From Acinetobacter defluvii (GTDB lineage Bacteria; Pseudomonadota; Gammaproteobacteria; Pseudomonadales; Moraxellaceae): 64,000 nucleotides of DNA. The translations under genes were made by a program, and so were the position numbers. The stretch covers positions 1,550,001-1,614,000 of the forward strand of contig NZ_CP029397.2 in NCBI RefSeq assembly GCF_001704615.3. The letters are read 5' to 3'. Below, one piece after another: positions 1-64,000 of this stretch; the first letter of the stretch is position 1, and each line of letters starts with the position of its first letter. The notes below the pieces were generated by a model. The model was not told the origin of the DNA. It saw nothing but the letters and a program-made list of their open reading frames with translations, and did no database searches.

Positions 1-263
1 TGAGCAATACCTTTGAGTGCAAGGTTATCAGACTCAGTTGCACCTGATGTCCACACGATTTCACGTGGGTCTGCTTTGATGAGGTTAGCGACTTGTTCAC
101 GTGCATATTCAACTTTTTCTTCTGCTTGCCATCCGTAAGCGTGTGAACGTGATGCTGCATTCCCAAAGATACCATCAAAGGTTAAGCATTCCATCATACG
201 CTCTGCAACTTGAGGGTCGACAGGAGTAGTTGCTGCATAGTCAAGATAAATAGGACGTTTCAT
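1..263 (-). CDS. iscS: Cysteine desulfurase IscS, N-terminal part (cut by window edge)
   Basis: The reverse strand from 263 reads [16 protein letters not shown], the characteristic IscS start, followed by the [10 protein letters not shown] stretch that contacts PLP in this family. About 87 codons are present; the catalytic lysine and cysteine lie outside the window. IscS takes sulfur from cysteine and passes it to the IscU scaffold for Fe-S cluster assembly. The ATG lies one base beyond the iscR stop codon, so the two genes form one operon under the iscR promoter. Confidence 0.95.
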
Positions 264-264
264 G

Positions 265-738
265 TCAAATACCTGTAGCCGATAGAAGGGCTGAATCTAA
301 ACTTGGAGTATTTTGGCGTAGTGCAACTGTTTGGACATTGTCACGTGCAACAAGATCAGCAAGCGTAATTTTAGCTAAATAATCGGCAATATGATGGGAG
401 AGTTCTTGCCATAAATCATGTGTTAAACACATTGCACCGTTTTGACAGTTACCTTTATGGTCACAACGTGTTGCATCAACGGTTTCATTTACGGCTTCAA
501 TAATTTCTAATACTGTAATTTCTGCGGCATTGCGCGCTAGGTAATACCCACCGTTAGCACCACGAACACTAGAAACAAGACCATGACGTTTAAGTTTAGC
601 AAACAGTTGCTCAAGATAAGCGACAGAGATCGTTTGACGAGCTGCAATTTCTGCAAGCGTGATCGTTTGTTCAGTTGGCTGCAAAGCTAGATCAAGTAGA
701 GCAGTCACTGCGTAGCGACCGCGAGTAGTTAGGCGCAT
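265..738 (-). CDS. iscR: Fe-S cluster regulator IscR (Rrf2 family)
   Basis: This is a 157-residue Rrf2-family winged-helix regulator. It carries the [2Fe-2S] ligands in the E. coli IscR arrangement: Cys92, Cys98, Cys104 and His107. The open frame extends four codons upstream to a GTG, but the ATG at 738 gives [16 protein letters not shown], which matches the usual IscR start and the E. coli ligand numbering. Holo-IscR represses isc and apo-IscR activates the suf/stress response in known systems. Two IscR-type boxes upstream indicate autorepression. It is the first gene of iscR-iscS. Confidence 0.97.
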
Positions 739-773
739 GATTCGATACACATGTTATTAGACTAGATAGGATG

Positions 774-802
774 ATTCTATGAATCCTGACTAAAATAGTC
801 AA
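774..802 (-). promoter_or_regulatory. iscR promoter
   Basis: On the reverse strand, a -35 TTGACT (802-797) and a -10 TAGAAT (779-774) are separated by exactly 17 bases and lie about 35 bases before the iscR ATG. The -35 is embedded in the proximal IscR box, the arrangement expected for direct repression. Confidence 0.75.
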
Positions 803-806
803 GTAT
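782..806 (-). promoter_or_regulatory. IscR type-1 binding site, promoter-proximal
   Basis: A 25-bp near-palindrome on the reverse strand (ATACTTGACT, five bases, AGTCAGGATT) fits the known IscR type-1 consensus (ATASYYGACT...AGTCRRSTAT) with deviations only at the far end. It covers the -35 element of iscR. Confidence 0.75.
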
Positions 807-816
807 TTTTAGGAAT

Positions 817-841
817 AATTCAGACTAAATTGGTAAGGTAT
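817..841 (-). promoter_or_regulatory. Second, degenerate IscR box
   Basis: The reverse strand reads ATACCTTACC, five bases, AGTCTGAATT. It matches the IscR type-1 pattern less well than the proximal site and is centred 35 bp further upstream. Two tandem boxes of unequal quality are also found at E. coli iscR. Confidence 0.55.
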
Positions 842-882
842 TTTTCTATTCATTTCTTGTTTTGTAAATTTCCTATTATTTA

Positions 883-1536
883 TCAGGAAAATATTTGCCA
901 TAAATTATACACAATTAACGTAATAAATAGAACAAAAATCACGGATAAAAGAATATTGGTGGTTTTTTGTTTTTGCTCCATACGACGGATACGATTTTGA
1001 TATTGTTTTACCTCAACTTGTAAGTTATTGATTTTAGAACGTTGTTGATCGATTTTATCTAGAAGTGGCGCAATTCTTTTGCGTGAACCTAAACCTGATT
1101 CATCATTTTTTGGATTTGTAAGCCATTGTTTCCAGTCCGAAAGTAATTTAGGGATAGTAAATGATAAAATGAGATCTCGAAATTGTTCTTTAAGTACGTC
1201 TTCACCCTCAATACGCATTTTTTTCATACTACGCCGATTTGCAAAGACAAAGATTTGGATCAAATCTAAGACTGTACTGCTCACAGCCAAATCTATAGCT
1301 TTTTCGGGTTCTTTTAAGTCAAATAGAATGCCTTTGTCTGTGAATTGAATATAAAAATCCACATAAGGAATATAACTATTTATTTTGATGGTAATTTGCT
1401 TTGCAACAAAATGTTTGGCTTGCAAGCGAACAACACGGTCGTGTTTTAATACAAATGAGTAAAATGTTTCCAAAATAATCATTAAAGTATTAAGCAACAA
1501 ACGACTTTGACCCTGTTTTTGTTGCGATTCGCTCAT
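883..1536 (-). CDS. Hypothetical protein with coiled coil and C-terminal membrane anchor
   Basis: This 217-residue protein has a globular N-terminal part (about 1-145), a charged helical stretch likely to form a coiled coil (about 155-192, QRSKINNLQVEVKQYQNRI), and one strong membrane segment near the C terminus (about 194-214). That makes it a likely tail-anchored inner-membrane protein facing the cytoplasm. The N-terminal part has a vague SCP2/UbiJ-like character (a small alpha/beta fold with a 'RIEGE' turn), but I cannot confirm it. An AGGA ribosome site precedes the ATG. It is divergent from the phasin-like gene. Confidence 0.7.
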   Translation of the reverse strand: MSESQQKQGQSRLLLNTLMIILETFYSFVLKHDRVVRLQAKHFVAKQITIKINSYIPYVDFYIQFTDKGILFDLKEPEKAIDLAVSSTVLDLIQIFVFANRRSMKKMRIEGEDVLKEQFRDLILSFTIPKLLSDWKQWLTNPKNDESGLGSRKRIAPLLDKIDQQRSKINNLQVEVKQYQNRIRRMEQKQKTTNILLSVIFVLFITLIVYNLWQIFS

Positions 1537-1734
1537 AAAAAATTCCTATAATCTAAACAGAATATCCAATCCCGTGTAATATTTATGATGGAGAACTAGC
1601 TCACATTTAAATAAAATAATACTTTGCTTTGTAGAACAGTTTTACAAAAGGTTCAAGTGATTTATTTGTTATTATAACGATATTTCGCATTTTAATGATT
1701 ATATTGTATAGAAAATATACAGGAGAGAAATGGA

Positions 1735-2232
1735 ATGGATGTAGAGAACCAAATTTCAAAGGATGATCTAAGCGTGCAAGCAAAAAAAGAAAAAAAACAT
1801 ACAAGAATTAAATCTTCACGCAAGTCTTCTCTTGATTTTAGAAAATATACTAAACAAATTTGGTTGGCAGGTTTAGGTGCTTTTTCTCGTGCAGAAGAAG
1901 AAGGGAATAAGTTATTCGACGCTTTAGTAAAAGTAGGTGAAGAGCTTGAGTCTAAAAGTGTAGAGGTCGATGAAACTGAGGTTGAACAGCAAACTCATAA
2001 AGTGGTGGAGAAGACTAAAGAAACAGTAGCTGAAACTAAGGAAAAGTTTGAAAAGACATTAGATGCGCATGTTAATCATTCATTGAATCGGATTGGTTTG
2101 GTCACAGTCAAAGACATACAGCATTTGGAGGCTTTAATTTTACAGTTACACCAAAAGGTGGATGGTTTGGTCGAAGAGAATAAAAATCTATCAGAACGAC
2201 TCCAAAAAATAGCCAACTCCTCACTTGAATGA
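1735..2232 (+). CDS. Phasin family protein (PhaF/PhaI-like)
   Basis: The 165-residue protein has a lysine-rich start, then the phasin core IWLAGLGAFSRAEEEGNKLFD. After that comes a long amphipathic helical region rich in Glu and Lys and a C-terminal coiled coil (about 125-160). Proteins of this family coat polyhydroxyalkanoate granules or related hydrophobic surfaces. No PHA synthase lies nearby, so the link to PHA is by family only. The ATG at 1735 has AGGAGAG at good spacing; an ATG five bases earlier is out of frame and stops after three codons. Confidence 0.8.
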   Translation: MDVENQISKDDLSVQAKKEKKHTRIKSSRKSSLDFRKYTKQIWLAGLGAFSRAEEEGNKLFDALVKVGEELESKSVEVDETEVEQQTHKVVEKTKETVAETKEKFEKTLDAHVNHSLNRIGLVTVKDIQHLEALILQLHQKVDGLVEENKNLSERLQKIANSSLE

Positions 2233-2284
2233 GTTAATTTTGCATTTTTTAGTGCTTATTTTTAAGAAAAGCGATGGTGTAGTC

Positions 2285-2314
2285 TTGCGTTTCCCCCCAA
2301 AGCATTGCTATAAA
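2285..2314 (+). promoter_or_regulatory. Candidate hupB promoter
   Basis: TTGCGT (2285-2290) and TATAAA (2309-2314) are separated by 18 bases, with a C-rich spacer. They lie about 65 bases before the HU gene. Confidence 0.45.
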
Positions 2315-2380
2315 GTCAGCATGGCCTTTCAAACCACAACCTTGAATCTTAAACAAACGATATAAGAGGATGTAATCTTC

Positions 2381-2653
2381 ATGAATAAATCAGAATTAAT
2401 TGACGCGATTGCAGAAAAAGGGGGATTGTCTAAGACTGATGCTGGTAAAGCATTAGATGCGACTATTGCTTCAATTGGTGAGGCGTTAAAAGGCGGAGAC
2501 ACTGTAACTTTAGTTGGTTTTGGTACTTTCAGTGTGAAAGAACGTGCAGCACGTACAGGTCGTAATCCTAAGACTGGTGAAGAACTTCAAATTAAAGCAA
2601 GTAAAGTACCTAGTTTTAAAGCAGGTAAAGGACTTAAAGATTCAGTTGCATAA
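2381..2653 (+). CDS. hupB: DNA-binding protein HU
   Basis: This 90-residue protein has the full HU/IHF fold sequence: [18 protein letters not shown], the [18 protein letters not shown] beta-arm with the intercalating Pro of the RNP motif, and a Lys-rich C terminus. HU is an abundant nucleoid protein that bends and compacts DNA. As in many gammaproteobacteria it lies just upstream of ppiD. A strong terminator follows directly, so it is mostly monocistronic. Confidence 0.96.
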
Positions 2654-2667
2654 TCTTAAAAAGTTCT

Positions 2668-2693
2668 AAACGCGCCTTTAGGGCGCGTTTTTT
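2668..2693 (+). terminator. Rho-independent terminator after hupB
   Basis: AAACGCGCC, a four-base loop TTTA, and GGGCGCGTTT form a GC-rich stem followed by a T-run. Confidence 0.9.
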
Positions 2694-2782
2694 ATGTATT
2701 CAAGCAATTAAATCGACTTAGCGCATTCATTCGTATACGAATATCAGTTAAACTCCCTAGCAAATAAAATATTGGAAGATTT

Positions 2783-4648
2783 ATGGAATCGTTTCGTAAA
2801 CTCATAAGAGGCTGGCTCGGAAAAGTCCTACTGGTTTTATTTTTAACTCCATTGGCATTGGTTGGTATTGAAGGTTATTTCAGTGGGGGAAATAAAGCAG
2901 ACGTAGCGAAGACTGTAAATGGTCAAGACATTTCCAATAAAGATTTAGATGCACAAACCAAAGGTCTGAAAGACCAATATTTAAAAATGGTTAATGGTGA
3001 TGAATCGTTATTGAATAATGATTTTATTAAAAATGCAGCTTTGGATAGTCTCATTGCACGTGCCTTGTTGGTTCAGCAAGCTGAAAAACTAGGTATTTCT
3101 TTAAGTGATGGGCAAATTGAACAAATGTTGGCGCAACAACCGAGTTTTCAGGAAAATGGTAAATTTTCTCAACCACTCTATGAAAATTATCTGCGTTCAG
3201 TCGGGATAACTAGTTCAGCTTTGATTGCAAATCTTCGTCAAGACCACGCATTACAAATGTTGATGGGAACATTTACCAATAACGCCTTGGTGAGTAAAGT
3301 CGACTTAGAATTGATTGCTAACTTGCAAACTGAGCAACGTAATCTTTATTTAGCAAGTGTAAAACTTGATGAATACAAACAAAATGTCAAAGTCAGTAAT
3401 CAAGAAATAGCCGATTATTATAATAAACATCAAAATAAATTTAAGCAGGTTGCATCTGTTGATGTCGATTATGTGGTGTTAACACCTGCAATGCTGCCAC
3501 AAGCAAGTCAACAAGTTTCGGCAGTTGAGCTGGAAGAGGCTTATGCAGCATTTGTGGATCAACAAAAGCAGAATGCAAAACGTGAAGTTAAACATATCTT
3601 GATCACAACAGATAACCGTAATGCGCAAGAAGCAGAAAAACTAGCCAATGATGTTTATGCAAAAATTAAAGCAGGCATGACATTTACGCAAGCTGCTGCA
3701 CAGTATTCTGAGGATGATTCATCCAAAGCTAAAGGTGGCGTGATTGAATATACTGAAGGGGTATTTGACAGTAGTTTTGACAATGCTGTGAAATCAGCAA
3801 AAAATGCTGAAATTACTCGCCCTGTAAAAACGCAATATGGTTATCATCTGATCGAAGTACAGCGTGATGTTGGAGAGATTCCAACATTTGAAGCGAAAAA
3901 AGCAGAATTGACAGAAGAAGTACTGAAGTCTAAATCAGCGAATTTATTTGCAGATACTGTAAATAGCTTGAACGAACAAGTTGTCAGTAATGATGCTTTA
4001 GATATTATTTCAAGTGAAGTGAAAACTGCAAAAATCGAATCTGTTAAAGGTATTACAGTGGCAACAACCAATCCTGTATTGGCTGATCCAAGTGTCAAAG
4101 CAAAAATATTTAGCGATGATGTAAAAAATGGTGATCGTAATGTGTCGAGCAGCATTCAGTTAAAAGATGGCAATACCGTTTGGGTAAAAGTGCGTGATTA
4201 CCATGCAGCAGGGGTTCAGCCTCTAGCCCAAGCAACTGCACGTGTTAAAGCTCAATTGATTCAAGACAAAGCAGTAACTGCGGCAAAAGCGAAAATTGCA
4301 GCGATGTTGGAGGACTTTAAGAAACTGCCTGCACAACAAGTGTTAGCGAAGTATCCATTTACTTTTGAATCAGCAGGAATGTTTACACGTTCTCAAGGCT
4401 TAAAACGTGAAATTGAACGTGCTGCCTTCAGTGTTCCAGCACCTAAAGCAGGGATGTGGTCGGTCACTACAGCTTCTTTACCTGATGAAATGGTCGTTGT
4501 TGGTGTTGCTGAAGTGAAAAAAGCACCTGTTGATAGCTTAGATCCAGCACAAGCACAAGAGTTAACTCAACTTTACCAAAGAATGCGTGGTCAACAATTA
4601 TTGGATGACTATACGCAATACTTAAAAGCCAATGCAAAAATTAAGTAA
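2783..4648 (+). CDS. ppiD: Periplasmic folding chaperone PpiD (SurA/parvulin type)
   Basis: At 621 residues it matches the usual PpiD length. A short cytoplasmic start is followed by one membrane anchor (about residues 13-30), a SurA-like N-terminal chaperone region, and a parvulin (PpiC) domain at about 265-360 (from REVKHILITT to YGYHLIEV with the KAKGGVIEY loop). A long C-terminal chaperone part follows. PpiD sits at the SecYEG exit in known bacteria and helps outer-membrane and secreted proteins fold. It follows hupB but has its own promoter space and its own terminator. Confidence 0.93.
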   Translation: MESFRKLIRGWLGKVLLVLFLTPLALVGIEGYFSGGNKADVAKTVNGQDISNKDLDAQTKGLKDQYLKMVNGDESLLNNDFIKNAALDSLIARALLVQQAEKLGISLSDGQIEQMLAQQPSFQENGKFSQPLYENYLRSVGITSSALIANLRQDHALQMLMGTFTNNALVSKVDLELIANLQTEQRNLYLASVKLDEYKQNVKVSNQEIADYYNKHQNKFKQVASVDVDYVVLTPAMLPQASQQVSAVELEEAYAAFVDQQKQNAKREVKHILITTDNRNAQEAEKLANDVYAKIKAGMTFTQAAAQYSEDDSSKAKGGVIEYTEGVFDSSFDNAVKSAKNAEITRPVKTQYGYHLIEVQRDVGEIPTFEAKKAELTEEVLKSKSANLFADTVNSLNEQVVSNDALDIISSEVKTAKIESVKGITVATTNPVLADPSVKAKIFSDDVKNGDRNVSSSIQLKDGNTVWVKVRDYHAAGVQPLAQATARVKAQLIQDKAVTAAKAKIAAMLEDFKKLPAQQVLAKYPFTFESAGMFTRSQGLKREIERAAFSVPAPKAGMWSVTTASLPDEMVVVGVAEVKKAPVDSLDPAQAQELTQLYQRMRGQQLLDDYTQYLKANAKIK

Positions 4649-4666
4649 TTGGATTTGATAAGAGTA

Positions 4667-4692
4667 AAACCTCAGTTTAGGCTGAGGTTTTT
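4667..4692 (+). terminator. Terminator after ppiD
   Basis: AAACCTCAG and CTGAGGTTT pair around a six-base loop, followed by a T-run. It lies about 20 bases past the ppiD stop. Confidence 0.9.
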
Positions 4693-4780
4693 TTCTGGCT
4701 TAAAGAAAATACATAACAAAAAGAGAAACGACTCTAAGGCTTTAAATCAGGGAAATGCAGTAAGTAAATTAAAGCGTGAT

Positions 4781-4812
4781 AAAAAATTAAAGCACCCAAA
4801 TGGATGCTTTAA
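4781..4812 (-). terminator. Terminator after ychF
   Basis: On the reverse strand TTAAAGCATCC and GGGTGCTTTAA form an 11-bp stem (one T-G wobble) with loop ATTT, followed by TTTTTTAT. It ends the leftward ychF transcript about 30 bases past its stop. Confidence 0.85.
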
Positions 4813-4841
4813 AATGGAAGATATAGAGTAGTTAGAAGAAT

Positions 4842-5933
4842 TTAGACATTAAAACGGAAATGTAGAACATCACCATCTTGTACTACATACGTTTTACCTT
4901 CTAAGCGCCATTTCCCGGCTTCTTTTGCACCATTTTCACCGTTATATTGAATGAAGTCATCATAAGCAACACATTCAGCACGGATAAAACCTTTCTCAAA
5001 GTCTGTGTGAATCACGCCTGCAGCCTGTGGTGCTGTTGCGCCAACTTTAACAGTCCAAGCACGAACTTCTTGAACGCCTGCGGTGAAGTAAGTTTGCAGA
5101 CCAAGTAATGCATAACCTGCACGAATAACCACGTTTAAACCAGGTTCTTCCACCCCTAAAGCTTCTAAGAACTCAGCACGATCTTCATCTTCAAGAAGTG
5201 AAATTTCAGCTTCGATTTGGTTACAAAGCGGAACAACGATGGCATTTTCTTCAGCAGCTAACTTTTTCACAGCTTCTAAATGTGGATTATTTTCAAAACC
5301 ATCTTCTGCAACGTTCGCGATGTACATAGTTGGTTTTAATGTCATTAAACCAAAACCACGAACAAGTTTACGTTCATCATCATCCAAGTCTGCTGCACGT
5401 GCAGGTTTACCTTCATCAAGCAAAGGTAAGATTTTGTCTAATACCGCTTTGGTTGCAACAGCTTCTTTGTCGCCACCTTTTGCAGATTTTGCTAAACGAG
5501 TCACTGCTTTGGTGACGGTTTCTAAGTCAGCAAGTGCAAGTTCAGTGTTAATGGTTGCAATGTCATCTAATGGATCAATTTTACCATTTACATGGATGAC
5601 ATTTTCATCTTCAAAGCAACGAACGACATGTGCAATCGCATCAGTTTCACGGATGTTTGCAAGGAATTGGTTACCTAAACCTTCACCTTTAGATGCGCCA
5701 GCAACTAAACCTGCAATATCCACAAATTCCATCGTGGTTGGAATGACGCGTTGGGGTTTTACGATGGCTGTTAATTTGTCTAAACGTGGATCAGGTACTG
5801 GCACGATACCTGTATTGGGTTCGATGGTACAAAATGGAAAGTTTTCCGCAGCAATAGCAGCTTTAGTCAATGCATTGAAAAGTGTAGATTTACCAACGTT
5901 CGGCAAGCCGACAATACCGCAATTAAAACCCAT
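4842..5933 (-). CDS. ychF: Ribosome-binding ATPase YchF (Obg family)
   Basis: This is a 363-residue protein, the standard YchF length. Motifs are the Walker A/G1 loop GLPNVGKST, the G3 motif [18 protein letters not shown], and the altered G4 region (NVAE, not NKxD) that gives YchF its ATP preference. A TGS-like C-terminal domain ends in [15 protein letters not shown]. It binds ribosomes and affects translation fidelity and stress responses. The frame opens four codons earlier at a GTG, but the ATG at 5933 gives the conserved MGFNCGIVG start. The usual neighbour pth is not adjacent here. Confidence 0.96.
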
Positions 5934-6441
5934 GAAATAACTCACAAAGTGTTATCTAAAAATTGCAGATGATTTTACATGAAAGCAATGACAAAGTCAG
6001 GTATAAGCTTTAAGATTTAAATAATTCAAAAAATCCAAAATACTTGTATATATAAAAAATGGCTACTTTCAATATTCAAGAATACAAGAACAAATTAAGC
6101 AAATAAAAGTAGAGTTTTGGAAAGTAGAGCGTTCTTCACGTTTGCAGTGGCTTTTTGAGCATTATCCAATCGGCGCTAAAGATTATTATATTGCCTATTA
6201 TTTAATTACCAACAATACGTAGAATAAATTAAAACGCAGAAATTTATTGCAATATTATTTACAAAAAATACCTTATGCATCATAGGAATAAAGAGATATA
6301 AATTTTAGTGCTGATATTTGAATATTTGACTGATTCTTTGAACAAAAAGTACATTGTAATTTAACAATGGAGTCGCTAAAGTAAATGTAATTACTAGGAA
6401 TTATCCTAAAGATTTGATTAAAAAAATAATTTGGAGATTTT
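5934..6441. other. 508-bp intergenic region with a possible gene remnant
   Basis: No intact gene is visible between ychF and the GST-like gene. The stretch is AT-rich. Its middle part (6025-6222) looks protein-coding and is listed separately. The right part (6223-6441) has no clear structure. Confidence 0.6.
6025..6222 (+). pseudogene. Possible remnant of a protein gene
   Basis: A 65-codon open frame between a TAA (6022) and a TAG (6220) reads like real protein in its second half, for example SSRLQWLFEHYPIGAKDYY, with ordinary residue composition. It contains no ATG, GTG or TTG start and no ribosome site. The simplest reading is the surviving end of a decayed gene. I do not recognise the family. 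Confidence 0.35.
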
Positions 6442-7206
6442 ATGCGCATTCTTTACCAATTTCCTTTATCGCATTACTGTGAAAAAGCACGTTGGTTACT
6501 TGATCATAAAGAATTAGATTTTGTAGCGCAGAATATTATACCTGGAGTACATCGGGCATTTGCTCAACTGAAAACAGGGCAAAATAAGCTTCCAATTTTA
6601 AAAGATGCTGATCGTTGGATAGCTGACTCAACCCAAATCGCACTGTATTTAGATGACATTTATCCAGAACACACATTGTTACGCTCAGATGCAAATTTAC
6701 GTCAACAAGCCTTAGACATTAATGTTATTTCAAATGAATTAGGGCAGCACGTACGCCGTTGGGGGTTGGCTCAAGCACTTTTAGTCAGTGATGAACCACT
6801 TGAGATTATGATTGGTGAAAAAGGATATTTACGTCAATTTGAGAAATTTTCCAAGCCGATATTAAAAACTTTGGTGTCCAAAAGCTATCAATTAGATGCT
6901 GAAAAAGTTGCAGACTCTAAATATAAAATGGATGAAATCATCCAACAATTAAATGACAAATTAGTTGAAAATCAGTGTCGTTATCTCGTGGGTGAGCGCT
7001 TAGGTTTAGCAGATATTGCAGTGTGTTCAATGCTTGCACCTTTATTATTTATCAATGGTACACCTTGGGAAATCGAGTTTGAAGACAGCTTATCGGATGA
7101 GGTAAAAAGCTATCAGGAAGCATTATTAAGTATGCCAATCGGGCAGTATGTACAACGGATTTATTTGACAGAACGTAATGCGCGGGTGGACTGGCGTGGG
7201 ATTTAA
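6442..7206 (+). CDS. Glutathione S-transferase family protein
   Basis: The 254-residue protein has a thioredoxin-like GST N-terminal domain (about 1-78), with LYQFPLSHYCEKARWLLDHK carrying a Cys at the catalytic position, NKLPILKDAD (cis-Pro) and IADSTQIALYLDD (glutathione-contacting Ser). An all-helical C-terminal domain follows, with GERLGLADIAVCSMLAPL. The substrate cannot be predicted. It appears monocistronic. GGAGA precedes the ATG at good spacing. Confidence 0.85.
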   Translation: MRILYQFPLSHYCEKARWLLDHKELDFVAQNIIPGVHRAFAQLKTGQNKLPILKDADRWIADSTQIALYLDDIYPEHTLLRSDANLRQQALDINVISNELGQHVRRWGLAQALLVSDEPLEIMIGEKGYLRQFEKFSKPILKTLVSKSYQLDAEKVADSKYKMDEIIQQLNDKLVENQCRYLVGERLGLADIAVCSMLAPLLFINGTPWEIEFEDSLSDEVKSYQEALLSMPIGQYVQRIYLTERNARVDWRGI

Positions 7207-7446
7207 GCACTGCGTATTTTTGATATTTTAATTATTGCTGGTCATTTGATTTCAAAGTAATTATGTGAATATATTTGTTTAATGGTTTGTTTAAAGATAC
7301 AAATAGTCAGAGCATTTCTCTATGTATAGTGAAATGTAGTGAAAAACATTTTCACAATAGTTGTAAATTGAGAAATATTTTATCAAAATAAAACGCTATA
7401 ATTTAGGGTGAACTAATATCACCTATACCAAATAATGGAGTTTTTA

Positions 7447-7917
7447 ATGGAACTTGATCGTTACGATAAGCAAATTTTAGAAATTTTAACCCATGAAGAT
7501 ATTAATCTAAATGAGCTATCTGAACGTATCAATTTATCAGTAAGTTCTGTACATCGCCGTATCAAGCATTTGATTGAAACGGACATCATGACCAATTTAA
7601 AACGTGATATTAATTATGAGAAATTGGGCTTCAAATTGCATGTGATTTTGCAAGTATCATTAAGCAAACATGATACTGATACATTTGCTAAATTTTTAGA
7701 AGAATTAGAAAATATTCCCGAAGTGATCAATGCTTTTTTAGTCACAGGGCAGTCGGCTGACTTTTTAGTGGAAGTTGTTGCGAAGGATATGGAAAATTAT
7801 AGCGAAATATTATTGAAACGTATTGGTAAAATTGAATTTGTAGTGGCATTACATTCGAGTTTTGTGATCAAAGAATACAACGTCTTTAATTGTAGTGGTT
7901 TGCTAAGTCGTGTGTAA
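7447..7917 (+). CDS. Lrp/AsnC family transcriptional regulator
   Basis: This is a 156-residue protein. The N-terminal winged HTH (about 1-60) reads LDRYDKQILEILTHEDINLNELSERINLS in two adjoining pieces, and the C-terminal half is an AsnC/RAM ligand-sensing domain. An in-frame ATG at 7435 also exists, but GGAG at 7437-7440 is correctly spaced only for the ATG at 7447. The target is unknown and no partner gene is obviously linked. Confidence 0.85.
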   Translation: MELDRYDKQILEILTHEDINLNELSERINLSVSSVHRRIKHLIETDIMTNLKRDINYEKLGFKLHVILQVSLSKHDTDTFAKFLEELENIPEVINAFLVTGQSADFLVEVVAKDMENYSEILLKRIGKIEFVVALHSSFVIKEYNVFNCSGLLSRV

Positions 7918-8034
7918 ATTTTTAAATCCTATGAAAAATAAGATCAAAATTAAAACTGCTTGATGCTTTGTAATATTTTGACTTATTTTTCGTGTGAGCT
8001 GTACTCAGTAGATCAAACTGGTGACTTTAAATTA

Positions 8035-8919
8035 TTACTCAACTTGGGTTAATAACCATCGTTTAAATATTTGAATATTTTCATCTTTTAATCGTGTTTT
8101 TTGACAGCATAAAGAAAACAATAAACCACATTCGATAAAATCAAAAGGTGCAGCTAAACGCCCATTTAAAAGTTCTTTTTCAACTAAACTTTGTGGTGCA
8201 ATCGCAACCCCTAAACCTGAGGCAGCCGCTTCAATCATCAAATTAAGATGATCAAAATGACGTTGCTGTTTTGCTTGAGTTAAGTCCAAATTGCTTTGCG
8301 TTGCCCACATTTCCCAAGCATGCTGATTTGACTGCGTGTGTAATAGCGTTTGCTGAAAAATATCAGATTTATGTTGTAATTGTTGTACACGTTCAGCTGT
8401 ACAAACAGGACCGATTTGATCCTGAAAAAGTGTAATATTTTGAATCGCATCTGGAAATTTTTCAAACTGCGTGTGGTTAAGAATCACCATATCAACCTGA
8501 TGTTTTTCTAATAATTTTAAATCATTGCTAGTCATTAATTTAATAGAAATTTCAGGATATTGCGCTTCAAAACTTTCTAACTTTGGAATTAACCAGTGTG
8601 CCATAAAACTACTTGGTGCGGCTAAAGTTAAGCTGTGCTGTGTTGGTTGTTGGCGAATTTGCTCAAGACACTGATCAAGTCCACTAAATAATTTTACACA
8701 ATTACTAAATAAAGCTTGTCCATCTAAAGTAAGTGTTGCGCCATGCGCATGACGAATAAGTAATTTTTTCCCAACCCATGTTTCAAGTTGTTTAATTTGG
8801 TGGCTCACCGCACTATGCGTTACACACAGTTCTTCAGCTGCCAAACTAAAACTGTTATTGCGTGCAACAACTTCAAACATGCGTAGCGAATTAAGAGGTG
8901 GAAGTTGATATTTTGCCAT
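8035..8919 (-). CDS. LysR family regulator, probably TrpI-like activator of trpBA
   Basis: The 294-residue protein has a LysR HTH at about 1-62 (LPPLNSLRMFEVVARNNSFS, then AAEELCVTHSAVSHQIKQLE) and a GcvA/TrpI-type effector domain. The long frame adds 26 codons upstream, but the ATG at 8919 gives the normal MAKYQLPPLNSLR start. It is divergent from trpB across 99 bp. In Pseudomonas, TrpI sits in this position and activates trpBA with indole-3-glycerol phosphate. The TrpI role is inferred from position and similarity. Confidence 0.75.
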   Translation of the reverse strand: MAKYQLPPLNSLRMFEVVARNNSFSLAAEELCVTHSAVSHQIKQLETWVGKKLLIRHAHGATLTLDGQALFSNCVKLFSGLDQCLEQIRQQPTQHSLTLAAPSSFMAHWLIPKLESFEAQYPEISIKLMTSNDLKLLEKHQVDMVILNHTQFEKFPDAIQNITLFQDQIGPVCTAERVQQLQHKSDIFQQTLLHTQSNQHAWEMWATQSNLDLTQAKQQRHFDHLNLMIEAAASGLGVAIAPQSLVEKELLNGRLAAPFDFIECGLLFSLCCQKTRLKDENIQIFKRWLLTQVE

Positions 8920-8941
8920 GATGTTAGTTTTTTTCACATAA

Positions 8942-8959
8942 TGATCTGAGTTTATATCA
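8942..8959. promoter_or_regulatory. Candidate LysR-type site between trpI-like gene and trpB
   Basis: TGAT and ATCA are separated by ten bases, a small inverted repeat of the T-N11-A kind seen in LysR operators. It lies midway between the divergent starts. Confidence 0.3.
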
Positions 8960-9018
8960 ATTTTCAAATGCTGCAAAATCCATAAAATAAAAAGCAATGA
9001 AGAAATTGGATAAAAGAC

Positions 9019-10224
9019 ATGGCAGATTTATATACAGGTGATGGACCAGATCAACTGGGGCGTTTTGGACAGTTTGGTGGTAAATACATACCTGAAAGCC
9101 TGATGTTGGCGATTAATGAATTAGAAGCGGCTTTTAATGAAATAAAAAATGACCCTGAATTCTGGGGAGAATATCAGCAACTATTAAATGATTTTGTAGG
9201 TCGCCCTAGTCCACTATTTTATGCAAAAAATCTAACAGCACTGTGTGGTGGAGCTAAAATTTATTTAAAACGTGAGGATTTAAATCACACTGGCGCACAT
9301 AAGATTAATAATTGTATTGGGCAAATTTTACTTGCTCGAAAAATGGGTAAAACACGCATTATTGCTGAAACAGGGGCAGGGCAACATGGGGTAGCAACGG
9401 CTACAGTTTGCGCACTATTTAACATGAAATGTGTCATTTTTATGGGAGAAACAGACGTACAACGTCAACAAATGAATGTTGAGCGTATGACCCTGTTAGG
9501 GGCAGAAGTACATAGTGTGAAAAAGGGCAATGCAACCCTCAAAGATGCGATGAATGAAGCATTGCATGATTGGATCAGTAATGTAGAGAGCACGTATTAT
9601 CTCTTGGGAACAGGTGCAGGACCACATCCTTATCCGATGATGGTACGGGAGTTTCAAAAAATTATTGGTAAAGAAGCACGTGAGCAAATTTTACTCAAGG
9701 AACAAAAACTTCCTGATGCTTTAGTGGCTTGTATAGGTGGTGGTTCAAATGCCATAGGTTTAATGCATGCATTTTTGAAAGATGAAAGTGTACACTGTTA
9801 TGGCGTAGAAGCTGGAGGTAAAGGTTTAGACACTGCTTTTCATGCAGCATCATTATCAGGGGGTAAACCAGGGGTATTACATGGAAACTTGACTTATCTG
9901 TTGCAAGATGAAGATGGTCAAATTCAAGAGGCACATTCCGTTTCAGCAGGTCTAGACTATCCTGGTGTAGGACCTGAGCATGCGCTGTTAAAAGAAACTG
10001 GACGAGTTGAGTATGTCAGTGCTACAGATCAAGAAGCAGTTGAAGCCTTTAAATTACTGACACAAAAAGAAGGCATTATTCCGGCTTTAGAAAGTTCACA
10101 TGCGGTTGCTTTTGCGTGTCAATTGGCAAAAAAAATGCATCCAGAACAAGTCATCATTGTCAATCTGAGTGGTCGTGGTGATAAAGACATGCATACCGTA
10201 AAAAATTATAAAAATGAGGAATGA
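9019..10224 (+). CDS. trpB: Tryptophan synthase beta subunit
   Basis: This 401-residue protein is complete. Key features are the PLP lysine in HTGAHKINN, the phosphate-binding loop [17 protein letters not shown] near the N terminus, and LSGRGDKDM near the C terminus. TrpB condenses indole with serine to make tryptophan, in complex with TrpA. It overlaps the extended trpA frame and is followed by trpA after four bases. The other trp genes are not in the window, so trpBA is a separate unit, as in Acinetobacter and Pseudomonas. Confidence 0.98.
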
Positions 10225-10228
10225 TCAA

Positions 10229-11008
10229 ATGAATCGTTTAGATGTTCGTTTAGCTGAATTAAAACAAAAGCAGCGCAGTGGTTTGGTCTGTTATTTCACC
10301 GCAGGCGATCCTGATTATCAAAGCAATGTTGAATTGTTTACACAAATTGGTCAGGCAGGGGCAGATATTATTGAATTAGGTATGCCTTTTTCAGACCCTG
10401 TGGCAGATGGTGAGGTGATCGAGGCAGCACATCATCGGGCGATTGCACAAGGACAAACTTTGACGAAAACCTTAGAGTTGGTCAAAGAGATCCGTAAAAA
10501 AGATGATCAAACCCCGATTGTTTTAATGGGATATGTTAACCCCATATTGCAGTATGGCTTTAAACAGTTCTTAAAAGATGCCAAGGGTTTGATTGATGGG
10601 CTTTTAATTGTAGATTTGCCTTATGAATATCAACGTGAATATTTACATGAAATTGAAGAAAATCATATTCATTTTATTTGTTTAACTTCACCATCCACAC
10701 CTGAGCAACGCTTGGCTTTAATCGCAGAAAATGCACAAGGTTTTTTGTATCATGTTTCTGAAAATGGGATCACGGGAATGCAGCGCAAACAGCAAAATTT
10801 GGACGAAAAAATCAGTCAATTAAAGCAATATTTTGATATTCCTGTCGGGGTGGGTTTCGGAATTAAAACAGAACAAGACGTTGCAGCTCTAAAAAATAAA
10901 GCGGATTTAGTGATTGTAGGAACAGCACTAGTGGATTGTTTTGCAAACTTGGGGGTAGATGCGACTTTACAAAAAGTTAAAGCTTTTGCTGAGGTTTTAA
11001 GTGCATAA
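10229..11008 (+). CDS. trpA: Tryptophan synthase alpha subunit
   Basis: The 259-residue TIM-barrel protein carries the catalytic Glu in IIELGMPFSDP and the Asp in PVADGEVI. It also has the phosphate-binding GVGFGI and VIVGTALVD segments. It cleaves indole-3-glycerol phosphate and channels indole to TrpB. A frame starting at 10214 would overlap trpB; the ATG at 10229 has GAGGA eight bases upstream and is preferred. Confidence 0.97.
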   Translation: MNRLDVRLAELKQKQRSGLVCYFTAGDPDYQSNVELFTQIGQAGADIIELGMPFSDPVADGEVIEAAHHRAIAQGQTLTKTLELVKEIRKKDDQTPIVLMGYVNPILQYGFKQFLKDAKGLIDGLLIVDLPYEYQREYLHEIEENHIHFICLTSPSTPEQRLALIAENAQGFLYHVSENGITGMQRKQQNLDEKISQLKQYFDIPVGVGFGIKTEQDVAALKNKADLVIVGTALVDCFANLGVDATLQKVKAFAEVLSA

Positions 11009-11057
11009 ATTAATAGGGATTTAGACGTTTTTAGAATTTAAAGCGATTATCTACGTT

Positions 11058-11087
11058 AAAGCCGAGTTAAATGATTAACTCGGCTTT
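11058..11087 (+). terminator. Hairpin terminator after trpA
   Basis: AAAGCCGAGTTAA and TTAACTCGGCTTT form a 13-bp perfect stem with a four-base loop, 50 bases past the trpA stop. The T-run after it is weak. Confidence 0.7.
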
Positions 11088-11224
11088 ATATCTTAAAGTT
11101 TTAAATTTATTTTATGTTTTTAGTTGTGCTGGGATAGTAATGAATTTCTAGTACACCCATGAAGATAAGTGCTTAATGTGTGCTTGGTGAACTCCGAATT
11201 TCATCATTTAAATGCAGAAAAACT

Positions 11225-11248
11225 CCTCATGACAAAATGATCATGAGG
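11225..11248. other. Short hairpin
   Basis: CCTCATGA and TCATGAGG form an 8-bp perfect stem with an eight-base loop. It is followed by a T-rich stretch some 13 bases later. It may end a short transcript. Confidence 0.35.
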
Positions 11249-11465
11249 CTGTGCGCATTCTTTTATATTTTATAAAGTGTTAGTTTATTTATTTTTAGTG
11301 TGAAGTGTTATATTGATGCGAGTCAATTCAACGCTGAGCGTTTAGGCTCTGTTGAGATAACTCAAAAGATAAGTTTAAATTGACATTTTCATTCACCCGA
11401 GTGGTTTAAGTGGTTTTAACTTCAACCCGTTCATCATTAAATAAAACTCGGTATCAAGCAAACGC

Positions 11466-11496
11466 ATTAATTTCATGTTGTAATGAAATTAATTCA
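11466..11496. promoter_or_regulatory. Inverted repeat with MetR-type box upstream of metR
   Basis: ATTAATTTCAT and ATGAAATTAAT form an 11-bp perfect inverted repeat with a six-base gap (11466-11493). Its right arm overlaps TGAA-N5-TTCA (11484-11496), the consensus for MetR sites. It lies about 240 bp before the metR ATG. Confidence 0.35.
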
Positions 11497-11737
11497 TCTC
11501 TTTTTTATTGGATTTAGTTATTTTCAAGGGCTAAAATGGACGTTTTTTATGATGAAATGGTTGTGAGTATATGCTTTTGCTTTAGGAATTCATTACTTAG
11601 ATATATAGCTAGACACATTGTTCTAAAATTCTTTTATAACTTATAAATGCTTTAACAAGACATGTTTACTGGTTCATTTGAGTTAAAGCTAACGCATATT
11701 TATCTGCCTAAACTATATTATTCTACTGGATGTATCC

Positions 11738-12658
11738 ATGCTTGAAATTCGTCATCTCAAAACTTTAACCGCTTTACGTGAGCATGGTTCACTGGTTGCT
11801 GCAGCAAATGACTTATGTTTAACGCCATCAGCAATTTCCCATCAACTGAAAGAGTTGGATAATTGGTATGGGGTTGAAGTGGTTAATCGTCGTAGTCGAC
11901 CTGTGACTTTCTCGAATGTTGGAGAGCGTTTACTTAAACTTGCAGATGATATTTTGCCGCAGATTCAAATTACACAGACTGATATTACTCGTATCGTGCA
12001 CGGGCAAACAGGAAGAATCATTTTTTCCTCTGAATGTCATAGTTGTTTTGATTGGCTCATGCCTTTGTTAAATCAATATCGCTCACAATATCCTGATGTT
12101 GACTTAGATTTTGCTTCTGGTTTTGAGGCAAATCCACATGAATTATTACAAATTGGTGAGTTTGATTTGTTGATTACCGCAGATCCTATTGCTTTAAAAG
12201 GCATAGAATATTTTCCAATTTTTGAATATGAATCTCGTTTAGTCTTGTCAAATACACATGCCTTGGTGCGTGCAACGCATATTACTGTACAAGAGTTGGC
12301 AGAAGAAACGCTGATCACTTATCCTGTAGATAAACATCGTTTAGACATTATGTCGAAGCTTTTTCTTCCTGCAAACATTCAACCAAAACAAATTCGCACG
12401 ACAGATTTAACTCAAATGCTGATTCAGTTGGTCGCAAGTGGTCGGGGAATTGCGGCATTACCTGATTGGGTTGTGAATGAGTATGAACAAAAAGGTTGGG
12501 TGACGTCACGACGTTTAGATTGTGTCGCTGAAAATGGTTTGCGGCGTACTTTATATGCAGGCTATCGTATTGAAGAAAAACAGAAAAGTTATTTTGAAGG
12601 ATTTTTGAATCAATTAGATCGTTTTTCAAAAAAACGGATGGTTTATTATCACGCTTAA
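11738..12658 (+). CDS. metR: LysR family methionine regulator MetR
   Basis: The 306-residue protein follows E. coli MetR closely: MLEIRHLKTLTALREHGSL start, SECHSCFDWLMP, the DLLITADP and LVLSNTHAL segments, TLITYPVDKHRLD, and GIAALPDWVV. MetR uses homocysteine as co-effector and activates metE/metH and related genes. No met structural gene is adjacent, and the convergent downstream genes are unrelated. The HTH covers residues 1-60. Confidence 0.9.
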   Translation: MLEIRHLKTLTALREHGSLVAAANDLCLTPSAISHQLKELDNWYGVEVVNRRSRPVTFSNVGERLLKLADDILPQIQITQTDITRIVHGQTGRIIFSSECHSCFDWLMPLLNQYRSQYPDVDLDFASGFEANPHELLQIGEFDLLITADPIALKGIEYFPIFEYESRLVLSNTHALVRATHITVQELAEETLITYPVDKHRLDIMSKLFLPANIQPKQIRTTDLTQMLIQLVASGRGIAALPDWVVNEYEQKGWVTSRRLDCVAENGLRRTLYAGYRIEEKQKSYFEGFLNQLDRFSKKRMVYYHA

Positions 12659-12792
12659 CAGGTTTAAATAATGCTGTCTTATTCAAATAAAATTAATGAT
12701 GCTCTTTAAGCATATAAGCCTTGTGGACAGTAGTTTTTCATTGTTATTGGGTTGATTTAACTGAGATTTAAAAACTAAATAAAAAGAACAAC

Positions 12793-12836
12793 TTCCATAA
12801 ACAACATAAAGAAAGATAGCTATGTTGTTTATGGAA
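12793..12836 (-). terminator. Long hairpin terminator between metR and the hydrolase gene
   Basis: TTCCATAAACAACATA and TATGTTGTTTATGGAA form a perfect 16-bp stem with a 12-base loop. It lies 21 bases past the hydrolase stop on the reverse strand, where TTCTTTTT follows. It probably also blocks read-through from metR. Confidence 0.65.
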
Positions 12837-12856
12837 AAATTGTGATCAATCTATTT

Positions 12857-13786
12857 TTAAGCTGATTGTTTTAACTGCGCATGTCTAACTAAAAAAGCAG
12901 AAATTTCTTTACCAAATTTCACAGGTTCAGTGATTAAAGGTGTATGCCCAGAACGTTCAAAAATAATGCTTTGTGCGTTTGATAATTGATTGGCAATACG
13001 TTTTTGTCCTTCAGCAGGATATAAAGTAGATTGTTCACCAATAAAGAATGTTGTTGGACAGTTGAGTTGGGTAATTGCAGCACGATAGTCCTCATCGTGA
13101 TTTAAATAGTTATCGATATACCATGTCATATAGTCTAAACGTCTGATCGGTAAAAGATGTTTTTGTAATTGTGGTCGTTTCAGCGCCAAATTAAAAATAA
13201 ACGGACTAAGCTTGTTACTACCTTGAATTTTAATGAAATTAATCCACATTTGTACCAGTTCAGTTCTCGGCTCAGGTGGAAGCTCATCCACAAAACGATA
13301 ATCTTGGTATTGATGCAAAAAGTCCGAATAGTCTTTGAGAAAGCGTTTAAATTTAAGATGCTTTTTCCCAAATAAACCAAACTGCCAAGCATCATCCGTT
13401 GGAATTTTAGGGGTTTGGTCAATATGCAAATACGCTTTTAACTTTGTTGCCAAGTTTCCATATTGCATGCCATGCATGGCGGTAGTTGCGCCCATTGAGT
13501 AACTAATGAGCATAAATTGATCCAAACGCATTTGTTGAATGAGGCTATCAACGTCACGCCAATGGTTGTGAATAGCATCCAAATCTTGTGGAATTTTGCA
13601 GGTGCGTGAACCCCCAAAACCTCGCCAGTCAGGAATGATAAATTTATAGTTTTTAAGATTAGTAAAAATAAAAGGCAGCCATTGCCAGCTCTGCATTCCT
13701 AAACCAGATAAAATTAAAACAGGTTCACCTTTGCCAATTTCTCGGACAAAAAGTTGTTCACCATCTGGCATTGTATAATGAGGCAT
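12857..13786 (-). CDS. Alpha/beta hydrolase
   Basis: The 309-residue protein has the oxyanion region LILSGLGMQSWQW, the DWRGFGGS segment, and the nucleophile elbow ISYSMGATTA with Ser in the G/S-x-S-x-G position. A C-terminal GHTPLI supplies the His. The substrate is unknown. A longer frame would overlap the padR-like gene, but the ATG at 13786 has AAAGGAAA upstream and leaves a 10-base gap. It is thus co-transcribed with the PadR regulator, which probably controls it. Confidence 0.8.
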   Translation of the reverse strand: MPHYTMPDGEQLFVREIGKGEPVLILSGLGMQSWQWLPFIFTNLKNYKFIIPDWRGFGGSRTCKIPQDLDAIHNHWRDVDSLIQQMRLDQFMLISYSMGATTAMHGMQYGNLATKLKAYLHIDQTPKIPTDDAWQFGLFGKKHLKFKRFLKDYSDFLHQYQDYRFVDELPPEPRTELVQMWINFIKIQGSNKLSPFIFNLALKRPQLQKHLLPIRRLDYMTWYIDNYLNHDEDYRAAITQLNCPTTFFIGEQSTLYPAEGQKRIANQLSNAQSIIFERSGHTPLITEPVKFGKEISAFLVRHAQLKQSA

Positions 13787-13796
13787 GGCATTTCCT

Positions 13797-14348
13797 TTAT
13801 TTTTGTGTATTGCATTCAAATTGCTGTAAAGTTGGAATGAGTTGTTCTAACCAATCAATCCAACCACGTTCTAAATCTATGCCTAATTGTAAAATCATTT
13901 TATGAATAAACAAAGTTCGATCTTGGGGATCTGCATGGGCAAAATCTTTGGCAAAAATTTGTTGATAAAGCTTTAAGTTGTCACGGTGTAATTCTAAATG
14001 ACGCTGTAACTCTGGTAAAACAGTATTTCCACCAAATTGTGCTTCGACTCTTAGGCGCACCATTAACTCTTCACGTAGCTGTGCTGGTTGACCTTGCTTA
14101 ACTAACCAATCAGTTAACTCAATACGTCCAAGTTGCTCAACTTGATAGGTTTTTTTACGCCCTGTATCTGCTTGATCCTCAAGCGTGGAAATCCAACCTT
14201 TTTTTTGCATCGCATTCAGTTCACGATAAATTTGTTGATGCGTTGCATTCCAAAAGAAACCCATAGAGCGATCAAAACGACGAGCGAGTTCAAAACCAGT
14301 GCTCGGTTTTTCGATTAAACTCGTCAATAAAACATGGGCTAAAGACAT
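13797..14348 (-). CDS. PadR family transcriptional regulator
   Basis: The 183-residue protein has a PadR winged HTH at about 1-90 (SLAHVLLTSLIEKPSTGFEL, then FFWNATHQQIYRELNAMQKK) and a C-terminal helical Vir-type domain. The long frame adds 50 codons that run back through the operator region, so the ATG at 14348 is chosen. It heads a two-gene unit with the hydrolase and is divergent from fadH. Two matching palindromes in the gap are its likely operators. Confidence 0.88.
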   Translation of the reverse strand: MSLAHVLLTSLIEKPSTGFELARRFDRSMGFFWNATHQQIYRELNAMQKKGWISTLEDQADTGRKKTYQVEQLGRIELTDWLVKQGQPAQLREELMVRLRVEAQFGGNTVLPELQRHLELHRDNLKLYQQIFAKDFAHADPQDRTLFIHKMILQLGIDLERGWIDWLEQLIPTLQQFECNTQK

Positions 14349-14387
14349 TTGGTCATATTTCGCAAATAAAATGGATGTAAAATCATT

Positions 14388-14403
14388 ATGCAACATGTTG
14401 CAT
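14388..14403. promoter_or_regulatory. Palindromic operator O1, probably PadR-bound
   Basis: ATGCAACATGTTGCAT is a perfect 16-bp palindrome. On the reverse strand it sits in the spacer of a possible padR promoter (TTGCAT ... TAATGA), which suggests autorepression. Confidence 0.6.
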
Positions 14404-14436
14404 AAAATGCAAATCTCCATTATAAATAAATCTATT

Positions 14437-14452
14437 ATGCAACTTGTTGCAT
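14437..14452. promoter_or_regulatory. Palindromic operator O2, probably PadR-bound
   Basis: ATGCAACTTGTTGCAT differs from O1 at one central base and lies 49 bp from it, centre to centre. Its right end forms TTGCAT, a possible -35 for fadH with TAGACT 16 bases downstream. Confidence 0.6.
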
Positions 14453-14485
14453 TAAAGATTTCATAAAGTAGACTAAAAATATTAG

Positions 14486-16537
<2,052 letters not shown>

Positions 16538-16578
16538 AAATTAATTATATTCTCATATTAAATAATTTAATGGATGTT

Positions 16579-16662
16579 CCCTCTCATTTTAGGAGAGGGT
16601 TAGGGTGAGGTGCTTTTGAATTTCATTTCCCCTCATCCCAACCTTCTCCCAGAGGGAGAAGG
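16579..16662. repeat. REP-like inverted pair after fadH
   Basis: Two GC-rich imperfect hairpins, 16579-16610 (CCCTCTC / GGAGAGGG, then TTAGGGTGAGG) and 16629-16662 (CCTCATCCCAACC then CTTCTCCC / GGGAGAAGG), are rough inverted copies of each other. This 'CCCTCACCCTAACCCTCTCC' type is a common dispersed intergenic repeat in many gammaproteobacteria. Its GC content stands out from its surroundings. Confidence 0.65.
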
Positions 16663-16717
16663 AGCTTACATTGCGTTAATCTTAGTGTGAATATTCTGAT
16701 TCAATAAGGACATTAAA

Positions 16718-17125
16718 ATGAACTACCCAAATACAAAACCCGCCATTCAAAAATGGCACAATATGCTTGAAACACGTGACATGAGTATTTTGAATGAATT
16801 ACTTGCTGATGATGTTGTGTTTCGTTCACCTGTTGCATTTAAGCCTTATGAAGGCAAGCAAGTCGTATTTTTTATTTTGACCAATGTGATTCAAGTTTTT
16901 GAAAATTTCATCTATCACCGCGAGTTTTATAGCGATGATGAACAGAATGTCGTGCTTGAGTTTTCAGCCGAGGTGTCTGAAAAACAACTGAAAGGTATTG
17001 ATATGATTCGCTTTAATGAACAAGGTCAAATCGTTGAGTTTGAAGTCATGATTCGTCCTTTAAGTGGTTTACAGGCTTTAGCTGTGCAAATGGGTGAGCG
17101 TTTCGCAAAATATCAGCCTGCTTAA
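16718..17125 (+). CDS. NTF2-like / SnoaL-like protein
   Basis: The 135-residue protein has the cone-shaped NTF2-like pattern: a helical start with AIQKWHNMLETRDM, then LLADDVVFRSPV, and a final beta sheet with GKGIDMIRF-like and IVEFEVMIRPLSGLQAL segments. Members include small isomerases and proteins of unknown role. It lies just upstream of the YheT-like hydrolase in the same direction. No catalytic role can be assigned. Confidence 0.75.
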   Translation: MNYPNTKPAIQKWHNMLETRDMSILNELLADDVVFRSPVAFKPYEGKQVVFFILTNVIQVFENFIYHREFYSDDEQNVVLEFSAEVSEKQLKGIDMIRFNEQGQIVEFEVMIRPLSGLQALAVQMGERFAKYQPA

Positions 17126-17215
17126 AGTAAGCTAGATTGTACTTATTTTGTTTCAAAACAGTAGGAATGCGGATTCCTGCTGTTCTTCTGTTGTATCAAT
17201 GTTTTAGGAAATATT

Positions 17216-18295
17216 ATGTCTATTTTGAATAAAGTTAACCAACTTTCACAATCTGTACTAGATCAAGTGACAGGTGCGGAAGTACCAAAGCTTTATTTCC
17301 ATCGGCAAGGTGACATGGTCAAGGTGCTGAATAATATTCCTTTACTACAAGAAAAATATCGACCTACACCTTGGTTGAGTAATCCGCATATTCATTTAGC
17401 CTATTTTGATATTATTCAGAAGAAACGTATTCATCTTGAGTATGATCGTATTGAACAATTGACTATGCAAGATGGTGGTGTAACAGCGATCGCTTGGTAT
17501 GGTGATCATTTACCAAAAAACACACCGATTATTGTCATTATGCATACTATTACTGGTTCGCCTGAAAGCATGCGTGAATTGGTTAAAGACTTATATGAGT
17601 ATACGGGTTGGCGGGTTGCGTTATGTCTACGTCGTGGTCATGCAGGCTTACCAATGCCTGTACCACAAATGTCATTATTTGGTTCAGTTTCTGATTTAAA
17701 AGAACAAATTTTGCATATTCAAGGTCAATTTCCTCAATCAGACTTGTATGCAGTAGGTTCATCAGCTGGTACTGGTTTGTTGGTGCGTTACTTAGGTGAC
17801 CAAGGTTTAGATACACCATTTAAAGCAGCTTTTGCTTTATGCCCTGGTTATAACACCAAAGATGGCTTTGAAAATGTACATCCATTTTATAGCAAGTTAA
17901 TGACCAAGAAGTTATTTAAAGCCTTTATTCAACCGTATCAGCAAACATGGCAGCAGACTGAATCCGTACAAACTGTGCTTAAAACGAAAACTTTACAAGA
18001 GTTTCAATTTCAATATTTTGAAATGGCGGGTTTTAGTGATTATGAAAGCTATGATCAAGCCATAAATCCTATGTATGTGTTTGAAAATGTGAAAATTCCA
18101 CTGATGGTGCTGAATGCAGAGGATGATCCAGTCTGTGCAATTAAGAATTTAGAACCACACAAAGCTAAAATTGAGACTATGCCGAATATTGTTGTCGTTA
18201 CAACGAAGAAAGGCAGTCATTGTGGCTTTTATGAGGGAGTACAGGCACGTTCTTGGGCATCGAAGTTGATGGCGAGTTTTTTAAAACAATTCTAA
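17216..18295 (+). CDS. Alpha/beta hydrolase, YheT/EMB8-like
   Basis: The 359-residue protein shows PTPWLSNPHIH near the N terminus, HTITGSPESMRELVKDLYEY (oxyanion region), LRRGHAGLPM, and the nucleophile elbow VGSSAGTGLLVRYLG. The acid is in NAEDDPVC and the His in GSHCGFYEG. These follow the YheT (UPF0017) family, whose members act on acyl esters in a few studied cases. The ATG is preceded by AGGA. Together with 16718 it may form a two-gene unit. Confidence 0.85.
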   Translation: MSILNKVNQLSQSVLDQVTGAEVPKLYFHRQGDMVKVLNNIPLLQEKYRPTPWLSNPHIHLAYFDIIQKKRIHLEYDRIEQLTMQDGGVTAIAWYGDHLPKNTPIIVIMHTITGSPESMRELVKDLYEYTGWRVALCLRRGHAGLPMPVPQMSLFGSVSDLKEQILHIQGQFPQSDLYAVGSSAGTGLLVRYLGDQGLDTPFKAAFALCPGYNTKDGFENVHPFYSKLMTKKLFKAFIQPYQQTWQQTESVQTVLKTKTLQEFQFQYFEMAGFSDYESYDQAINPMYVFENVKIPLMVLNAEDDPVCAIKNLEPHKAKIETMPNIVVVTTKKGSHCGFYEGVQARSWASKLMASFLKQF

Positions 18296-18884
18296 AGAAC
18301 TTATCTAGTATAAGTTTCATTCTTTTTAGCAATGTACAAAGGGACTTTACTATATTAACAATGTGCTCATGTATCAAAATGAAGCTAACTAGTTGTAAAT
18401 TAAATAAGAAAACCTAAATAAATTGCTAGAATTATTCATGATTGGTATAACGATTAGGGTTTCTGCTGATTTATTAGAAATTTATCATAATTCAGTAGCT
18501 CTTTTCTTTATTAAAATTCGTAAAATTATTGCTTATCATTGAGAGATAGGGTGGTGTTTAAAAAAATATGCTACTTATATTTTTATTCACCACTTAAATG
18601 CCGTGAAGCTTTGAAAGTACAATAAATTTAATTTATATATTTTCGATATTTATAGGTTTAATGTTGAGCTAGAAATATGACAGAGGGGAAAATTCTAGTG
18701 AGCTTTTAAAAGTTTGTCATGATATTTAAAAATGGACTTAGCAAATTTAAGATTAAATTTTGAGTAATAAGTAATAGTAGTACCGTTGTTTGATTTTTCT
18801 TAATTTCTGATACTTACACATTGTGTACATCTAAGCAAATGAAAAAATCACTGAGGATTAATACACCTAAGTGGTTGTTTTATT
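18296..18884. other. 589-bp gene-free AT-rich region
   Basis: No coding pattern or clear remnant is visible. Only the tRNA terminator near its right end stands out. This is the 3' side of the tRNA, where an integrated element would be expected, but no duplicate of the tRNA 3' end was seen here. Confidence 0.55.
18842..18873 (-). terminator. Terminator after the tRNA
   Basis: On the reverse strand CACTTAGG and CCTCAGTG pair with one mismatch around a nine-base loop, followed by ATTTTTTC. It lies 12 bases past the tRNA CCA end. Confidence 0.7.
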
Positions 18885-18961
<77 letters not shown>

Positions 18962-19122
18962 TATAAAGTTAAAAGCTATATATATCAACATCTTTAACTT
19001 GAATCGCATCATACACAATAACTTTTTTAATTGCAATATTATTTTTTGTAGGCGCTGTGTAGGCGGTAAATAAATTGCTATACTGGATTGTATATTATTG
19101 CTAACGCTCAGCATTCTATACG

Positions 19123-20412
19123 ATGTCAAATCAAAAAACAAAGCTCACAAAAACATTTGTTGATTCTGCAGCCTTATCTCCAAATAAGCAGGTTTTTTAT
19201 CGGGATGCAGAGTTGATTGGTTTTGCTTTGCGTGTAACAGCATCTAAGGTTTATGTTGTAGAAAGGCGAATTGGTGATGGGAAATCTTCTGTTCGTGTTG
19301 TGTTAGGAAAGCATACCGAATTAACTTTAGAACAAGCACGAGAAAAAGCTAAAATAGTCCTTGCACAAATGGCGTCGGGTATAAATCCAAACAAGCAAAA
19401 GCAGAAGAATAAAAAATCTAAACAAAAATATTATCCTATACCTAACCAGCAACCTACATTAGTAACCGCCTACAATATCTACATAAAACACAGGCAACTT
19501 TCAGAAAAGACATTAAAAGATTATAGACGGTGTGTAGAGGCGTATTTACTGGAATGGAAAAATATGCAACTCATTAATATCACAGCTCCAATGGTTCAAG
19601 AAAAACATGCTGAATTAACTCTAAACTCTAAAGCAGGTGCAAATTTATCTATGCGTTTATTACGTGCTGTGTTTAATTTTGCAATAGAATATTATGTGGA
19701 TAGCGATGGTAGAAGTACTTTAAATATTTCAAATCCTGTAAATATTTTGAGTGCTAAAAATCTTTGGAATATGTTCAATAAAAAGGAAAGATATATTGCT
19801 AATGAGCAGTTATCCCATTGGATTGATAGAGTATTATCAACGCAGTGGGTAGGACAAAACTATTATAATCATAATGCTTATACCAATCAGGATTTTTTAC
19901 TGATTTTACTTTTAACAGGTTTGCGACATAAAGACGTAGAAAGTTTGCAATGGAAAAATATTGATTTTAAAACTGGAACACTTACTGCTATAGATTCTAA
20001 CAATGCTAATGCGATGGTTCTTCCTATGGGACCTATCTTAAAGCATATTATACACGCCAGATTTGAACGCTCAGGCGATAAGCCTTATGTTTTTCAAGCA
20101 AGACAAGGCGAAGGGCATGTTACTAATCGAAGTAAAGCAAGATATAAAATTAGCAAATTAAGTGGAATAGCGTTTACCTACCATGATTTAAGGCGTACTT
20201 TTTTAAATATTGCGCACAGTATAAATATTAACGCATACACAATTAAAAAATTAACCTGTCATTTACGAGACCACACAGATATGAGCAATGCTAATCAACA
20301 AGTGTCTTTTGAAGATTTAAAATTAGCTATGACTCAGATAGAGCAAGTTATTTTTACAAAGCAACAGTTTGAGATGATTAAAAATAGACATTTTAAAGAC
20401 AAGTCTGATTGA
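19123..20412 (+). CDS. Tyrosine-recombinase family integrase lacking the catalytic Tyr
   Basis: The 429-residue protein has a DUF4102-like N-terminal DNA-binding domain (about 1-95), a SAM-like core-binding domain (about 110-200), and a catalytic domain. The first Arg (LLTGLRHKDVESL) and the H-x-x-R box (TYHDLRRTF) are present. At the nucleophile position, where a Tyr is expected, residue 391 is Asn (DMSNANQQ, codon AAT at 20293), and no Tyr follows to the end. The beta-hairpin Lys also seems missing. It lies on the 5' side of the tRNA gene with no element attached, so it is a lone, probably inactive or repurposed integrase. Confidence 0.85.
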   Translation: MSNQKTKLTKTFVDSAALSPNKQVFYRDAELIGFALRVTASKVYVVERRIGDGKSSVRVVLGKHTELTLEQAREKAKIVLAQMASGINPNKQKQKNKKSKQKYYPIPNQQPTLVTAYNIYIKHRQLSEKTLKDYRRCVEAYLLEWKNMQLINITAPMVQEKHAELTLNSKAGANLSMRLLRAVFNFAIEYYVDSDGRSTLNISNPVNILSAKNLWNMFNKKERYIANEQLSHWIDRVLSTQWVGQNYYNHNAYTNQDFLLILLLTGLRHKDVESLQWKNIDFKTGTLTAIDSNNANAMVLPMGPILKHIIHARFERSGDKPYVFQARQGEGHVTNRSKARYKISKLSGIAFTYHDLRRTFLNIAHSININAYTIKKLTCHLRDHTDMSNANQQVSFEDLKLAMTQIEQVIFTKQQFEMIKNRHFKDKSD

Positions 20413-20449
20413 CTTACAATATTCACAACTTGAATAGAATAGTATAAAC

Positions 20450-21997
20450 CTACATCATCCACTCGATCGGTAAATAAGACACAGTATGCATCACGCCACG
20501 TTGAAATTGAGTTGTTTCAGGTTCTTGGTTATATTTTTTGACTGTTCCATCAGGTTGATGATCGTACCAAATCAGTTCACCTTGTGAGTCGAGCTTTAAT
20601 TCATAAGCCACTTTTAACAAGGATGAGTCGAGTAATGAAGAGATTTGTTCTTGTAATTGATTTGATTCAACCACCAAACCCACCTCAGTATTCAGGTTAA
20701 AAGAACGTGGATCTAGGTTAAATGAACCAATAAAGACTTTATTATCAATATTAATAAACTTCGCATGTAAACTTGATTTGTCTTTACCTTTTTTAGGAAT
20801 AACGTTTCCAGTTAAGACCTCATACCATGTCCGTCGTTTTCGTTCGATATACGGCTTAAACTCATAAAGTTTTATCCCACTTTTTAATAAATCTACCCGA
20901 TATTTTTGGTAAAAAGCATGGACTAAAGCAACATCATTGGCTACAAAAGAGTTGGTTAAAACCCGTACATCAACCCCTTGTTTTGGAAATTGGCTCAGAT
21001 ACTGTGTTCCTGTCTGGGTGGGTACAAAGTAAGCGGAAATCAAATCCATTTCTTGTTTGGGTTCTCCCAAATGTTGTCGAATTTGATAGGAAATAAGTTC
21101 TGATTCTGAGGCTTGCCCAAGAGTTTTTTTAGGTGAATCTGCAAGAAAGTGTGCATGCGCCCAATTGACATGATTTTGTTTAAGCTCATTTGCCAGCTCT
21201 TTTTGTTCTGCATCGAGTTTCATATCTGTAGGATTTTCTTTTTGTTCAAGCTTTTTATAGTTAAGTCTTAATTTTTCTAAATCTTTTTGTTTTCCTGTCG
21301 GGATAAACTGTTGGTTAGGATAACTTAAATCATGATTCCAAAAATCCGAGAAAACTTGATTGGCATGTTGTACTGCTGTACCAAAAAATAACACATCCAT
21401 ATCGGTAAATTGAAATGATTCACTGGCATCAAAATATTCACTACTGATATTGCGTCCACCTGTGACGGCAATAATACCATCCGCAATGATTAATTTATTA
21501 TGCATACGATGGTTAATTTGTTGTAAGCGGAAGATGTAGTCTAAAAATCTTAAATTTCGAAATTTATAGGGATTATAAAGCCTGATTTGAATATTTGGAT
21601 GGGTGCTTAAGGCTTTGAGTTGGTTGTCGATTTTTGTACCATTTTGATCATCGATCAATAAACGAACCTTAACACCACGATCGGCTGCTTTGAGCAGTTC
21701 ATGCAGCATTAAGTTACCAATAAAATCATCTGCCCAAATATAATATTGTAAGTCTAAATTATATTTGGCTTGTCGAATCAGATGAATACGTGCTGCAATA
21801 CTTTGAAAAGCCTCACTCATTGCCAAATAAGCAGTTAAACCTTGTTGTAATTTATGTTCAGCATTTTGATCAGTTAACCAATATTGGCTATGGACTGGAG
21901 TGGGTGCTTCATTTTTAGAGTCATTCATAGGCAAACTGCATCCAGATAAAAAGCTAAAACTTAAACTTAGAGCAATTAAAGAGGGAACATGTTTCAT
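20450..21997 (-). CDS. Phospholipase D / cardiolipin synthase-like lipoprotein
   Basis: The 515-residue protein begins with a lipoprotein signal (lipobox FLSGC, Cys about 19). It carries two PLD (HKD) motifs: HNKLIIADG and HAKFINIDNK, each followed by GG/GSFN segments. PLD-superfamily enzymes of this lipid-anchored type make or cleave phospholipids; Acinetobacter strains carry related PLD/cardiolipin synthase-like genes. A TTG seven codons earlier opens the frame, but the ATG at 21997 gives the normal signal peptide. It is divergent from frmA. Confidence 0.85.
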   Translation of the reverse strand: MKHVPSLIALSLSFSFLSGCSLPMNDSKNEAPTPVHSQYWLTDQNAEHKLQQGLTAYLAMSEAFQSIAARIHLIRQAKYNLDLQYYIWADDFIGNLMLHELLKAADRGVKVRLLIDDQNGTKIDNQLKALSTHPNIQIRLYNPYKFRNLRFLDYIFRLQQINHRMHNKLIIADGIIAVTGGRNISSEYFDASESFQFTDMDVLFFGTAVQHANQVFSDFWNHDLSYPNQQFIPTGKQKDLEKLRLNYKKLEQKENPTDMKLDAEQKELANELKQNHVNWAHAHFLADSPKKTLGQASESELISYQIRQHLGEPKQEMDLISAYFVPTQTGTQYLSQFPKQGVDVRVLTNSFVANDVALVHAFYQKYRVDLLKSGIKLYEFKPYIERKRRTWYEVLTGNVIPKKGKDKSSLHAKFINIDNKVFIGSFNLDPRSFNLNTEVGLVVESNQLQEQISSLLDSSLLKVAYELKLDSQGELIWYDHQPDGTVKKYNQEPETTQFQRGVMHTVSYLPIEWMM

Positions 21998-22114
21998 TCT
22001 TATGGACGAAATTGTCAATTTTAATAAATCATAACACTACTTATTGGTTGAATCATTAAAGCAAAAAAGGTTACTGTAGCGAATCTGTTAAAGAATTGAT
22101 TCAGTAAAGGATGA

Positions 22115-23230
<1,116 letters not shown>

Positions 23231-23255
23231 GTTAAAAAGTTCTATATTTAACAAG

Positions 23256-23286
23256 ATCAGTACTATTTCGATGGTACTGATTTTTT
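23256..23286 (+). terminator. Terminator after frmA
   Basis: ATCAGTAC and GTACTGAT form an 8-bp stem with a ten-base loop, followed by TTTTTT. Confidence 0.85.
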
Positions 23287-23473
23287 ATGCTTAATTGGCT
23301 AGTTACGCTCACGCTAGATTGTTGTTCAGACCGTTTAGCATCAGTGATTGAAATACACATGAAAAAAACAAACAAATCCGTTCCGTTATAGTAAATATCT
23401 ATTTAAAAGCCAAGACTAAAATATATTTATTCCAATCTTGGCTGAAAAAATTGCGAATTGATGATTTTAAATA

Positions 23474-25054
23474 TCAAATCAGTTCATATCGCTGTGTAAT
23501 ACCACATTGATCTACAAATGTTTGGTCATGCGAAACTAGAATGACAGCTCCTGTGAAATTAGTAATTGCATTCGCCAATAACTCACGTGAATCGAGATCT
23601 AAATGATTTTCAGGTTCATCCAATAACAATAAATCAACTGCTTGTTCAGATTGACTTAATGCTAGTAACGCAATTTTTAGTTTTTCACCGCCACTTAACT
23701 TTTCAACAGCTAGAGTCGCTTTGTCACCACGTAGGCGCAGTTGTCCCAGTAAATTACGCCATTCTGTATCAGAGTAGCTTGCATTAAACGCTGTTAAATT
23801 CTCAACCGCGTTGCATTTAGGATTTAAAAAACTAAAGTTTTGATCTAAATAAACAGCATGTCCTGTTATAAATACATTGCAATCATTTATAAAGTTCTGC
23901 TGGTAAATCATATTGAGTAAAGTCGATTTGCCAACGCCATTTTGACCAAATAAATGTAGCTTTTCACCTGCATGAAGTGCAAAATGAATAGCTGATTGCG
24001 TGCCAAATGGTAAAGTAAAATCAGTAAAACGAAGCAGTTCTCCTGTTTTGTGTGGTGTGGAAATAAACTCTAATTGTTGATTTTTTACATATACTTGTTG
24101 ACTTCTAGCATCCCTCAATTCCTGTTCAGCAGCTAAAACTTGTCGATTTTGCTGCTCTTTGAGTTTCGCAAAACTTTGTCCTGATTGTTCCTTTTTAAAA
24201 TCCAATAAAATTTTAGCTTGTGAGGTGTTTTCACGTAAACGTTGCCCTTGATGTTGACGTTTTTGTGCTTTCATCAAACTTTGCTGTTGCTGTTGTTTCA
24301 ACTGTTTAAGTTGTTGCTTTTGCTGTTGTACAGATTGATCTAATGCTTTCGTTTGTACACTTATATGCTGCTCGTAAACCTGATAATTCCCATGAATATG
24401 CTGAATACCATGTACATTTAAAGCATAAATATGCTGCATATGTTCTAATAAATCACGATCATGACTAATCACTAAGACACCCGCAGGATGCTTTAAAATA
24501 GACTGTTGCAGCCACAAACGTCCCGCTTGATCAAGATGATTGCTAGGTTCATCTAGCAAAAGATAATGATCTTTCTTCTGAAAAAGTGCACAAAGTGCCA
24601 AGCGTGTTTTTTGACCTTCACTTAGCTTTTCAGTTGGAAAACTGAAGTCAGTAGGTAAATTTGCCTGACTGAGCAGATTGTGCCATTTACTGGGTAAATG
24701 CCAAGCATCTTCAACACGTTCATAATCCTCTAAGTCGCCTTGACCCTGTTCAATACGTTGAAAAGCTTGATGTAAATGTTCAACCCCTAGGGCTTGAGCA
24801 ATATTTTCAGTGGGTAGGCGATAGAACTGAGGTAAATATGCATACGGCAAATTCCATGTAATCTGCCCACTAATCTGAAAACTATCCGATTGAACACCCT
24901 GTAAAAGCTGCATGAGCAAGGACTTGCCTTGACCATTTTGACCAATCAAGGCGCTGGCTTGATGCGGATAAAGGCTAAAATTTAAATTTTGAAATAAAAC
25001 TTGATTAGGAAAGGCTAAACCAAATTGTGAAATGATACATGCCTGTTGTGTCAT
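23474..25054 (-). CDS. ABC-F family ATP-binding protein
   Basis: The 526-residue protein has two ABC cassettes and no membrane part. Cassette 1: GQNGQGKS, LSEGQKTRLAL, LLLDEPSNHLD. Cassette 2: GQNGVGKST, LSGGEKLKIAL, LLLDEPENHLD. A Gln/Lys-rich linker helix pair (about 235-315) lies between them. ABC-F proteins act on the ribosome in translation rescue or antibiotic protection; which applies here cannot be told. Of two close in-frame ATGs, the one at 25054 has GAGG at good spacing. It is transcribed alone. Confidence 0.88.
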   Translation of the reverse strand: MTQQACIISQFGLAFPNQVLFQNLNFSLYPHQASALIGQNGQGKSLLMQLLQGVQSDSFQISGQITWNLPYAYLPQFYRLPTENIAQALGVEHLHQAFQRIEQGQGDLEDYERVEDAWHLPSKWHNLLSQANLPTDFSFPTEKLSEGQKTRLALCALFQKKDHYLLLDEPSNHLDQAGRLWLQQSILKHPAGVLVISHDRDLLEHMQHIYALNVHGIQHIHGNYQVYEQHISVQTKALDQSVQQQKQQLKQLKQQQQQSLMKAQKRQHQGQRLRENTSQAKILLDFKKEQSGQSFAKLKEQQNRQVLAAEQELRDARSQQVYVKNQQLEFISTPHKTGELLRFTDFTLPFGTQSAIHFALHAGEKLHLFGQNGVGKSTLLNMIYQQNFINDCNVFITGHAVYLDQNFSFLNPKCNAVENLTAFNASYSDTEWRNLLGQLRLRGDKATLAVEKLSGGEKLKIALLALSQSEQAVDLLLLDEPENHLDLDSRELLANAITNFTGAVILVSHDQTFVDQCGITQRYELI

Positions 25055-25412
25055 ATAAAACCTCATGAAACAGGATGTACAAAATATTGAATTTTATCAA
25101 TAAAAAATATTTATTGAGAGGTAATTTTCAAGCAATAACACATTTTATTTTCAAAAAACGCATAAAAGATCAGAGAAAATAATTGCTTGAATATATAGAC
25201 AAAGTCACGCATTCAGACATTTTGCACATCAAAAAATTAAAAATAGGAATTTGATGAGAAAATGACTTACTTCATTGGCGTTACTCTTATAGGGAATAGT
25301 TGAGAAAGAGTATTGTATGAAAAAAATTCAATTTGTCAAATGATGATGAAATTGTATTTCATAAAAAATCCTTAAAGCTGAACAATAAACTTCAATGATA
25401 TATCCAAATAGC
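25055..25412. other. 358-bp intergenic region
   Basis: No gene is visible. The only structure noted is a 9-bp inverted repeat, TCAAGCAAT (25128-25136) and ATTGCTTGA (25182-25190), with a 45-base gap. Its role is unknown. Confidence 0.5.
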
Positions 25413-26351
25413 CTAAGTAGTTTTATTTTCAAAATGCTTAAAAACATGCAATAACTCGTTCCTTAAAAAAGTATGTCTTGAATTTAACTCCAAATCCTTA
25501 AACCAAAACATTCCTATATTAATCAAAGGTAAATCTAAAGGATGTTGAAAAATACAAATTTGATTAGAAATCGATAAATGACTTAAAACCTCTTGGGGAA
25601 TCGTCAAAACAGCATTTGGATTGCTTTCTAAAATCTGTAACGCGGTTGAATAGTGCTGACAACGCAATAATAATTCCCGAGAAAAATTCTGCTGCTGAAT
25701 AAATGAATCTTCTAATAAAACACCTGTACGTCGAGAAGACACACCAACATGTTTCGCAGCAAAATATAGTTGTTTATTCATATTTTTTTGCTGTGAACAT
25801 ACGACAAATTTATCCTGAATCAAGGTTTTAAATTCGATGTTATGTGCATAGTTTTGCTGAAGATCGATTGCAAAATCAATTTGTTGTGTGACGAGTTCTG
25901 TTTGAACGGTTTTACGGTCTAATTTGCTACTTAAAAATTCAATATCTAAATTTAAGTTTTGAAAATGTTTAAATAATTTGGGAAATACTAAGGGTTCAAT
26001 TTCATCATGAATCGCAATTCTTAAGCTTTTTACCATACTCGGATTAAAACTTTGCTGTGGCTCAGAGAGTTTTTGTAATAGCGCTAAAGCTTGCAGAATA
26101 TGCGGATAAATTTGTTCTGCAAATGGTGTTGGACGCATTTTCTGATGATGCCGTACAAATAAATCGTCTTTTAAGAGTAGGCGTAAGCGTTGTAAAGCAT
26201 GACTTACCGCAGATTGACTCACACATAAAAGATGTGCAGCTTGAGTAATACTATTTTGTTGATAAATTGCAATAAAAACAGGGTATAAATTAATATCTAT
26301 ACGATGAAAAACGGATAAATCCAAGCTGTTTTGATTATGAATATGATTCAT
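25413..26351 (-). CDS. LysR family transcriptional regulator
   Basis: The 312-residue protein has its HTH at about 20-80 (IYQQNSITQAAHLLCVSQSA) and a LysR effector domain of the NodD/ToxR-like type (DDLFVRHHQKMRPTP). It is divergent from the acyl-CoA dehydrogenase gene across 88 bp and is the likely regulator of that catabolic cluster. A small palindrome AACAGTATGCTGTT (26393-26406) lies in the shared gap. The start (ATG at 26351) is the first in frame. Confidence 0.82.
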   Translation of the reverse strand: MNHIHNQNSLDLSVFHRIDINLYPVFIAIYQQNSITQAAHLLCVSQSAVSHALQRLRLLLKDDLFVRHHQKMRPTPFAEQIYPHILQALALLQKLSEPQQSFNPSMVKSLRIAIHDEIEPLVFPKLFKHFQNLNLDIEFLSSKLDRKTVQTELVTQQIDFAIDLQQNYAHNIEFKTLIQDKFVVCSQQKNMNKQLYFAAKHVGVSSRRTGVLLEDSFIQQQNFSRELLLRCQHYSTALQILESNPNAVLTIPQEVLSHLSISNQICIFQHPLDLPLINIGMFWFKDLELNSRHTFLRNELLHVFKHFENKTT

Positions 26352-26439
26352 ACTAATATATCTAATTAAATCATTTTATTCATAGTAGAGTTAACAGTAT
26401 GCTGTTGTAAAGCGTATTCATATTTTAAAGGACATAAAA

Positions 26440-27678
26440 ATGTTTGAACTTTCCACAAGAGCACAACAATTTATAGAAAAAACCCAACAATTTATTCAAA
26501 ATGAAATCGAACCAATTGAAGCTGAGTTTTGGAAGGAAATGCATCATCTTAATCAAGGTGATGATTGGACGACATGGCAGTGGCCAGCGCAACTCGAACA
26601 ATTAAAACAAAAAGCCAAAGCAGCAGGTTTATGGAATATGTTTTTGCCTGATGCCGAACTTGGTCAAGGTTTATCTGTACAAGAATATGCACATATTGCA
26701 GAGCTTTCAGGGCGTAGTTTAATTGCGCCAGCTGTATTTAACTGTAATGCACCTGATAGCGGCAATATGGAAGTATTATGGCGTTATGGCTCCGAAACAC
26801 AAAAAGAACAATGGTTAAAACCGCTATTGGATGGGAAAATTCGTTCTGTTTTTTGTATGACTGAGCCAGAAGTTGCATCCAGTGACGCCACCAATATGCA
26901 AGCAACGGCAATTGTGGAAGGTGATGAAATTGTTCTCAACGGTCGTAAATGGTGGTCATCGGGTTTAGGCGATCCAAATGCAAAAATTATTATTTTCATG
27001 GCACATACGCCAGATGCAAGTAAAGATCGCCATCACCAACATTCTATGGTTTTGGTTCCTGTAGATACGCAAGGTGTAAAAATAGAACGTATGTTACCTG
27101 TATTTGGTGATTATGATGCGCCACATGGTCATGGTGAAGTCAGTTTTGACAATGTACGTGTGCCGATCTCAAATTTTATTGGTGGTGCAGGACAAGGTTT
27201 TGAAATTGCACAAGGGCGTTTAGGACCAGGACGCATTCACCACTGTATGCGTTGCATTGGCGCTGCTGAAAAATCTTTAGAGTTGATGATTGATCGTGGT
27301 ATGCGTCGGACGGCTTTTGGTAAAGAAATTTTAAAACTCGGTGGAAATCTGGAACGTGTCGCTGAAGCACGTGTCGCCATTGATCAAGCACGACTTTTAA
27401 CCTTGTATGCAGCCTATAAAATGGATACTTTAGGAAATATGGCAGCATTAACTGAAATTTCAGCCATTAAAGTGGTTGCGCCAAATGTATTGCAGCAAGT
27501 GGTTGATATGGCGATTCAAATTCATGGTGGTGAAGGTTTATCACATGACACACCACTGACAGGATTCTTTGCTCAGGCTCGGGCATTACGTTTGGCAGAT
27601 GGACCAGATGAAGTGCATAAAGGCATGATTGCTAAACTTGAGTTAAAAAAAAGGGGATATGCTAGCCGTAAAAAGTAA
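26440..27678 (+). CDS. Acyl-CoA dehydrogenase, ACAD10/11-like
   Basis: The 412-residue flavoprotein has the acyl-CoA dehydrogenase signatures CMTEPEVASSDATNM and RRTAFGKEI. Its C-terminal IQIHGGEGLSHDTPL and ADGPDEVHKGMIAKLEL are typical of the branch related to human ACAD10/11. It is followed by an aminoglycoside-phosphotransferase-like kinase, the partner domain that is fused to the dehydrogenase in ACAD11. This suggests handling of hydroxylated acyl-CoAs via phosphorylation. Regulated probably by the divergent LysR gene. GGACAT precedes the ATG. Confidence 0.88.
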   Translation: MFELSTRAQQFIEKTQQFIQNEIEPIEAEFWKEMHHLNQGDDWTTWQWPAQLEQLKQKAKAAGLWNMFLPDAELGQGLSVQEYAHIAELSGRSLIAPAVFNCNAPDSGNMEVLWRYGSETQKEQWLKPLLDGKIRSVFCMTEPEVASSDATNMQATAIVEGDEIVLNGRKWWSSGLGDPNAKIIIFMAHTPDASKDRHHQHSMVLVPVDTQGVKIERMLPVFGDYDAPHGHGEVSFDNVRVPISNFIGGAGQGFEIAQGRLGPGRIHHCMRCIGAAEKSLELMIDRGMRRTAFGKEILKLGGNLERVAEARVAIDQARLLTLYAAYKMDTLGNMAALTEISAIKVVAPNVLQQVVDMAIQIHGGEGLSHDTPLTGFFAQARALRLADGPDEVHKGMIAKLELKKRGYASRKK

Positions 27679-27701
27679 TCTAATTTGAATGAATTAAAAA
27701 C

Positions 27702-27738
27702 GTCATTTTTCTGTGAAATGATAATATGGAAAAATGAC
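27702..27738 (+). other. Intercistronic inverted repeat
   Basis: GTCATTTTTC and GAAAAATGAC form a 10-bp stem with a 17-base loop between the dehydrogenase and kinase genes. It may weaken or stabilise the operon transcript at this point. Confidence 0.4.
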
Positions 27739-27771
27739 CAGTATTGAAAATTAAACAATCAGGGAAAAATC

Positions 27772-28893
27772 ATGTCGGTGATTGATGTTGGTGGAAATGT
27801 ACGTGAAGGTGAAGAACTCGATGTCCGAGCTGTTGGAAATTGGTTAATTGAAAATGGTTCTGAAATTTCAGGACCTGTAGAAGTCACTCAATATTCAGGA
27901 GGCGCATCAAACTGGACATATCGTTTAAAATATGCCAATGCTGACTTGATTTTACGTCGTCCACCAAAAGGTACAAAAGCAAAATCAGCGCATGACATGG
28001 CACGTGAATATAACGTACAACGTTGGCTTGCGCCTTATTATCCAGTTCTCCCCGAAATGGTTGGCTTATGCCAAGATGAATCTGTGCTTGGATGTGATTT
28101 TTACGTGATGAAGCGTATCGAAGGCATTATTCCACGGGCAAAACTTCCAGCAGAGTTAAAGTTTAATGAAGAACAAGTGCATGAATTATGTGTCAATGTA
28201 CTGGATAAATTGATTGAATTACATCAAGTTCCCTATAAAGGTACAAAACTCGAACAGCTGGGTAAAGGAGATGGCTATTGCCGCCGACAAGTGGAAGGTT
28301 GGGACAAACGTTATGAAAAAGCGCATACCCTCAATGTGCCAAGTTTTAAGTTCGTACGTAAATGGCTACTTGAGCATATTCCTGAAGATTCAACTAGTTG
28401 TTTAATTCACAATGATTGGCGTTTTGATAATGTCATTCTTGATCCTAAAAACCCAACCCAAGTGATTGGGGTTTTAGACTGGGAAATGGCAACCATCGGT
28501 GATCCATTGATGGATTTAGGGTCGGCATTGGCTTATTGGGTTGAGGACACAGATAACCAGATTTTTAAATCCACTCGTCGCCAACCTACTCATTTAAAAG
28601 GCATGTTTACACGCAAAGAAGTGGTGGATTACTACCTAGAAAAAACAGGGTTACAACCTGAAAACTGGGCGTTTTATGAAGTATTTGGTATTTTCCGTTT
28701 AGCGGTTATCGCACAGCAAATTTATTATCGTTATTATCATAAGCAAACCAATAATCCTGCATTTAAAGACTTTTGGATTGTGATTCATGCACTACATATT
28801 CGTGCTTTAAAATTGATTGGCAAGCAAAAAATTGAAGCAAATGAACTCGTACAAGAATACATGGCTAAATTTAAGGAAATTTTAGGAAAATGA
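27772..28893 (+). CDS. APH-like phosphotransferase (ACAD11 kinase-type)
   Basis: The 373-residue protein has the aminoglycoside-phosphotransferase fold with QYSGGASNWTYRL (nucleotide loop), LILRRPP (Lys/Arg contact), the catalytic HNDWRFDNVILD and the metal-binding VLDWEMATIGDP. In this branch (LvaA of Pseudomonas, the kinase domain of human ACAD10/11) the substrate is a hydroxyacyl-CoA, not an antibiotic. It sits between an acyl-CoA dehydrogenase and a histidine phosphatase and overlaps the latter by four bases. Confidence 0.87.
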   Translation: MSVIDVGGNVREGEELDVRAVGNWLIENGSEISGPVEVTQYSGGASNWTYRLKYANADLILRRPPKGTKAKSAHDMAREYNVQRWLAPYYPVLPEMVGLCQDESVLGCDFYVMKRIEGIIPRAKLPAELKFNEEQVHELCVNVLDKLIELHQVPYKGTKLEQLGKGDGYCRRQVEGWDKRYEKAHTLNVPSFKFVRKWLLEHIPEDSTSCLIHNDWRFDNVILDPKNPTQVIGVLDWEMATIGDPLMDLGSALAYWVEDTDNQIFKSTRRQPTHLKGMFTRKEVVDYYLEKTGLQPENWAFYEVFGIFRLAVIAQQIYYRYYHKQTNNPAFKDFWIVIHALHIRALKLIGKQKIEANELVQEYMAKFKEILGK

Positions 28894-29588
28894 CCACAAT
28901 TTATCTCGTCCGTCATGGGCAAGCGTCTTTTGGTGCGGAAAGTTACGATAAATTATCGTGTCATGGTGAGCAACAAGCCAAAGTATTAGGTCAATTTTTT
29001 AGAAATATTTTAAAAGAACAACCTTATGTTGTGGCAGGTTCAATGCAACGTCATCAACAAACCGCTGAATTTGCGCTTGCAGAATGTTTTCCTGAAACTC
29101 AAATTCATATCAATCCTGCTTGGAATGAATTTAACCACCAACAAGTCTTTGCTCAGTACGATCCTCGTTTCAATGAGCCACATTTATTAAAACAAGAAGT
29201 CGCAAAAGAACAAAGTCCACGCGCATATTTGGCTAAAATTTTTGATGGTGCGATTGAGCGATGGACGGGCGGGGATTTTCATCATGAATATGATGAGTCT
29301 TGGCCAAATTTCAAAAATCGGGTGGAATCGGCTTTGCAAAACTTATGTGATGAACTTGCAAAAACCAAACCACGCTATGCAGTCGTTTTTACTTCAGGTG
29401 GTGTGATCTCTGTTGCAGCAGGAAAAGTTATGGAACTCAATGTAAATCGTACTTTTGCTTTAAATTGGGCGATTGCCAATAGCAGCTTAACCACGATGCG
29501 TTTAGTTGGAAATGAACCGCAATTATTGAGCTTAAATGAACATCACTTTTTAAAAGCACAGGATATCAACCTTCTTACGTGGATTTAA
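28890..29588 (+). CDS. Histidine phosphatase family protein
   Basis: The 232-residue protein starts with IYLVRHGQASFGAE, the RHG phosphohistidine motif, and has a later Glu/His region (VFTSGGVIS). It is a phosphoglycerate-mutase-like phosphatase. It overlaps the kinase gene by ATGA, so the two are translationally coupled. A phosphatase in a kinase/dehydrogenase cluster may act on the phosphorylated intermediate, but that is a guess. Confidence 0.85.
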   Translation: MTTIYLVRHGQASFGAESYDKLSCHGEQQAKVLGQFFRNILKEQPYVVAGSMQRHQQTAEFALAECFPETQIHINPAWNEFNHQQVFAQYDPRFNEPHLLKQEVAKEQSPRAYLAKIFDGAIERWTGGDFHHEYDESWPNFKNRVESALQNLCDELAKTKPRYAVVFTSGGVISVAAGKVMELNVNRTFALNWAIANSSLTTMRLVGNEPQLLSLNEHHFLKAQDINLLTWI

Positions 29589-29654
29589 ACTGGATTTTTA
29601 ATCTCATCTTTTAGATAAAATAGGGTTAAAAACAAATAAAACAGGAATGTCATC

Positions 29655-30398
29655 ATGGCGAAAACAATTTTAATTACAGGTGCAAGTTCAGGCATCGGTG
29701 CAGGTATGGCACGAGAATTTGCACAAAAAGGCTATAACTTAGCCATTTGTGCAAGACGATTAGAACGTTTAGAAAAGCTACAGCAGGAACTTGAATCAAA
29801 ATACGGTGTAAAAGTTATTGCTAAAACGTTGGATGTGACCAACTACGAACAAATTTTTCAGGTTTTTCGTGAGTTTAAAAACGATTTTGGTACGATTGAT
29901 CGTATTATTGTCAATGCAGGCGTGGGAGATGGTCGTCGTATCGGAAATGGAAAGTTTGAAATCAATCGTGCAACAGTAGAAACTAACTTTATTTCAGCAT
30001 TAGCACAATGTGAAGCAGCCGTTGAAATTTTTCGTGAACAAAAGACTGGGCATTTGGTCGTGATTTCTTCCATGAGTGCGATTCGTGGTATGCCAAAACA
30101 TTTAACCGCTTATGGCGCAAGCAAAGCAGGGGTTGCAGCATTGGCTGAGGGAATCCGAGCAGAATTGATTGATACAAAAATTAAAGTTTCAACAATTTTC
30201 CCTGGGTATATTCGTACTGAAATTAATGAAGGTGCGAAAAAATTACCATTTGAAGTGGATGTAGAAACAGGCTCACATTTATTGGTCAAAGCTATTGAAA
30301 AACAACCTATTAAAGCCTATGTACCACAATGGCCGTGGTTACCATTAGGATTGGCAATGAAAGTTTTACCTTTAAAAATTGTCAATAAATTGGGCTAG
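29655..30398 (+). CDS. Short-chain dehydrogenase/reductase
   Basis: This 247-residue classical SDR has the cofactor motif TGASSGIGAG, NAGVGDG, the catalytic Ser (VVISSMSAI) and YGASKAGV (Tyr-x-x-x-Lys). RRLERLEKLQ after beta-2 indicates NADP(H) preference. It is the last gene of the acyl-CoA dehydrogenase cluster and probably interconverts a keto and a hydroxy group of its substrate. AGGAATG precedes the ATG. Confidence 0.87.
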   Translation: MAKTILITGASSGIGAGMAREFAQKGYNLAICARRLERLEKLQQELESKYGVKVIAKTLDVTNYEQIFQVFREFKNDFGTIDRIIVNAGVGDGRRIGNGKFEINRATVETNFISALAQCEAAVEIFREQKTGHLVVISSMSAIRGMPKHLTAYGASKAGVAALAEGIRAELIDTKIKVSTIFPGYIRTEINEGAKKLPFEVDVETGSHLLVKAIEKQPIKAYVPQWPWLPLGLAMKVLPLKIVNKLG

Positions 30399-30414
30399 TT
30401 TTTATTGAGTAATG

Positions 30415-30440
30415 AGGGTTAAAAAAGTCTTTTTGACCCT
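30415..30440. terminator. Bidirectional terminator
   Basis: AGGGTTAAAAA and TTTTTGACCCT pair (one T-G wobble) between the convergent SDR gene and the SH3-like gene. T-rich stretches occur on both strands. Confidence 0.65.
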
Positions 30441-30452
30441 TTAAAAAATACC

Positions 30453-31139
30453 CTAACTATTTTTCTTTAAATAAATTGACTGAATATAACCTTCAATTTC
30501 AATATCATGATGAACAAATAAAACCTTAACCCAATATTCATTCACTGGATGAGCATAAAATTTAACCATGCTGTTGCGTGGAATTTCAACCAGTATGGAA
30601 CTATTAATCGTGGCTTGTTCACGTAATGAAATTTTAGTTGTCACCTGCGCTACATGGATTTGATGAATAAATTTTAAATAATCTTCAATAAAATCTACGG
30701 TGAAGTCAATATTATCAAAATTAAAGCAATACATAACAAACAACAGATCAAATAAATATTTTTGATAGTTTGCGATCGCTGAGCTAAACATATTGGTTTT
30801 ATAGTTAGCATCTAAACATCGCTTAGACTGTAGTTGAACTGATATCGGATAATCCTCTAAAACGTCCTTAAAAGTAGCATAATATTTTGTAATATCTGGA
30901 TTTTGCTGTTCAATATTTAAAATACGTTGTAATTGTAAAGAAAGAAAAGGTTGCTTTTGAATAAGTTGAATATTTTCTAAAAGATCATCTCGTTGCTGAG
31001 AAATACTCAAGTTTTTATGATTTTTAATCAATTTTCTTAAAGAATCAATAAAAGTTTGTAGCTCAGACTGAGCGTTTATAGTGGATATAAATGTAGATGC
31101 TTGCATTTTATTTGAATAATGCTCAAGTTTTGTATTCAA
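30453..31139 (-). CDS. Hypothetical protein with C-terminal SH3-like domain
   Basis: The 228-residue protein is largely helical over about 1-165. It ends in a bacterial SH3-like segment (about 170-225: ISLREQATINSSILVEIPRN, then YWVKVLF, GYIQSIYL). No signal peptide is seen, so it is probably cytoplasmic, unlike most SH3b proteins. The frame starts with a TTG at 31139 that has GGGGA upstream; the first ATG (31106) has no ribosome site, so the TTG is preferred, with doubt. I do not recognise the family. Confidence 0.65.
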   Translation of the reverse strand: MNTKLEHYSNKMQASTFISTINAQSELQTFIDSLRKLIKNHKNLSISQQRDDLLENIQLIQKQPFLSLQLQRILNIEQQNPDITKYYATFKDVLEDYPISVQLQSKRCLDANYKTNMFSSAIANYQKYLFDLLFVMYCFNFDNIDFTVDFIEDYLKFIHQIHVAQVTTKISLREQATINSSILVEIPRNSMVKFYAHPVNEYWVKVLFVHHDIEIEGYIQSIYLKKNS

Positions 31140-31301
31140 AATTCATCCCCATGAACATTAAAAACTATTATTTGTGATATTTATCACATTATATTAAAAG
31201 ATAGAATGCTTTAAAAGCATATCTCCTATTTATTTACTATCAAGTATTTACCCAAATTAAGCAGTATAATCATGGCAACATTATAAGCATGACTGAATAT
31301 T

Positions 31302-32015
31302 ATGATCCCGTTAAAACTGATTACATTTGGTTTGATTCCGTCATTGCTTGTACAAGGTTATCACGTCAAAAAAAATACACCTCGTTTACCTGAACCAGAA
31401 GGAGTGCGAAAGGGCAGTATTGGTCAAGGAAAAGCCTTATCCATTTTAATTTTAGGTGATTCTGCTGCGGCAGGTGTGGGTGTTAAACAGCAACAAGATG
31501 CATTATTAGGTGCTCTACTTGCTGCATTACAACATGATTTTAAAATTCAATACCAACTTGAAGCCAAAGCGGGTGATACAACACTACAAGTTTTAGAACG
31601 TATACAACAACTTGAACATCAGCATTTCGATGTGATAATTACTTCAGTTGGCGTGAACGATGTGACTAAACTCATTTCACCAAAAAAATGGCTCCAGCAA
31701 CAGCAGCTATTTTATGCAGCCATTGAAAGAAAGTTTTCTCCACACATGATTTTAGTGACAGGTGTGCCACCGATGCACTTATTTCCAGCATTGCCTAATC
31801 CTTTAGGATGGTTATTTGGGCAATACTCAAGTGAAATGAATAAAAAACTTGCAGAGTTTGTTGCTGAAAAAGAAAATTATCAATTAATTCAATTTGATTT
31901 AGCTCATTTTAAAGCACTAGATTTACAAATGGCGGATGATGGTTTTCATCCTAGTAAAGAAATTTATCAAGTTTGGGCAAAAGAGTTATCTAATAAAATT
32001 AGATTAAAGTTCTAA
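31302..32015 (+). CDS. SGNH/GDSL hydrolase
   Basis: The 237-residue protein has the block I motif ILGDSAAAGVG (catalytic Ser), block III GVNDVTKL, and block V DGFHPS (Asp and His). The N terminus (about 1-18) is hydrophobic and may be a signal or anchor. Such proteins are esterases or lipases of lysophospholipase/acyl-hydrolase type. It appears monocistronic. Confidence 0.85.
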   Translation: MIPLKLITFGLIPSLLVQGYHVKKNTPRLPEPEGVRKGSIGQGKALSILILGDSAAAGVGVKQQQDALLGALLAALQHDFKIQYQLEAKAGDTTLQVLERIQQLEHQHFDVIITSVGVNDVTKLISPKKWLQQQQLFYAAIERKFSPHMILVTGVPPMHLFPALPNPLGWLFGQYSSEMNKKLAEFVAEKENYQLIQFDLAHFKALDLQMADDGFHPSKEIYQVWAKELSNKIRLKF

Positions 32016-32074
32016 TACAGTTTAACTGTATAATTTCATGGAGTTAAGAGAAGATATTTATCTCTCACACATGT

Positions 32075-32353
32075 TTAATTCCGCTTTACCATCAGATCCA
32101 AACCAAAGGCATTTAATAGCTTTAAAATAGACTGCAGGGTCGGGTTAGATTCAGCCTGTTCAATTTTCTGTAAGGTTTGTGGAGCAATCTTAGTGATTTT
32201 CGCCATTTCAGGCAAAGTTAATCTCAGTTCGGTGCGCAAGAATTTTGCGACCTGATAAATTTCCCACTCAGGATGCTGTTCAATCGTATCTAAAACTGCT
32301 TGTCTTCTTTGCATTTGCTCAATGGGACTGAGCGACTTAAAACGTTTATCCAT
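32075..32353 (-). CDS. HipB-like XRE antitoxin/regulator
   Basis: The 92-residue protein has an N-terminal extension and an XRE HTH at about 35-85 (LRLTLPEMAKITKIAPQTLQ, KIEQAESNPTLQSILKLLNA). It overlaps the hipA-like stop by one base (TAATG) and is translated after it. In classic hipBA the antitoxin gene comes first; here it comes second. It likely binds the palindrome at the hipA start. Confidence 0.82.
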   Translation of the reverse strand: MDKRFKSLSPIEQMQRRQAVLDTIEQHPEWEIYQVAKFLRTELRLTLPEMAKITKIAPQTLQKIEQAESNPTLQSILKLLNAFGLDLMVKRN

Positions 32354-33648
32354 TATGATAACTCACTCAATTGTTGACAAATATTTTCAATGCGTGGTTG
32401 GCTATTGTTAATAATTTCTTGATCGATTCCAAGCTCGTGCATAAATTCAATTAAATTTTGATAGTAGGGTAATTGCTGTTTAAAAATATCAATTAATCTT
32501 TGTTTTTCAATGTTGCAAAGTGCTGAAACCTGTTCCATGACAGATTGCCAAATCGGTGCGCCACCCTGATCATCTTGTTCCCAACGTGTCGCTCGGGCAA
32601 TCCCATCAGGATGTAACCACATCGGCGCAAAATCATATAAAGGAGTTAATTGTATAAGTCCTTGATCATCTCTTTGAATCGCAGTATTGCGTGTATGATT
32701 ATCTTTATTGCCCAAAGCAACATTGGCAAGGTCACGTTTCAAATATTCAAAAATTTGACTTTCAGGATGCGTGCAACTTGCCATAAGTAATCTACAGATT
32801 TGATTGTGGGAAAGTTTTACTCCAAATCCAGACTTTTGCCCCAGTGAGGCAATACTTTCTTGTGCAATACGTATCACTTGCCCATTTTCAATTTTACGAT
32901 CAAATCTTGGAATAAATAAAGTTCGCCCATGCATTTGCAATTCTTGATAAACATTTAACTGTAGATACTGCGCAATGTTCATATACAACGCTTCTTGCGT
33001 TAAAATTTTTTCTAGTCGTAAATCTTGCCCACGACTAAACTTTACCAACCAGTGTTTTTTAGCTTGATCATCCACAAGTGTATGATCTAAATAAAACAAA
33101 TCATCTTTGGCTTGGGTAAGGAGGAGCTTTGGCCATTCACCTTGTACCCCAGAAGAACCACCTACAAATAAACCAAAAGATGCCAAAGACTCAATAAAAT
33201 GTTCTTTTCTTTCAATAATTTCTTGTAAGCTAAATCCCTTAATCGTATTGGGATAATTGGCTTGTAACCATTCATGTGCTTCTTTAATTCTTAAATTACC
33301 AATCGGATTACTTGCACCCGAATTTAACAATGCCCAGTCTGCTTGCTGCTGTGCATTTTCAGGAAAATTAAGCTGCTGTAATAGCTCTTTACGCCCAAAA
33401 CCTTGAGGCAATAAATCTATTAAAAATGCTGGCCAAGTATTTAAGCTTTGACTTTGCACATTGACAGGAAAATGATAGCTTAGAGCATATGCGTCACGCT
33501 GCTCCATATGTGAAATTGCATATTCAAGAAGATAAGATGTGCGTGTCTTAGCTTCCCAACCTAAGCTCGAAGCCTCTAATAATTCAACAACTGCACAGTC
33601 TTGCCATTGTTGTTGATTATAAATTTGAATTGTACAATAAGTATTCAT
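32353..33648 (-). CDS. HipA-like serine/threonine kinase toxin
   Basis: At 431 residues it has full HipA length. It shows an N-subdomain (couple_hipA type), a Gly-rich loop GGSSGVQGEWPK, the ATP-binding Lys in HWLVKFSRG, the catalytic loop LGNKDNHTRN and metal-binding LYDFAP. All residues needed for activity are visible. HipA kinases phosphorylate targets such as glutamyl-tRNA synthetase and cause dormancy. The ATG at 33648 lies inside a 24-bp palindrome and has no Shine-Dalgarno sequence. Confidence 0.88.
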   Translation of the reverse strand: MNTYCTIQIYNQQQWQDCAVVELLEASSLGWEAKTRTSYLLEYAISHMEQRDAYALSYHFPVNVQSQSLNTWPAFLIDLLPQGFGRKELLQQLNFPENAQQQADWALLNSGASNPIGNLRIKEAHEWLQANYPNTIKGFSLQEIIERKEHFIESLASFGLFVGGSSGVQGEWPKLLLTQAKDDLFYLDHTLVDDQAKKHWLVKFSRGQDLRLEKILTQEALYMNIAQYLQLNVYQELQMHGRTLFIPRFDRKIENGQVIRIAQESIASLGQKSGFGVKLSHNQICRLLMASCTHPESQIFEYLKRDLANVALGNKDNHTRNTAIQRDDQGLIQLTPLYDFAPMWLHPDGIARATRWEQDDQGGAPIWQSVMEQVSALCNIEKQRLIDIFKQQLPYYQNLIEFMHELGIDQEIINNSQPRIENICQQLSELS

Positions 33649-33670
33649 AAAACTATTATAATAGTTTTAT
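33647..33670. promoter_or_regulatory. 24-bp perfect palindrome at the hipA-like start
   Basis: ATAAAACTATTA and its exact complement form a perfect palindrome without spacer. It overlaps the first two bases of the hipA start codon and contains TATAAT on the reverse strand, ending six bases before the ATG. It is the likely HipB operator and possibly the -10 element of a leaderless transcript. Confidence 0.65.
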
Positions 33671-33808
33671 AGAAGAAATAAAGACGCTATATATTTATTA
33701 TAATAAAATAATAGAATTTAGATAAAATTAAAAATTATCAAACCGCATAAATTTAAATAAAATGCCTATGTTAGACTAGCTTACTAGTAACTAAAAAAAT
33801 ATTGATGA

Positions 33809-34399
33809 ATGACAGACAGTTTGATTGAAACGCATCCACTTAAACCCTTTTTACCCACAAATGCCAAACTTTTGATGCTCGGTAGCTTTCCACCGCCAAA
33901 AACTCGTTGGAAAATGGATTTTTATTATCCGAATTATCAAAATGATATGTGGCGAATTTTTGGTTTGGTTTTTTTTCAAGATAAAGATCATTTTTTAGAT
34001 TTGCCCAATAAAAATTTTAAAGAAGACAAAATACGTGATTTTTTAAATGAAAAGGGCATTGCAATATTTGACACGGCATACCAAGTTATTCGTCTAAAAG
34101 GAAATGCTTCGGATAAATTTCTACAGATCGAAACAGTCACAGATTTAAAACAATTATTGGATCAAATGCCTGAATGCAATAACATCATGACCACTGGAGA
34201 TAAAGCCACAGATACTTTGATGCTGTCTATGCCAGATGGTACTGACAAGCCACAAATTGGTCATGCAGTGCATACCGTATTTGATCAAAGAGAGATTACT
34301 TTATATCGGATGCCATCATCATCACGTGCTTATCCATTAGCACTGACGGAAAAAGCCAAAGCATATCAACATTTTTTTAAAGAAATTGGTTTGTTATAA
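33809..34399 (+). CDS. Uracil-DNA glycosylase superfamily protein
   Basis: The 196-residue protein starts with LKPFLPTNAKLLMLGSFPPP and FYYPNYQNDMWRIFG, the motif-1 pattern of UDG-superfamily members that act on uracil or hypoxanthine (family 6/Mug-like). A final MPSSSRAYPL forms the motif-2 loop. It probably removes deaminated bases from DNA. The exact substrate cannot be read from sequence. Confidence 0.75.
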   Translation: MTDSLIETHPLKPFLPTNAKLLMLGSFPPPKTRWKMDFYYPNYQNDMWRIFGLVFFQDKDHFLDLPNKNFKEDKIRDFLNEKGIAIFDTAYQVIRLKGNASDKFLQIETVTDLKQLLDQMPECNNIMTTGDKATDTLMLSMPDGTDKPQIGHAVHTVFDQREITLYRMPSSSRAYPLALTEKAKAYQHFFKEIGLL

Positions 34400-34420
34400 G
34401 TGTTAGATTAAATTCAAAAT

Positions 34421-34453
34421 AAAAAAGGGAAAACACCAAAGTCTTTTCCCTTT
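34421..34453. terminator. Bidirectional terminator between UDG-like gene and aspA
   Basis: AAAGGGAAAA and TTTTCCCTTT form a 10-bp stem with a ten-base loop between two convergent genes. A/T runs flank both sides. Confidence 0.75.
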
Positions 34454-34471
34454 ATTGGTTTTATAGAAAAT

Positions 34472-35866
34472 TTAGAAATTTGCTAAATTTTTAATCGAAA
34501 AAATATCATCCAAAGATTGCTTACTTAATAGCTTTTCATCTTCAATGATAGCAAGAATACTTTTGCCTGTTTCGTTCGCCGCTTTTGCAATGCGTGTCGT
34601 GGTTTCATAACCAAGATATGGATTTAATGCAGTGATAATACCAATAGAATTATCCACTAAATTTTTACAGTGTGAGGCGTTGGCAGTCACGCTATCAATA
34701 CAGTAATTTTTGAACATTTTTACTGTTTTTTCTAATAGATCAATTGATTCAAACAACTTAAGCGCAATCAAAGGTTCCATTGCGTTGAGTTGCAATTGAC
34801 CAGATTCTGCTGCAAGTGTGATCGCTAAATCATTGGCAATAATCTGATAACAGGCAATATTCACAGCTTCAGGAATAACAGGATTTACCTTACCTGGCAT
34901 GATTGAGCTACCGGGTTGGCGAGGCTCTAAATTTATCTCATGCATGCCTGTACGTGGACCACTCGAAAGTAAGCGTAAGTCATTGGCAATTTTGGATAAT
35001 TTTGTTGCAGTCCGTTTTAATAAACCTGAAAGCAATACAAAATCCCCCATATCTGAACTTGCTTCGATCAAATGTGGCGCACTCATCATCGGTCTACAAG
35101 TGATTTCAGACAATGCAGAAAGTGCCTTTTTCTTATATTGTTCTGAGGCATTGATGCCTGTACCAATTGCAGTACCGCCTAGATTTACATAGCAGAGTGT
35201 TTCAGATGAAATATCTAGAATTTTTTCAATATCTTTCTTTAAAGTGACTGAAAAACCTGAAAATTCTTGTCCAAGTGTCATCGGCACAGCATCTTGTAAT
35301 TGTGTCCGTCCCATTTTAACGATATTGGCAAATTCAATGCCTTTTTGTGCAAGGCTTTCCACCAATTCATTAAATGGCTGAGTTAATTTTTCCAAACTAA
35401 GCAACAAGCCTAACTTGATAGAAGTTGGATAAACATCGTTGGTGGACTGTGACATATTAACATCATTATTTGGATGCAAATATTTATATTCACCTTTTGC
35501 ATAGCCTAAAAACTCTAAACCAATATTGGCAATGACCTCATTGGCATTCATATTGGTCGAAGTACCTGCGCCACCTTGTAACATATCAATTTGGAATTGA
35601 TCATGATATTGATCTTGTATTAATTCATTGCATGCAAACTGAATGGCTTTTAACTTTTCCGAAGAAAGTTTGTCGGTACTGTGATTCGCTTCAGCACATG
35701 CCAATTTAACCATTGCAAGTGCTTTGATAAATAAAGGAAAATGAGAGAGTTTGGTTGAGCTTAAATTGAAGTTTTCTAATGCTCTTAAGGTTTGTACACC
35801 ATAATACGCTTGAGCAGGAATTTGTTTTTGACCAAGTAAATCTGATTCTAAACGATGCTGAGACAT
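34472..35866 (-). CDS. aspA: Aspartate ammonia-lyase
   Basis: The 464-residue protein belongs to the fumarase/aspartase superfamily. It has the signature GSSIMPGKVNP with the catalytic Ser loop, STNDVYPTSI (substrate-binding), and LQLNAMEPLIALKLFES, which is closer to aspartase than to fumarase C. It converts aspartate to fumarate and ammonia. The long frame begins 11 codons earlier; MSQHRLESDLLG at 35866 resembles the family start, but neither start has a clear ribosome site. It is divergent from a LysR gene. Confidence 0.85.
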   Translation of the reverse strand: MSQHRLESDLLGQKQIPAQAYYGVQTLRALENFNLSSTKLSHFPLFIKALAMVKLACAEANHSTDKLSSEKLKAIQFACNELIQDQYHDQFQIDMLQGGAGTSTNMNANEVIANIGLEFLGYAKGEYKYLHPNNDVNMSQSTNDVYPTSIKLGLLLSLEKLTQPFNELVESLAQKGIEFANIVKMGRTQLQDAVPMTLGQEFSGFSVTLKKDIEKILDISSETLCYVNLGGTAIGTGINASEQYKKKALSALSEITCRPMMSAPHLIEASSDMGDFVLLSGLLKRTATKLSKIANDLRLLSSGPRTGMHEINLEPRQPGSSIMPGKVNPVIPEAVNIACYQIIANDLAITLAAESGQLQLNAMEPLIALKLFESIDLLEKTVKMFKNYCIDSVTANASHCKNLVDNSIGIITALNPYLGYETTTRIAKAANETGKSILAIIEDEKLLSKQSLDDIFSIKNLANF

Positions 35867-35942
35867 GAACATAGTCCAATGAGGGGTTAATAAAAGCATA
35901 AAAGTAAAAATTTCATCTGGCTAATGCAAAAAATAAAAAATG

Positions 35943-35959
35943 TATGCAAATTTTGCATA
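35943..35959. promoter_or_regulatory. Palindrome in the aspA-LysR gap
   Basis: TATGCAAA, one base, and TTTGCATA make an 8-bp perfect inverted repeat. It overlaps a TATAAT (35958-35963) that reads toward the LysR gene. It is a likely LysR operator with autorepression. Confidence 0.5.
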
Positions 35960-35995
35960 TAATGTTGTTATTTTAATCAGGTTATTGAAGTTGAA

Positions 35996-36868
35996 ATGAG
36001 TTTAGATATTCGCTGGATTGAAGATATTTTGGCACTAGATGCTATGAAATCTATTTCAAAAGCTGCTGAACATCGCTTTGTGAGCCAATCTGCTTTTACC
36101 CGAAGAATCCAACAAATTGAACTCGACTTAGGACAAGAAATTTTGGTTAGAAATGGGAAAAATATAGAATTTAATGAAGTTGGACAAGTGCTTTTATCAA
36201 CAGCAAAAAATATTAAAGATCAACTCGATCTTACTCTAAGCTTGCTAAATAAACTCAATACGCAAGATAAAATTATTAAATTTTCAGTTTCACATTCCTT
36301 AATGTCGAATTATTTTTCACAAGTTGTTAAATATTTACCTGAAAAGTTGAAAGATTTTCACCTTGAAATTGCCACCAATAATGTAGGAGAAGGACTGAAG
36401 AATTTAAAAGAGGGTATTTGTCATTTTTTGATTTGTTATGCAGATACAACGTTGCTTAATTCATTAGACAGTAGCTTGATTGCATATCATAAATTGGGTG
36501 AAATGGAGATTATTCCAGTATGTACAACTGAGCAAAATTATGATTTAGAAAATGATCAACATTTACCACTATTAACTTATGGTTCAAAGGCGTATTTGCG
36601 TAAATATGTCGATAAAATTATTCAACCCTTAGATTATAAAATATTATATGAAACAGACAATGCACTTGATTTAAAAGAGCTTGTTTTGCAAGGGTTGGGT
36701 ATCGCATGGCTACCTAGAAATGTCGTGAATAATGAAATCAAGCAAAATAAGTTAAAAATTATAAATGATACAGATTTTTATTTTACTCAGGAAATTTATA
36801 TTTTAAAAAGTAAAATTAATCGCAATCCAAATTTACAACTGGTATGGGAAAATTTAATCTATCATTAA
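35996..36868 (+). CDS. LysR family regulator, HypT-like
   Basis: The 290-residue protein has its HTH at about 1-62. The RWIEDILALDAMKSISKAAE and VSQSAFTRRIQQIE pattern resembles HypT/YjiE-type LysR proteins. It is divergent from aspA across 129 bp with a palindrome between them, so aspA is its probable target. The effector is unknown. Confidence 0.82.
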   Translation: MSLDIRWIEDILALDAMKSISKAAEHRFVSQSAFTRRIQQIELDLGQEILVRNGKNIEFNEVGQVLLSTAKNIKDQLDLTLSLLNKLNTQDKIIKFSVSHSLMSNYFSQVVKYLPEKLKDFHLEIATNNVGEGLKNLKEGICHFLICYADTTLLNSLDSSLIAYHKLGEMEIIPVCTTEQNYDLENDQHLPLLTYGSKAYLRKYVDKIIQPLDYKILYETDNALDLKELVLQGLGIAWLPRNVVNNEIKQNKLKIINDTDFYFTQEIYILKSKINRNPNLQLVWENLIYH

Positions 36869-37071
36869 TACTGGATTTTGATAAGTTTGGGTATTTTTTG
36901 CAGAACTCTTATTTCGCATAATGTATATTATGTTAAATTGAGTACATGATACGTTAAGTTCATAAACCTCTTTGCTTAACTTAAAATCAAATACTTATAT
37001 AAAATAACATTTCACTTTCAATTCACTTATGTTTATATTCTATTTACTTCATAAAGTTCTTGGTACTTAGA

Positions 37072-37512
37072 ATGTTTGTCGTAAAAACAATTACACTTTC
37101 AAAAAAGTATTCAAATCAAAATCACATAGTTTTATTGTTTGATGCTTCAGCTACAGTACCTTGTCTCTATCCTTTACTCTATTCTACGACTGTCCTGAGA
37201 TTTCAAAGTTTTGCTACACAACAATCAGATATGCTGGCATTAAAGTTTTGGTATGAATTTTGGTATCAGAAATATTCAACTTTGTTCTGTGAATCTTTTT
37301 TGTCTGCCAAATATGAACCTGAGATTTTTTTGAATGAAATCGATAACTTCATTGTTTTCTTGGAAAATAATAAAAAGTTAGGAACAAATTTGATTCGACT
37401 TAGATTAAATATAGATGCTAACTATATGACCATTACTCAGCGGTTGAGGTCCATGTTTAAGTATTTCGTATATCTTTTAGATGAATATTGGAGTGTGCGT
37501 TATCAAGATTGA
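37072..37512 (+). pseudogene. Truncated integrase-like gene, cut by the IS3 element
   Basis: A 146-codon frame from the ATG at 37072 resembles the N-terminal core-binding region of tyrosine-recombinase integrases (LYPLLYSTTVLRFQSFATQQ, then LKFWYEFWYQK, NEIDNFIVFLE). The catalytic half is missing. Its stop codon TGA (37510-37512) is the first three bases of the IS terminal repeat. No continuation is found on the far side of the IS. The family call is tentative; the truncation is clear. Confidence 0.6.
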
Positions 37513-37551
37513 TGTGTGCTGAAATAACAGGAGACTTCCACTTGGGAGATT

Positions 37552-38421
37552 TTAGGCAACCAACTTGTAAAAGTCCTCTGCCATTTGATTTGGTGTCTTA
37601 AAATCCAGTCCTTTCTGAATCCTTTGTTGATTATAAAATAGCTCTATGTATTTTGTAATATCTGCTTTAGCATCTTCCCTTGTTTTGTAGTTGCGATGGT
37701 GAACCAACTCATTTTTTAATATTCCCCAGAAGCTCTCAATAGGTGCGTTGTCATAACAATCACCGCGCTTACTCATTGAACCTTGAAATCCATATTTTTC
37801 AATCATATTACGATATTCATAACTGCAATATTGACTTCCTCTGTCCGAATGAACGATTAAGCCTTGAGATGGCTTATGATTACGAATCGCCATACTCAGT
37901 GCATTGCAAACGAGATCTGCTGTCATCCGTTCACTTAAGCTATAGCCAACCACTTGTTTACTACAAAGATCTTTTAAAGCAGTTAAATATAGCCAACCTT
38001 CAGCCGTCCAGATGTACGTAATATCACTTACCCATGCAACATTTGGAGCAGTTACTGCAAAGTTTTGCTCTAACAAATTATTGTAAACAAAACGATTATG
38101 ATCGCTATTTGTTGTCCTTTTAAAACGTTTATGACGCTTAAAGTACAACTGATTTAGTTTTTTAATACAGCGGACTGCATACTCACTGATTTGAATGCCT
38201 TTTGACTGTAGATACTTCGCTAGACGAACATAACCATAGCTTTCATGGGTTTCCTGATGTGCTATTTTGACTAGAATTGTCTGCTGGTTTCTTAGAATAA
38301 CTCTTTTACTCATGCCTCGTTTCAACCAGTCATAAAATCGCGAAACTGACACTTTTAACAGCTTCGCCATCATGGTGATTGGATATGTATCTTTATACTG
38401 TTTCATACAGGCGTACCTCAC
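37552..38421 (-). CDS. IS3-family transposase OrfB (DDE integrase)
   Basis: The 289-residue frame carries the rve DDE catalytic domain: VAWVSDITYI (Asp), IVHSDRGSQY (Asp) and IESFWGILKNE (Glu). It also has the HTH_21-type start SVSRFYDWLKRG and QRIQKGLDFKTPNQM near the end. The frame opens with GTG at 38421 but is normally made as an OrfAB fusion by a -1 shift at the A7G run about 35 bases upstream. All catalytic residues are intact. Confidence 0.92.
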   Translation of the reverse strand: MRYACMKQYKDTYPITMMAKLLKVSVSRFYDWLKRGMSKRVILRNQQTILVKIAHQETHESYGYVRLAKYLQSKGIQISEYAVRCIKKLNQLYFKRHKRFKRTTNSDHNRFVYNNLLEQNFAVTAPNVAWVSDITYIWTAEGWLYLTALKDLCSKQVVGYSLSERMTADLVCNALSMAIRNHKPSQGLIVHSDRGSQYCSYEYRNMIEKYGFQGSMSKRGDCYDNAPIESFWGILKNELVHHRNYKTREDAKADITKYIELFYNQQRIQKGLDFKTPNQMAEDFYKLVA

Positions 38422-38717
38422 TGACTTTCCTTGGCAAAGTACGCTGCTGCTTTTTTTAGGAATTCTCTTTCCATTTCAGCAGTTTTGAGTTGCTGTTTGA
38501 GTTTTTTATTTTCTTCGAGTAAAGCAACGAGATCAGGTGAATATTGCTGTGTGCCTGCTAATCTTCTAGCTTTTGCTTTGTTGTACCAATTTGACAAAGT
38601 TTGCATGGAAATACCAAGCTGTCTTGCTGTTTCCGAAACATTGCCTTTATTTTCTTCAATTTGTTTTATTGCTTCAGCTTTAAATTCTGCTGTATAAATC
38701 TTTTGCTTTTTGCTCAT
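38418..38717 (-). CDS. IS3-family transposase OrfA
   Basis: The 99-residue protein has an HTH_Tnp_1 domain (KIYTAEFKAEAIKQIEENKG, then ARQLGISMQTLSNW) and a C-terminal leucine-zipper stretch (LLEENKKLKQQLKTAEME). It binds the IS ends. The slippery sequence A AAA AAA G falls at codons for LKKA; a -1 shift there enters the orfB frame without meeting a stop. Confidence 0.92.
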   Translation of the reverse strand: MSKKQKIYTAEFKAEAIKQIEENKGNVSETARQLGISMQTLSNWYNKAKARRLAGTQQYSPDLVALLEENKKLKQQLKTAEMEREFLKKAAAYFAKESQ

Positions 38718-38867
38718 GGTAAACTCCTGATGAGTACGTTTAGTTTACCAAGTTAAAGTCTACGCTTTTATCAGCACACATCACTTTTATAGACAGTTGT
38801 TTGTAGCTACAGCTCTGCTGCATAGATCTGTTTTATATGATCAGTCAAATTAACACTGATAATAATA

Positions 38868-39587
38868 CTACACTGACATATTTAAAAACCTTAACCCCAC
38901 ACCTGGTTCAGTCACAATATATTTAGGTTGTACCGCATTATCATTCAGTTTAGCACGTAATTTGGCGACCAAGATTCGTAAATAATGTGTATCTTTCTGA
39001 TGCGATGGTCCCCAAAGATCTTTTAAAATCTGTGGTTGAGTTATCAGCTGCCCTTTATGCTGAGCTAATAAACTGAGTAATTGATATTCTTTACGTGTAA
39101 GTGAAATAAGCTGCTGATTTAAAAAAACTTGGCGCTGTGTAAAATCAATTTTTAACACACCATCATCAAAAATAACTGTATCAACTGCTGTATGTTGAAA
39201 CTGTCTGAGTAATACACGAATACGTGCCATTAACTCCTGTACGCTAAATGGCTTGGTTACATAGTCATTTGCACCTGCATCCAATAGTTTTACTTTTTCT
39301 TCTTCATCCGCACGTACAGACAATACAATCACAGGAACTTGTGCCCATGTACGAAGTTCAGTGAGAACTTCACAACCATCCAAATCAGGTAAACCGAGAT
39401 CGAGAACCACCAAATCTGCGCCTTGAAGTGCCAATAACTCCAAACCCTTTTGACCCGTTTCAACCAACAGGGTTTTATAACCTTGTGCTCTTAACGCTAT
39501 ATCTAAAAATTTACGAATTTGGTTTTCATCATCAATGATAAGTACATTGGTCATAGAACTGGTGGAGACATTTTGCTCGGACATCAT
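38868..39587 (-). CDS. kdpE: Potassium-response regulator KdpE
   Basis: The 239-residue OmpR-type regulator has a receiver domain (about 12-125: VLIIDDENQIRKFL, phospho-acceptor Asp in LVVLDLGLPDLDG, Thr/Ser and Lys in YVTKPFS) and a winged HTH (about 140-235: ISLTRKEYQLLSLL, DTHYLRILVAKLRAKL). With KdpD it switches on kdpFABC under potassium limitation or osmotic stress. AAGGA precedes the ATG pair at 39587/39584. It follows kdpD by 18 bases and is the last gene before the IS3 junction. Confidence 0.95.
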   Translation of the reverse strand: MMSEQNVSTSSMTNVLIIDDENQIRKFLDIALRAQGYKTLLVETGQKGLELLALQGADLVVLDLGLPDLDGCEVLTELRTWAQVPVIVLSVRADEEEKVKLLDAGANDYVTKPFSVQELMARIRVLLRQFQHTAVDTVIFDDGVLKIDFTQRQVFLNQQLISLTRKEYQLLSLLAQHKGQLITQPQILKDLWGPSHQKDTHYLRILVAKLRAKLNDNAVQPKYIVTEPGVGLRFLNMSV

Positions 39588-39605
39588 TTTTTCCTTTTGC
39601 CCAAT

Positions 39606-42263
39606 CTATTCACTGATTTGTTGTATAGGCAATTGCATTCGGATACACGTACCTTGGTGATTCTTCCCTGATGATGCCATGATTTTCCCCATATGTGCAC
39701 CAATAATCGCTTTTACAATAGTTAAGCCTAAACCTGTACCATACTGTCCACGATCTCCACGTTGCATGGTATAGAACATATCAAAAATACGATCTCGTTC
39801 ATCTTCAGGAATACCTTGCCCTTGATCTGTAATCGCTATTTCAATTTCATTATCATTCATTTGCACAATATCAATGATGACGGCTTGATGCTCAGGTGAG
39901 AATTTAGCTGCATTTTCCAACACATTAAATATTGCCTGTTCAATTAAAGCTGCATGCACAAATAAACTTAAACTTTGTTCAGGTAAATGCACATCAACAA
40001 GTGCTTGTGGCATATAACGTTTTAATCGACGTACTGCAGAACCCACTAACTCGTCTACACCAATCCAATCACGTTTTAGACTTAAACCTTCATGTCCTAA
40101 ACGGGTCATATCAAGTAAATTTTGAATATAACGGTCTAGCCGCTCCCCTTCTAAATGAATGGCTTCAAGTAAACTGTCTTGGTCTGCTTCATCCATAGAA
40201 TGTCGATAATTACTCAATGTATCTGCCGCACCAATCATCGAAGCCAACGGAGAGCGTAAGTCATGTGAAACTGAAGATAAAAGTGCTGAACGTAATTTTT
40301 CAGTTTCAGAGCTCACATTGGCAAGTTCTAAAGCTTTAGTTAACTGAGTTCGAGATATCGCTTGCGCAATATATTCCACCATAGTTTCAGCCAATTGTTT
40401 TTGCTCAGTATTTAGAATAGATTGTCCCGAAGCTAGCTTTAAGCCAATAACACCTAAACATTGCTTAGATGCCAATAAAGGTAAAAACCACCATTCATTT
40501 TCAGTCAAGGTTTGTGTAAAGCACCCAGACGGTTGATGATTTTTAAATGTCCAATCTGCTGAAATTTTTTCTTTTTCAGTCACCTGTTGCATTAAGTTTT
40601 CTGATGTTGAAGTTTCAGGAAAATAGAACCATACATCTGCATTTAAATTCTTACTTAGGCTATTTTCTGCAATCTCTCGTACTTGTTTTAAATCAACAGC
40701 AGTCGACAGTTTTTGCCCCAAATCTTGCATTATGCTGTTATAGCTATTTGCTGTTCTGAGCGCAGTAACCTGTTCTTTTAATTGAGACGCTAAACGGCTG
40801 GCAATTAAAGCTGCGCCTAAAAATGCCACTACAGTAATCACCCCCTGATGTGCTGAAATTTGAAAGGTAAATTTAGGTGGAATGAAAAAGAAGTTATATG
40901 CGAGGAAAAATAAAATTGCGGATAAAACGGCCACTAACATCCGCGTTTTAGAAGCAACATAAACGACAGCCGTAATAAAAATAACGGAAAGCTCTTCTAT
41001 TCCTAAATATTTCTCACCTAAACTCGCAATTCCTATACTAATCAATGTTGTAAACAATACATACAACATCTCTCTGAGGGACAAAAATGCGCTTTGATTT
41101 GAAAATAAATCAAGCTTCTTATTCGCAATAATGGGAACAACACTGATTTCAAAACTTGGCTGATACTTCATCAATTGATCAATCAAATTCGGCATGAAAC
41201 TGAACTGAAATCCATACTTATTCTGTGCTGTTTGTGCTAATACTAAAGTTGAGATTCCTCGATCCATGACATAATTCAATAAGGTTTTGGCATGTTGTTG
41301 ACCATGAAGAATTTCAGTCATACCACCTAATTGTCGTGTTAAATTTAAAGCACGTTCAATTTCGCGACTTTGTGCATTTTCTTGTTTTTTTAATGCTTGA
41401 GCATCATGTGAAAATGCCACAACCGTCCAATTTGCCATTCGATGTTCAGCAATACGACAACCTGCTCGAACTAAAGCTTCTGCATAACCATGACCATCCA
41501 CCATAATCAGTACGTGGTTTTTTAACGGAATCTGAGTGAGTCCTTGAATCGCAAAATTTTCTCGGACATCACTATCGACATAACTTGCAACGGTTTGCAT
41601 TGCCAATTCACGTAAAGCCGTGAGATTGGAATGATTAAAAAAACGTTGTAAAGCCTGTTCTACTTGTTCTGGTAAATAGACTTTACCTTGATTCAAGCGT
41701 TCTAGTAGTTCATTGACAGGCAAATCAATCAAACGAATATCACGAATCCGTTCAAATACTCGATCAGGCACCGTTTCAGATACACGAACCCCAGTAATTT
41801 GATAAACCACATCATTCAAACTTTCTAAGTGCTGAATGTTCATTGTGGTAAAAACATCAATACCTGCATCCAATAATTCATTGATGTCTTGCCAGCGCTT
41901 TTCATGGCGACTACTTGGCATATTGGTATGAGCAAACTCATCGACAAGTACAATACTCGGTTTTTTCTCCAATACGGCGTCTAAATCCATTTCTTCCAAA
42001 GAATGCCCTTGATATTCAATGACCTTTCGAGGAATAATCGTTAAGCCTACGATTAAATTTTCAGTTTCACTTCGACCATGCGTTTCCACATAACCAATAA
42101 CAATATGTGTTCCTTGTAGTGCCAATTCATGTGCACGAACTAACATTGCAAATGTTTTACCCACACCCGGCGCTGCACCTAAAAAAATCGTCAGTCGCCC
42201 AGATTGATAACGCTGGGTATGTTGTAATAAGACATCCGCTTTGTTGCTTCGTTGGTCAGTCAT
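39606..42263 (-). CDS. kdpD: Osmosensitive K+ channel sensor histidine kinase KdpD
   Basis: The 885-residue protein has the complete domain order: N-terminal KdpD domain with Walker A GAAPGVGKTFA, a USP-like domain, four membrane helices (about 400-495), a GAF-like region, HisKA with VSHDLRSPLASM (phospho-His), and HATPase with NVLENAAKFSP and GTGLGLTIVKAI. It senses K+ and phosphorylates KdpE. It lies 171 bp after kdpC, with a hairpin between, so it may be expressed at a lower level than kdpABC. Confidence 0.96.
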   Translation of the reverse strand: MTDQRSNKADVLLQHTQRYQSGRLTIFLGAAPGVGKTFAMLVRAHELALQGTHIVIGYVETHGRSETENLIVGLTIIPRKVIEYQGHSLEEMDLDAVLEKKPSIVLVDEFAHTNMPSSRHEKRWQDINELLDAGIDVFTTMNIQHLESLNDVVYQITGVRVSETVPDRVFERIRDIRLIDLPVNELLERLNQGKVYLPEQVEQALQRFFNHSNLTALRELAMQTVASYVDSDVRENFAIQGLTQIPLKNHVLIMVDGHGYAEALVRAGCRIAEHRMANWTVVAFSHDAQALKKQENAQSREIERALNLTRQLGGMTEILHGQQHAKTLLNYVMDRGISTLVLAQTAQNKYGFQFSFMPNLIDQLMKYQPSFEISVVPIIANKKLDLFSNQSAFLSLREMLYVLFTTLISIGIASLGEKYLGIEELSVIFITAVVYVASKTRMLVAVLSAILFFLAYNFFFIPPKFTFQISAHQGVITVVAFLGAALIASRLASQLKEQVTALRTANSYNSIMQDLGQKLSTAVDLKQVREIAENSLSKNLNADVWFYFPETSTSENLMQQVTEKEKISADWTFKNHQPSGCFTQTLTENEWWFLPLLASKQCLGVIGLKLASGQSILNTEQKQLAETMVEYIAQAISRTQLTKALELANVSSETEKLRSALLSSVSHDLRSPLASMIGAADTLSNYRHSMDEADQDSLLEAIHLEGERLDRYIQNLLDMTRLGHEGLSLKRDWIGVDELVGSAVRRLKRYMPQALVDVHLPEQSLSLFVHAALIEQAIFNVLENAAKFSPEHQAVIIDIVQMNDNEIEIAITDQGQGIPEDERDRIFDMFYTMQRGDRGQYGTGLGLTIVKAIIGAHMGKIMASSGKNHQGTCIRMQLPIQQISE

Positions 42264-42319
42264 AGATTTCTGCTATATGTGTTGAATTTTAAAACAACGT
42301 AAATCTTTTTATTCGCGCA

Positions 42320-42347
42320 ACTTCTCCCTTTTCAAAGGTTGAGAAGT
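42320..42347 (-). terminator. Hairpin between kdpC and kdpD, possible attenuator
   Basis: ACTTCTC / GAGAAGT with an inner CCTTT / AAAGG forms a 12-bp interrupted stem with a two-base tip. It lies in the 171-bp gap and could reduce transcription into kdpDE. Confidence 0.4.
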
Positions 42348-42434
42348 ATTACTTCAGAAAGAGGACTTTTACTCAAATAAAAGCCCAAATCCCTATTTTA
42401 AAACTGTGATTAAATAATCATTTTTAATTCTCAA

Positions 42435-43037
42435 TCACTTTCCTACACGATCTAAAGCCAAATTCAACTCAAGTACATTCACGCGTGCCTGACCCAAAAT
42501 TCCAAAAGTCGGCTGAACTGTATGTTCCTGTACCAATTTTATCACATCTTGATCTGCAAGATGTCGCGCTTGAGCAATACGTTTCACTTGAATCATTGCC
42601 GATTGCACACTAATTTCAGGGTCAATCCCACTACCTGAAGCAGTGACTAGATCTGCAGGAATTTTTGATGGATCAATCTGTTCCTGAACAGAGATTTTAT
42701 TCAACCGTTCATTGATGGTTTTATTCAACTCTGGATTCGTTCTCGCCATATTACTACCAGCCATCGCCATTGGATCATAATTGGCAGCAGATGGTCGAGG
42801 GTGAAAATATTGCACTTGGGTAAATGGCTGAGCCACCAAACGTGAACCGACAATTTGATTATTTTCAATCATCATACTGCCATTGGCTTGATCTGGAAAT
42901 ATTGTCTGTCCAAGCCCTGTAGCTACACTACTATAAATGAAGCCACATAAACCCAGTGCAATAACAGTTAATCCTAAAGAACCACGTACTAACTCAGCCA
43001 TTGATGAATCAATGAGTTGATTATTTTCAATATTCAT
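42435..43037 (-). CDS. kdpC: K+-transporting ATPase subunit KdpC
   Basis: The 200-residue protein has one N-terminal membrane helix (about 18-38) and the periplasmic KdpC domain (NGSMMIENNQIVGSRLVAQP, YFHPRPSAANYDPM, ASGSGIDPEISVQSA). KdpC stabilises the KdpFABC complex and helps ATP and K+ binding. The frame opens five codons earlier with TTG; the ATG at 43037 has GAGG at good spacing. Confidence 0.95.
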   Translation of the reverse strand: MNIENNQLIDSSMAELVRGSLGLTVIALGLCGFIYSSVATGLGQTIFPDQANGSMMIENNQIVGSRLVAQPFTQVQYFHPRPSAANYDPMAMAGSNMARTNPELNKTINERLNKISVQEQIDPSKIPADLVTASGSGIDPEISVQSAMIQVKRIAQARHLADQDVIKLVQEHTVQPTFGILGQARVNVLELNLALDRVGK

Positions 43038-43055
43038 TTTTATCATCCTCAATCA

Positions 43056-45089
43056 TTAAAGTGACAAGAGTGGACTAATCAAAAGATCTATCGCTTTAAT
43101 CGCTACGAATGGCAATACAACCCCACCAACACCGTAAATCAACATATTACGGCGCAATAATTGTGTTGATGTTGAAGGTTTAAATTTCACACCACGTAGT
43201 GCAATTGGAATGAGCATCGGGATAATAATCGCATTAAAAATCAACGCCGAAAGAATCGCACTTTCTGAACTTCCCAATTGCATAACATTCAACACATGCA
43301 TTTGAGGAATCGCTGCAACGAATAAAGCAGGCAGAATCGCAAAGTACTTAGATACATCATTGGCTAAAGAGAATGTGGTTAATGCACCACGTGTAATCAA
43401 CTGCTGTTTACCAATTTCAACCACAGACAATAATTTGGTTGGGTCAGAATCCAAATCCACCATATTGCCTGCTTCTTTGGCTGCTTGCGTCCCTGAGTTC
43501 ATTGCTAAACCAATATCTGCCTGTGCCAAAGCAGGTGCATCATTGGTTCCATCCCCCACCATTGCGACCAAATGCCCTTTATTCTGTTCAGTACGAATAC
43601 AGCTTAATTTATCTTCAGGTTTCGCTTCAGCAATATAATCATCCACGCCTGCTTCAGCAGCAATTGCAGCTGCAGTCAAAGGGTTATCGCCTGTCACCAT
43701 GACGGTTTTAATCCCCATTTCACGTAAGCGAGCAAACTTTTCTTTGATACCTTGTTTGATAATGTCAGATAACTCAATCACACCCAAAATATTTTGATCT
43801 TTCGCAACAACAAGCGGTGTCGCACCTTTAGATGCAACTTGTTCAACTCTCGTTTTTAGCTCTGCATGATGATCAATATGTTGTGATGTAAATTTTAAAA
43901 TGGCATCCAAAGCACCTTTACGGATTTGATGCCCATCTGACAAGTTCACCCCTGAAATTCGCGTTGCAGCATTAAACGCAATAAACTCAGCTTGTGTAGG
44001 TTCAATAATCCGTTCACCTTGATCTTTTGCCAAAGCCACGACTGACTTACCTTCTGGCGTTGGATCTGCCAATGATGTCAATACAGCGGCTTGACGTAGC
44101 TCTGACTCAGTGACACCTGTTACTGGATAAAATGCAGTTGCTTGACGATCGCCATAAGTAATTGTTCCTGTTTTATCGAGCAGTAATACATCGACATCAC
44201 CTGCAACTTCTACAGCCTTACCTGATTTAGCAATCACGTTGGCTTTTAAAGCGCGGTTCATCCCTGCAATACCAATCGCAGGCAATAAACCGCCAATCGT
44301 GGTTGGAATCAAACACACTAACAACGCGACTAAAACGATCGGGTTGATACTGATATGTAGAAAGTGGCCAATAAAAGGTAAGCTCACGACAACGACAATA
44401 AAAGTCACTGTCATTACGGTGAGTAGGATCCCTAATGCAATTTCATTGGGTGTTTTTTGACGATTTGAGCCTTCAACCAAGGCAATCATCCGATCAAGGA
44501 AACTATTGCCTGATTCAGCAGTCACTTGCACGATAATGCGATCTGTCAGTACTTTGGTACCACCAATCACCCCAGATTTATCCGTTCCTGCTTCTCGAAG
44601 TACGGGTGCAGACTCACCTGTTACTGCTGCTTCATTGATTGTGGCAAAACCTTGAATAATTTCACCATCGGCAGGAATTAATTCTCCTGTGCGGACTTCA
44701 ATCAAATCATTCATTTTCAATGAAGTTGCAGGAATTTGCGTACCTTCAGCATCATTTTGAGAACTTAAACGACGTGCTGTTAAATTTTGACGTGCTTGAC
44801 GTAAGGACGATGCTTGTCCACGACCTTTCGCCTCTGCAACTGCTTCTGCGTAGTTGGCGAATAAAACGGTGATAAACAAAACTAAGGTCACTAACAAGCC
44901 AAAAACCAAACTTGCATAACCCATCAAGGTACTAAGCAAAGTAATGATCGTTCCCAACCACACGATAGCCATGACTGGGTTTTTCATCACATGTTGTGGT
45001 AACAATTTGATGAAGGCATTTTTCCATGCTTCACTTTGCAATAAAGTTGAAGCAATGCTGTTTTGAGAAGATTGTTTTGAATGATTCAT
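43056..45089 (-). CDS. kdpB: K+-transporting P-type ATPase KdpB
   Basis: The 677-residue P-type ATPase has the phosphorylation motif LLDKTGTITYG, actuator motif VTGESAPV, KGA nucleotide-binding segment (IRKGALDAI), and hinge MVGDGTNDAPAL. It drives the Kdp complex by ATP hydrolysis. A GTG opens the frame three codons before the ATG at 45089; AAGGG fits the ATG. The gene begins 11 bases after kdpA and kdpC starts 18 bases after it. Confidence 0.97.
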   Translation of the reverse strand: MNHSKQSSQNSIASTLLQSEAWKNAFIKLLPQHVMKNPVMAIVWLGTIITLLSTLMGYASLVFGLLVTLVLFITVLFANYAEAVAEAKGRGQASSLRQARQNLTARRLSSQNDAEGTQIPATSLKMNDLIEVRTGELIPADGEIIQGFATINEAAVTGESAPVLREAGTDKSGVIGGTKVLTDRIIVQVTAESGNSFLDRMIALVEGSNRQKTPNEIALGILLTVMTVTFIVVVVSLPFIGHFLHISINPIVLVALLVCLIPTTIGGLLPAIGIAGMNRALKANVIAKSGKAVEVAGDVDVLLLDKTGTITYGDRQATAFYPVTGVTESELRQAAVLTSLADPTPEGKSVVALAKDQGERIIEPTQAEFIAFNAATRISGVNLSDGHQIRKGALDAILKFTSQHIDHHAELKTRVEQVASKGATPLVVAKDQNILGVIELSDIIKQGIKEKFARLREMGIKTVMVTGDNPLTAAAIAAEAGVDDYIAEAKPEDKLSCIRTEQNKGHLVAMVGDGTNDAPALAQADIGLAMNSGTQAAKEAGNMVDLDSDPTKLLSVVEIGKQQLITRGALTTFSLANDVSKYFAILPALFVAAIPQMHVLNVMQLGSSESAILSALIFNAIIIPMLIPIALRGVKFKPSTSTQLLRRNMLIYGVGGVVLPFVAIKAIDLLISPLLSL

Positions 45090-45100
45090 TGTATTCACCC

Positions 45101-46825
45101 TTAACCTTGTACCAATAACAACTGATCAGCAATTGGTCCCAAGACAAGCACTGGCATAAATTGTAATAAAGTCAACATCACCACGATCGCAATCAAAGTC
45201 AGTGCAAATGTTGGTGTTTCAACTTTTAAACTACCGCTACTTTCAGGTGCTTGGCGTTTGGCTGCCAAACGTGTTGCGATCCATAACGGAATAATTAAAG
45301 TCGGGAAACGTCCAAGTAATAAAGCAATTGCACAGCTGACATTCCACCATACTGTATTGTCAGATAAGCCCTCAAAACCTGAACCATTGTTGGCAAATGC
45401 GGAAACATATTCATATAAAATTTGCGAAATACCATGATATTGCGGATTACTATTTCCTGTTAATTCAGGAAAAAACAATGCAATCGAACTTAACCCGAGA
45501 ATAGTAATGGGTTGAATCAGAATCACGACAGCCAGTAATTTGATTTCCCCTGCTTCGATTTTTCGTCCAAATAACTCAGGAGTGCGACCTGTCATTAAAC
45601 CTGCAATAAAAACAGCTAAAAATAGATAGATCATAAATTGCTGTAAGCCACAACCAATCCCACCCCAAATCGCATTGATCAACATATTTGATAATTCAAT
45701 CAATCCTGTTAGAGGTGCAGATGAATCATGCATCATGTCAACTGAACCATTATTCACTTGTGTGGTGATGGCTGCCCAAATTGCAGAAGAAGTTTCACCT
45801 AAACGAACTTCTTTCCCTTCCATTGCCGAAAGTAAGGTTGAAGTTGAAGATAAGCTTTCTGACCAAATCGCACTGCTTGCAGAAATGACAGACATCAACA
45901 ACATCGAAGCAAAGACGAAACCTGCAAATTTGGCACGTTTGGTAAAAAAGCCCAGCATGAATATGACTGAAACAGGAATTAATAAAATCGCAATCATTTC
46001 TAAGAAATTAGACAATGGCGTTGGATTTTCTAAAGGCACTGTACTGTTTGGTCCATACCAACCGCCACCATTACTGCCGAGTTGTTTAATGGCTACCATT
46101 GGTGCAACTGGACCTAAAGGAATTTTTTGTGATTTTAATTCACTTGTTTGGTCAATCACTTGAACTTCTGGTCCACCTTGAAACGTAGATGGCACACCTT
46201 GACTTGTGAGCAATAATGACCAAACCATACAGATTGGAATTAAGAAGCGAAATGTTGGACGGATGACATCTGCCCAATAATTTCCCACATTGATCTGTTG
46301 AACTTTACGGTTGAAACTCGCCTGTTGATCATCTTCAGATAATGTATTGGATTTTTTATAAAATAATGCTCGCACCGTTGCCACGACCATTGCGAGACCC
46401 ATCATCGGCGTAATAATCTGCAAACCAACTATACCCACCATTTGTGATAAATAGGACAATTGCGCTTGCCCAGCATAATGTTGTTGGTTGGTATTGGTTA
46501 AAAATGAAATCATGGTATGCAACGCCAAATCCCATGACATGTTGGGCGCATGATTTGGGTTCAATGGCAAACTGGCTTGAACCATAAAAAGCATCCAAGT
46601 GATTAAACCAATCACCAGACAACTGGTCACAAAACTCAACGTATAGGTTTTGACATTCATGCCTCGTTTAGGATTGATGCCTAATACTGCATAAATCGGT
46701 TTTTCGATCCAATTAAAAAGTGGATCGACTTTCATCGCACCATTCTGCATCACTGCAGCAAGGTATTGACCCAAGGGATAAGCCAAAATGATCACAATGG
46801 CTAAAAGCAAAATAAACTCTAGCAT
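45101..46825 (-). CDS. kdpA: K+-transporting subunit KdpA
   Basis: The 574-residue, highly hydrophobic protein has about ten membrane helices and four K+-channel-like pore loops, including SFLTNTNQQHYAG, GSNGGGWYGPNS and FANNGSGFEGL. KdpA belongs to the SKT superfamily and forms the K+ selectivity path. It is the first recognisable gene of the operon. AGGAGA lies at good spacing before the ATG. Confidence 0.97.
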   Translation of the reverse strand: MLEFILLLAIVIILAYPLGQYLAAVMQNGAMKVDPLFNWIEKPIYAVLGINPKRGMNVKTYTLSFVTSCLVIGLITWMLFMVQASLPLNPNHAPNMSWDLALHTMISFLTNTNQQHYAGQAQLSYLSQMVGIVGLQIITPMMGLAMVVATVRALFYKKSNTLSEDDQQASFNRKVQQINVGNYWADVIRPTFRFLIPICMVWSLLLTSQGVPSTFQGGPEVQVIDQTSELKSQKIPLGPVAPMVAIKQLGSNGGGWYGPNSTVPLENPTPLSNFLEMIAILLIPVSVIFMLGFFTKRAKFAGFVFASMLLMSVISASSAIWSESLSSTSTLLSAMEGKEVRLGETSSAIWAAITTQVNNGSVDMMHDSSAPLTGLIELSNMLINAIWGGIGCGLQQFMIYLFLAVFIAGLMTGRTPELFGRKIEAGEIKLLAVVILIQPITILGLSSIALFFPELTGNSNPQYHGISQILYEYVSAFANNGSGFEGLSDNTVWWNVSCAIALLLGRFPTLIIPLWIATRLAAKRQAPESSGSLKVETPTFALTLIAIVVMLTLLQFMPVLVLGPIADQLLLVQG

Positions 46826-47036
46826 GGCATTTCTCCTAATCTTGTGTGATTTGAAAGAGAAACTCTGCTATCTATATGATTTTTAAATCGGAGTACAAAG
46901 CATATTATTGGATGCTGTACGTGTAGATGCACGATAGTTTTAACGCTCATCTTTTTTTCATCCTAAACTCGGGGAGATTCCATGTCTAAGTATGAAAAAT
47001 ATGAACGTAAATTCTCTATTCACGCCTATGTTTTAA

Positions 47037-47058
47037 GCGTAAAATTTGCGTAAAAAAA
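47037..47058 (-). promoter_or_regulatory. Candidate KdpE site, direct repeat
   Basis: TTTTACGC occurs twice on the reverse strand with an 11-bp period (from 47055 and 47044). Direct repeats one helical turn apart are typical of OmpR-family sites. It lies about 210 bp before the kdpA start. Confidence 0.35.
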
Positions 47059-47151
47059 TGTCTTAAATAGAACAATTACTAGAAAAATTTTAAATACAAA
47101 ACTGAATTTATGTACAAGACTATAATTAAAATAATTATTTTATAATAACCG

Positions 47152-47182
47152 CTATTTACCCCATAAAAAACAGGGTAAATAG
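47152..47182 (-). terminator. Hairpin after pepN
   Basis: CTATTTACCC and GGGTAAATAG form a 10-bp perfect stem with an 11-base loop, about 37 bases past the pepN stop. The T-run is weak. Confidence 0.55.
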
Positions 47183-47218
47183 TATATTAAATGATTAAAT
47201 AAAAGCACTTAAGTCAAC

Positions 47219-49828
47219 TTAAATACTCAGCATACTATTTAAAGTTTCTGTGACATTTTTCGATTTTACTTGAGGTTTTAATGCTTCAAGTTTAGCTTTC
47301 ACTTGACTGCGTTGCGGTTCAGCCAAAGTATACCAACGAGATAACGCTTGTAATAAACGAGCCCCAATAATTGGATTTTTCTCATCTAAATACTGTGCAA
47401 GATGGATAAAATGCTGAACACCAAAACTCCACGTATTTACAGGATTGGCATTTAAACCACCTGAAACAGAACGAATTCGGTTCGGCACCCCCAAATCATA
47501 ATCTACATGTGAAGTTAAATAAGCAATAGTTTCGGCTGTCGCTTTTGGATGTGCCGCTTGAATCATAAACCATTGGTCTAAAGACAAAGCTTCATCTTTA
47601 AAGCGCGTATAGAAATCTTGTAAAACGTCTTGTGCTTGTGGTGCATCATTCCATACTAAAACTTTCAAAGCACCTAAACGCTCAGACATATTACTCGTGT
47701 TCTGATATTGCTCATAGGCTAAATCAAAAACGTCAACATCTCCCTGACGTGCCATAAAATTCAGCATGATATTTTTCAGTGAACGTACACCCATCGCTTG
47801 AGAAAAATCTTTTTGTGCGACAGGATCAAGACTCAAATAAGTATCCTTAACAAAATTACCTAATTCTCGTGCCAAAGTATTTAATAATGCTTCACGAGCT
47901 TCATTCACGATTATAGGGTTGTAGTCTGTATCAATCCGACTACCCAAATAACCCTCACTTGGTATATCAAATAAGCGTGAAGCCAATAGTGGATCTTTAG
48001 CAATGACAAAAGGTAACGTTTTTTGAATCGCATCAAGATAAATTTGTGCATCATGACCATTTAGCAAAATACGTTCAAGTAAAGTTTGAGCAGCTTGCCA
48101 TTGGTTAAAACCATTGGTTTCATATTGCAATAAAAATGCAAGCTCTTCATCTGAATAATTAAATTCAAGATTTACAGGCGCAGAGAAACTACGTAATAAA
48201 GATACAATGGGTTGAGTTTCTACCCCAATAAACTGGATACTTGCTTCATTTTGATCAAATAAATACACGCCATCTTGCACGCTATTTTCAAATAATGCTT
48301 CAGAATTTAACACAAGCTGTTCGCCTGTCGCCTGGTCAAATAGTGCCAATGCCACAGGAATCGGGAGAGCTTTTAAATTTGGATATTTAGCATTGCTTTT
48401 TAAACTTTGTTTAAAATTCAAAGTATAAGTTTGTGCTCCCGCATCATAACGACCATGTACTTCTAACTTTGGCGTACCCGGTTGGTTGTACCACGTTAAA
48501 AAAGCTGACAAATCAACGCCAGATCCCGCAGATAACGCCGCAATCCAATCTTCTACAGTCACCGCTTGACCATCATGACGTTTAAAGTATTCATCCGTGC
48601 CTAGACGGAATTTTTCTTTACCGAGCAATGTCGCCATCATACGGTTAATTTCTGCACCTTTTTCATATACTGTTGCGGTATAGAAATTATTAATTTCAAC
48701 AAAATGGTCAGGACGAGGTGGATGCGATAATGGACCTGAATCTTCTGGAAACTGATGTGCTTTTAACACTGCAACATCATCGATCCGCTGTACTGCAGCC
48801 GACTGTAAATCTTCTGAGAATGATTGATCACGAAAAACAGTTAAACCTTCTTTTAAACATAATTGGAACCAGTCACGGCAAGTAATACGGTTACCTGTCC
48901 AATTATGGAAATACTCATGCGCAATGACCGATTGCACGCGCATGATTGCAGCATCAGTGGTATATTCTTCATCTGCAAGTACGCAAGAAGTATTGAAAAT
49001 ATTTAAGCCTTTATTTTCCATTGCGCCCATATTAAAAGCACTGGTCGCCACAATCATATAATTATCAAGGTCATAAGGACGACCATAATGCTCCTCATCC
49101 CAACGCATTGAATGTTTTAAAGCTTCCATTGCGATGTGGCATTTAGGAATATCTTTTTCTTCTGCATAAATTTCCAAAGCAACATCACGCCCTTCAGAAG
49201 TAGTATAGCGGTCTTTAAGCACTGCCAAATCGCCAATCACACAGGCAAATAGATAACTCGGTTTTTTAGTTGGATCTTGCCAAATCGTATAATGACGACT
49301 TTCCCCTGCTTCACCTGCTTCGATCAAATTACCATTTGCAAGGAGTACTGGAAATTTTTTATCTGCTTCAACACGCGTAGTAAAGACTGAAAGTACATCG
49401 GGACGGTCTGGATAAAAAGTGATTTTACGGAAACCTTCAGGCTCATTTTGTGTGACAAATAAATCTCCTGCGGCTTGATACAGACCTTCAAGCTGAGTAT
49501 TTGATTCAGGATGAATGACCACTGACGTTTCAAGTATCACTTGATCAGGTGCATTTTGAATAACTAATTGCTCTGCATCTAATAGGTATTCATTTTCAGT
49601 TAACTGTTTACCATTTAAAGAGATGCTTTTTAACTCTAAGTCACGTCCTAGAAGAACCAAATTACCCGCAGTCTGACGTTGCATGACGAGTTTTGCATTA
49701 ACTTGGGTATGGTCATCATAGACTTGAATATCTAAATCAATCGAATCGACAAGATAAGAAGGTTTTTGATAGTCTTTTAAATAAACAGTTTGATTTGCTT
49801 CGATCACTGGGTTTGCGGCGATATTCAT
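47219..49828 (-). CDS. pepN: Aminopeptidase N
   Basis: The 869-residue M1 metallopeptidase has the exopeptidase motif GAMENKGLN and the zinc site HEYFHNWTGNR with the downstream Glu in LKEGLTVFRDQ. It includes the DUF3458-type C-terminal domains of bacterial PepN. It removes N-terminal residues from peptides in the cytoplasm. The frame extends 22 codons upstream, but the ATG at 49828 has AGGA nearby and gives the normal length. Confidence 0.95.
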   Translation of the reverse strand: MNIAANPVIEANQTVYLKDYQKPSYLVDSIDLDIQVYDDHTQVNAKLVMQRQTAGNLVLLGRDLELKSISLNGKQLTENEYLLDAEQLVIQNAPDQVILETSVVIHPESNTQLEGLYQAAGDLFVTQNEPEGFRKITFYPDRPDVLSVFTTRVEADKKFPVLLANGNLIEAGEAGESRHYTIWQDPTKKPSYLFACVIGDLAVLKDRYTTSEGRDVALEIYAEEKDIPKCHIAMEALKHSMRWDEEHYGRPYDLDNYMIVATSAFNMGAMENKGLNIFNTSCVLADEEYTTDAAIMRVQSVIAHEYFHNWTGNRITCRDWFQLCLKEGLTVFRDQSFSEDLQSAAVQRIDDVAVLKAHQFPEDSGPLSHPPRPDHFVEINNFYTATVYEKGAEINRMMATLLGKEKFRLGTDEYFKRHDGQAVTVEDWIAALSAGSGVDLSAFLTWYNQPGTPKLEVHGRYDAGAQTYTLNFKQSLKSNAKYPNLKALPIPVALALFDQATGEQLVLNSEALFENSVQDGVYLFDQNEASIQFIGVETQPIVSLLRSFSAPVNLEFNYSDEELAFLLQYETNGFNQWQAAQTLLERILLNGHDAQIYLDAIQKTLPFVIAKDPLLASRLFDIPSEGYLGSRIDTDYNPIIVNEAREALLNTLARELGNFVKDTYLSLDPVAQKDFSQAMGVRSLKNIMLNFMARQGDVDVFDLAYEQYQNTSNMSERLGALKVLVWNDAPQAQDVLQDFYTRFKDEALSLDQWFMIQAAHPKATAETIAYLTSHVDYDLGVPNRIRSVSGGLNANPVNTWSFGVQHFIHLAQYLDEKNPIIGARLLQALSRWYTLAEPQRSQVKAKLEALKPQVKSKNVTETLNSMLSI

Positions 49829-50012
49829 ATGATGTCCTAATCCTATTGTCTGATTCAGACTTATAATCTGTGAGGTGATTTGATCATAGGTCAAATTTCA
49901 CAATTTGTCTGTGTAAAGCGTTGTTTTTATATATGGGTCTTGGCTTATTTGTTTTCAATCTAGTTTTTATGAAAAACATGCAAAAGCTTATTTTTAACAC
50001 ATCGTTCTCGTT

Positions 50013-50354
50013 CTAATTATCTACATCTAAAATAGCTTCATATTTTCCTGTCTCAGATAAATACGATATAAAATTCCCACTCGCAGTTTGTAGCCAGAGG
50101 CGACCACAATTAATACACTCATAAATATCTTTACGAAATTTTAAATCCACAGTTGAAATTAGATCAAATAAATAATCATCATACACTTTTTCACCTAAAT
50201 TCAATTTTTCTTTATAATTTTCAATTCTTGTCTTAATTTCATCAAGCATTTGATAGTCCAATTTATCAGGAATAAATGATGCTTTATGTGGAAGATCATC
50301 TGTATTATCTCGAATTACATACCCACATTCACAACCTAACTTACTCATTTCCAT
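50013..50354 (-). CDS. Small hypothetical protein with zinc-ribbon cysteines
   Basis: The 113-residue protein has CECG near the N terminus (Cys 8 and 10) and CINC near residue 80 followed by GRLWLQTASGN. These four Cys could bind one zinc. It is acidic, with no signal peptide or membrane helix. Start is either 50354 or 50348; GAGA fits 50348 better. Standalone proteins of this sort are sometimes immunity proteins, but nothing here shows that. Unknown function. Confidence 0.6.
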   Translation of the reverse strand: MEMSKLGCECGYVIRDNTDDLPHKASFIPDKLDYQMLDEIKTRIENYKEKLNLGEKVYDDYLFDLISTVDLKFRKDIYECINCGRLWLQTASGNFISYLSETGKYEAILDVDN

Positions 50355-50456
50355 ATTCTCTTTCTTGTTTTTAATTCATGAAGCACTTTAACAGAAAAGA
50401 ACGCATGAATTGCAAATACCTTTATTTTTTGCTAATTTAACAGTTCAACTTAAAAA

Positions 50457-50786
50457 CAAAGACAGGTGTCCGTCTTTAAAACGCAAATCATGTCCGTAAA
50501 AGTCGATGTAAAAGACAATAATCTTGATCTTGCCTTAGAGCAACTTTCCAATAAACAATACATTTTTCTTAAACCATCAAACCTATGGCTAAAAATTGAT
50601 TTAACACCCCCATATCAAGCTACTAGCAATGTTTTTGCTGTAAGTCGATAAATCCGATTTATTCCTTTTTATTTCATCACAAAAGACAGGTGTCAGTCTG
50701 TAAAACACATATTATGAGTATTCAAGTCCAAGTTAAAGATGACGATCTTGATCTTGCTTTAGAGCAACTTCGTATCAAAAGCTATT
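50457..50786 (+). repeat. Direct duplication containing two bS21-like starts
   Basis: Copies begin near 50457 and 50681, with a constant offset of 224 bases and no gaps over about 90 bases. Both include the leader AAAGACAGGTGTC and the first 20 codons. They diverge after that. Confidence 0.7.
50490..50651 (+). pseudogene. Decayed bS21-like paralog
   Basis: A 53-codon frame begins MSVKVDVKDNNLDLALEQLS, nearly the same as the start of the bS21-like gene 224 bp downstream. After about residue 20 the similarity fades and the basic tail is absent. The matching DNA includes the 30 bases before the start. A GTG-initiated form from 50466 would add eight residues. It is probably a duplicated and decayed copy. 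Confidence 0.5.
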
Positions 50787-50974
50787 ACTTAACCACACAT
50801 CACTGGTATAAAAAATGTCATTCCTATCATGACAAACCACCGAGCAAAAAACGTAAAAAAACTGATATGAATCTGCTAATTGGGCATCGTCAGGTTTTAG
50901 ATGATGACCCATTGGCGGAACGCTTGGACATTCATCTTGAAGAACATTATCTCAAGACAAATAAAAAGCCATAG
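50714..50974 (+). CDS. Ribosomal protein bS21-like protein
   Basis: The 86-residue protein resembles ribosomal protein bS21. Its first 16 residues, ending in LDLAL, align without gaps with bS21 (MPVIKVRENEPFDVAL), and the basic stretch YHDKPPSKKRKK fits FYEKPTTERKRAK. A C-terminal tail of about 35 residues is extra. No Shine-Dalgarno sequence precedes the ATG; a GTG at 50690 could add eight residues. It lies upstream of the RNA-repair genes but is separated from them by a terminator. Confidence 0.6.
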   Translation: MSIQVQVKDDDLDLALEQLRIKSYYLTTHHWYKKCHSYHDKPPSKKRKKTDMNLLIGHRQVLDDDPLAERLDIHLEEHYLKTNKKP

Positions 50975-50996
50975 TGAAAATATTTTCCCTCAACTT

Positions 50997-51026
50997 AAAT
51001 CCATGCTGAATCAAGCATGGATTTTT
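50997..51026 (+). terminator. Terminator after the bS21-like gene
   Basis: AAATCCATGCT and AGCATGGATTT form an 11-bp perfect stem with a six-base loop, followed by TT. It separates the bS21-like gene from rtcB. Confidence 0.8.
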
Positions 51027-51058
51027 ACAACCAAAATTAAAACCTATATTTTTGGATA

Positions 51059-51098
51059 TTTAAATATTTTAATTTATAGATTAATTTAAATATTTAAA
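51059..51098. repeat. AT-rich direct repeat upstream of the sigma-54 promoter
   Basis: TTTAAATATTT occurs at 51059 and 51085, 26 bp apart, about 90-130 bp before the promoter. This is where enhancer sites for a sigma-54 activator such as RtcR normally lie. Confidence 0.35.
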
Positions 51099-51187
51099 AT
51101 TTAGCATCATTAAAATCAAACATGAAAAAATTATTTATACAATACAAATCAATGATTTAAAAAATCAACATTAAAATAAATTTAAAG

Positions 51188-51206
51188 TTGGCACGCTCTC
51201 TGCAAT
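51188..51206 (+). promoter_or_regulatory. Sigma-54 promoter of rtcB
   Basis: TTGGCACG and TGCAA place GG and GC exactly ten bases apart (GG at 51190-51191, GC at 51202-51203). This matches the sigma-54 -24/-12 consensus TGGCACGN4TTGC with one mismatch. Known rtcBA operons are sigma-54 dependent and activated by RtcR. Confidence 0.8.
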
Positions 51207-51241
51207 AGATACAGTACATCATAAAGATGTATAAAAATTTC

Positions 51242-51270
51242 ACCTGCCTGCAACCGCTTGGCAGGCAGGT
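51242..51270 (+). other. Leader hairpin before rtcB
   Basis: ACCTGCCTG and CAGGCAGGT form a 9-bp GC-rich perfect stem with an 11-base loop. It ends eight bases before the AAGGA ribosome site and would be near the 5' end of the sigma-54 transcript. Confidence 0.6.
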
Positions 51271-51290
51271 TTAGAGAAAGGAAAAAAGCC

Positions 51291-52559
51291 ATGACCATGT
51301 CAGTCATTGAACAAATCGAAAAACAAGCCACCAATGAGCGTGCTTATAACATTATTCAGGATGCCAAAGGCGTTCCAATTAAAATGTGGACTAAAGGTGT
51401 CCCTGTCGATGAAAAATCACAAGATCAATTATTAAGAACTGCACAAATGCCGTTTATTTATAAATGGATGGCGGTGATGCCCGATGTACATTTTGGTTTA
51501 GGTGCAACCATTGGAAGTGTGATTCCGACCAAAGGCGCAATTATTCCTGCTGCGGTGGGTGTCGATATTGGTTGCGGAATGATGGCGACACGCACTTCCC
51601 TGACTGCTTCTGATTTACCTGATAATTTACATGCACTTCGTACCGAACTTGAGCGTTTAATTCCACATGGAATGACCAAAACTCGTGGTAGCGGACGTGA
51701 TAAAGGGTCTTGGAATAAACCCTCTGAACGTGTTGATGCAGCTTGGGCGGAATTGGTGGCTGATTTTGAGTTGATTTGTGCCAAGCATCCACGTTTAAAA
51801 AATACCAATAACCGTACTCAACTTGGAACTTTGGGAACAGGAAACCATTTTGTTGAAATCTGTTTAGATGAATATCAACAGGTTTGGATAATGTTACATT
51901 CGGGTTCTCGTGGGGTTGGAAATGCAATCGGGACACATTTTATTGATCTTGCACGTAAAGATATGCAGAAGCATTTCATTAATTTGCCTGATAAAGATTT
52001 GGCGTATTTGGTTGAAGGTACTGAGCATTTTGATGATTATTGGTTTGCGGTGGGTTGGGCGCAGCGTTTTGCCTTAAAAAATCGTGAATTGATGATGGAA
52101 GCTGCAATTCAGGCGCTTGCAACGATTGTGAAAAAACCGTTCAATGCCAAATTGGAAGCGGTAAATTGTCATCATAATTATGTGAATAAGGAAGAACATT
52201 TCGGTGAAGAAGTCTTGATTACCCGTAAAGGTGCGGTACGTGCACGTTTGGGTGAGTATGGCATTATTCCTGGTTCGATGGGTGCGAAGTCTTTTATTGT
52301 CAAAGGTAAAGGAAATCAGGAATCGTTTTGTTCATGCTCGCATGGTGCAGGTCGTGTGTTAAGCCGTACTGCGGCAAAAAAACAGTTTACCGTAGCGGAT
52401 CAAATTGCACAGACGCAAGGTGTGGAATGTCGTAAGGATGAAGCGGTGATTGATGAGATTCCGTCTGCCTATAAACCGATTGAAGATGTGATGAAAGCGC
52501 AGAGTGATTTGGTGGAGGTGGTGTATACATTGAATCAAGTTGTTTGTGTGAAAGGGTAA
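51291..52559 (+). CDS. rtcB: RNA-splicing ligase RtcB
   Basis: The 422-residue protein shows the Mn-binding VGVDIGCGM, HSGSRGVGN, NCHHNYVN and the guanylylated-His region CSHGAGR. RtcB joins RNA 2',3'-cyclic or 3'-phosphate ends to 5'-OH ends using GTP. The frame extends 11 codons upstream, but AAGGA fits the ATG at 51291. It starts the RNA-repair operon under a sigma-54 promoter; rtcA comes later, after several inserted genes. Confidence 0.96.
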   Translation: MTMSVIEQIEKQATNERAYNIIQDAKGVPIKMWTKGVPVDEKSQDQLLRTAQMPFIYKWMAVMPDVHFGLGATIGSVIPTKGAIIPAAVGVDIGCGMMATRTSLTASDLPDNLHALRTELERLIPHGMTKTRGSGRDKGSWNKPSERVDAAWAELVADFELICAKHPRLKNTNNRTQLGTLGTGNHFVEICLDEYQQVWIMLHSGSRGVGNAIGTHFIDLARKDMQKHFINLPDKDLAYLVEGTEHFDDYWFAVGWAQRFALKNRELMMEAAIQALATIVKKPFNAKLEAVNCHHNYVNKEEHFGEEVLITRKGAVRARLGEYGIIPGSMGAKSFIVKGKGNQESFCSCSHGAGRVLSRTAAKKQFTVADQIAQTQGVECRKDEAVIDEIPSAYKPIEDVMKAQSDLVEVVYTLNQVVCVKG

Positions 52560-52565
52560 GTGATT

Positions 52566-53108
52566 ATGAATGAACAGATAGAACCTATTATTGAGCATTG
52601 GAAAGCAGAACATAGTGAGAGAATATTTTTTCTCACTCTAGGATTAGGAGCAGAAATACATTGGTTTTTTACCCAAGCTCTTGAAGCCTTAAAGTTAGGA
52701 CTCTATCTGCCTGCTTGTACTTCATTTATTAATGGGATTGAATCCTCCATTAGAGTAATTTACGCCCAATCAATACAGAAAGACATAAACCATTTAAATG
52801 ATACACCTACTCTCAGCAACAGTTTATTAATAAAAGCCCAATCTATCGGAATGCCAATAACATTTTTAAAATTTCCTAATGAAGCTCAATTTCAAGAAAA
52901 TTTAGTCTCAACTAAGCCTAAAACTAATGTTGAGATAGTAAGAGTAAGGCACAACCTTGCTCATGGAAATATTTTTGAATACATAAATAAAGATTTAGGT
53001 GAGGATAATATTTTCTTTACACCTGAATGTTGCCGAAATTTAGCATTCAATTTATATGAAATATCAAAAGAATGGTGCGCAGAGCTAGCCAAATTTAAAC
53101 AAACCTAA
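52566..53108 (+). CDS. HEPN-like protein with RX4H motif
   Basis: The 180-residue, mainly helical protein has an internal helix LPACTSFINGIESSIRVIY and, near residue 138, RHNLAHGNI. That matches the R-x4-H motif of HEPN ribonucleases and DUF4145-like proteins. It starts six bases after the rtcB stop and is therefore co-transcribed. A possible RNA-cutting or RNA-binding protein next to an RNA ligase is a meaningful pairing, but the fold is inferred from pattern only. GTG at 52560 is an alternative start. Confidence 0.6.
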   Translation: MNEQIEPIIEHWKAEHSERIFFLTLGLGAEIHWFFTQALEALKLGLYLPACTSFINGIESSIRVIYAQSIQKDINHLNDTPTLSNSLLIKAQSIGMPITFLKFPNEAQFQENLVSTKPKTNVEIVRVRHNLAHGNIFEYINKDLGEDNIFFTPECCRNLAFNLYEISKEWCAELAKFKQT

Positions 53109-53121
53109 TAAGGAAAATAAA

Positions 53122-53583
53122 ATGAAACTTGCAGAAGCACTTTTATTACGAAGCGATCAACAAAAGAAACTCGCTTCACTCAAACAACGAATCAATGCCA
53201 ATGTATTGGTACAAGATGGTGATGAACCATCAGAAGACCCAAACGAGATGTTAAAGCAAGTATTTGCTTTAACGCAGGAATCTCAAAAGCTAGTTTTGGC
53301 GATTCATCAAACCAATGCTTTGGCAAAACTAACAGATGGACGTTCATTACTTGCGTTATTGACACAACGTGATGAACTTGTGGAACGTCATAAGATTTTG
53401 ACCTCTGTGATCAGCAATACGCATCGCGAACCTGATCGTTACAGTACCCGTGAGATCAAATGGCACAAAGTGATTCCTGTATCATCCTTGCAAAAACAAG
53501 CCGATGATATCAGTACCAAACTCCGTGATTTAAATGTATTGATTCAAGCGACCAACTGGCAAGTAGATTTACTTGAGCTTTAA
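53122..53583 (+). CDS. DIP1984 family protein
   Basis: The 153-residue helical protein reads MKLAEALLLRSDQQKKLASL, then RINANVLVQDGDEPSEDP, and ends with helices including LRDLNVLIQATNW. This is the pattern of the DIP1984 family (septicolysin-related annotation in some genomes), whose biochemical role is not known to me. It starts 13 bases after the HEPN-like gene with AAGGAAA before the ATG, so it belongs to the rtcB operon. Confidence 0.75.
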   Translation: MKLAEALLLRSDQQKKLASLKQRINANVLVQDGDEPSEDPNEMLKQVFALTQESQKLVLAIHQTNALAKLTDGRSLLALLTQRDELVERHKILTSVISNTHREPDRYSTREIKWHKVIPVSSLQKQADDISTKLRDLNVLIQATNWQVDLLEL

Positions 53584-53627
53584 ATCAATCCATACACAGT
53601 TTTGATGTAGTTCACTATGTCAAATCC

Positions 53628-53817
53628 GAAATATATTGGGCGAGTACAAGATCTAAGGCTGTATAGATTGAAATAAAAGTCAGCAACATTTTTGGAAATG
53701 AGCTAAGTGGATTTATGGCGTAATCGCACCAATCAATCCATCACAATTCATCCATTAAACCTTTGTGAATCAAAGTTATTATTCACACTGCATTACCAAG
53801 TACTGACAATATATTTC
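53628..53817 (+). ncRNA. Structured RNA candidate 1 (Y-RNA-like)
   Basis: The first of two tandem copies, 190 bases. Its ends pair perfectly: GAAATATATTG (53628-53638) with CAATATATTTC (53807-53817). Inside lie the internal loop GGCG / GA and a second helix AGTAC (53643) / GTACT (53800). The conserved motifs GGGCGAGTRCAAGATC and CATTACCAWGTACTGACA match copy 2. No coding frame fits. The layout, ends paired into a helix, a small internal loop, a second helix, then a large variable part, is that of Y RNAs. Confidence 0.65.
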
Positions 53818-53849
53818 TTCTTAAGCCAATAATTGTTTAAGATAACACC

Positions 53850-54043
53850 GAACATACTGGGCGAGTGCAAGATCCCCTACCTCCACAACACAGGATTGAA
53901 AAGACGTGTAGTGGCTTGCAGAGCGAGCGGGTCAGCTTAACATTTTAGGCACAAATCAACCTATCACCTTGCACCATTTAAAACTTAGCCCATAAAGCCA
54001 AGTCACAACTCACTTGTCATTACCATGTACTGACAGTATGTTC
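53850..54043 (+). ncRNA. Structured RNA candidate 2 (Y-RNA-like)
   Basis: The second copy, 194 bases, begins 32 bases after copy 1. Its ends pair perfectly: GAACATACTG (53850-53859) with CAGTATGTTC (54034-54043). Compared with copy 1, two base pairs change from T-A to C-G on both strands. A second helix AGTGCA (53864) / TGTACT (54026) follows the same GGCG / GA loop. An internal hairpin CCACAACAC / GTGTAGTGG (53884-53914) is unique to this copy. It is part of the rtc gene cluster. Confidence 0.68.
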
Positions 54044-54063
54044 ACCTTATTTTGGATAAGAAA

Positions 54064-54642
54064 ATGGAAAAATTTCAATTAACAGACTTTGAAATTAAAA
54101 CTTTACTCTCTGGCTCACCAATCTATGATCAATATCCATGGGATACTAATCAAGAAGAAATAATAGAAAAATTTTATTTAAATATTTGTAATGAGATTGA
54201 GCAAGAAACTGAAAGTTTATCTCAAAAAGAATTCAATGATTATGGTTCAGGTTATGCATCATTTTACGATACATGGTTTTATAAAGAGAAATCTTCATTT
54301 AAATTTCCAAACTCTCCATATCCAAACCAACATTTTAATGGTTTAGTCATATTATTTAGTAAATTAACGCCATATTATGTTTTTATGCAAGGAGAAAAAA
54401 GTTGGCATGACAAAGGTGGAATTTCATATATGCCTGACTCTCAAATGATTGATAATTTAAAATGTTGGGCAGTTAATGATTTAGCAAAAACAATTGAACC
54501 TATATTAAAATCACACGGTCTCATTCGTTTAACACAAGAACAATTAAACGTTCCATTAAAAGGTCAATGGACAATTCCAACTATATTAACAGTCACAGAT
54601 GAATATATGCTCTTCGATGCTTTATTTTTCTGGGAAGATTAA
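54064..54642 (+). CDS. Hypothetical protein in the rtc cluster
   Basis: The 192-residue acidic, aromatic-rich protein has motifs such as YGSGYASFYDTWFYKE and YVFMQGEKSWHDKGG. No signal peptide or membrane helix is present. I do not recognise it; its general look resembles cytoplasmic immunity-type proteins, but no toxin is nearby. It starts 20 bases after RNA candidate 2 and ends 24 bases before rtcA, so it is likely co-expressed with them. A TTG at 54052 opens the frame; the ATG at 54064 is preferred. Confidence 0.7.
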   Translation: MEKFQLTDFEIKTLLSGSPIYDQYPWDTNQEEIIEKFYLNICNEIEQETESLSQKEFNDYGSGYASFYDTWFYKEKSSFKFPNSPYPNQHFNGLVILFSKLTPYYVFMQGEKSWHDKGGISYMPDSQMIDNLKCWAVNDLAKTIEPILKSHGLIRLTQEQLNVPLKGQWTIPTILTVTDEYMLFDALFFWED

Positions 54643-54666
54643 TTTTACATTAAAAAACAGGTAAAT

Positions 54667-55701
54667 ATGAACACACAATTAAAATCTAAAACCATCCAAA
54701 TTGATGGTTCAATCGGCGAAGGCGGCGGACAAATCCTTCGCACAGCACTGTCATTGTCTATGCTCACAAGTATTCCTTTTGAACTGGTCAATATTCGTGC
54801 GGGACGGAAAAAACCAGGCTTAATGCGTCAGCATTTAGTTTGTGTACAGGCATCAGAACGTATTAGCCATGCAGTTGTAGAAGGTGCTGAATTACATTCA
54901 CAAAAACTGTATTTCCAACCTCAGCAAGTTCAAGCTGGAAAATATGATTTTCAGATCGGCTCTGCGGGTAGCACCATTTTAGTTTTACAAACGCTACTTC
55001 CAGCTTTAATGATTCAAGCCGAACCAAGCGACATCACTATTCATGGAGGAACACATAACCCGATGGCACCCACTGCAGATTTTATTTCACAGTGTTTTCT
55101 ACCTAGTCTTGAAAAAATTGGAATCCAAGTTGATTTTGAATGTGAACGCGCTGGCTTTTTCCCGATTGGCGCAGGTCAGATCAATGCAACCATCCACCCA
55201 TGGATAAAACAAACTCAGTATACTGCTTTGGATAAAGGTCAATTAATTGATATTCATGGCTATGCGACTGCACTCAATATTCCAAGTAGTATCGCAGATC
55301 GTGAGCTTGAAGTTTTACATAACAAGTTAAATTTAACACAACGTCAACGGTTAAATTTTCAGGGTATCAGTCAAGGAAATACAGCATTTGTAGTACTGAA
55401 TTATGAACATCATCAACAAATCTTTTCTGCTTTAGGAGAAATGAAAAAGAGTGCAGAAAAAGTCGCACATGATTTAGCCAAAGAAGTGAAAGCGTATTTA
55501 GCAACAGATGCTGTAGCAGATGAGTATTTAACAGATCAACTGCTATTACCTTTAGCTTTGGGGAAAGGCGGTGAGTTTTCTGCTCAAATGATCAGTGAAC
55601 ATACCCGAACTCAAGCGGCTATGATTCAAAGATTTATAGATTGTGAGATTACATTTACTGAATCAAAAGAAAATCATTGGTATATTCAAGTGAATGTTTA
55701 A
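54667..55701 (+). CDS. rtcA: RNA 3'-terminal phosphate cyclase RtcA
   Basis: The 344-residue protein has GSIGEGGGQILRTALSLS, IGSAGSTILVLQTLLP, GGTHNPMAPTADF and the catalytic His region ISEHTRTQAAMI. It converts RNA 3'-phosphate to the 2',3'-cyclic form with ATP, giving ends that RtcB can join. It is separated from rtcB by about 2.1 kb of cluster genes and RNA candidates. Its stop codon lies inside the loop of the terminator. Confidence 0.95.
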   Translation: MNTQLKSKTIQIDGSIGEGGGQILRTALSLSMLTSIPFELVNIRAGRKKPGLMRQHLVCVQASERISHAVVEGAELHSQKLYFQPQQVQAGKYDFQIGSAGSTILVLQTLLPALMIQAEPSDITIHGGTHNPMAPTADFISQCFLPSLEKIGIQVDFECERAGFFPIGAGQINATIHPWIKQTQYTALDKGQLIDIHGYATALNIPSSIADRELEVLHNKLNLTQRQRLNFQGISQGNTAFVVLNYEHHQQIFSALGEMKKSAEKVAHDLAKEVKAYLATDAVADEYLTDQLLLPLALGKGGEFSAQMISEHTRTQAAMIQRFIDCEITFTESKENHWYIQVNV

Positions 55702-55720
55702 CATTCACTTGAATCTTTTT
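55685..55720 (+). terminator. Terminator overlapping the rtcA stop
   Basis: TTCAAGTGAATGT and ACATTCACTTGAA form a 13-bp perfect stem with loop TTA, followed by TCTTTTT. The stop TAA is at the loop. Confidence 0.9.
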
Positions 55721-55784
55721 CAAAAATAAATAATTAATCGAGCTTTTCCATGTCCAACTGAGTTTTCAGATTATGTTTAAACAT

Positions 55785-57314
55785 TTAAGCTTCAACCATC
55801 TGCACGACAACCAAACGTCCGCCATCTTGTTTAGATAATAAAATTTGTGCCCCATCTTTTAACTCTACTTTTCCACCAATGGGAATCGCTGTCTTTGTAG
55901 TGACATCAGTTAAATCAGGCAAATCTTCATTCACCAACCACCAACGCTCTTGATGCAATACAAAATAACCTTTACGTTTGGTGTGTTCAGATGTTAAACG
56001 TTCGTTCGGTGCGATCATACTATTGGCATGCCATGCAAACAAAGATTGTCCTGTCCATACCATCAAACGATGATTATCAGGACGATAGCTTGAGCCTTGA
56101 CGTGCTGAATAAAGATTCAAAATCGGCAACTTGCCTTTAAATGGCGTTTTACAAAATGGGCAACTTGGCTGCGTGGTATTATCAAACACATACCATTGAT
56201 GACTACACGATGGATTTGAACACGGCTGCACCAAATCCACCGTTTTAACCAATGCAGTTTCCCAATCATTTGCCGATGGGCGCTTACTTGGTTCATGCAA
56301 ACCTTCAATAAAACTTTTATTAAATAATTCAGTTAAGTAAGGACCTGTCACAGTGTATGGAATTTGTGCAGGATCAGCCCAAGGCAATTGAGAAGGTTTA
56401 AGTTGGTTGGCTTTAACACGATTGCTTTGATCTGTAGGATGTTCTACAAATAAAGCACGTTCGCCCATACCGAGATTTTCATCTTTTTGTGGGTCATCCA
56501 TGTCATGGATTTTACTGCCACGTAATGGATGACGATACAATAAATACATATAAATCAGTACCGCAAGTGCATGTCTATCTGTAGTAATGCTTGGTAAAAT
56601 TCTTTTTGGATCATCTTTATTTAAATGACTGGTCATCACCACTTCAGGCGCAATAAAATCAGGTGTACCAACGACATCCGGTGGATACTTGCCTGGAACA
56701 ACCAAGCCATCAACATCAATCACACATGCACTTCCTGTCACAGGATCAATTAACACGTTTTTATAGGATAAATCTGAATGTGCCAAACCTGCTGCATGCA
56801 TACGGCGCACTGCTCGTGAGATTAAGATGCTGATTTTTAAATAATTCAGCCAAGTTCCTTTTTCTCGATCATCCAAAAAACGGTTTTGATTATTGGCACT
56901 GGCAAACCATTTTCCTTCTTTTTCTTTGCCTTTAATATTTAAAAAATCATTATTTTTTGAGCCATACTCAAAGAAAAATTGCTTCTTATATGTAGGTGCG
57001 GTGATGCCTAATAAATCATTATATTCAACCAAACCATCTGGCCAACAAAAAATATTTTTCCAATAATCTCCCCCCACGCCATTAAAAATGCCTTGCCATT
57101 TATTGCCCACGATTTCTTTTAAACGGTCTTTTTGCTGTTCAAGTGCTGCTTTGGATTGATAAAATTTATTTTTTTCTTTACTAAAAAAACACACCACATA
57201 ACTGCGGTCAGGTGAAAAATACACATCTTTCATTGCCCCTGAACCGATCACTTCATCCACAAACTCGATTGGACGTCCATCGACTGTAGTACATTTTACG
57301 ATTTTTGCCGACAT
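55785..57314 (-). CDS. Protein kinase of TerY-P type with zinc ribbon
   Basis: The 509-residue protein has a kinase domain at about 15-350: glycine loop IGSGAMKDVYF, catalytic loop LAHSDLSYKNVLID (HSD in place of HRD), and VIDVDG in place of DFG. A zinc ribbon (C-x4-C ... C-x2-C) follows at about 363-388, then a C-terminal beta-rich part. Kinases of this type act with TerY-like vWA and PP2C proteins in the 'TerY-P' stress module. It is the last gene of the leftward cluster. Confidence 0.82.
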   Translation of the reverse strand: MSAKIVKCTTVDGRPIEFVDEVIGSGAMKDVYFSPDRSYVVCFFSKEKNKFYQSKAALEQQKDRLKEIVGNKWQGIFNGVGGDYWKNIFCWPDGLVEYNDLLGITAPTYKKQFFFEYGSKNNDFLNIKGKEKEGKWFASANNQNRFLDDREKGTWLNYLKISILISRAVRRMHAAGLAHSDLSYKNVLIDPVTGSACVIDVDGLVVPGKYPPDVVGTPDFIAPEVVMTSHLNKDDPKRILPSITTDRHALAVLIYMYLLYRHPLRGSKIHDMDDPQKDENLGMGERALFVEHPTDQSNRVKANQLKPSQLPWADPAQIPYTVTGPYLTELFNKSFIEGLHEPSKRPSANDWETALVKTVDLVQPCSNPSCSHQWYVFDNTTQPSCPFCKTPFKGKLPILNLYSARQGSSYRPDNHRLMVWTGQSLFAWHANSMIAPNERLTSEHTKRKGYFVLHQERWWLVNEDLPDLTDVTTKTAIPIGGKVELKDGAQILLSKQDGGRLVVVQMVEA

Positions 57315-57379
57315 GTGCTAACACCTAATTTCTAAAATTTATGTCTCTAAATAATATGAATTTTCTTACTTTTCAGGCT

Positions 57380-59176
57380 TTAATGTGTTGAATTTTTCTT
57401 ATATAAAGCCGCTAAAGTTCGGTCATCATGATGTCCTGTTTTAAAAAAATGCATCCATTCTAATAATGCTTGCTCTGGCTGATCTTGTTGTAAAACAGGT
57501 TCAAGCTCTGCATATAAATCCAACCATTTCTGTTGATTTGCAAGTCCTGCATCAGTTTCAAAAATTGGATCGGAAATCCCATCGGTCATCAGTAACACTG
57601 CTTTTAAATCTTTAAAGCAACCGATCTTAACCCGACTGCCGAGTTCTTGATGAATACTTCGATCCAAAAATTTAGTTTGCCCTGCATATTCACCACCATC
57701 GGCAACATTCATGATTCTCACCATGTCTTGACCAAATGCAGCAATAGCACCATCACCCACAGAGAATGTGCTGATCAAGTTTTTATCTGCATGTTGATAA
57801 ACTACTGCAACTAGTAACGTTGTTGAAAATGCTTTTGTTGCAACATTATTCTCAGCAGCTAACTGATCTAACTGCATTAAAATTGAACGATAAATCTCAT
57901 AATAAACATTATAAAATTGTTGATTTAATTTATTGGCAATTCTTTGTGTATCGGCATGTTGGGGCTGATCCAACTGCCATTGCTTAATATCTTCATTTAA
58001 TGCATCAATGGTATGTTCATTTAAATAACGTTGAAACTCTTTTTGTACGATTTCAACTGCAATCCTTGAACCTTCACGTGAATACTCTGCACTTCCTGCA
58101 CCATCTGCGACAGCCAATACTGACCAATCACTATGAGCAATTTGCATCAATGAAAAATCATCATCTCGAAAACTTCCCGCATGCTCATGGGAACGACCAC
58201 GGCGACTTGCGGCAATAAGTTGATAATATGGCGTATCTATACATTCTTGATCTGTATGTGCTTTCACGAAAGCCTGCCTAGCTTCAGGCTCAATCACTTT
58301 CCATAAGCTACGTGGGTCAGCAATTACATTTAAGCGACACTGTCCTGTATATATTTCACTATTCATACGATATTGAAATGAAAAATTAAACTCATCGGCC
58401 TGATTTGGTTGCCCTTGAATACTTTGGGTGATTTCATCAAAGTAAAATACATCATTTGGAAATTTAAAACTTTCTGCAAGGTATTCAATATCTTCAACAT
58501 TTTGTGCTGAAAATATTTGAATTTTTGAATGATAGAGCTGACCTGCACGTGCATTATCGACTTGAAACTTTAAATTGTTGACTTTTCGTTGGTTAAACAC
58601 GTCTGTAATCTCTGCTCTATTTTTATCAATTTCAGCCTGCTGCTCTTGCTGAGTGTTTTGTAGCTCGTTCTCTACAATAATTTTATCAATATTCATCGCT
58701 GAATCAATTTCACTAATAAATTCATTTGAATTATTTGACTCTTTTTCTTGAATATTTTCATTAATTTGATTTTTGGAAATATCTAGATTTTGGTTTATAA
58801 CGAGATTTTTTTGTATTGATTTATTTTCATTATCCACCGCTAATTTACTTAGGCTATTTTCTAGAGGATTTAAATCGCTCTCAGAAATATTATGTTGTGC
58901 TGCCGATATGTGTGTTTCATTCAAATCCAATTCATGCTGAGATGTGTTAATTTCTTCAGCATTTTCAGTTAAATTTTCATCTTTATTGTCTGTGAGATTA
59001 GGCTCTAAAATTTCAGTCAGTAAGGGCTGAGTTGCTGCTTGCTTTTTGAGTTCATACACTAATTTTGAGAGTTGTTGTAATTGCTGCTCTGTTTTAAAAA
59101 AATTTATAAATTGATCATCTAAACCCAACTTATTGGCTATTAAAATTTTCTTAATTTTACATGTTAATTCCTGCAT
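57380..59176 (-). CDS. PP2C-type phosphatase with long N-terminal extension
   Basis: The 598-residue protein has a low-complexity acidic region rich in Asn, Glu and Gln (about 50-180), an Ig-like part with ARAGQLYHSKIQIFS (about 205-275), and a PP2C domain (about 320-590). The latter shows the metal Asp residues in FRDDDFSLMQ, VADGAGSAEYSREGS, SVGDGAIAAF and LMTDGISDP. It should reverse the phosphorylation set by the neighbouring kinase. A GTG opens the frame five codons earlier; the ATG at 59176 is preferred. Confidence 0.85.
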   Translation of the reverse strand: MQELTCKIKKILIANKLGLDDQFINFFKTEQQLQQLSKLVYELKKQAATQPLLTEILEPNLTDNKDENLTENAEEINTSQHELDLNETHISAAQHNISESDLNPLENSLSKLAVDNENKSIQKNLVINQNLDISKNQINENIQEKESNNSNEFISEIDSAMNIDKIIVENELQNTQQEQQAEIDKNRAEITDVFNQRKVNNLKFQVDNARAGQLYHSKIQIFSAQNVEDIEYLAESFKFPNDVFYFDEITQSIQGQPNQADEFNFSFQYRMNSEIYTGQCRLNVIADPRSLWKVIEPEARQAFVKAHTDQECIDTPYYQLIAASRRGRSHEHAGSFRDDDFSLMQIAHSDWSVLAVADGAGSAEYSREGSRIAVEIVQKEFQRYLNEHTIDALNEDIKQWQLDQPQHADTQRIANKLNQQFYNVYYEIYRSILMQLDQLAAENNVATKAFSTTLLVAVVYQHADKNLISTFSVGDGAIAAFGQDMVRIMNVADGGEYAGQTKFLDRSIHQELGSRVKIGCFKDLKAVLLMTDGISDPIFETDAGLANQQKWLDLYAELEPVLQQDQPEQALLEWMHFFKTGHHDDRTLAALYKKNSTH

Positions 59177-59217
59177 ACTTCCCTCTTTCACTGATCAATC
59201 ATTTATTATTTCATAAC

Positions 59218-60270
59218 TTAGCCTTGCCCACGGGTCAGATCGAAATCTCCACCTTCAGCACTGAAACTGACCTGACGGCGACACCATGGACAAACAACAT
59301 ATTCACTATAACCGTCATAACACATCAGATTGCCACACCCGCACATGGCAAATGCAGTATCCGCATAACAATGTGGACATTGTGACCAACCTTCTAATTT
59401 TGAAGTATTAATTTGTGGTTTTTCAGCATGATGATCTGTCCAGCTAAAATATTCTTCACTGATCGCTTCACAGGTTTCTAATTTAAAATTGTATAGATTA
59501 ATATTTAAATCAGACAAACCACCATATTGTAAATTTCGACTATATTTTAAAATATAAGGATGTTGTAGTTTTTGACAACGCCCAATAAATGTCACCACAC
59601 GATCATCGGCATGGCTTTTTCGGAAAGTCAGTTTTGACTTAGCCAAATTCATATAACGCTGATCGAGCGGAATTAATTCTTCTGAATTTTGGAAATTTGC
59701 CACACTGACACTTTGCGATACGACAGATGCACTGATCCATTTACACAGACCTTTAACATATTCTTGGTTGATTTGATCAACCGAAATACAGTGCTCAGTC
59801 AATTCTTTTAATATAGAAAAATCAACATCTTGACCAAGACCGATGACAATTAAAGTTACACGATGGCTATATTTGGCTTTCCATTGTTGAATTGCATCCT
59901 GATAATCATCAGTTGGGCGACCATCGGTAAACAGATAAACAACTGGTTTCCAGTCGCCTTTTACATCTGCTGTGGTTTTAATCACGGAACGGTCGATTTC
60001 TTTAGCTAAATGCTCAAGTGCTTTGCCTAAATGGGTTCCACCACCCAAAGGTAATTCACAGCGTTGATAAGCATATAACTCAGTGAGTGGTACTAAAGTA
60101 CGCACAATTCCAGCATAAGCAATCACTGAAACATACACCGTTTCAAGCGCATAAGGATCTGTGCGTAGACTGCTCATGATAAAGTCAACGCCTTCTTGCA
60201 CAGCGACTAAAGGCTGACCCGCCATAGATTCTGAACAATCAATCACGAAAAATACGGGTAATCGACGCAT
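59218..60270 (-). CDS. TerY-like vWA protein with C-terminal zinc domain
   Basis: The 350-residue protein has a vWA domain (about 1-205) with MIDAS residues in DCSESM, GGGTHLG and FTDGRPTDD. A TerY-C type region follows, ending in a Cys-rich zinc ribbon (CPHCYADTAFAMCGCGN ... CPWCRR, about 300-335). It is the largest of three vWA proteins here and the one that most likely links to the kinase and phosphatase next to it. Confidence 0.87.
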   Translation of the reverse strand: MRRLPVFFVIDCSESMAGQPLVAVQEGVDFIMSSLRTDPYALETVYVSVIAYAGIVRTLVPLTELYAYQRCELPLGGGTHLGKALEHLAKEIDRSVIKTTADVKGDWKPVVYLFTDGRPTDDYQDAIQQWKAKYSHRVTLIVIGLGQDVDFSILKELTEHCISVDQINQEYVKGLCKWISASVVSQSVSVANFQNSEELIPLDQRYMNLAKSKLTFRKSHADDRVVTFIGRCQKLQHPYILKYSRNLQYGGLSDLNINLYNFKLETCEAISEEYFSWTDHHAEKPQINTSKLEGWSQCPHCYADTAFAMCGCGNLMCYDGYSEYVVCPWCRRQVSFSAEGGDFDLTRGQG

Positions 60271-60342
60271 AAACTCACCTTGTTCATTGTTGTTATTCCA
60301 AGCTTTTTATTGAAATATCTTAAATTTCATTGTTCACTAATT

Positions 60343-60978
60343 TTATAGTACCAATTGAATTTCAGAAGGTGGTGGAGGTAACTCGATTGCATCTACTACA
60401 CCTGCACTACTGCTGCCTGCCACCACACTCGCTGACACCCATTTAAAGAAACTTGCAAATGAGCTTGAATCCATCGAATCTAGCACGACAACTTGATTGG
60501 TTAATTGTTGCAATGCTTCAGTTTTAGCCTTTGGACCTGCGGCACATGCCACAATGGTTGCAAAGTTAAGCTGTTGAATAGTTGGAATGATCTGCTGATA
60601 GGCATAGACATCTGAAGGAGAACCATCCGTCATCAAGAACAATAATGGTCGCCAATCACCCTTTTGTTCTTCTGTAGTTTTCTTAATATTTTTTTGCACA
60701 TCTTCCGCCAGTAGCTCCAAAGCCGCCCCCATAAAGGTTGCCCCCACACTCGGTACTTCAATTTCAGGCAGTTGCACTTGGTCTAAAGGCGTTAAAGGTA
60801 AATAAATCTTTGCTTGTATATCGAAAGTAATGACACTTAAATGTACACTTTCCAGCGCATAAGGATCTTGCCTCAATGCGCTGAGCATCGACTGTAAGCC
60901 TACATTCACCGAATGAATCGGCTCTCCACGCATAGAGCCTGAAGTATCTAATAAAATATAAACGGGTAGTCGGCGCAT
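60343..60978 (-). CDS. TerY-like vWA domain protein
   Basis: The 211-residue protein is a single vWA domain with MIDAS residues in LLDTSGSM, GATFMGAALE and MTDGSPSDVY. Its C-terminal tail is proline-rich (ELPPPPSEIQLVL) and close to that of the vWA protein at 61792, showing duplication. It lies between the TerD-family gene and the larger TerY-like gene. Confidence 0.87.
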   Translation of the reverse strand: MRRLPVYILLDTSGSMRGEPIHSVNVGLQSMLSALRQDPYALESVHLSVITFDIQAKIYLPLTPLDQVQLPEIEVPSVGATFMGAALELLAEDVQKNIKKTTEEQKGDWRPLLFLMTDGSPSDVYAYQQIIPTIQQLNFATIVACAAGPKAKTEALQQLTNQVVVLDSMDSSSFASFFKWVSASVVAGSSSAGVVDAIELPPPPSEIQLVL

Positions 60979-61025
60979 ATTTTTCTCTAGCTATTTTTTA
61001 CTAATAAAATGAACTATTCACGTGA

Positions 61026-61667
61026 TTAAACGTATTGTTTTAACCATTCTACAAAGTTATCTGAATCAGACGATGAACCAATGGCATTAAATTTCCAACC
61101 TGAATTTTCACGCACGAGCTCAGCAAAAAGTAAGGAACGTTGTTGTTCATATTGCCCCTGACCTGACAAATTAAAACGTACCATTTCTTTGCCTGAAGCA
61201 TCAACTGCACGAATGAAAGCATTTTGTACCTGTCCAAAATGCTGCTTGTTTTTATTCCCTTCATAAATTTGTACAATAAATACAATTTTATGATAAGTAG
61301 GTGATAATGAATTTAGTTTAACAATGATCTGTTCATCATCACCGTCGCCTGCACCTGTACGGTTATCGCCTGTCAGCCAAATATGACCTGATGGATGTTT
61401 GAGATTGTTAAAGAAAATGACATCACTATTGTTTAAAGTCGGATGACCTGAAGCATCTCGTCCTAAGTTTTGCACTTTGCCATTAGCATCACATAAAAAT
61501 GCAATTACATCTAAATCATATTCAGCAGTTTGCCCACCAAATAGTCCCCCTAAAAAACCTTTTTTCTGTTCAGCAATATCCCAACCTAGTCCGATTGTCA
61601 CTAGTGAAAGATTATTTTCAGCTTTCTCTAAGGTTAGACCCTGTCCTTTTGCTAATGTAATACCCAT
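61026..61667 (-). CDS. TerD family protein (TerZ-like)
   Basis: The 213-residue protein has the TerD fold with two Ca2+-binding stretches (YDLDVIAFLCDANGK, LTGDNRTGAGDGDDE). The GLGWDIAEQKKGFLGGLFGG segment is closest to TerZ. TerD proteins are Ca2+-binding stress proteins of the tellurium-resistance group. Only one TerD-type gene is present here, without terA, terB, terC or terE, so tellurite resistance is not implied. AAGGAAA precedes the ATG. Confidence 0.9.
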   Translation of the reverse strand: MGITLAKGQGLTLEKAENNLSLVTIGLGWDIAEQKKGFLGGLFGGQTAEYDLDVIAFLCDANGKVQNLGRDASGHPTLNNSDVIFFNNLKHPSGHIWLTGDNRTGAGDGDDEQIIVKLNSLSPTYHKIVFIVQIYEGNKNKQHFGQVQNAFIRAVDASGKEMVRFNLSGQGQYEQQRSLLFAELVRENSGWKFNAIGSSSDSDNFVEWLKQYV

Positions 61668-61704
61668 GTTGTTTTCCTTTTTTCTTTTTAGTTAAAAGTT
61701 GTGA

Positions 61705-61734
61705 GGATGGCGAAAATTTAAATTTTCGTCATCC
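61705..61734 (-). other. 30-bp quasi-palindrome upstream of the TerD-like gene
   Basis: GGATGGCGAAAATTT and AAATTTTCGTCATCC are complementary except for one G-T pair. It lies between the first vWA gene and the TerD-like gene and could be an attenuating hairpin or an operator. Confidence 0.45.
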
Positions 61735-61791
61735 CTTATTAGATTAATGTCTTTGAGCTTTGTAAAATTATTTTTTAAAATTTAAATGAAA

Positions 61792-62430
61792 TTAAAGCAC
61801 AACATTCACTTCTGGTGGTGGCGGTGGTAAATCACTCAAACCCGTCACTTCTTTCTGACCTGCATCCACTTTTTGACTGCCTGTAGAAATACTGGCAGAA
61901 ACCCATTTAAAGAATGCTTTAATGGTATTTGAATCTGCGGTTGCAAGCTCTACCACCACTTCTGTGATTTGTTTTAAAATACTCGTTTCAGCATTGTGTC
62001 CTGCTGCACATGCAATCACCATACCTGTTTTGACTTTTTTCAGTTTTTCAAAACCTTTTTTCCAGTCATCGGTCGGTGCGCCATCGGTCATGATAAAGAC
62101 CAAAGGTTTCCAGTCGCCACGTGTATCTGGTGTAGTTTTTTGCACTTCTTGTTCAATTTTATCTGCCAACAATGACAAAGCCTCACCCAACTGGGTTGTC
62201 CCAGTTGCTTGTAGATTTGGTGTATTAAACATTGCCAACTCAGTTAAAGGCATAAGTTGTTTTGCGGTAGTATCAAAACTGATAATCGACAGATAAGCTG
62301 TTTCTAAGGCATAAGGGTCTTGTCTTAAAGATGACACTAACATTTCCACACCATTTTTAACTGCTTCAATGGGCTCGCCCAACATAGAGCCTGATGTGTC
62401 GAGCAGTAAATAAACGGGTAATCTTCTCAT
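61792..62430 (-). CDS. TerY-like vWA domain protein
   Basis: The 212-residue protein is a single vWA domain with MIDAS residues in LLDTSGSM, GTTQLGEALS and MTDGAPTDDW. The tail SDLPPPPPEVNVVL matches that of the paralog at 60343. It is the first gene of the leftward stress module. AAGGA lies nine bases before the ATG. Confidence 0.88.
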   Translation of the reverse strand: MRRLPVYLLLDTSGSMLGEPIEAVKNGVEMLVSSLRQDPYALETAYLSIISFDTTAKQLMPLTELAMFNTPNLQATGTTQLGEALSLLADKIEQEVQKTTPDTRGDWKPLVFIMTDGAPTDDWKKGFEKLKKVKTGMVIACAAGHNAETSILKQITEVVVELATADSNTIKAFFKWVSASISTGSQKVDAGQKEVTGLSDLPPPPPEVNVVL

Positions 62431-62699
62431 GCTGCTATATCCTTGTTATCCATTGTTAAAATACGTATTGCAAAATATCTTAGCTGAATTATTAAAAAAT
62501 TAAATACGTTGTTTCAGGGTATTTATATTTTTAAAAGTAACTGCTGACATTCATCTAAAATGATGATTTAAAAAATTTATTCTACTGAATTTATAACAAT
62601 TTATAGCAACATGTAAACCACAAAAATAAAAATAGCCGAGACAGTTCGTTCGGCTATTTTGCAGGGCACTCTAATCACAATATCTTCAATGCTAATATC
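62431..62699. other. 269-bp AT-rich region upstream of the stress module
   Basis: It holds the promoter region of the vWA cluster and the lipoprotein terminator. No gene was found, and no clear -35/-10 pair stood out. Confidence 0.5.
62629..62660 (-). terminator. Terminator after the small lipoproteins
   Basis: AAAATAGCCGA and TCGGCTATTTT form an 11-bp perfect stem with a ten-base loop. The reverse strand continues with TTTATTTTTG. Confidence 0.85.
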
Positions 62700-62882
62700 T
62701 TAATGACTACGACCTTCTTGGTTGGCATGACCAACACAGCCTGCACTACCACCAATCACAAAACCACGTTCTGCTTTACAAGAACCAATCACTTGACCAC
62801 GTGAATCATAAGTAGTTACGGTTGATGCACATCCTGTCATCAAAACTGCTGCACAAAGTGCGATTAATGCTGAAATTTTCAT
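62700..62882 (-). CDS. Small lipoprotein, copy B
   Basis: The 60-residue protein has a signal peptide with lipobox LMTGC (Cys 18). The mature part reads TVTTYDSRGQVIGSCKAERG, FVIGGSAGCVGHANQEG. Two further Cys could form a disulfide. It is a shorter paralog of the lipoprotein upstream. Function unknown. Confidence 0.8.
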   Translation of the reverse strand: MKISALIALCAAVLMTGCASTVTTYDSRGQVIGSCKAERGFVIGGSAGCVGHANQEGRSH

Positions 62883-62923
62883 AATTTTTCCTTTTTGTAT
62901 TGACTCAGTGTCAATAACCCCTG

Positions 62924-63172
62924 CTAATTTAATTGAATTTGTGTATTGACTGGTGGCATTGGCAATAACCCTGTCTTGATATTTACTTGGCGATAATCAA
63001 TATCTTTGCTATTACCATGACCATAACAAACAGCTTTTGCCCCAATAATAAAACCTTGGGTCGCTTTACATGAGCCAATCGCATTACCTGCTGCATCATA
63101 AGTAATGACTTTGGCACTACAACCACTCAGAAACACCAAAAGACTTGCGATAAAATACTTTTTAAAACTCAC
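62924..63172 (-). CDS. Small lipoprotein, copy A
   Basis: The 82-residue protein has a signal peptide with lipobox FLSGC (Cys 18). Its mature core KVITYDAAGNAIGSCKA, GFIIGAKAVCYGHGNS matches copy B at most positions. It has an extra C-terminal tail of about 25 residues (GLLPMPPVNTQIQLN). The two genes are 41 bases apart and read in the same direction. Function unknown. Confidence 0.8.
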   Translation of the reverse strand: MSFKKYFIASLLVFLSGCSAKVITYDAAGNAIGSCKATQGFIIGAKAVCYGHGNSKDIDYRQVNIKTGLLPMPPVNTQIQLN

Positions 63173-63295
63173 CTTAACCCCTATTTAAACTTAGCTAAAT
63201 AATTTATAAAAATTATCAACTTATTTTTAATTTAGAGTAATTCTATATCGTATTTTAAAACTGTAAAGTATTATTTTTAAACAGACGATAAAAAA

Positions 63296-63310
63296 CCACC
63301 TCAAAGGTGG
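63296..63310 (-). terminator. Terminator after the cation transporter
   Basis: CCACCT and AGGTGG form a 6-bp stem with a three-base loop, followed by TTTTTT on the reverse strand. Confidence 0.75.
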
Positions 63311-63328
63311 CTATTAAATCTATAAAGT

Positions 63329-63958
63329 TTAAGTAGTTAACACTGGCTTGTTGTCTTTTCTTTCCTGCAACGCTTTCTTAATCACCTGATAACCACCTGT
63401 TAATCCCAAAGTCGCCATAATCACCGCAACAATAATATCGGGTAATAAACTGCCTGTACCAAATACCCCGACTGCCGCCAAAATCACCGCAACATTACCA
63501 ATCGCATCATTACGGCTACACAACCACACCGACTGCATATTGGAATCACCATCTCGGAAAGCGTACAGAACTACTGCGGCAACCACATTAGCAATCAACG
63601 CTAAAATACCGATTGCCCCCATGGTAATTGCTTCAGGTGGAATTCCCTGGATATAAGCATAGGCAGATTTACCGATGACCACAAAACCAAACAACGCCAT
63701 GGTTAAGCCTTTTAGCAATGCAACTGTTGCACGCCAATATAGGCTCGCTCCCAAAACAGCAAGCGAAATACCATAGTTCACCGCATCACCGAAGAAGTCT
63801 AAAGAATCCGCCCACAGCGCTGATGAATGCGCATAAGCACCACCGATCAACTCAACAAAGAACATCGCAAGGTTAATCACCAATGCAATCCACAGTGCTG
63901 TTCTAAACTTACTGTTTGGTTTTTGTGGTGCAGGTTCATGACTACAAGTACACGCCAT
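63329..63958 (-). CDS. Cation transporter, CDF-like, short form
   Basis: The 209-residue protein has about six membrane helices. The HSSALWADSLDFFGD and SRNDAIGNVAVI segments correspond to the metal-binding helices 2 and 5 of cation diffusion facilitators, though one His/Asp position is changed. It lacks the usual cytoplasmic C-terminal domain and has a Cys/His-rich start (MACTCSHE). The metal is not known. The start codon lies 42 bases from the window edge. Confidence 0.8.
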   Translation of the reverse strand: MACTCSHEPAPQKPNSKFRTALWIALVINLAMFFVELIGGAYAHSSALWADSLDFFGDAVNYGISLAVLGASLYWRATVALLKGLTMALFGFVVIGKSAYAYIQGIPPEAITMGAIGILALIANVVAAVVLYAFRDGDSNMQSVWLCSRNDAIGNVAVILAAVGVFGTGSLLPDIIVAVIMATLGLTGGYQVIKKALQERKDNKPVLTT

Positions 63959-64000
63959 TTCACATCCCCTTGATTAATTATTCATCTGTATTATGCTATT

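Follow-up and report, generated by a model that had tools for sequence, protein, structure and literature searches.

What kind of RNA is encoded twice, side by side, inside an RNA-repair locus of Acinetobacter defluvii, and with which protein does it belong? The window analysed here is a stretch of 64,000 nucleotides of this genome (contig NZ_CP029397.2, positions 1,550,001 to 1,614,000). The original prediction placed a pair of structured RNAs in it and offered two readings, Y-like RNAs or a new class that serves RtcB, RtcA or RtcR. We are nearly certain that the two copies belong to a new class of structured RNA and that this class is linked to the DIP1984 gene.

Two structured RNAs between rtcB and rtcA

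The RNA-repair setting stands as proposed, and rtcB (51297..52559; PF01139, E 1.4e-131) and rtcA (54667..55701; PF01137, E 1.7e-72) flank the RNA pair. These two genes, the three genes between them and both RNAs are on the forward strand. A gene of 182 aa directly behind rtcB (52560..53108) has a weak HEPN similarity under the cut-off (PF18737, E 0.012), and its RHNLAH resembles, by eye, what we take to be the HEPN RNase motif. The DIP1984 (DUF6847) gene follows at 53122..53583. Its product of 153 aa matches PF20935 above the curated cut-off (E 1.6e-46) and NF038048 (E 1.8e-50), and it has a solved relative, 3kdq. The gene between the RNA pair and rtcA (54064..54642) encodes 192 aa with no Pfam match. 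Two tandem small ORFs upstream of rtcB (50466-50651 and 50690-50974) look alike by eye; the second is very weakly like ribosomal protein S21 (PF01165, E 1.2; E 0.43 for a homologue in locus L245).

Reading of the sequence bears out two structured non-coding copies between the DIP1984 gene and the gene before rtcA. Copy 1 (53628-53817) is 190 nt long and copy 2 (53850-54043) is 194 nt long. They begin 44 and 266 nt past the end of the DIP1984 stop codon, and no ORF of at least 60 aa in the program-made list overlaps either of them. Both belong to the alignment of 34 RNAs (14 of them from Acinetobacter) that built our covariance model, R1, so that their R1 scores of 93.9 and 126.6 bits are self-included. 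The perfect pairing of the two ends is confirmed base by base. Helix P1 of copy 1 (53628-53638/53807-53817) pairs GAAATATATTG with CAATATATTTC at 11 of 11 positions, and P1 of copy 2 (53850-53859/54034-54043) pairs GAACATACTG with CAGTATGTTC at 10 of 10. In two base pairs of P1, numbered from its inner end, copy 1 has T-A where copy 2 has C-G, a difference on both strands as described. The second helix across an internal loop is likewise present in both. GGCG (53639-53642 in copy 1, 53860-53863 in copy 2) stands opposite GA (53805-53806 and 54032-54033), and P2 follows as AGTAC/GTACT in copy 1 (53643-53647/53800-53804) and as AGTGC/GTACT with one G-U pair in copy 2 (53864-53868/54027-54031). 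The motifs GGGCGAGTRCAAGATC and CATTACCAWGTACTGACA, said to be shared, occur in both copies.

An H-type pseudoknot was placed in copy 2 from the alignment (53871..53913, forward strand; H1 53871-53876/53892-53897, H2 53884-53891/53906-53913). An array of AC-N5 heptanucleotides, a feature absent from the original prediction, was placed by eye at 53966..54024 on the forward strand; a hairpin interrupts it and it ends at ATTACC. Both window copies have the features by which we define the proposed class, namely a position on the same strand 3' of DIP1984, P1, the GGCG/GA loop, P2, the pseudoknot and ACC before P2'. No T-arm was seen by eye in either window copy.

Folded as single sequences, the copies are only modestly better than their shuffles (z of -1.69 and -2.07), so the proof of structure has to be comparative. 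The mean pairing probabilities in copy 1 are 0.994 for P1 and 0.976 for P2. In copy 2, P1 has a probability of 0.842 and P2 of just 0.005, and the lowest-energy fold is without P2; this predicted helix is a case in which comparison overrules the lowest-energy fold. Scanning 53400-54300 gave five promoter-like sites, against 4.0 in shuffles, and no terminators.

DIP1984 is the constant partner in Acinetobacter

BLAST searches with both copies found matches in 62 of 149 Acinetobacter genomes and in 348 plasmid records, 347 of which are from Acinetobacter. The DIP1984 family (PF20935) is present in 69 of the same 149 genomes. It gives 76 matched stretches there, a count in which one split gene appears as two halves. 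The end motifs of the RNA lie behind most of the fetched Acinetobacter DIP1984 loci. R1 matches every one of the 69 genomes that carry DIP1984 and a single one of the 80 that lack it, which makes 70 of 149. The Fisher p value of this co-occurrence, 2e-42, is uncorrected for relatedness and overstates independence because the genomes are related. The positions agree as well. The RNA lies on the same strand and at most 300 nt 3' of DIP1984 in 72 of the 76 stretches, and upstream of 79 of the 80 RNA hits there is a DIP1984 gene at a distance of at most 600 nt.

The exceptions are few. Two DIP1984 matches that lack the RNA are distant paralogues with 32% identity (L132, 3975-4424; L133, 3970-4419), and two are second gene copies in tandem loci, where the RNA pair is upstream of them. 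The sole RNA hit without DIP1984 (genome G013, 23 bits; L247, contig 56, 59450-59780) appears by eye to be a decayed remnant, with a readable 3' half and an unreadable 5' half.

The patchy spread of the pair, DIP1984 matches in 373 plasmid records and an RNA that adjoins a small protein gene could also point to a toxin-antitoxin or phage-defence cassette of protein and RNA, similar to type III systems. We give this reading a very slim chance, however, since PADLOC and PHROG have no match for any of the four proteins tested, no nuclease is among the significant fold matches, and the RNA is located 3' of the gene. The fold search with DIP1984 returned 3kdq as its one significant match; other families are not excluded by their absence from this result. 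Some Acinetobacter records label DIP1984 as septicolysin; neither its family matches nor its fold matches point to a cytolysin. The literature that we found mentions DIP1984 only in passing, and a search for DUF6847 found none.

A covarying architecture in many phyla

Covariation in a wider alignment had been set beforehand as a test, and it holds on the 34 sequences. RNAalifold finds 24 pairs in the aligned RNAs, 22 of which are kept through a change on both sides. The structure that we drew, with the pseudoknot, has 38 pairs. Its cells are paired in 88.9% of cases, against 69.4% in shuffles, and its covariation score is 0.645, against 0.267 in shuffles, none of 500 of which reaches 0.645. 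Slid versions of the drawn structure score at most 0.152, a comparison in which the structure is favoured because it was drawn from the same 34 sequences. All nine pairs of the terminal helix P1 change on both sides among these relatives, which upholds the claim of a selected RNA structure; the same is true of four of six pairs in P2, five of six in H1 and eight of eight in H2. Since H1 and H2 cross, they form an H-type pseudoknot. At one position of H2 (columns 48-74), 23 of the 34 sequences lack the pair, a conserved mismatch.

Two further elements are more variable. A hairpin that resembles a D-arm typically reads GCGC, an 8-nt loop ending in GGCA, and GCGC. It is weaker, with 71-87% of its cells paired and 71% for its loop pairing, and at most 42 of 63 non-Acinetobacter RNAs have it, spurious matches included. 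A canonical T-arm (5 bp and a 7-nt TTCGANY loop) is found in 11 of these 63 RNAs, while 475 kb of flanking sequence gave 19 matches. Its carriers are seven Actinomycetota and one locus each from a spirochaete, a clostridial species, Vagococcus and a planctomycete. We refer to this putative module as a tRNA-like elbow, a name of our own. At the gathering score, Rfam has no family at these RNAs in the window or in 18 loci. A permissive search with the window copies and two relatives with a T-arm gave chance-level matches, or tRNA-Sec by way of the T-arm (E 0.58 and 1.9).

A scan for DIP1984 with one genome per species provided the best 80 of 211 relatives. The layout is common to the downstream regions that were read at these DIP1984 loci, a reading that covered the loci other than about L179-L188. 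R1 matches 82 of 87 DIP1984 loci, on the strand of the gene and behind it, with a highest E of 0.0076. The independent number is below 82 of 87, because 20 of the loci had fed the model and several come from the same or nearly the same genomes (for example L147 and L181). Together with the lack of an Rfam match, this recurrence behind DIP1984 supports the new class that had been raised as a possibility. Apart from the DIP1984-linked RNAs, both RNAs of the window and a second copy in each of five loci, R1 matches nothing at E up to 1 across 750 kb of loci. The phyla with an RNA behind DIP1984 include Bacillota, Planctomycetota, Myxococcota, Actinomycetota, Bacteroidota, Spirochaetota and Chloroflexota. 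R1 misses five loci. Three of them are viral contigs (L231-L233); the other two, L180 and L191, show the architecture by eye or by descriptor despite the miss. With this descriptor, made by hand, 43 of 67 downstream regions reach a score of at least 27, and 34 score above 29. In its controls, the highest score was 29 with one mononucleotide shuffle each and 25 upstream of the gene.

In a class-level sample of 274 genomes, R1 matches four. Two of them, the window's own genome and G372 (Comamonas, by its match to L181), are also the only two of the 274 with DIP1984 above the cut-off. Both weak hits in G232 look by eye like tandem repeats of 7 nt that merely resemble the array, and they were discarded; G397 has a weak hit of 20 bits. 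The eight weak PF20935 hits in this sample were also set aside, six being by eye like chemotaxis receptors and the other two unlike DIP1984. Among the 14 largest ORF clusters listed for the neighbourhoods of 66 non-Acinetobacter loci, the largest by eye is DIP1984 itself; the other clusters listed consist of frames antisense to DIP1984 or of genes that close relatives within Enterococcus and Comamonas have in common. The constant order and strand (gene, then RNA), the near-perfect co-occurrence and the covarying architecture point to an inherited cassette of gene and RNA.

By eye, many of the loci L170, L191, L193, L200, L202, L205, L206, L210, L213, L215, L217, L225 and L180 have a further motif pair outside P1. 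Its 5' member is approximately GGTAG and its 3' member approximately CGAGGGYGGGnnnGGGG; in L170 a helix of about 14 bp encloses the motif pair, also by eye.

Several known systems offer comparisons. The tmRNA, which works with SmpB, has a pseudoknot, tRNA-like arms and a small partner protein of about 150 aa. The DIP1984-linked RNA also has a pseudoknot, putative tRNA-like arms and a small partner protein; neither ARAGORN nor Rfam, however, finds a tmRNA in the window or in 18 loci. The coiled-coil arm of seryl-tRNA synthetase compares with DIP1984 at a Z as for unrelated helical hairpins, and the PDB search gave no sequence relation. The C4 antisense-like group 1 sRNAs of A. baumannii are, by the main text of their description, structured and present in several copies (PMC5320573). 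They are alike in being a structured, multi-copy family of Acinetobacter sRNAs and, as described there, differ from the DIP1984-linked RNA in size, partner and spread. A C4 antisense RNA as such was rejected, as Rfam has no C4 match in the window. The words rtcB and plasmid do not occur in the main text of PMC5320573. In the main text of two large surveys of non-coding RNA there is no occurrence of rtcB, DIP1984, septicolysin, Acinetobacter, Comamonas or tRNA-like, and the main text on the RNA interactome of A. baumannii AB5075 has none of rtcB, rtcA or septicolysin.

A heptanucleotide array on the 3' strand

On the 3' strand, from the hairpin to the ACC that precedes P2', an AC step recurs about every 7 nt. 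In 56 non-redundant relatives, 126 pairs of AC are separated by 7 nt, compared with 48 in dinucleotide shuffles (z 12.3), and 71 are separated by 14 nt, compared with 43 (z 4.9). Counted back from the end of ACC, the positions -6, -13, -20, -27, -34 and -41 are A in 93, 88, 79, 52, 55 and 54% of the RNAs. The signal is lost further out, with 16% A at -48. The array is clearest in L162, where it reads GCCCATC ACATTGC ACTCGGC ACATCGC AAATCGC ACTACTC ACAACC, and the Enterococcus members fit it poorly. To our knowledge, a heptanucleotide array of this kind has not been described for any RNA class. The array predicts a reader with a 7-nt register, for which an oligomer of DIP1984 would be the obvious candidate.

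Y RNAs and the RNA-repair island

Is the RNA a Y RNA? The case for a YrlA-like RNA that binds the Ro60/Rsr protein is one of layout and neighbourhood. A terminal stem, an internal loop and hairpins like a D-arm and sometimes a T-arm are present, and relatives have Rsr and YrlA in the same island. The two kinds of RNA are alike in a stem that closes both ends, in what may be a tRNA-like module, in being small and near a protein partner, and in their recurrence in rtcBA loci. Membership among the Y RNAs nevertheless falls, and with it the YrlA-like identity, to which we assign almost no weight. The absence of a Ro60/Rsr gene from the window was correctly stated and extends to the whole genome, where a search found no TROVE domain (0 of 1). 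TROVE occurs in 11 of 149 Acinetobacter genomes (10 over the cut-off), whereas the RNA occurs in 70, and its partner is DIP1984, which has no TROVE domain. The pseudoknot, the GGCG/GA loop and the heptanucleotide array set the DIP1984-linked RNA apart from YrlA. The order of the hairpins is reversed in our own reading, with the D-arm-like hairpin before the T-arm here and the T-arm-like one first in the YrlA alignment.

The model searches point the same way. The YrlA model RF02553 has no match over the window copies at E up to 10 and none between 49850 and 51300 at E up to 5. In the remaining window there is none at the gathering score, a threshold that the YrlA RNAs of relatives would also miss, since they reach 40-60 bits against a gathering score of 69 (E 4.8e-11 to 1.6e-5). 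These YrlA matches lie beside TROVE genes, in L242 at 5933-6057, L243 at 8579-8703, L245 at 6565-7253 (three matches) and L246 at 5759-5865. In L242, L243 and L245, with YrlA a few kb away from the DIP1984-linked RNA, RF02553 at E up to 0.5 finds nothing at that RNA and has matches elsewhere only. As R1 finds only the DIP1984-linked RNA and the YrlA model only YrlA, these are two different RNAs of one island. In L246 (genome G076, without DIP1984), an ORF of 497 aa with TROVE matches (5825-7318) has the YrlA match at its start.

The island itself is fuller in some relatives than in the window. It comprises rtcR (named from a related record), an RNase Z-type protein of the metallo-beta-lactamase fold, a protein that combines TROVE with Ro60-vWA, the YrlA RNAs, a small ORF, rtcB, DIP1984, the RNA and rtcA, with a KptA/Tpt1 protein in some cases. 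By coordinates, 10 of the 11 TROVE genes are within about 5 kb of the rtcB of the island. According to the main text of Hughes et al. 2020, rsr-yrlBA-rtcBA operons are switched on as tRNA fragments accumulate (PMC7790460); Acinetobacter does not occur in that main text.

Another alternative is an RNA dedicated to the Rtc system, which RtcB, RtcA or RtcR would use as a substrate, a guide or a signal. Homologues near other rtcB genes had also been set beforehand as a test, and they do exist. Of 72 Acinetobacter DIP1984 loci, 42 have rtcB no more than about 4 kb away, and 3 of 66 loci outside Acinetobacter (two from Undibacterium, one from a Phycisphaerales bacterium) have RtcB and RtcA. However, rtcB is absent from the examined stretch in the other 30 of 72, and from 63 of 66 outside Acinetobacter, where the stretches extend at most about 4 kb to each side, some contigs end sooner and a distant RtcB could be missed. 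On plasmid pAB0057 the RNA lies behind a DIP1984 gene, and the 6.4 kb that were read have no annotated rtc gene. RtcB is present in 70 of 149 Acinetobacter genomes, a set that does not coincide with the 70 that have the RNA. Service to RtcB, RtcA or RtcR, proposed as one defining role, is therefore very unlikely, for the RNA tracks DIP1984 with or without rtc genes. The repeated presence inside rtcB-rtcA loci does suggest RNA damage as one setting in which the cassette is used.

History of the pair

Two RNAs stand side by side in 8 of the 70 RNA-positive Acinetobacter genomes, that of the window included. A tree of 24 RNAs places the first copies of the window's clade in one group, with the first copy of L075 basal, and splits the second copies into two groups. 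This grouping indicates that the pair is not a recent duplication, and on the tree the two copies would stem from an old duplication in the window's clade. L075 and L086 have a second DIP1984, 53% identical to that of the window, between the RNA pair and rtcA. Copy 2 of the window might have been the orphan of such a lost second gene, an idea that the tree does not support: the second copies of L075, L086 and L105 group together, and the window's copy 2 is outside the L075/L086 branch.

A possible shared transcript and a putative ribonucleoprotein

R1 matches start at a median of 19 nt past the DIP1984 stop codon (range 0-207), and 74 of 79 start within 60 nt. The position close behind the stop codon suggests that gene and RNA share a transcript, in which the RNA either stays as a 3' element or is cut out. 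By eye, a terminator-like hairpin follows some Enterococcus and other members. The first of these outcomes, a cis-acting 3' element of the DIP1984 mRNA through which DIP1984 would control its own synthesis or the lifetime of the mRNA with no free ribonucleoprotein, agrees with the constant same-strand position 3' of the gene. It also agrees with a gap of 0-1 nt in 6 of 79 loci (0 nt in four cases), as a terminating ribosome would then cover the 5' strand of the RNA. We regard this alternative as unlikely, because 140-200 nt with a pseudoknot, tRNA-like arms and an array are elaborate for a 3' UTR, and because of the genomes with two adjacent RNAs.

The reading that we prefer is a new class of non-coding RNA that forms a two-part inherited cassette with DIP1984, acts with it as a ribonucleoprotein and is sometimes recruited to RNA repair. 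We put the probability of this whole explanation at roughly 60%. The RNA would start at or just behind the DIP1984 stop codon, be co-transcribed and then be released from the mRNA. It would be bound by DIP1984, possibly by several protomers in register on the heptanucleotide array. DIP1984 and the RNA probably form this putative ribonucleoprotein. It may act like Ro60 with Y RNA, though unrelated to it, with a scaffold and a tRNA-like elbow, and may handle or sense broken RNA. A role of the cassette in RNA damage is a tentative proposal, with a chance clearly below even. A more specific version is a widespread, Ro60-independent particle of a new kind in which DIP1984 subunits would load on the array at about 7 nt per protomer, the elbow and the pseudoknot head would mimic tRNA, and the exposed N5 could pair with target RNA. 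Its task would be to capture or protect broken RNA, and in some lineages it would be recruited to repair by RtcB and RtcA. To this doubtful picture we assign a low probability.

Significance

The finding adds a multi-phylum RNA class, without an Rfam 15 match in the searches made, and offers a lead on the function of the DIP1984 family. In bacterial RNA-repair islands, it would represent a second RNA-protein module beside that of Ro60 and Y RNA. The 7-nt array is an unusual feature for an RNA, and it predicts an oligomeric reader.
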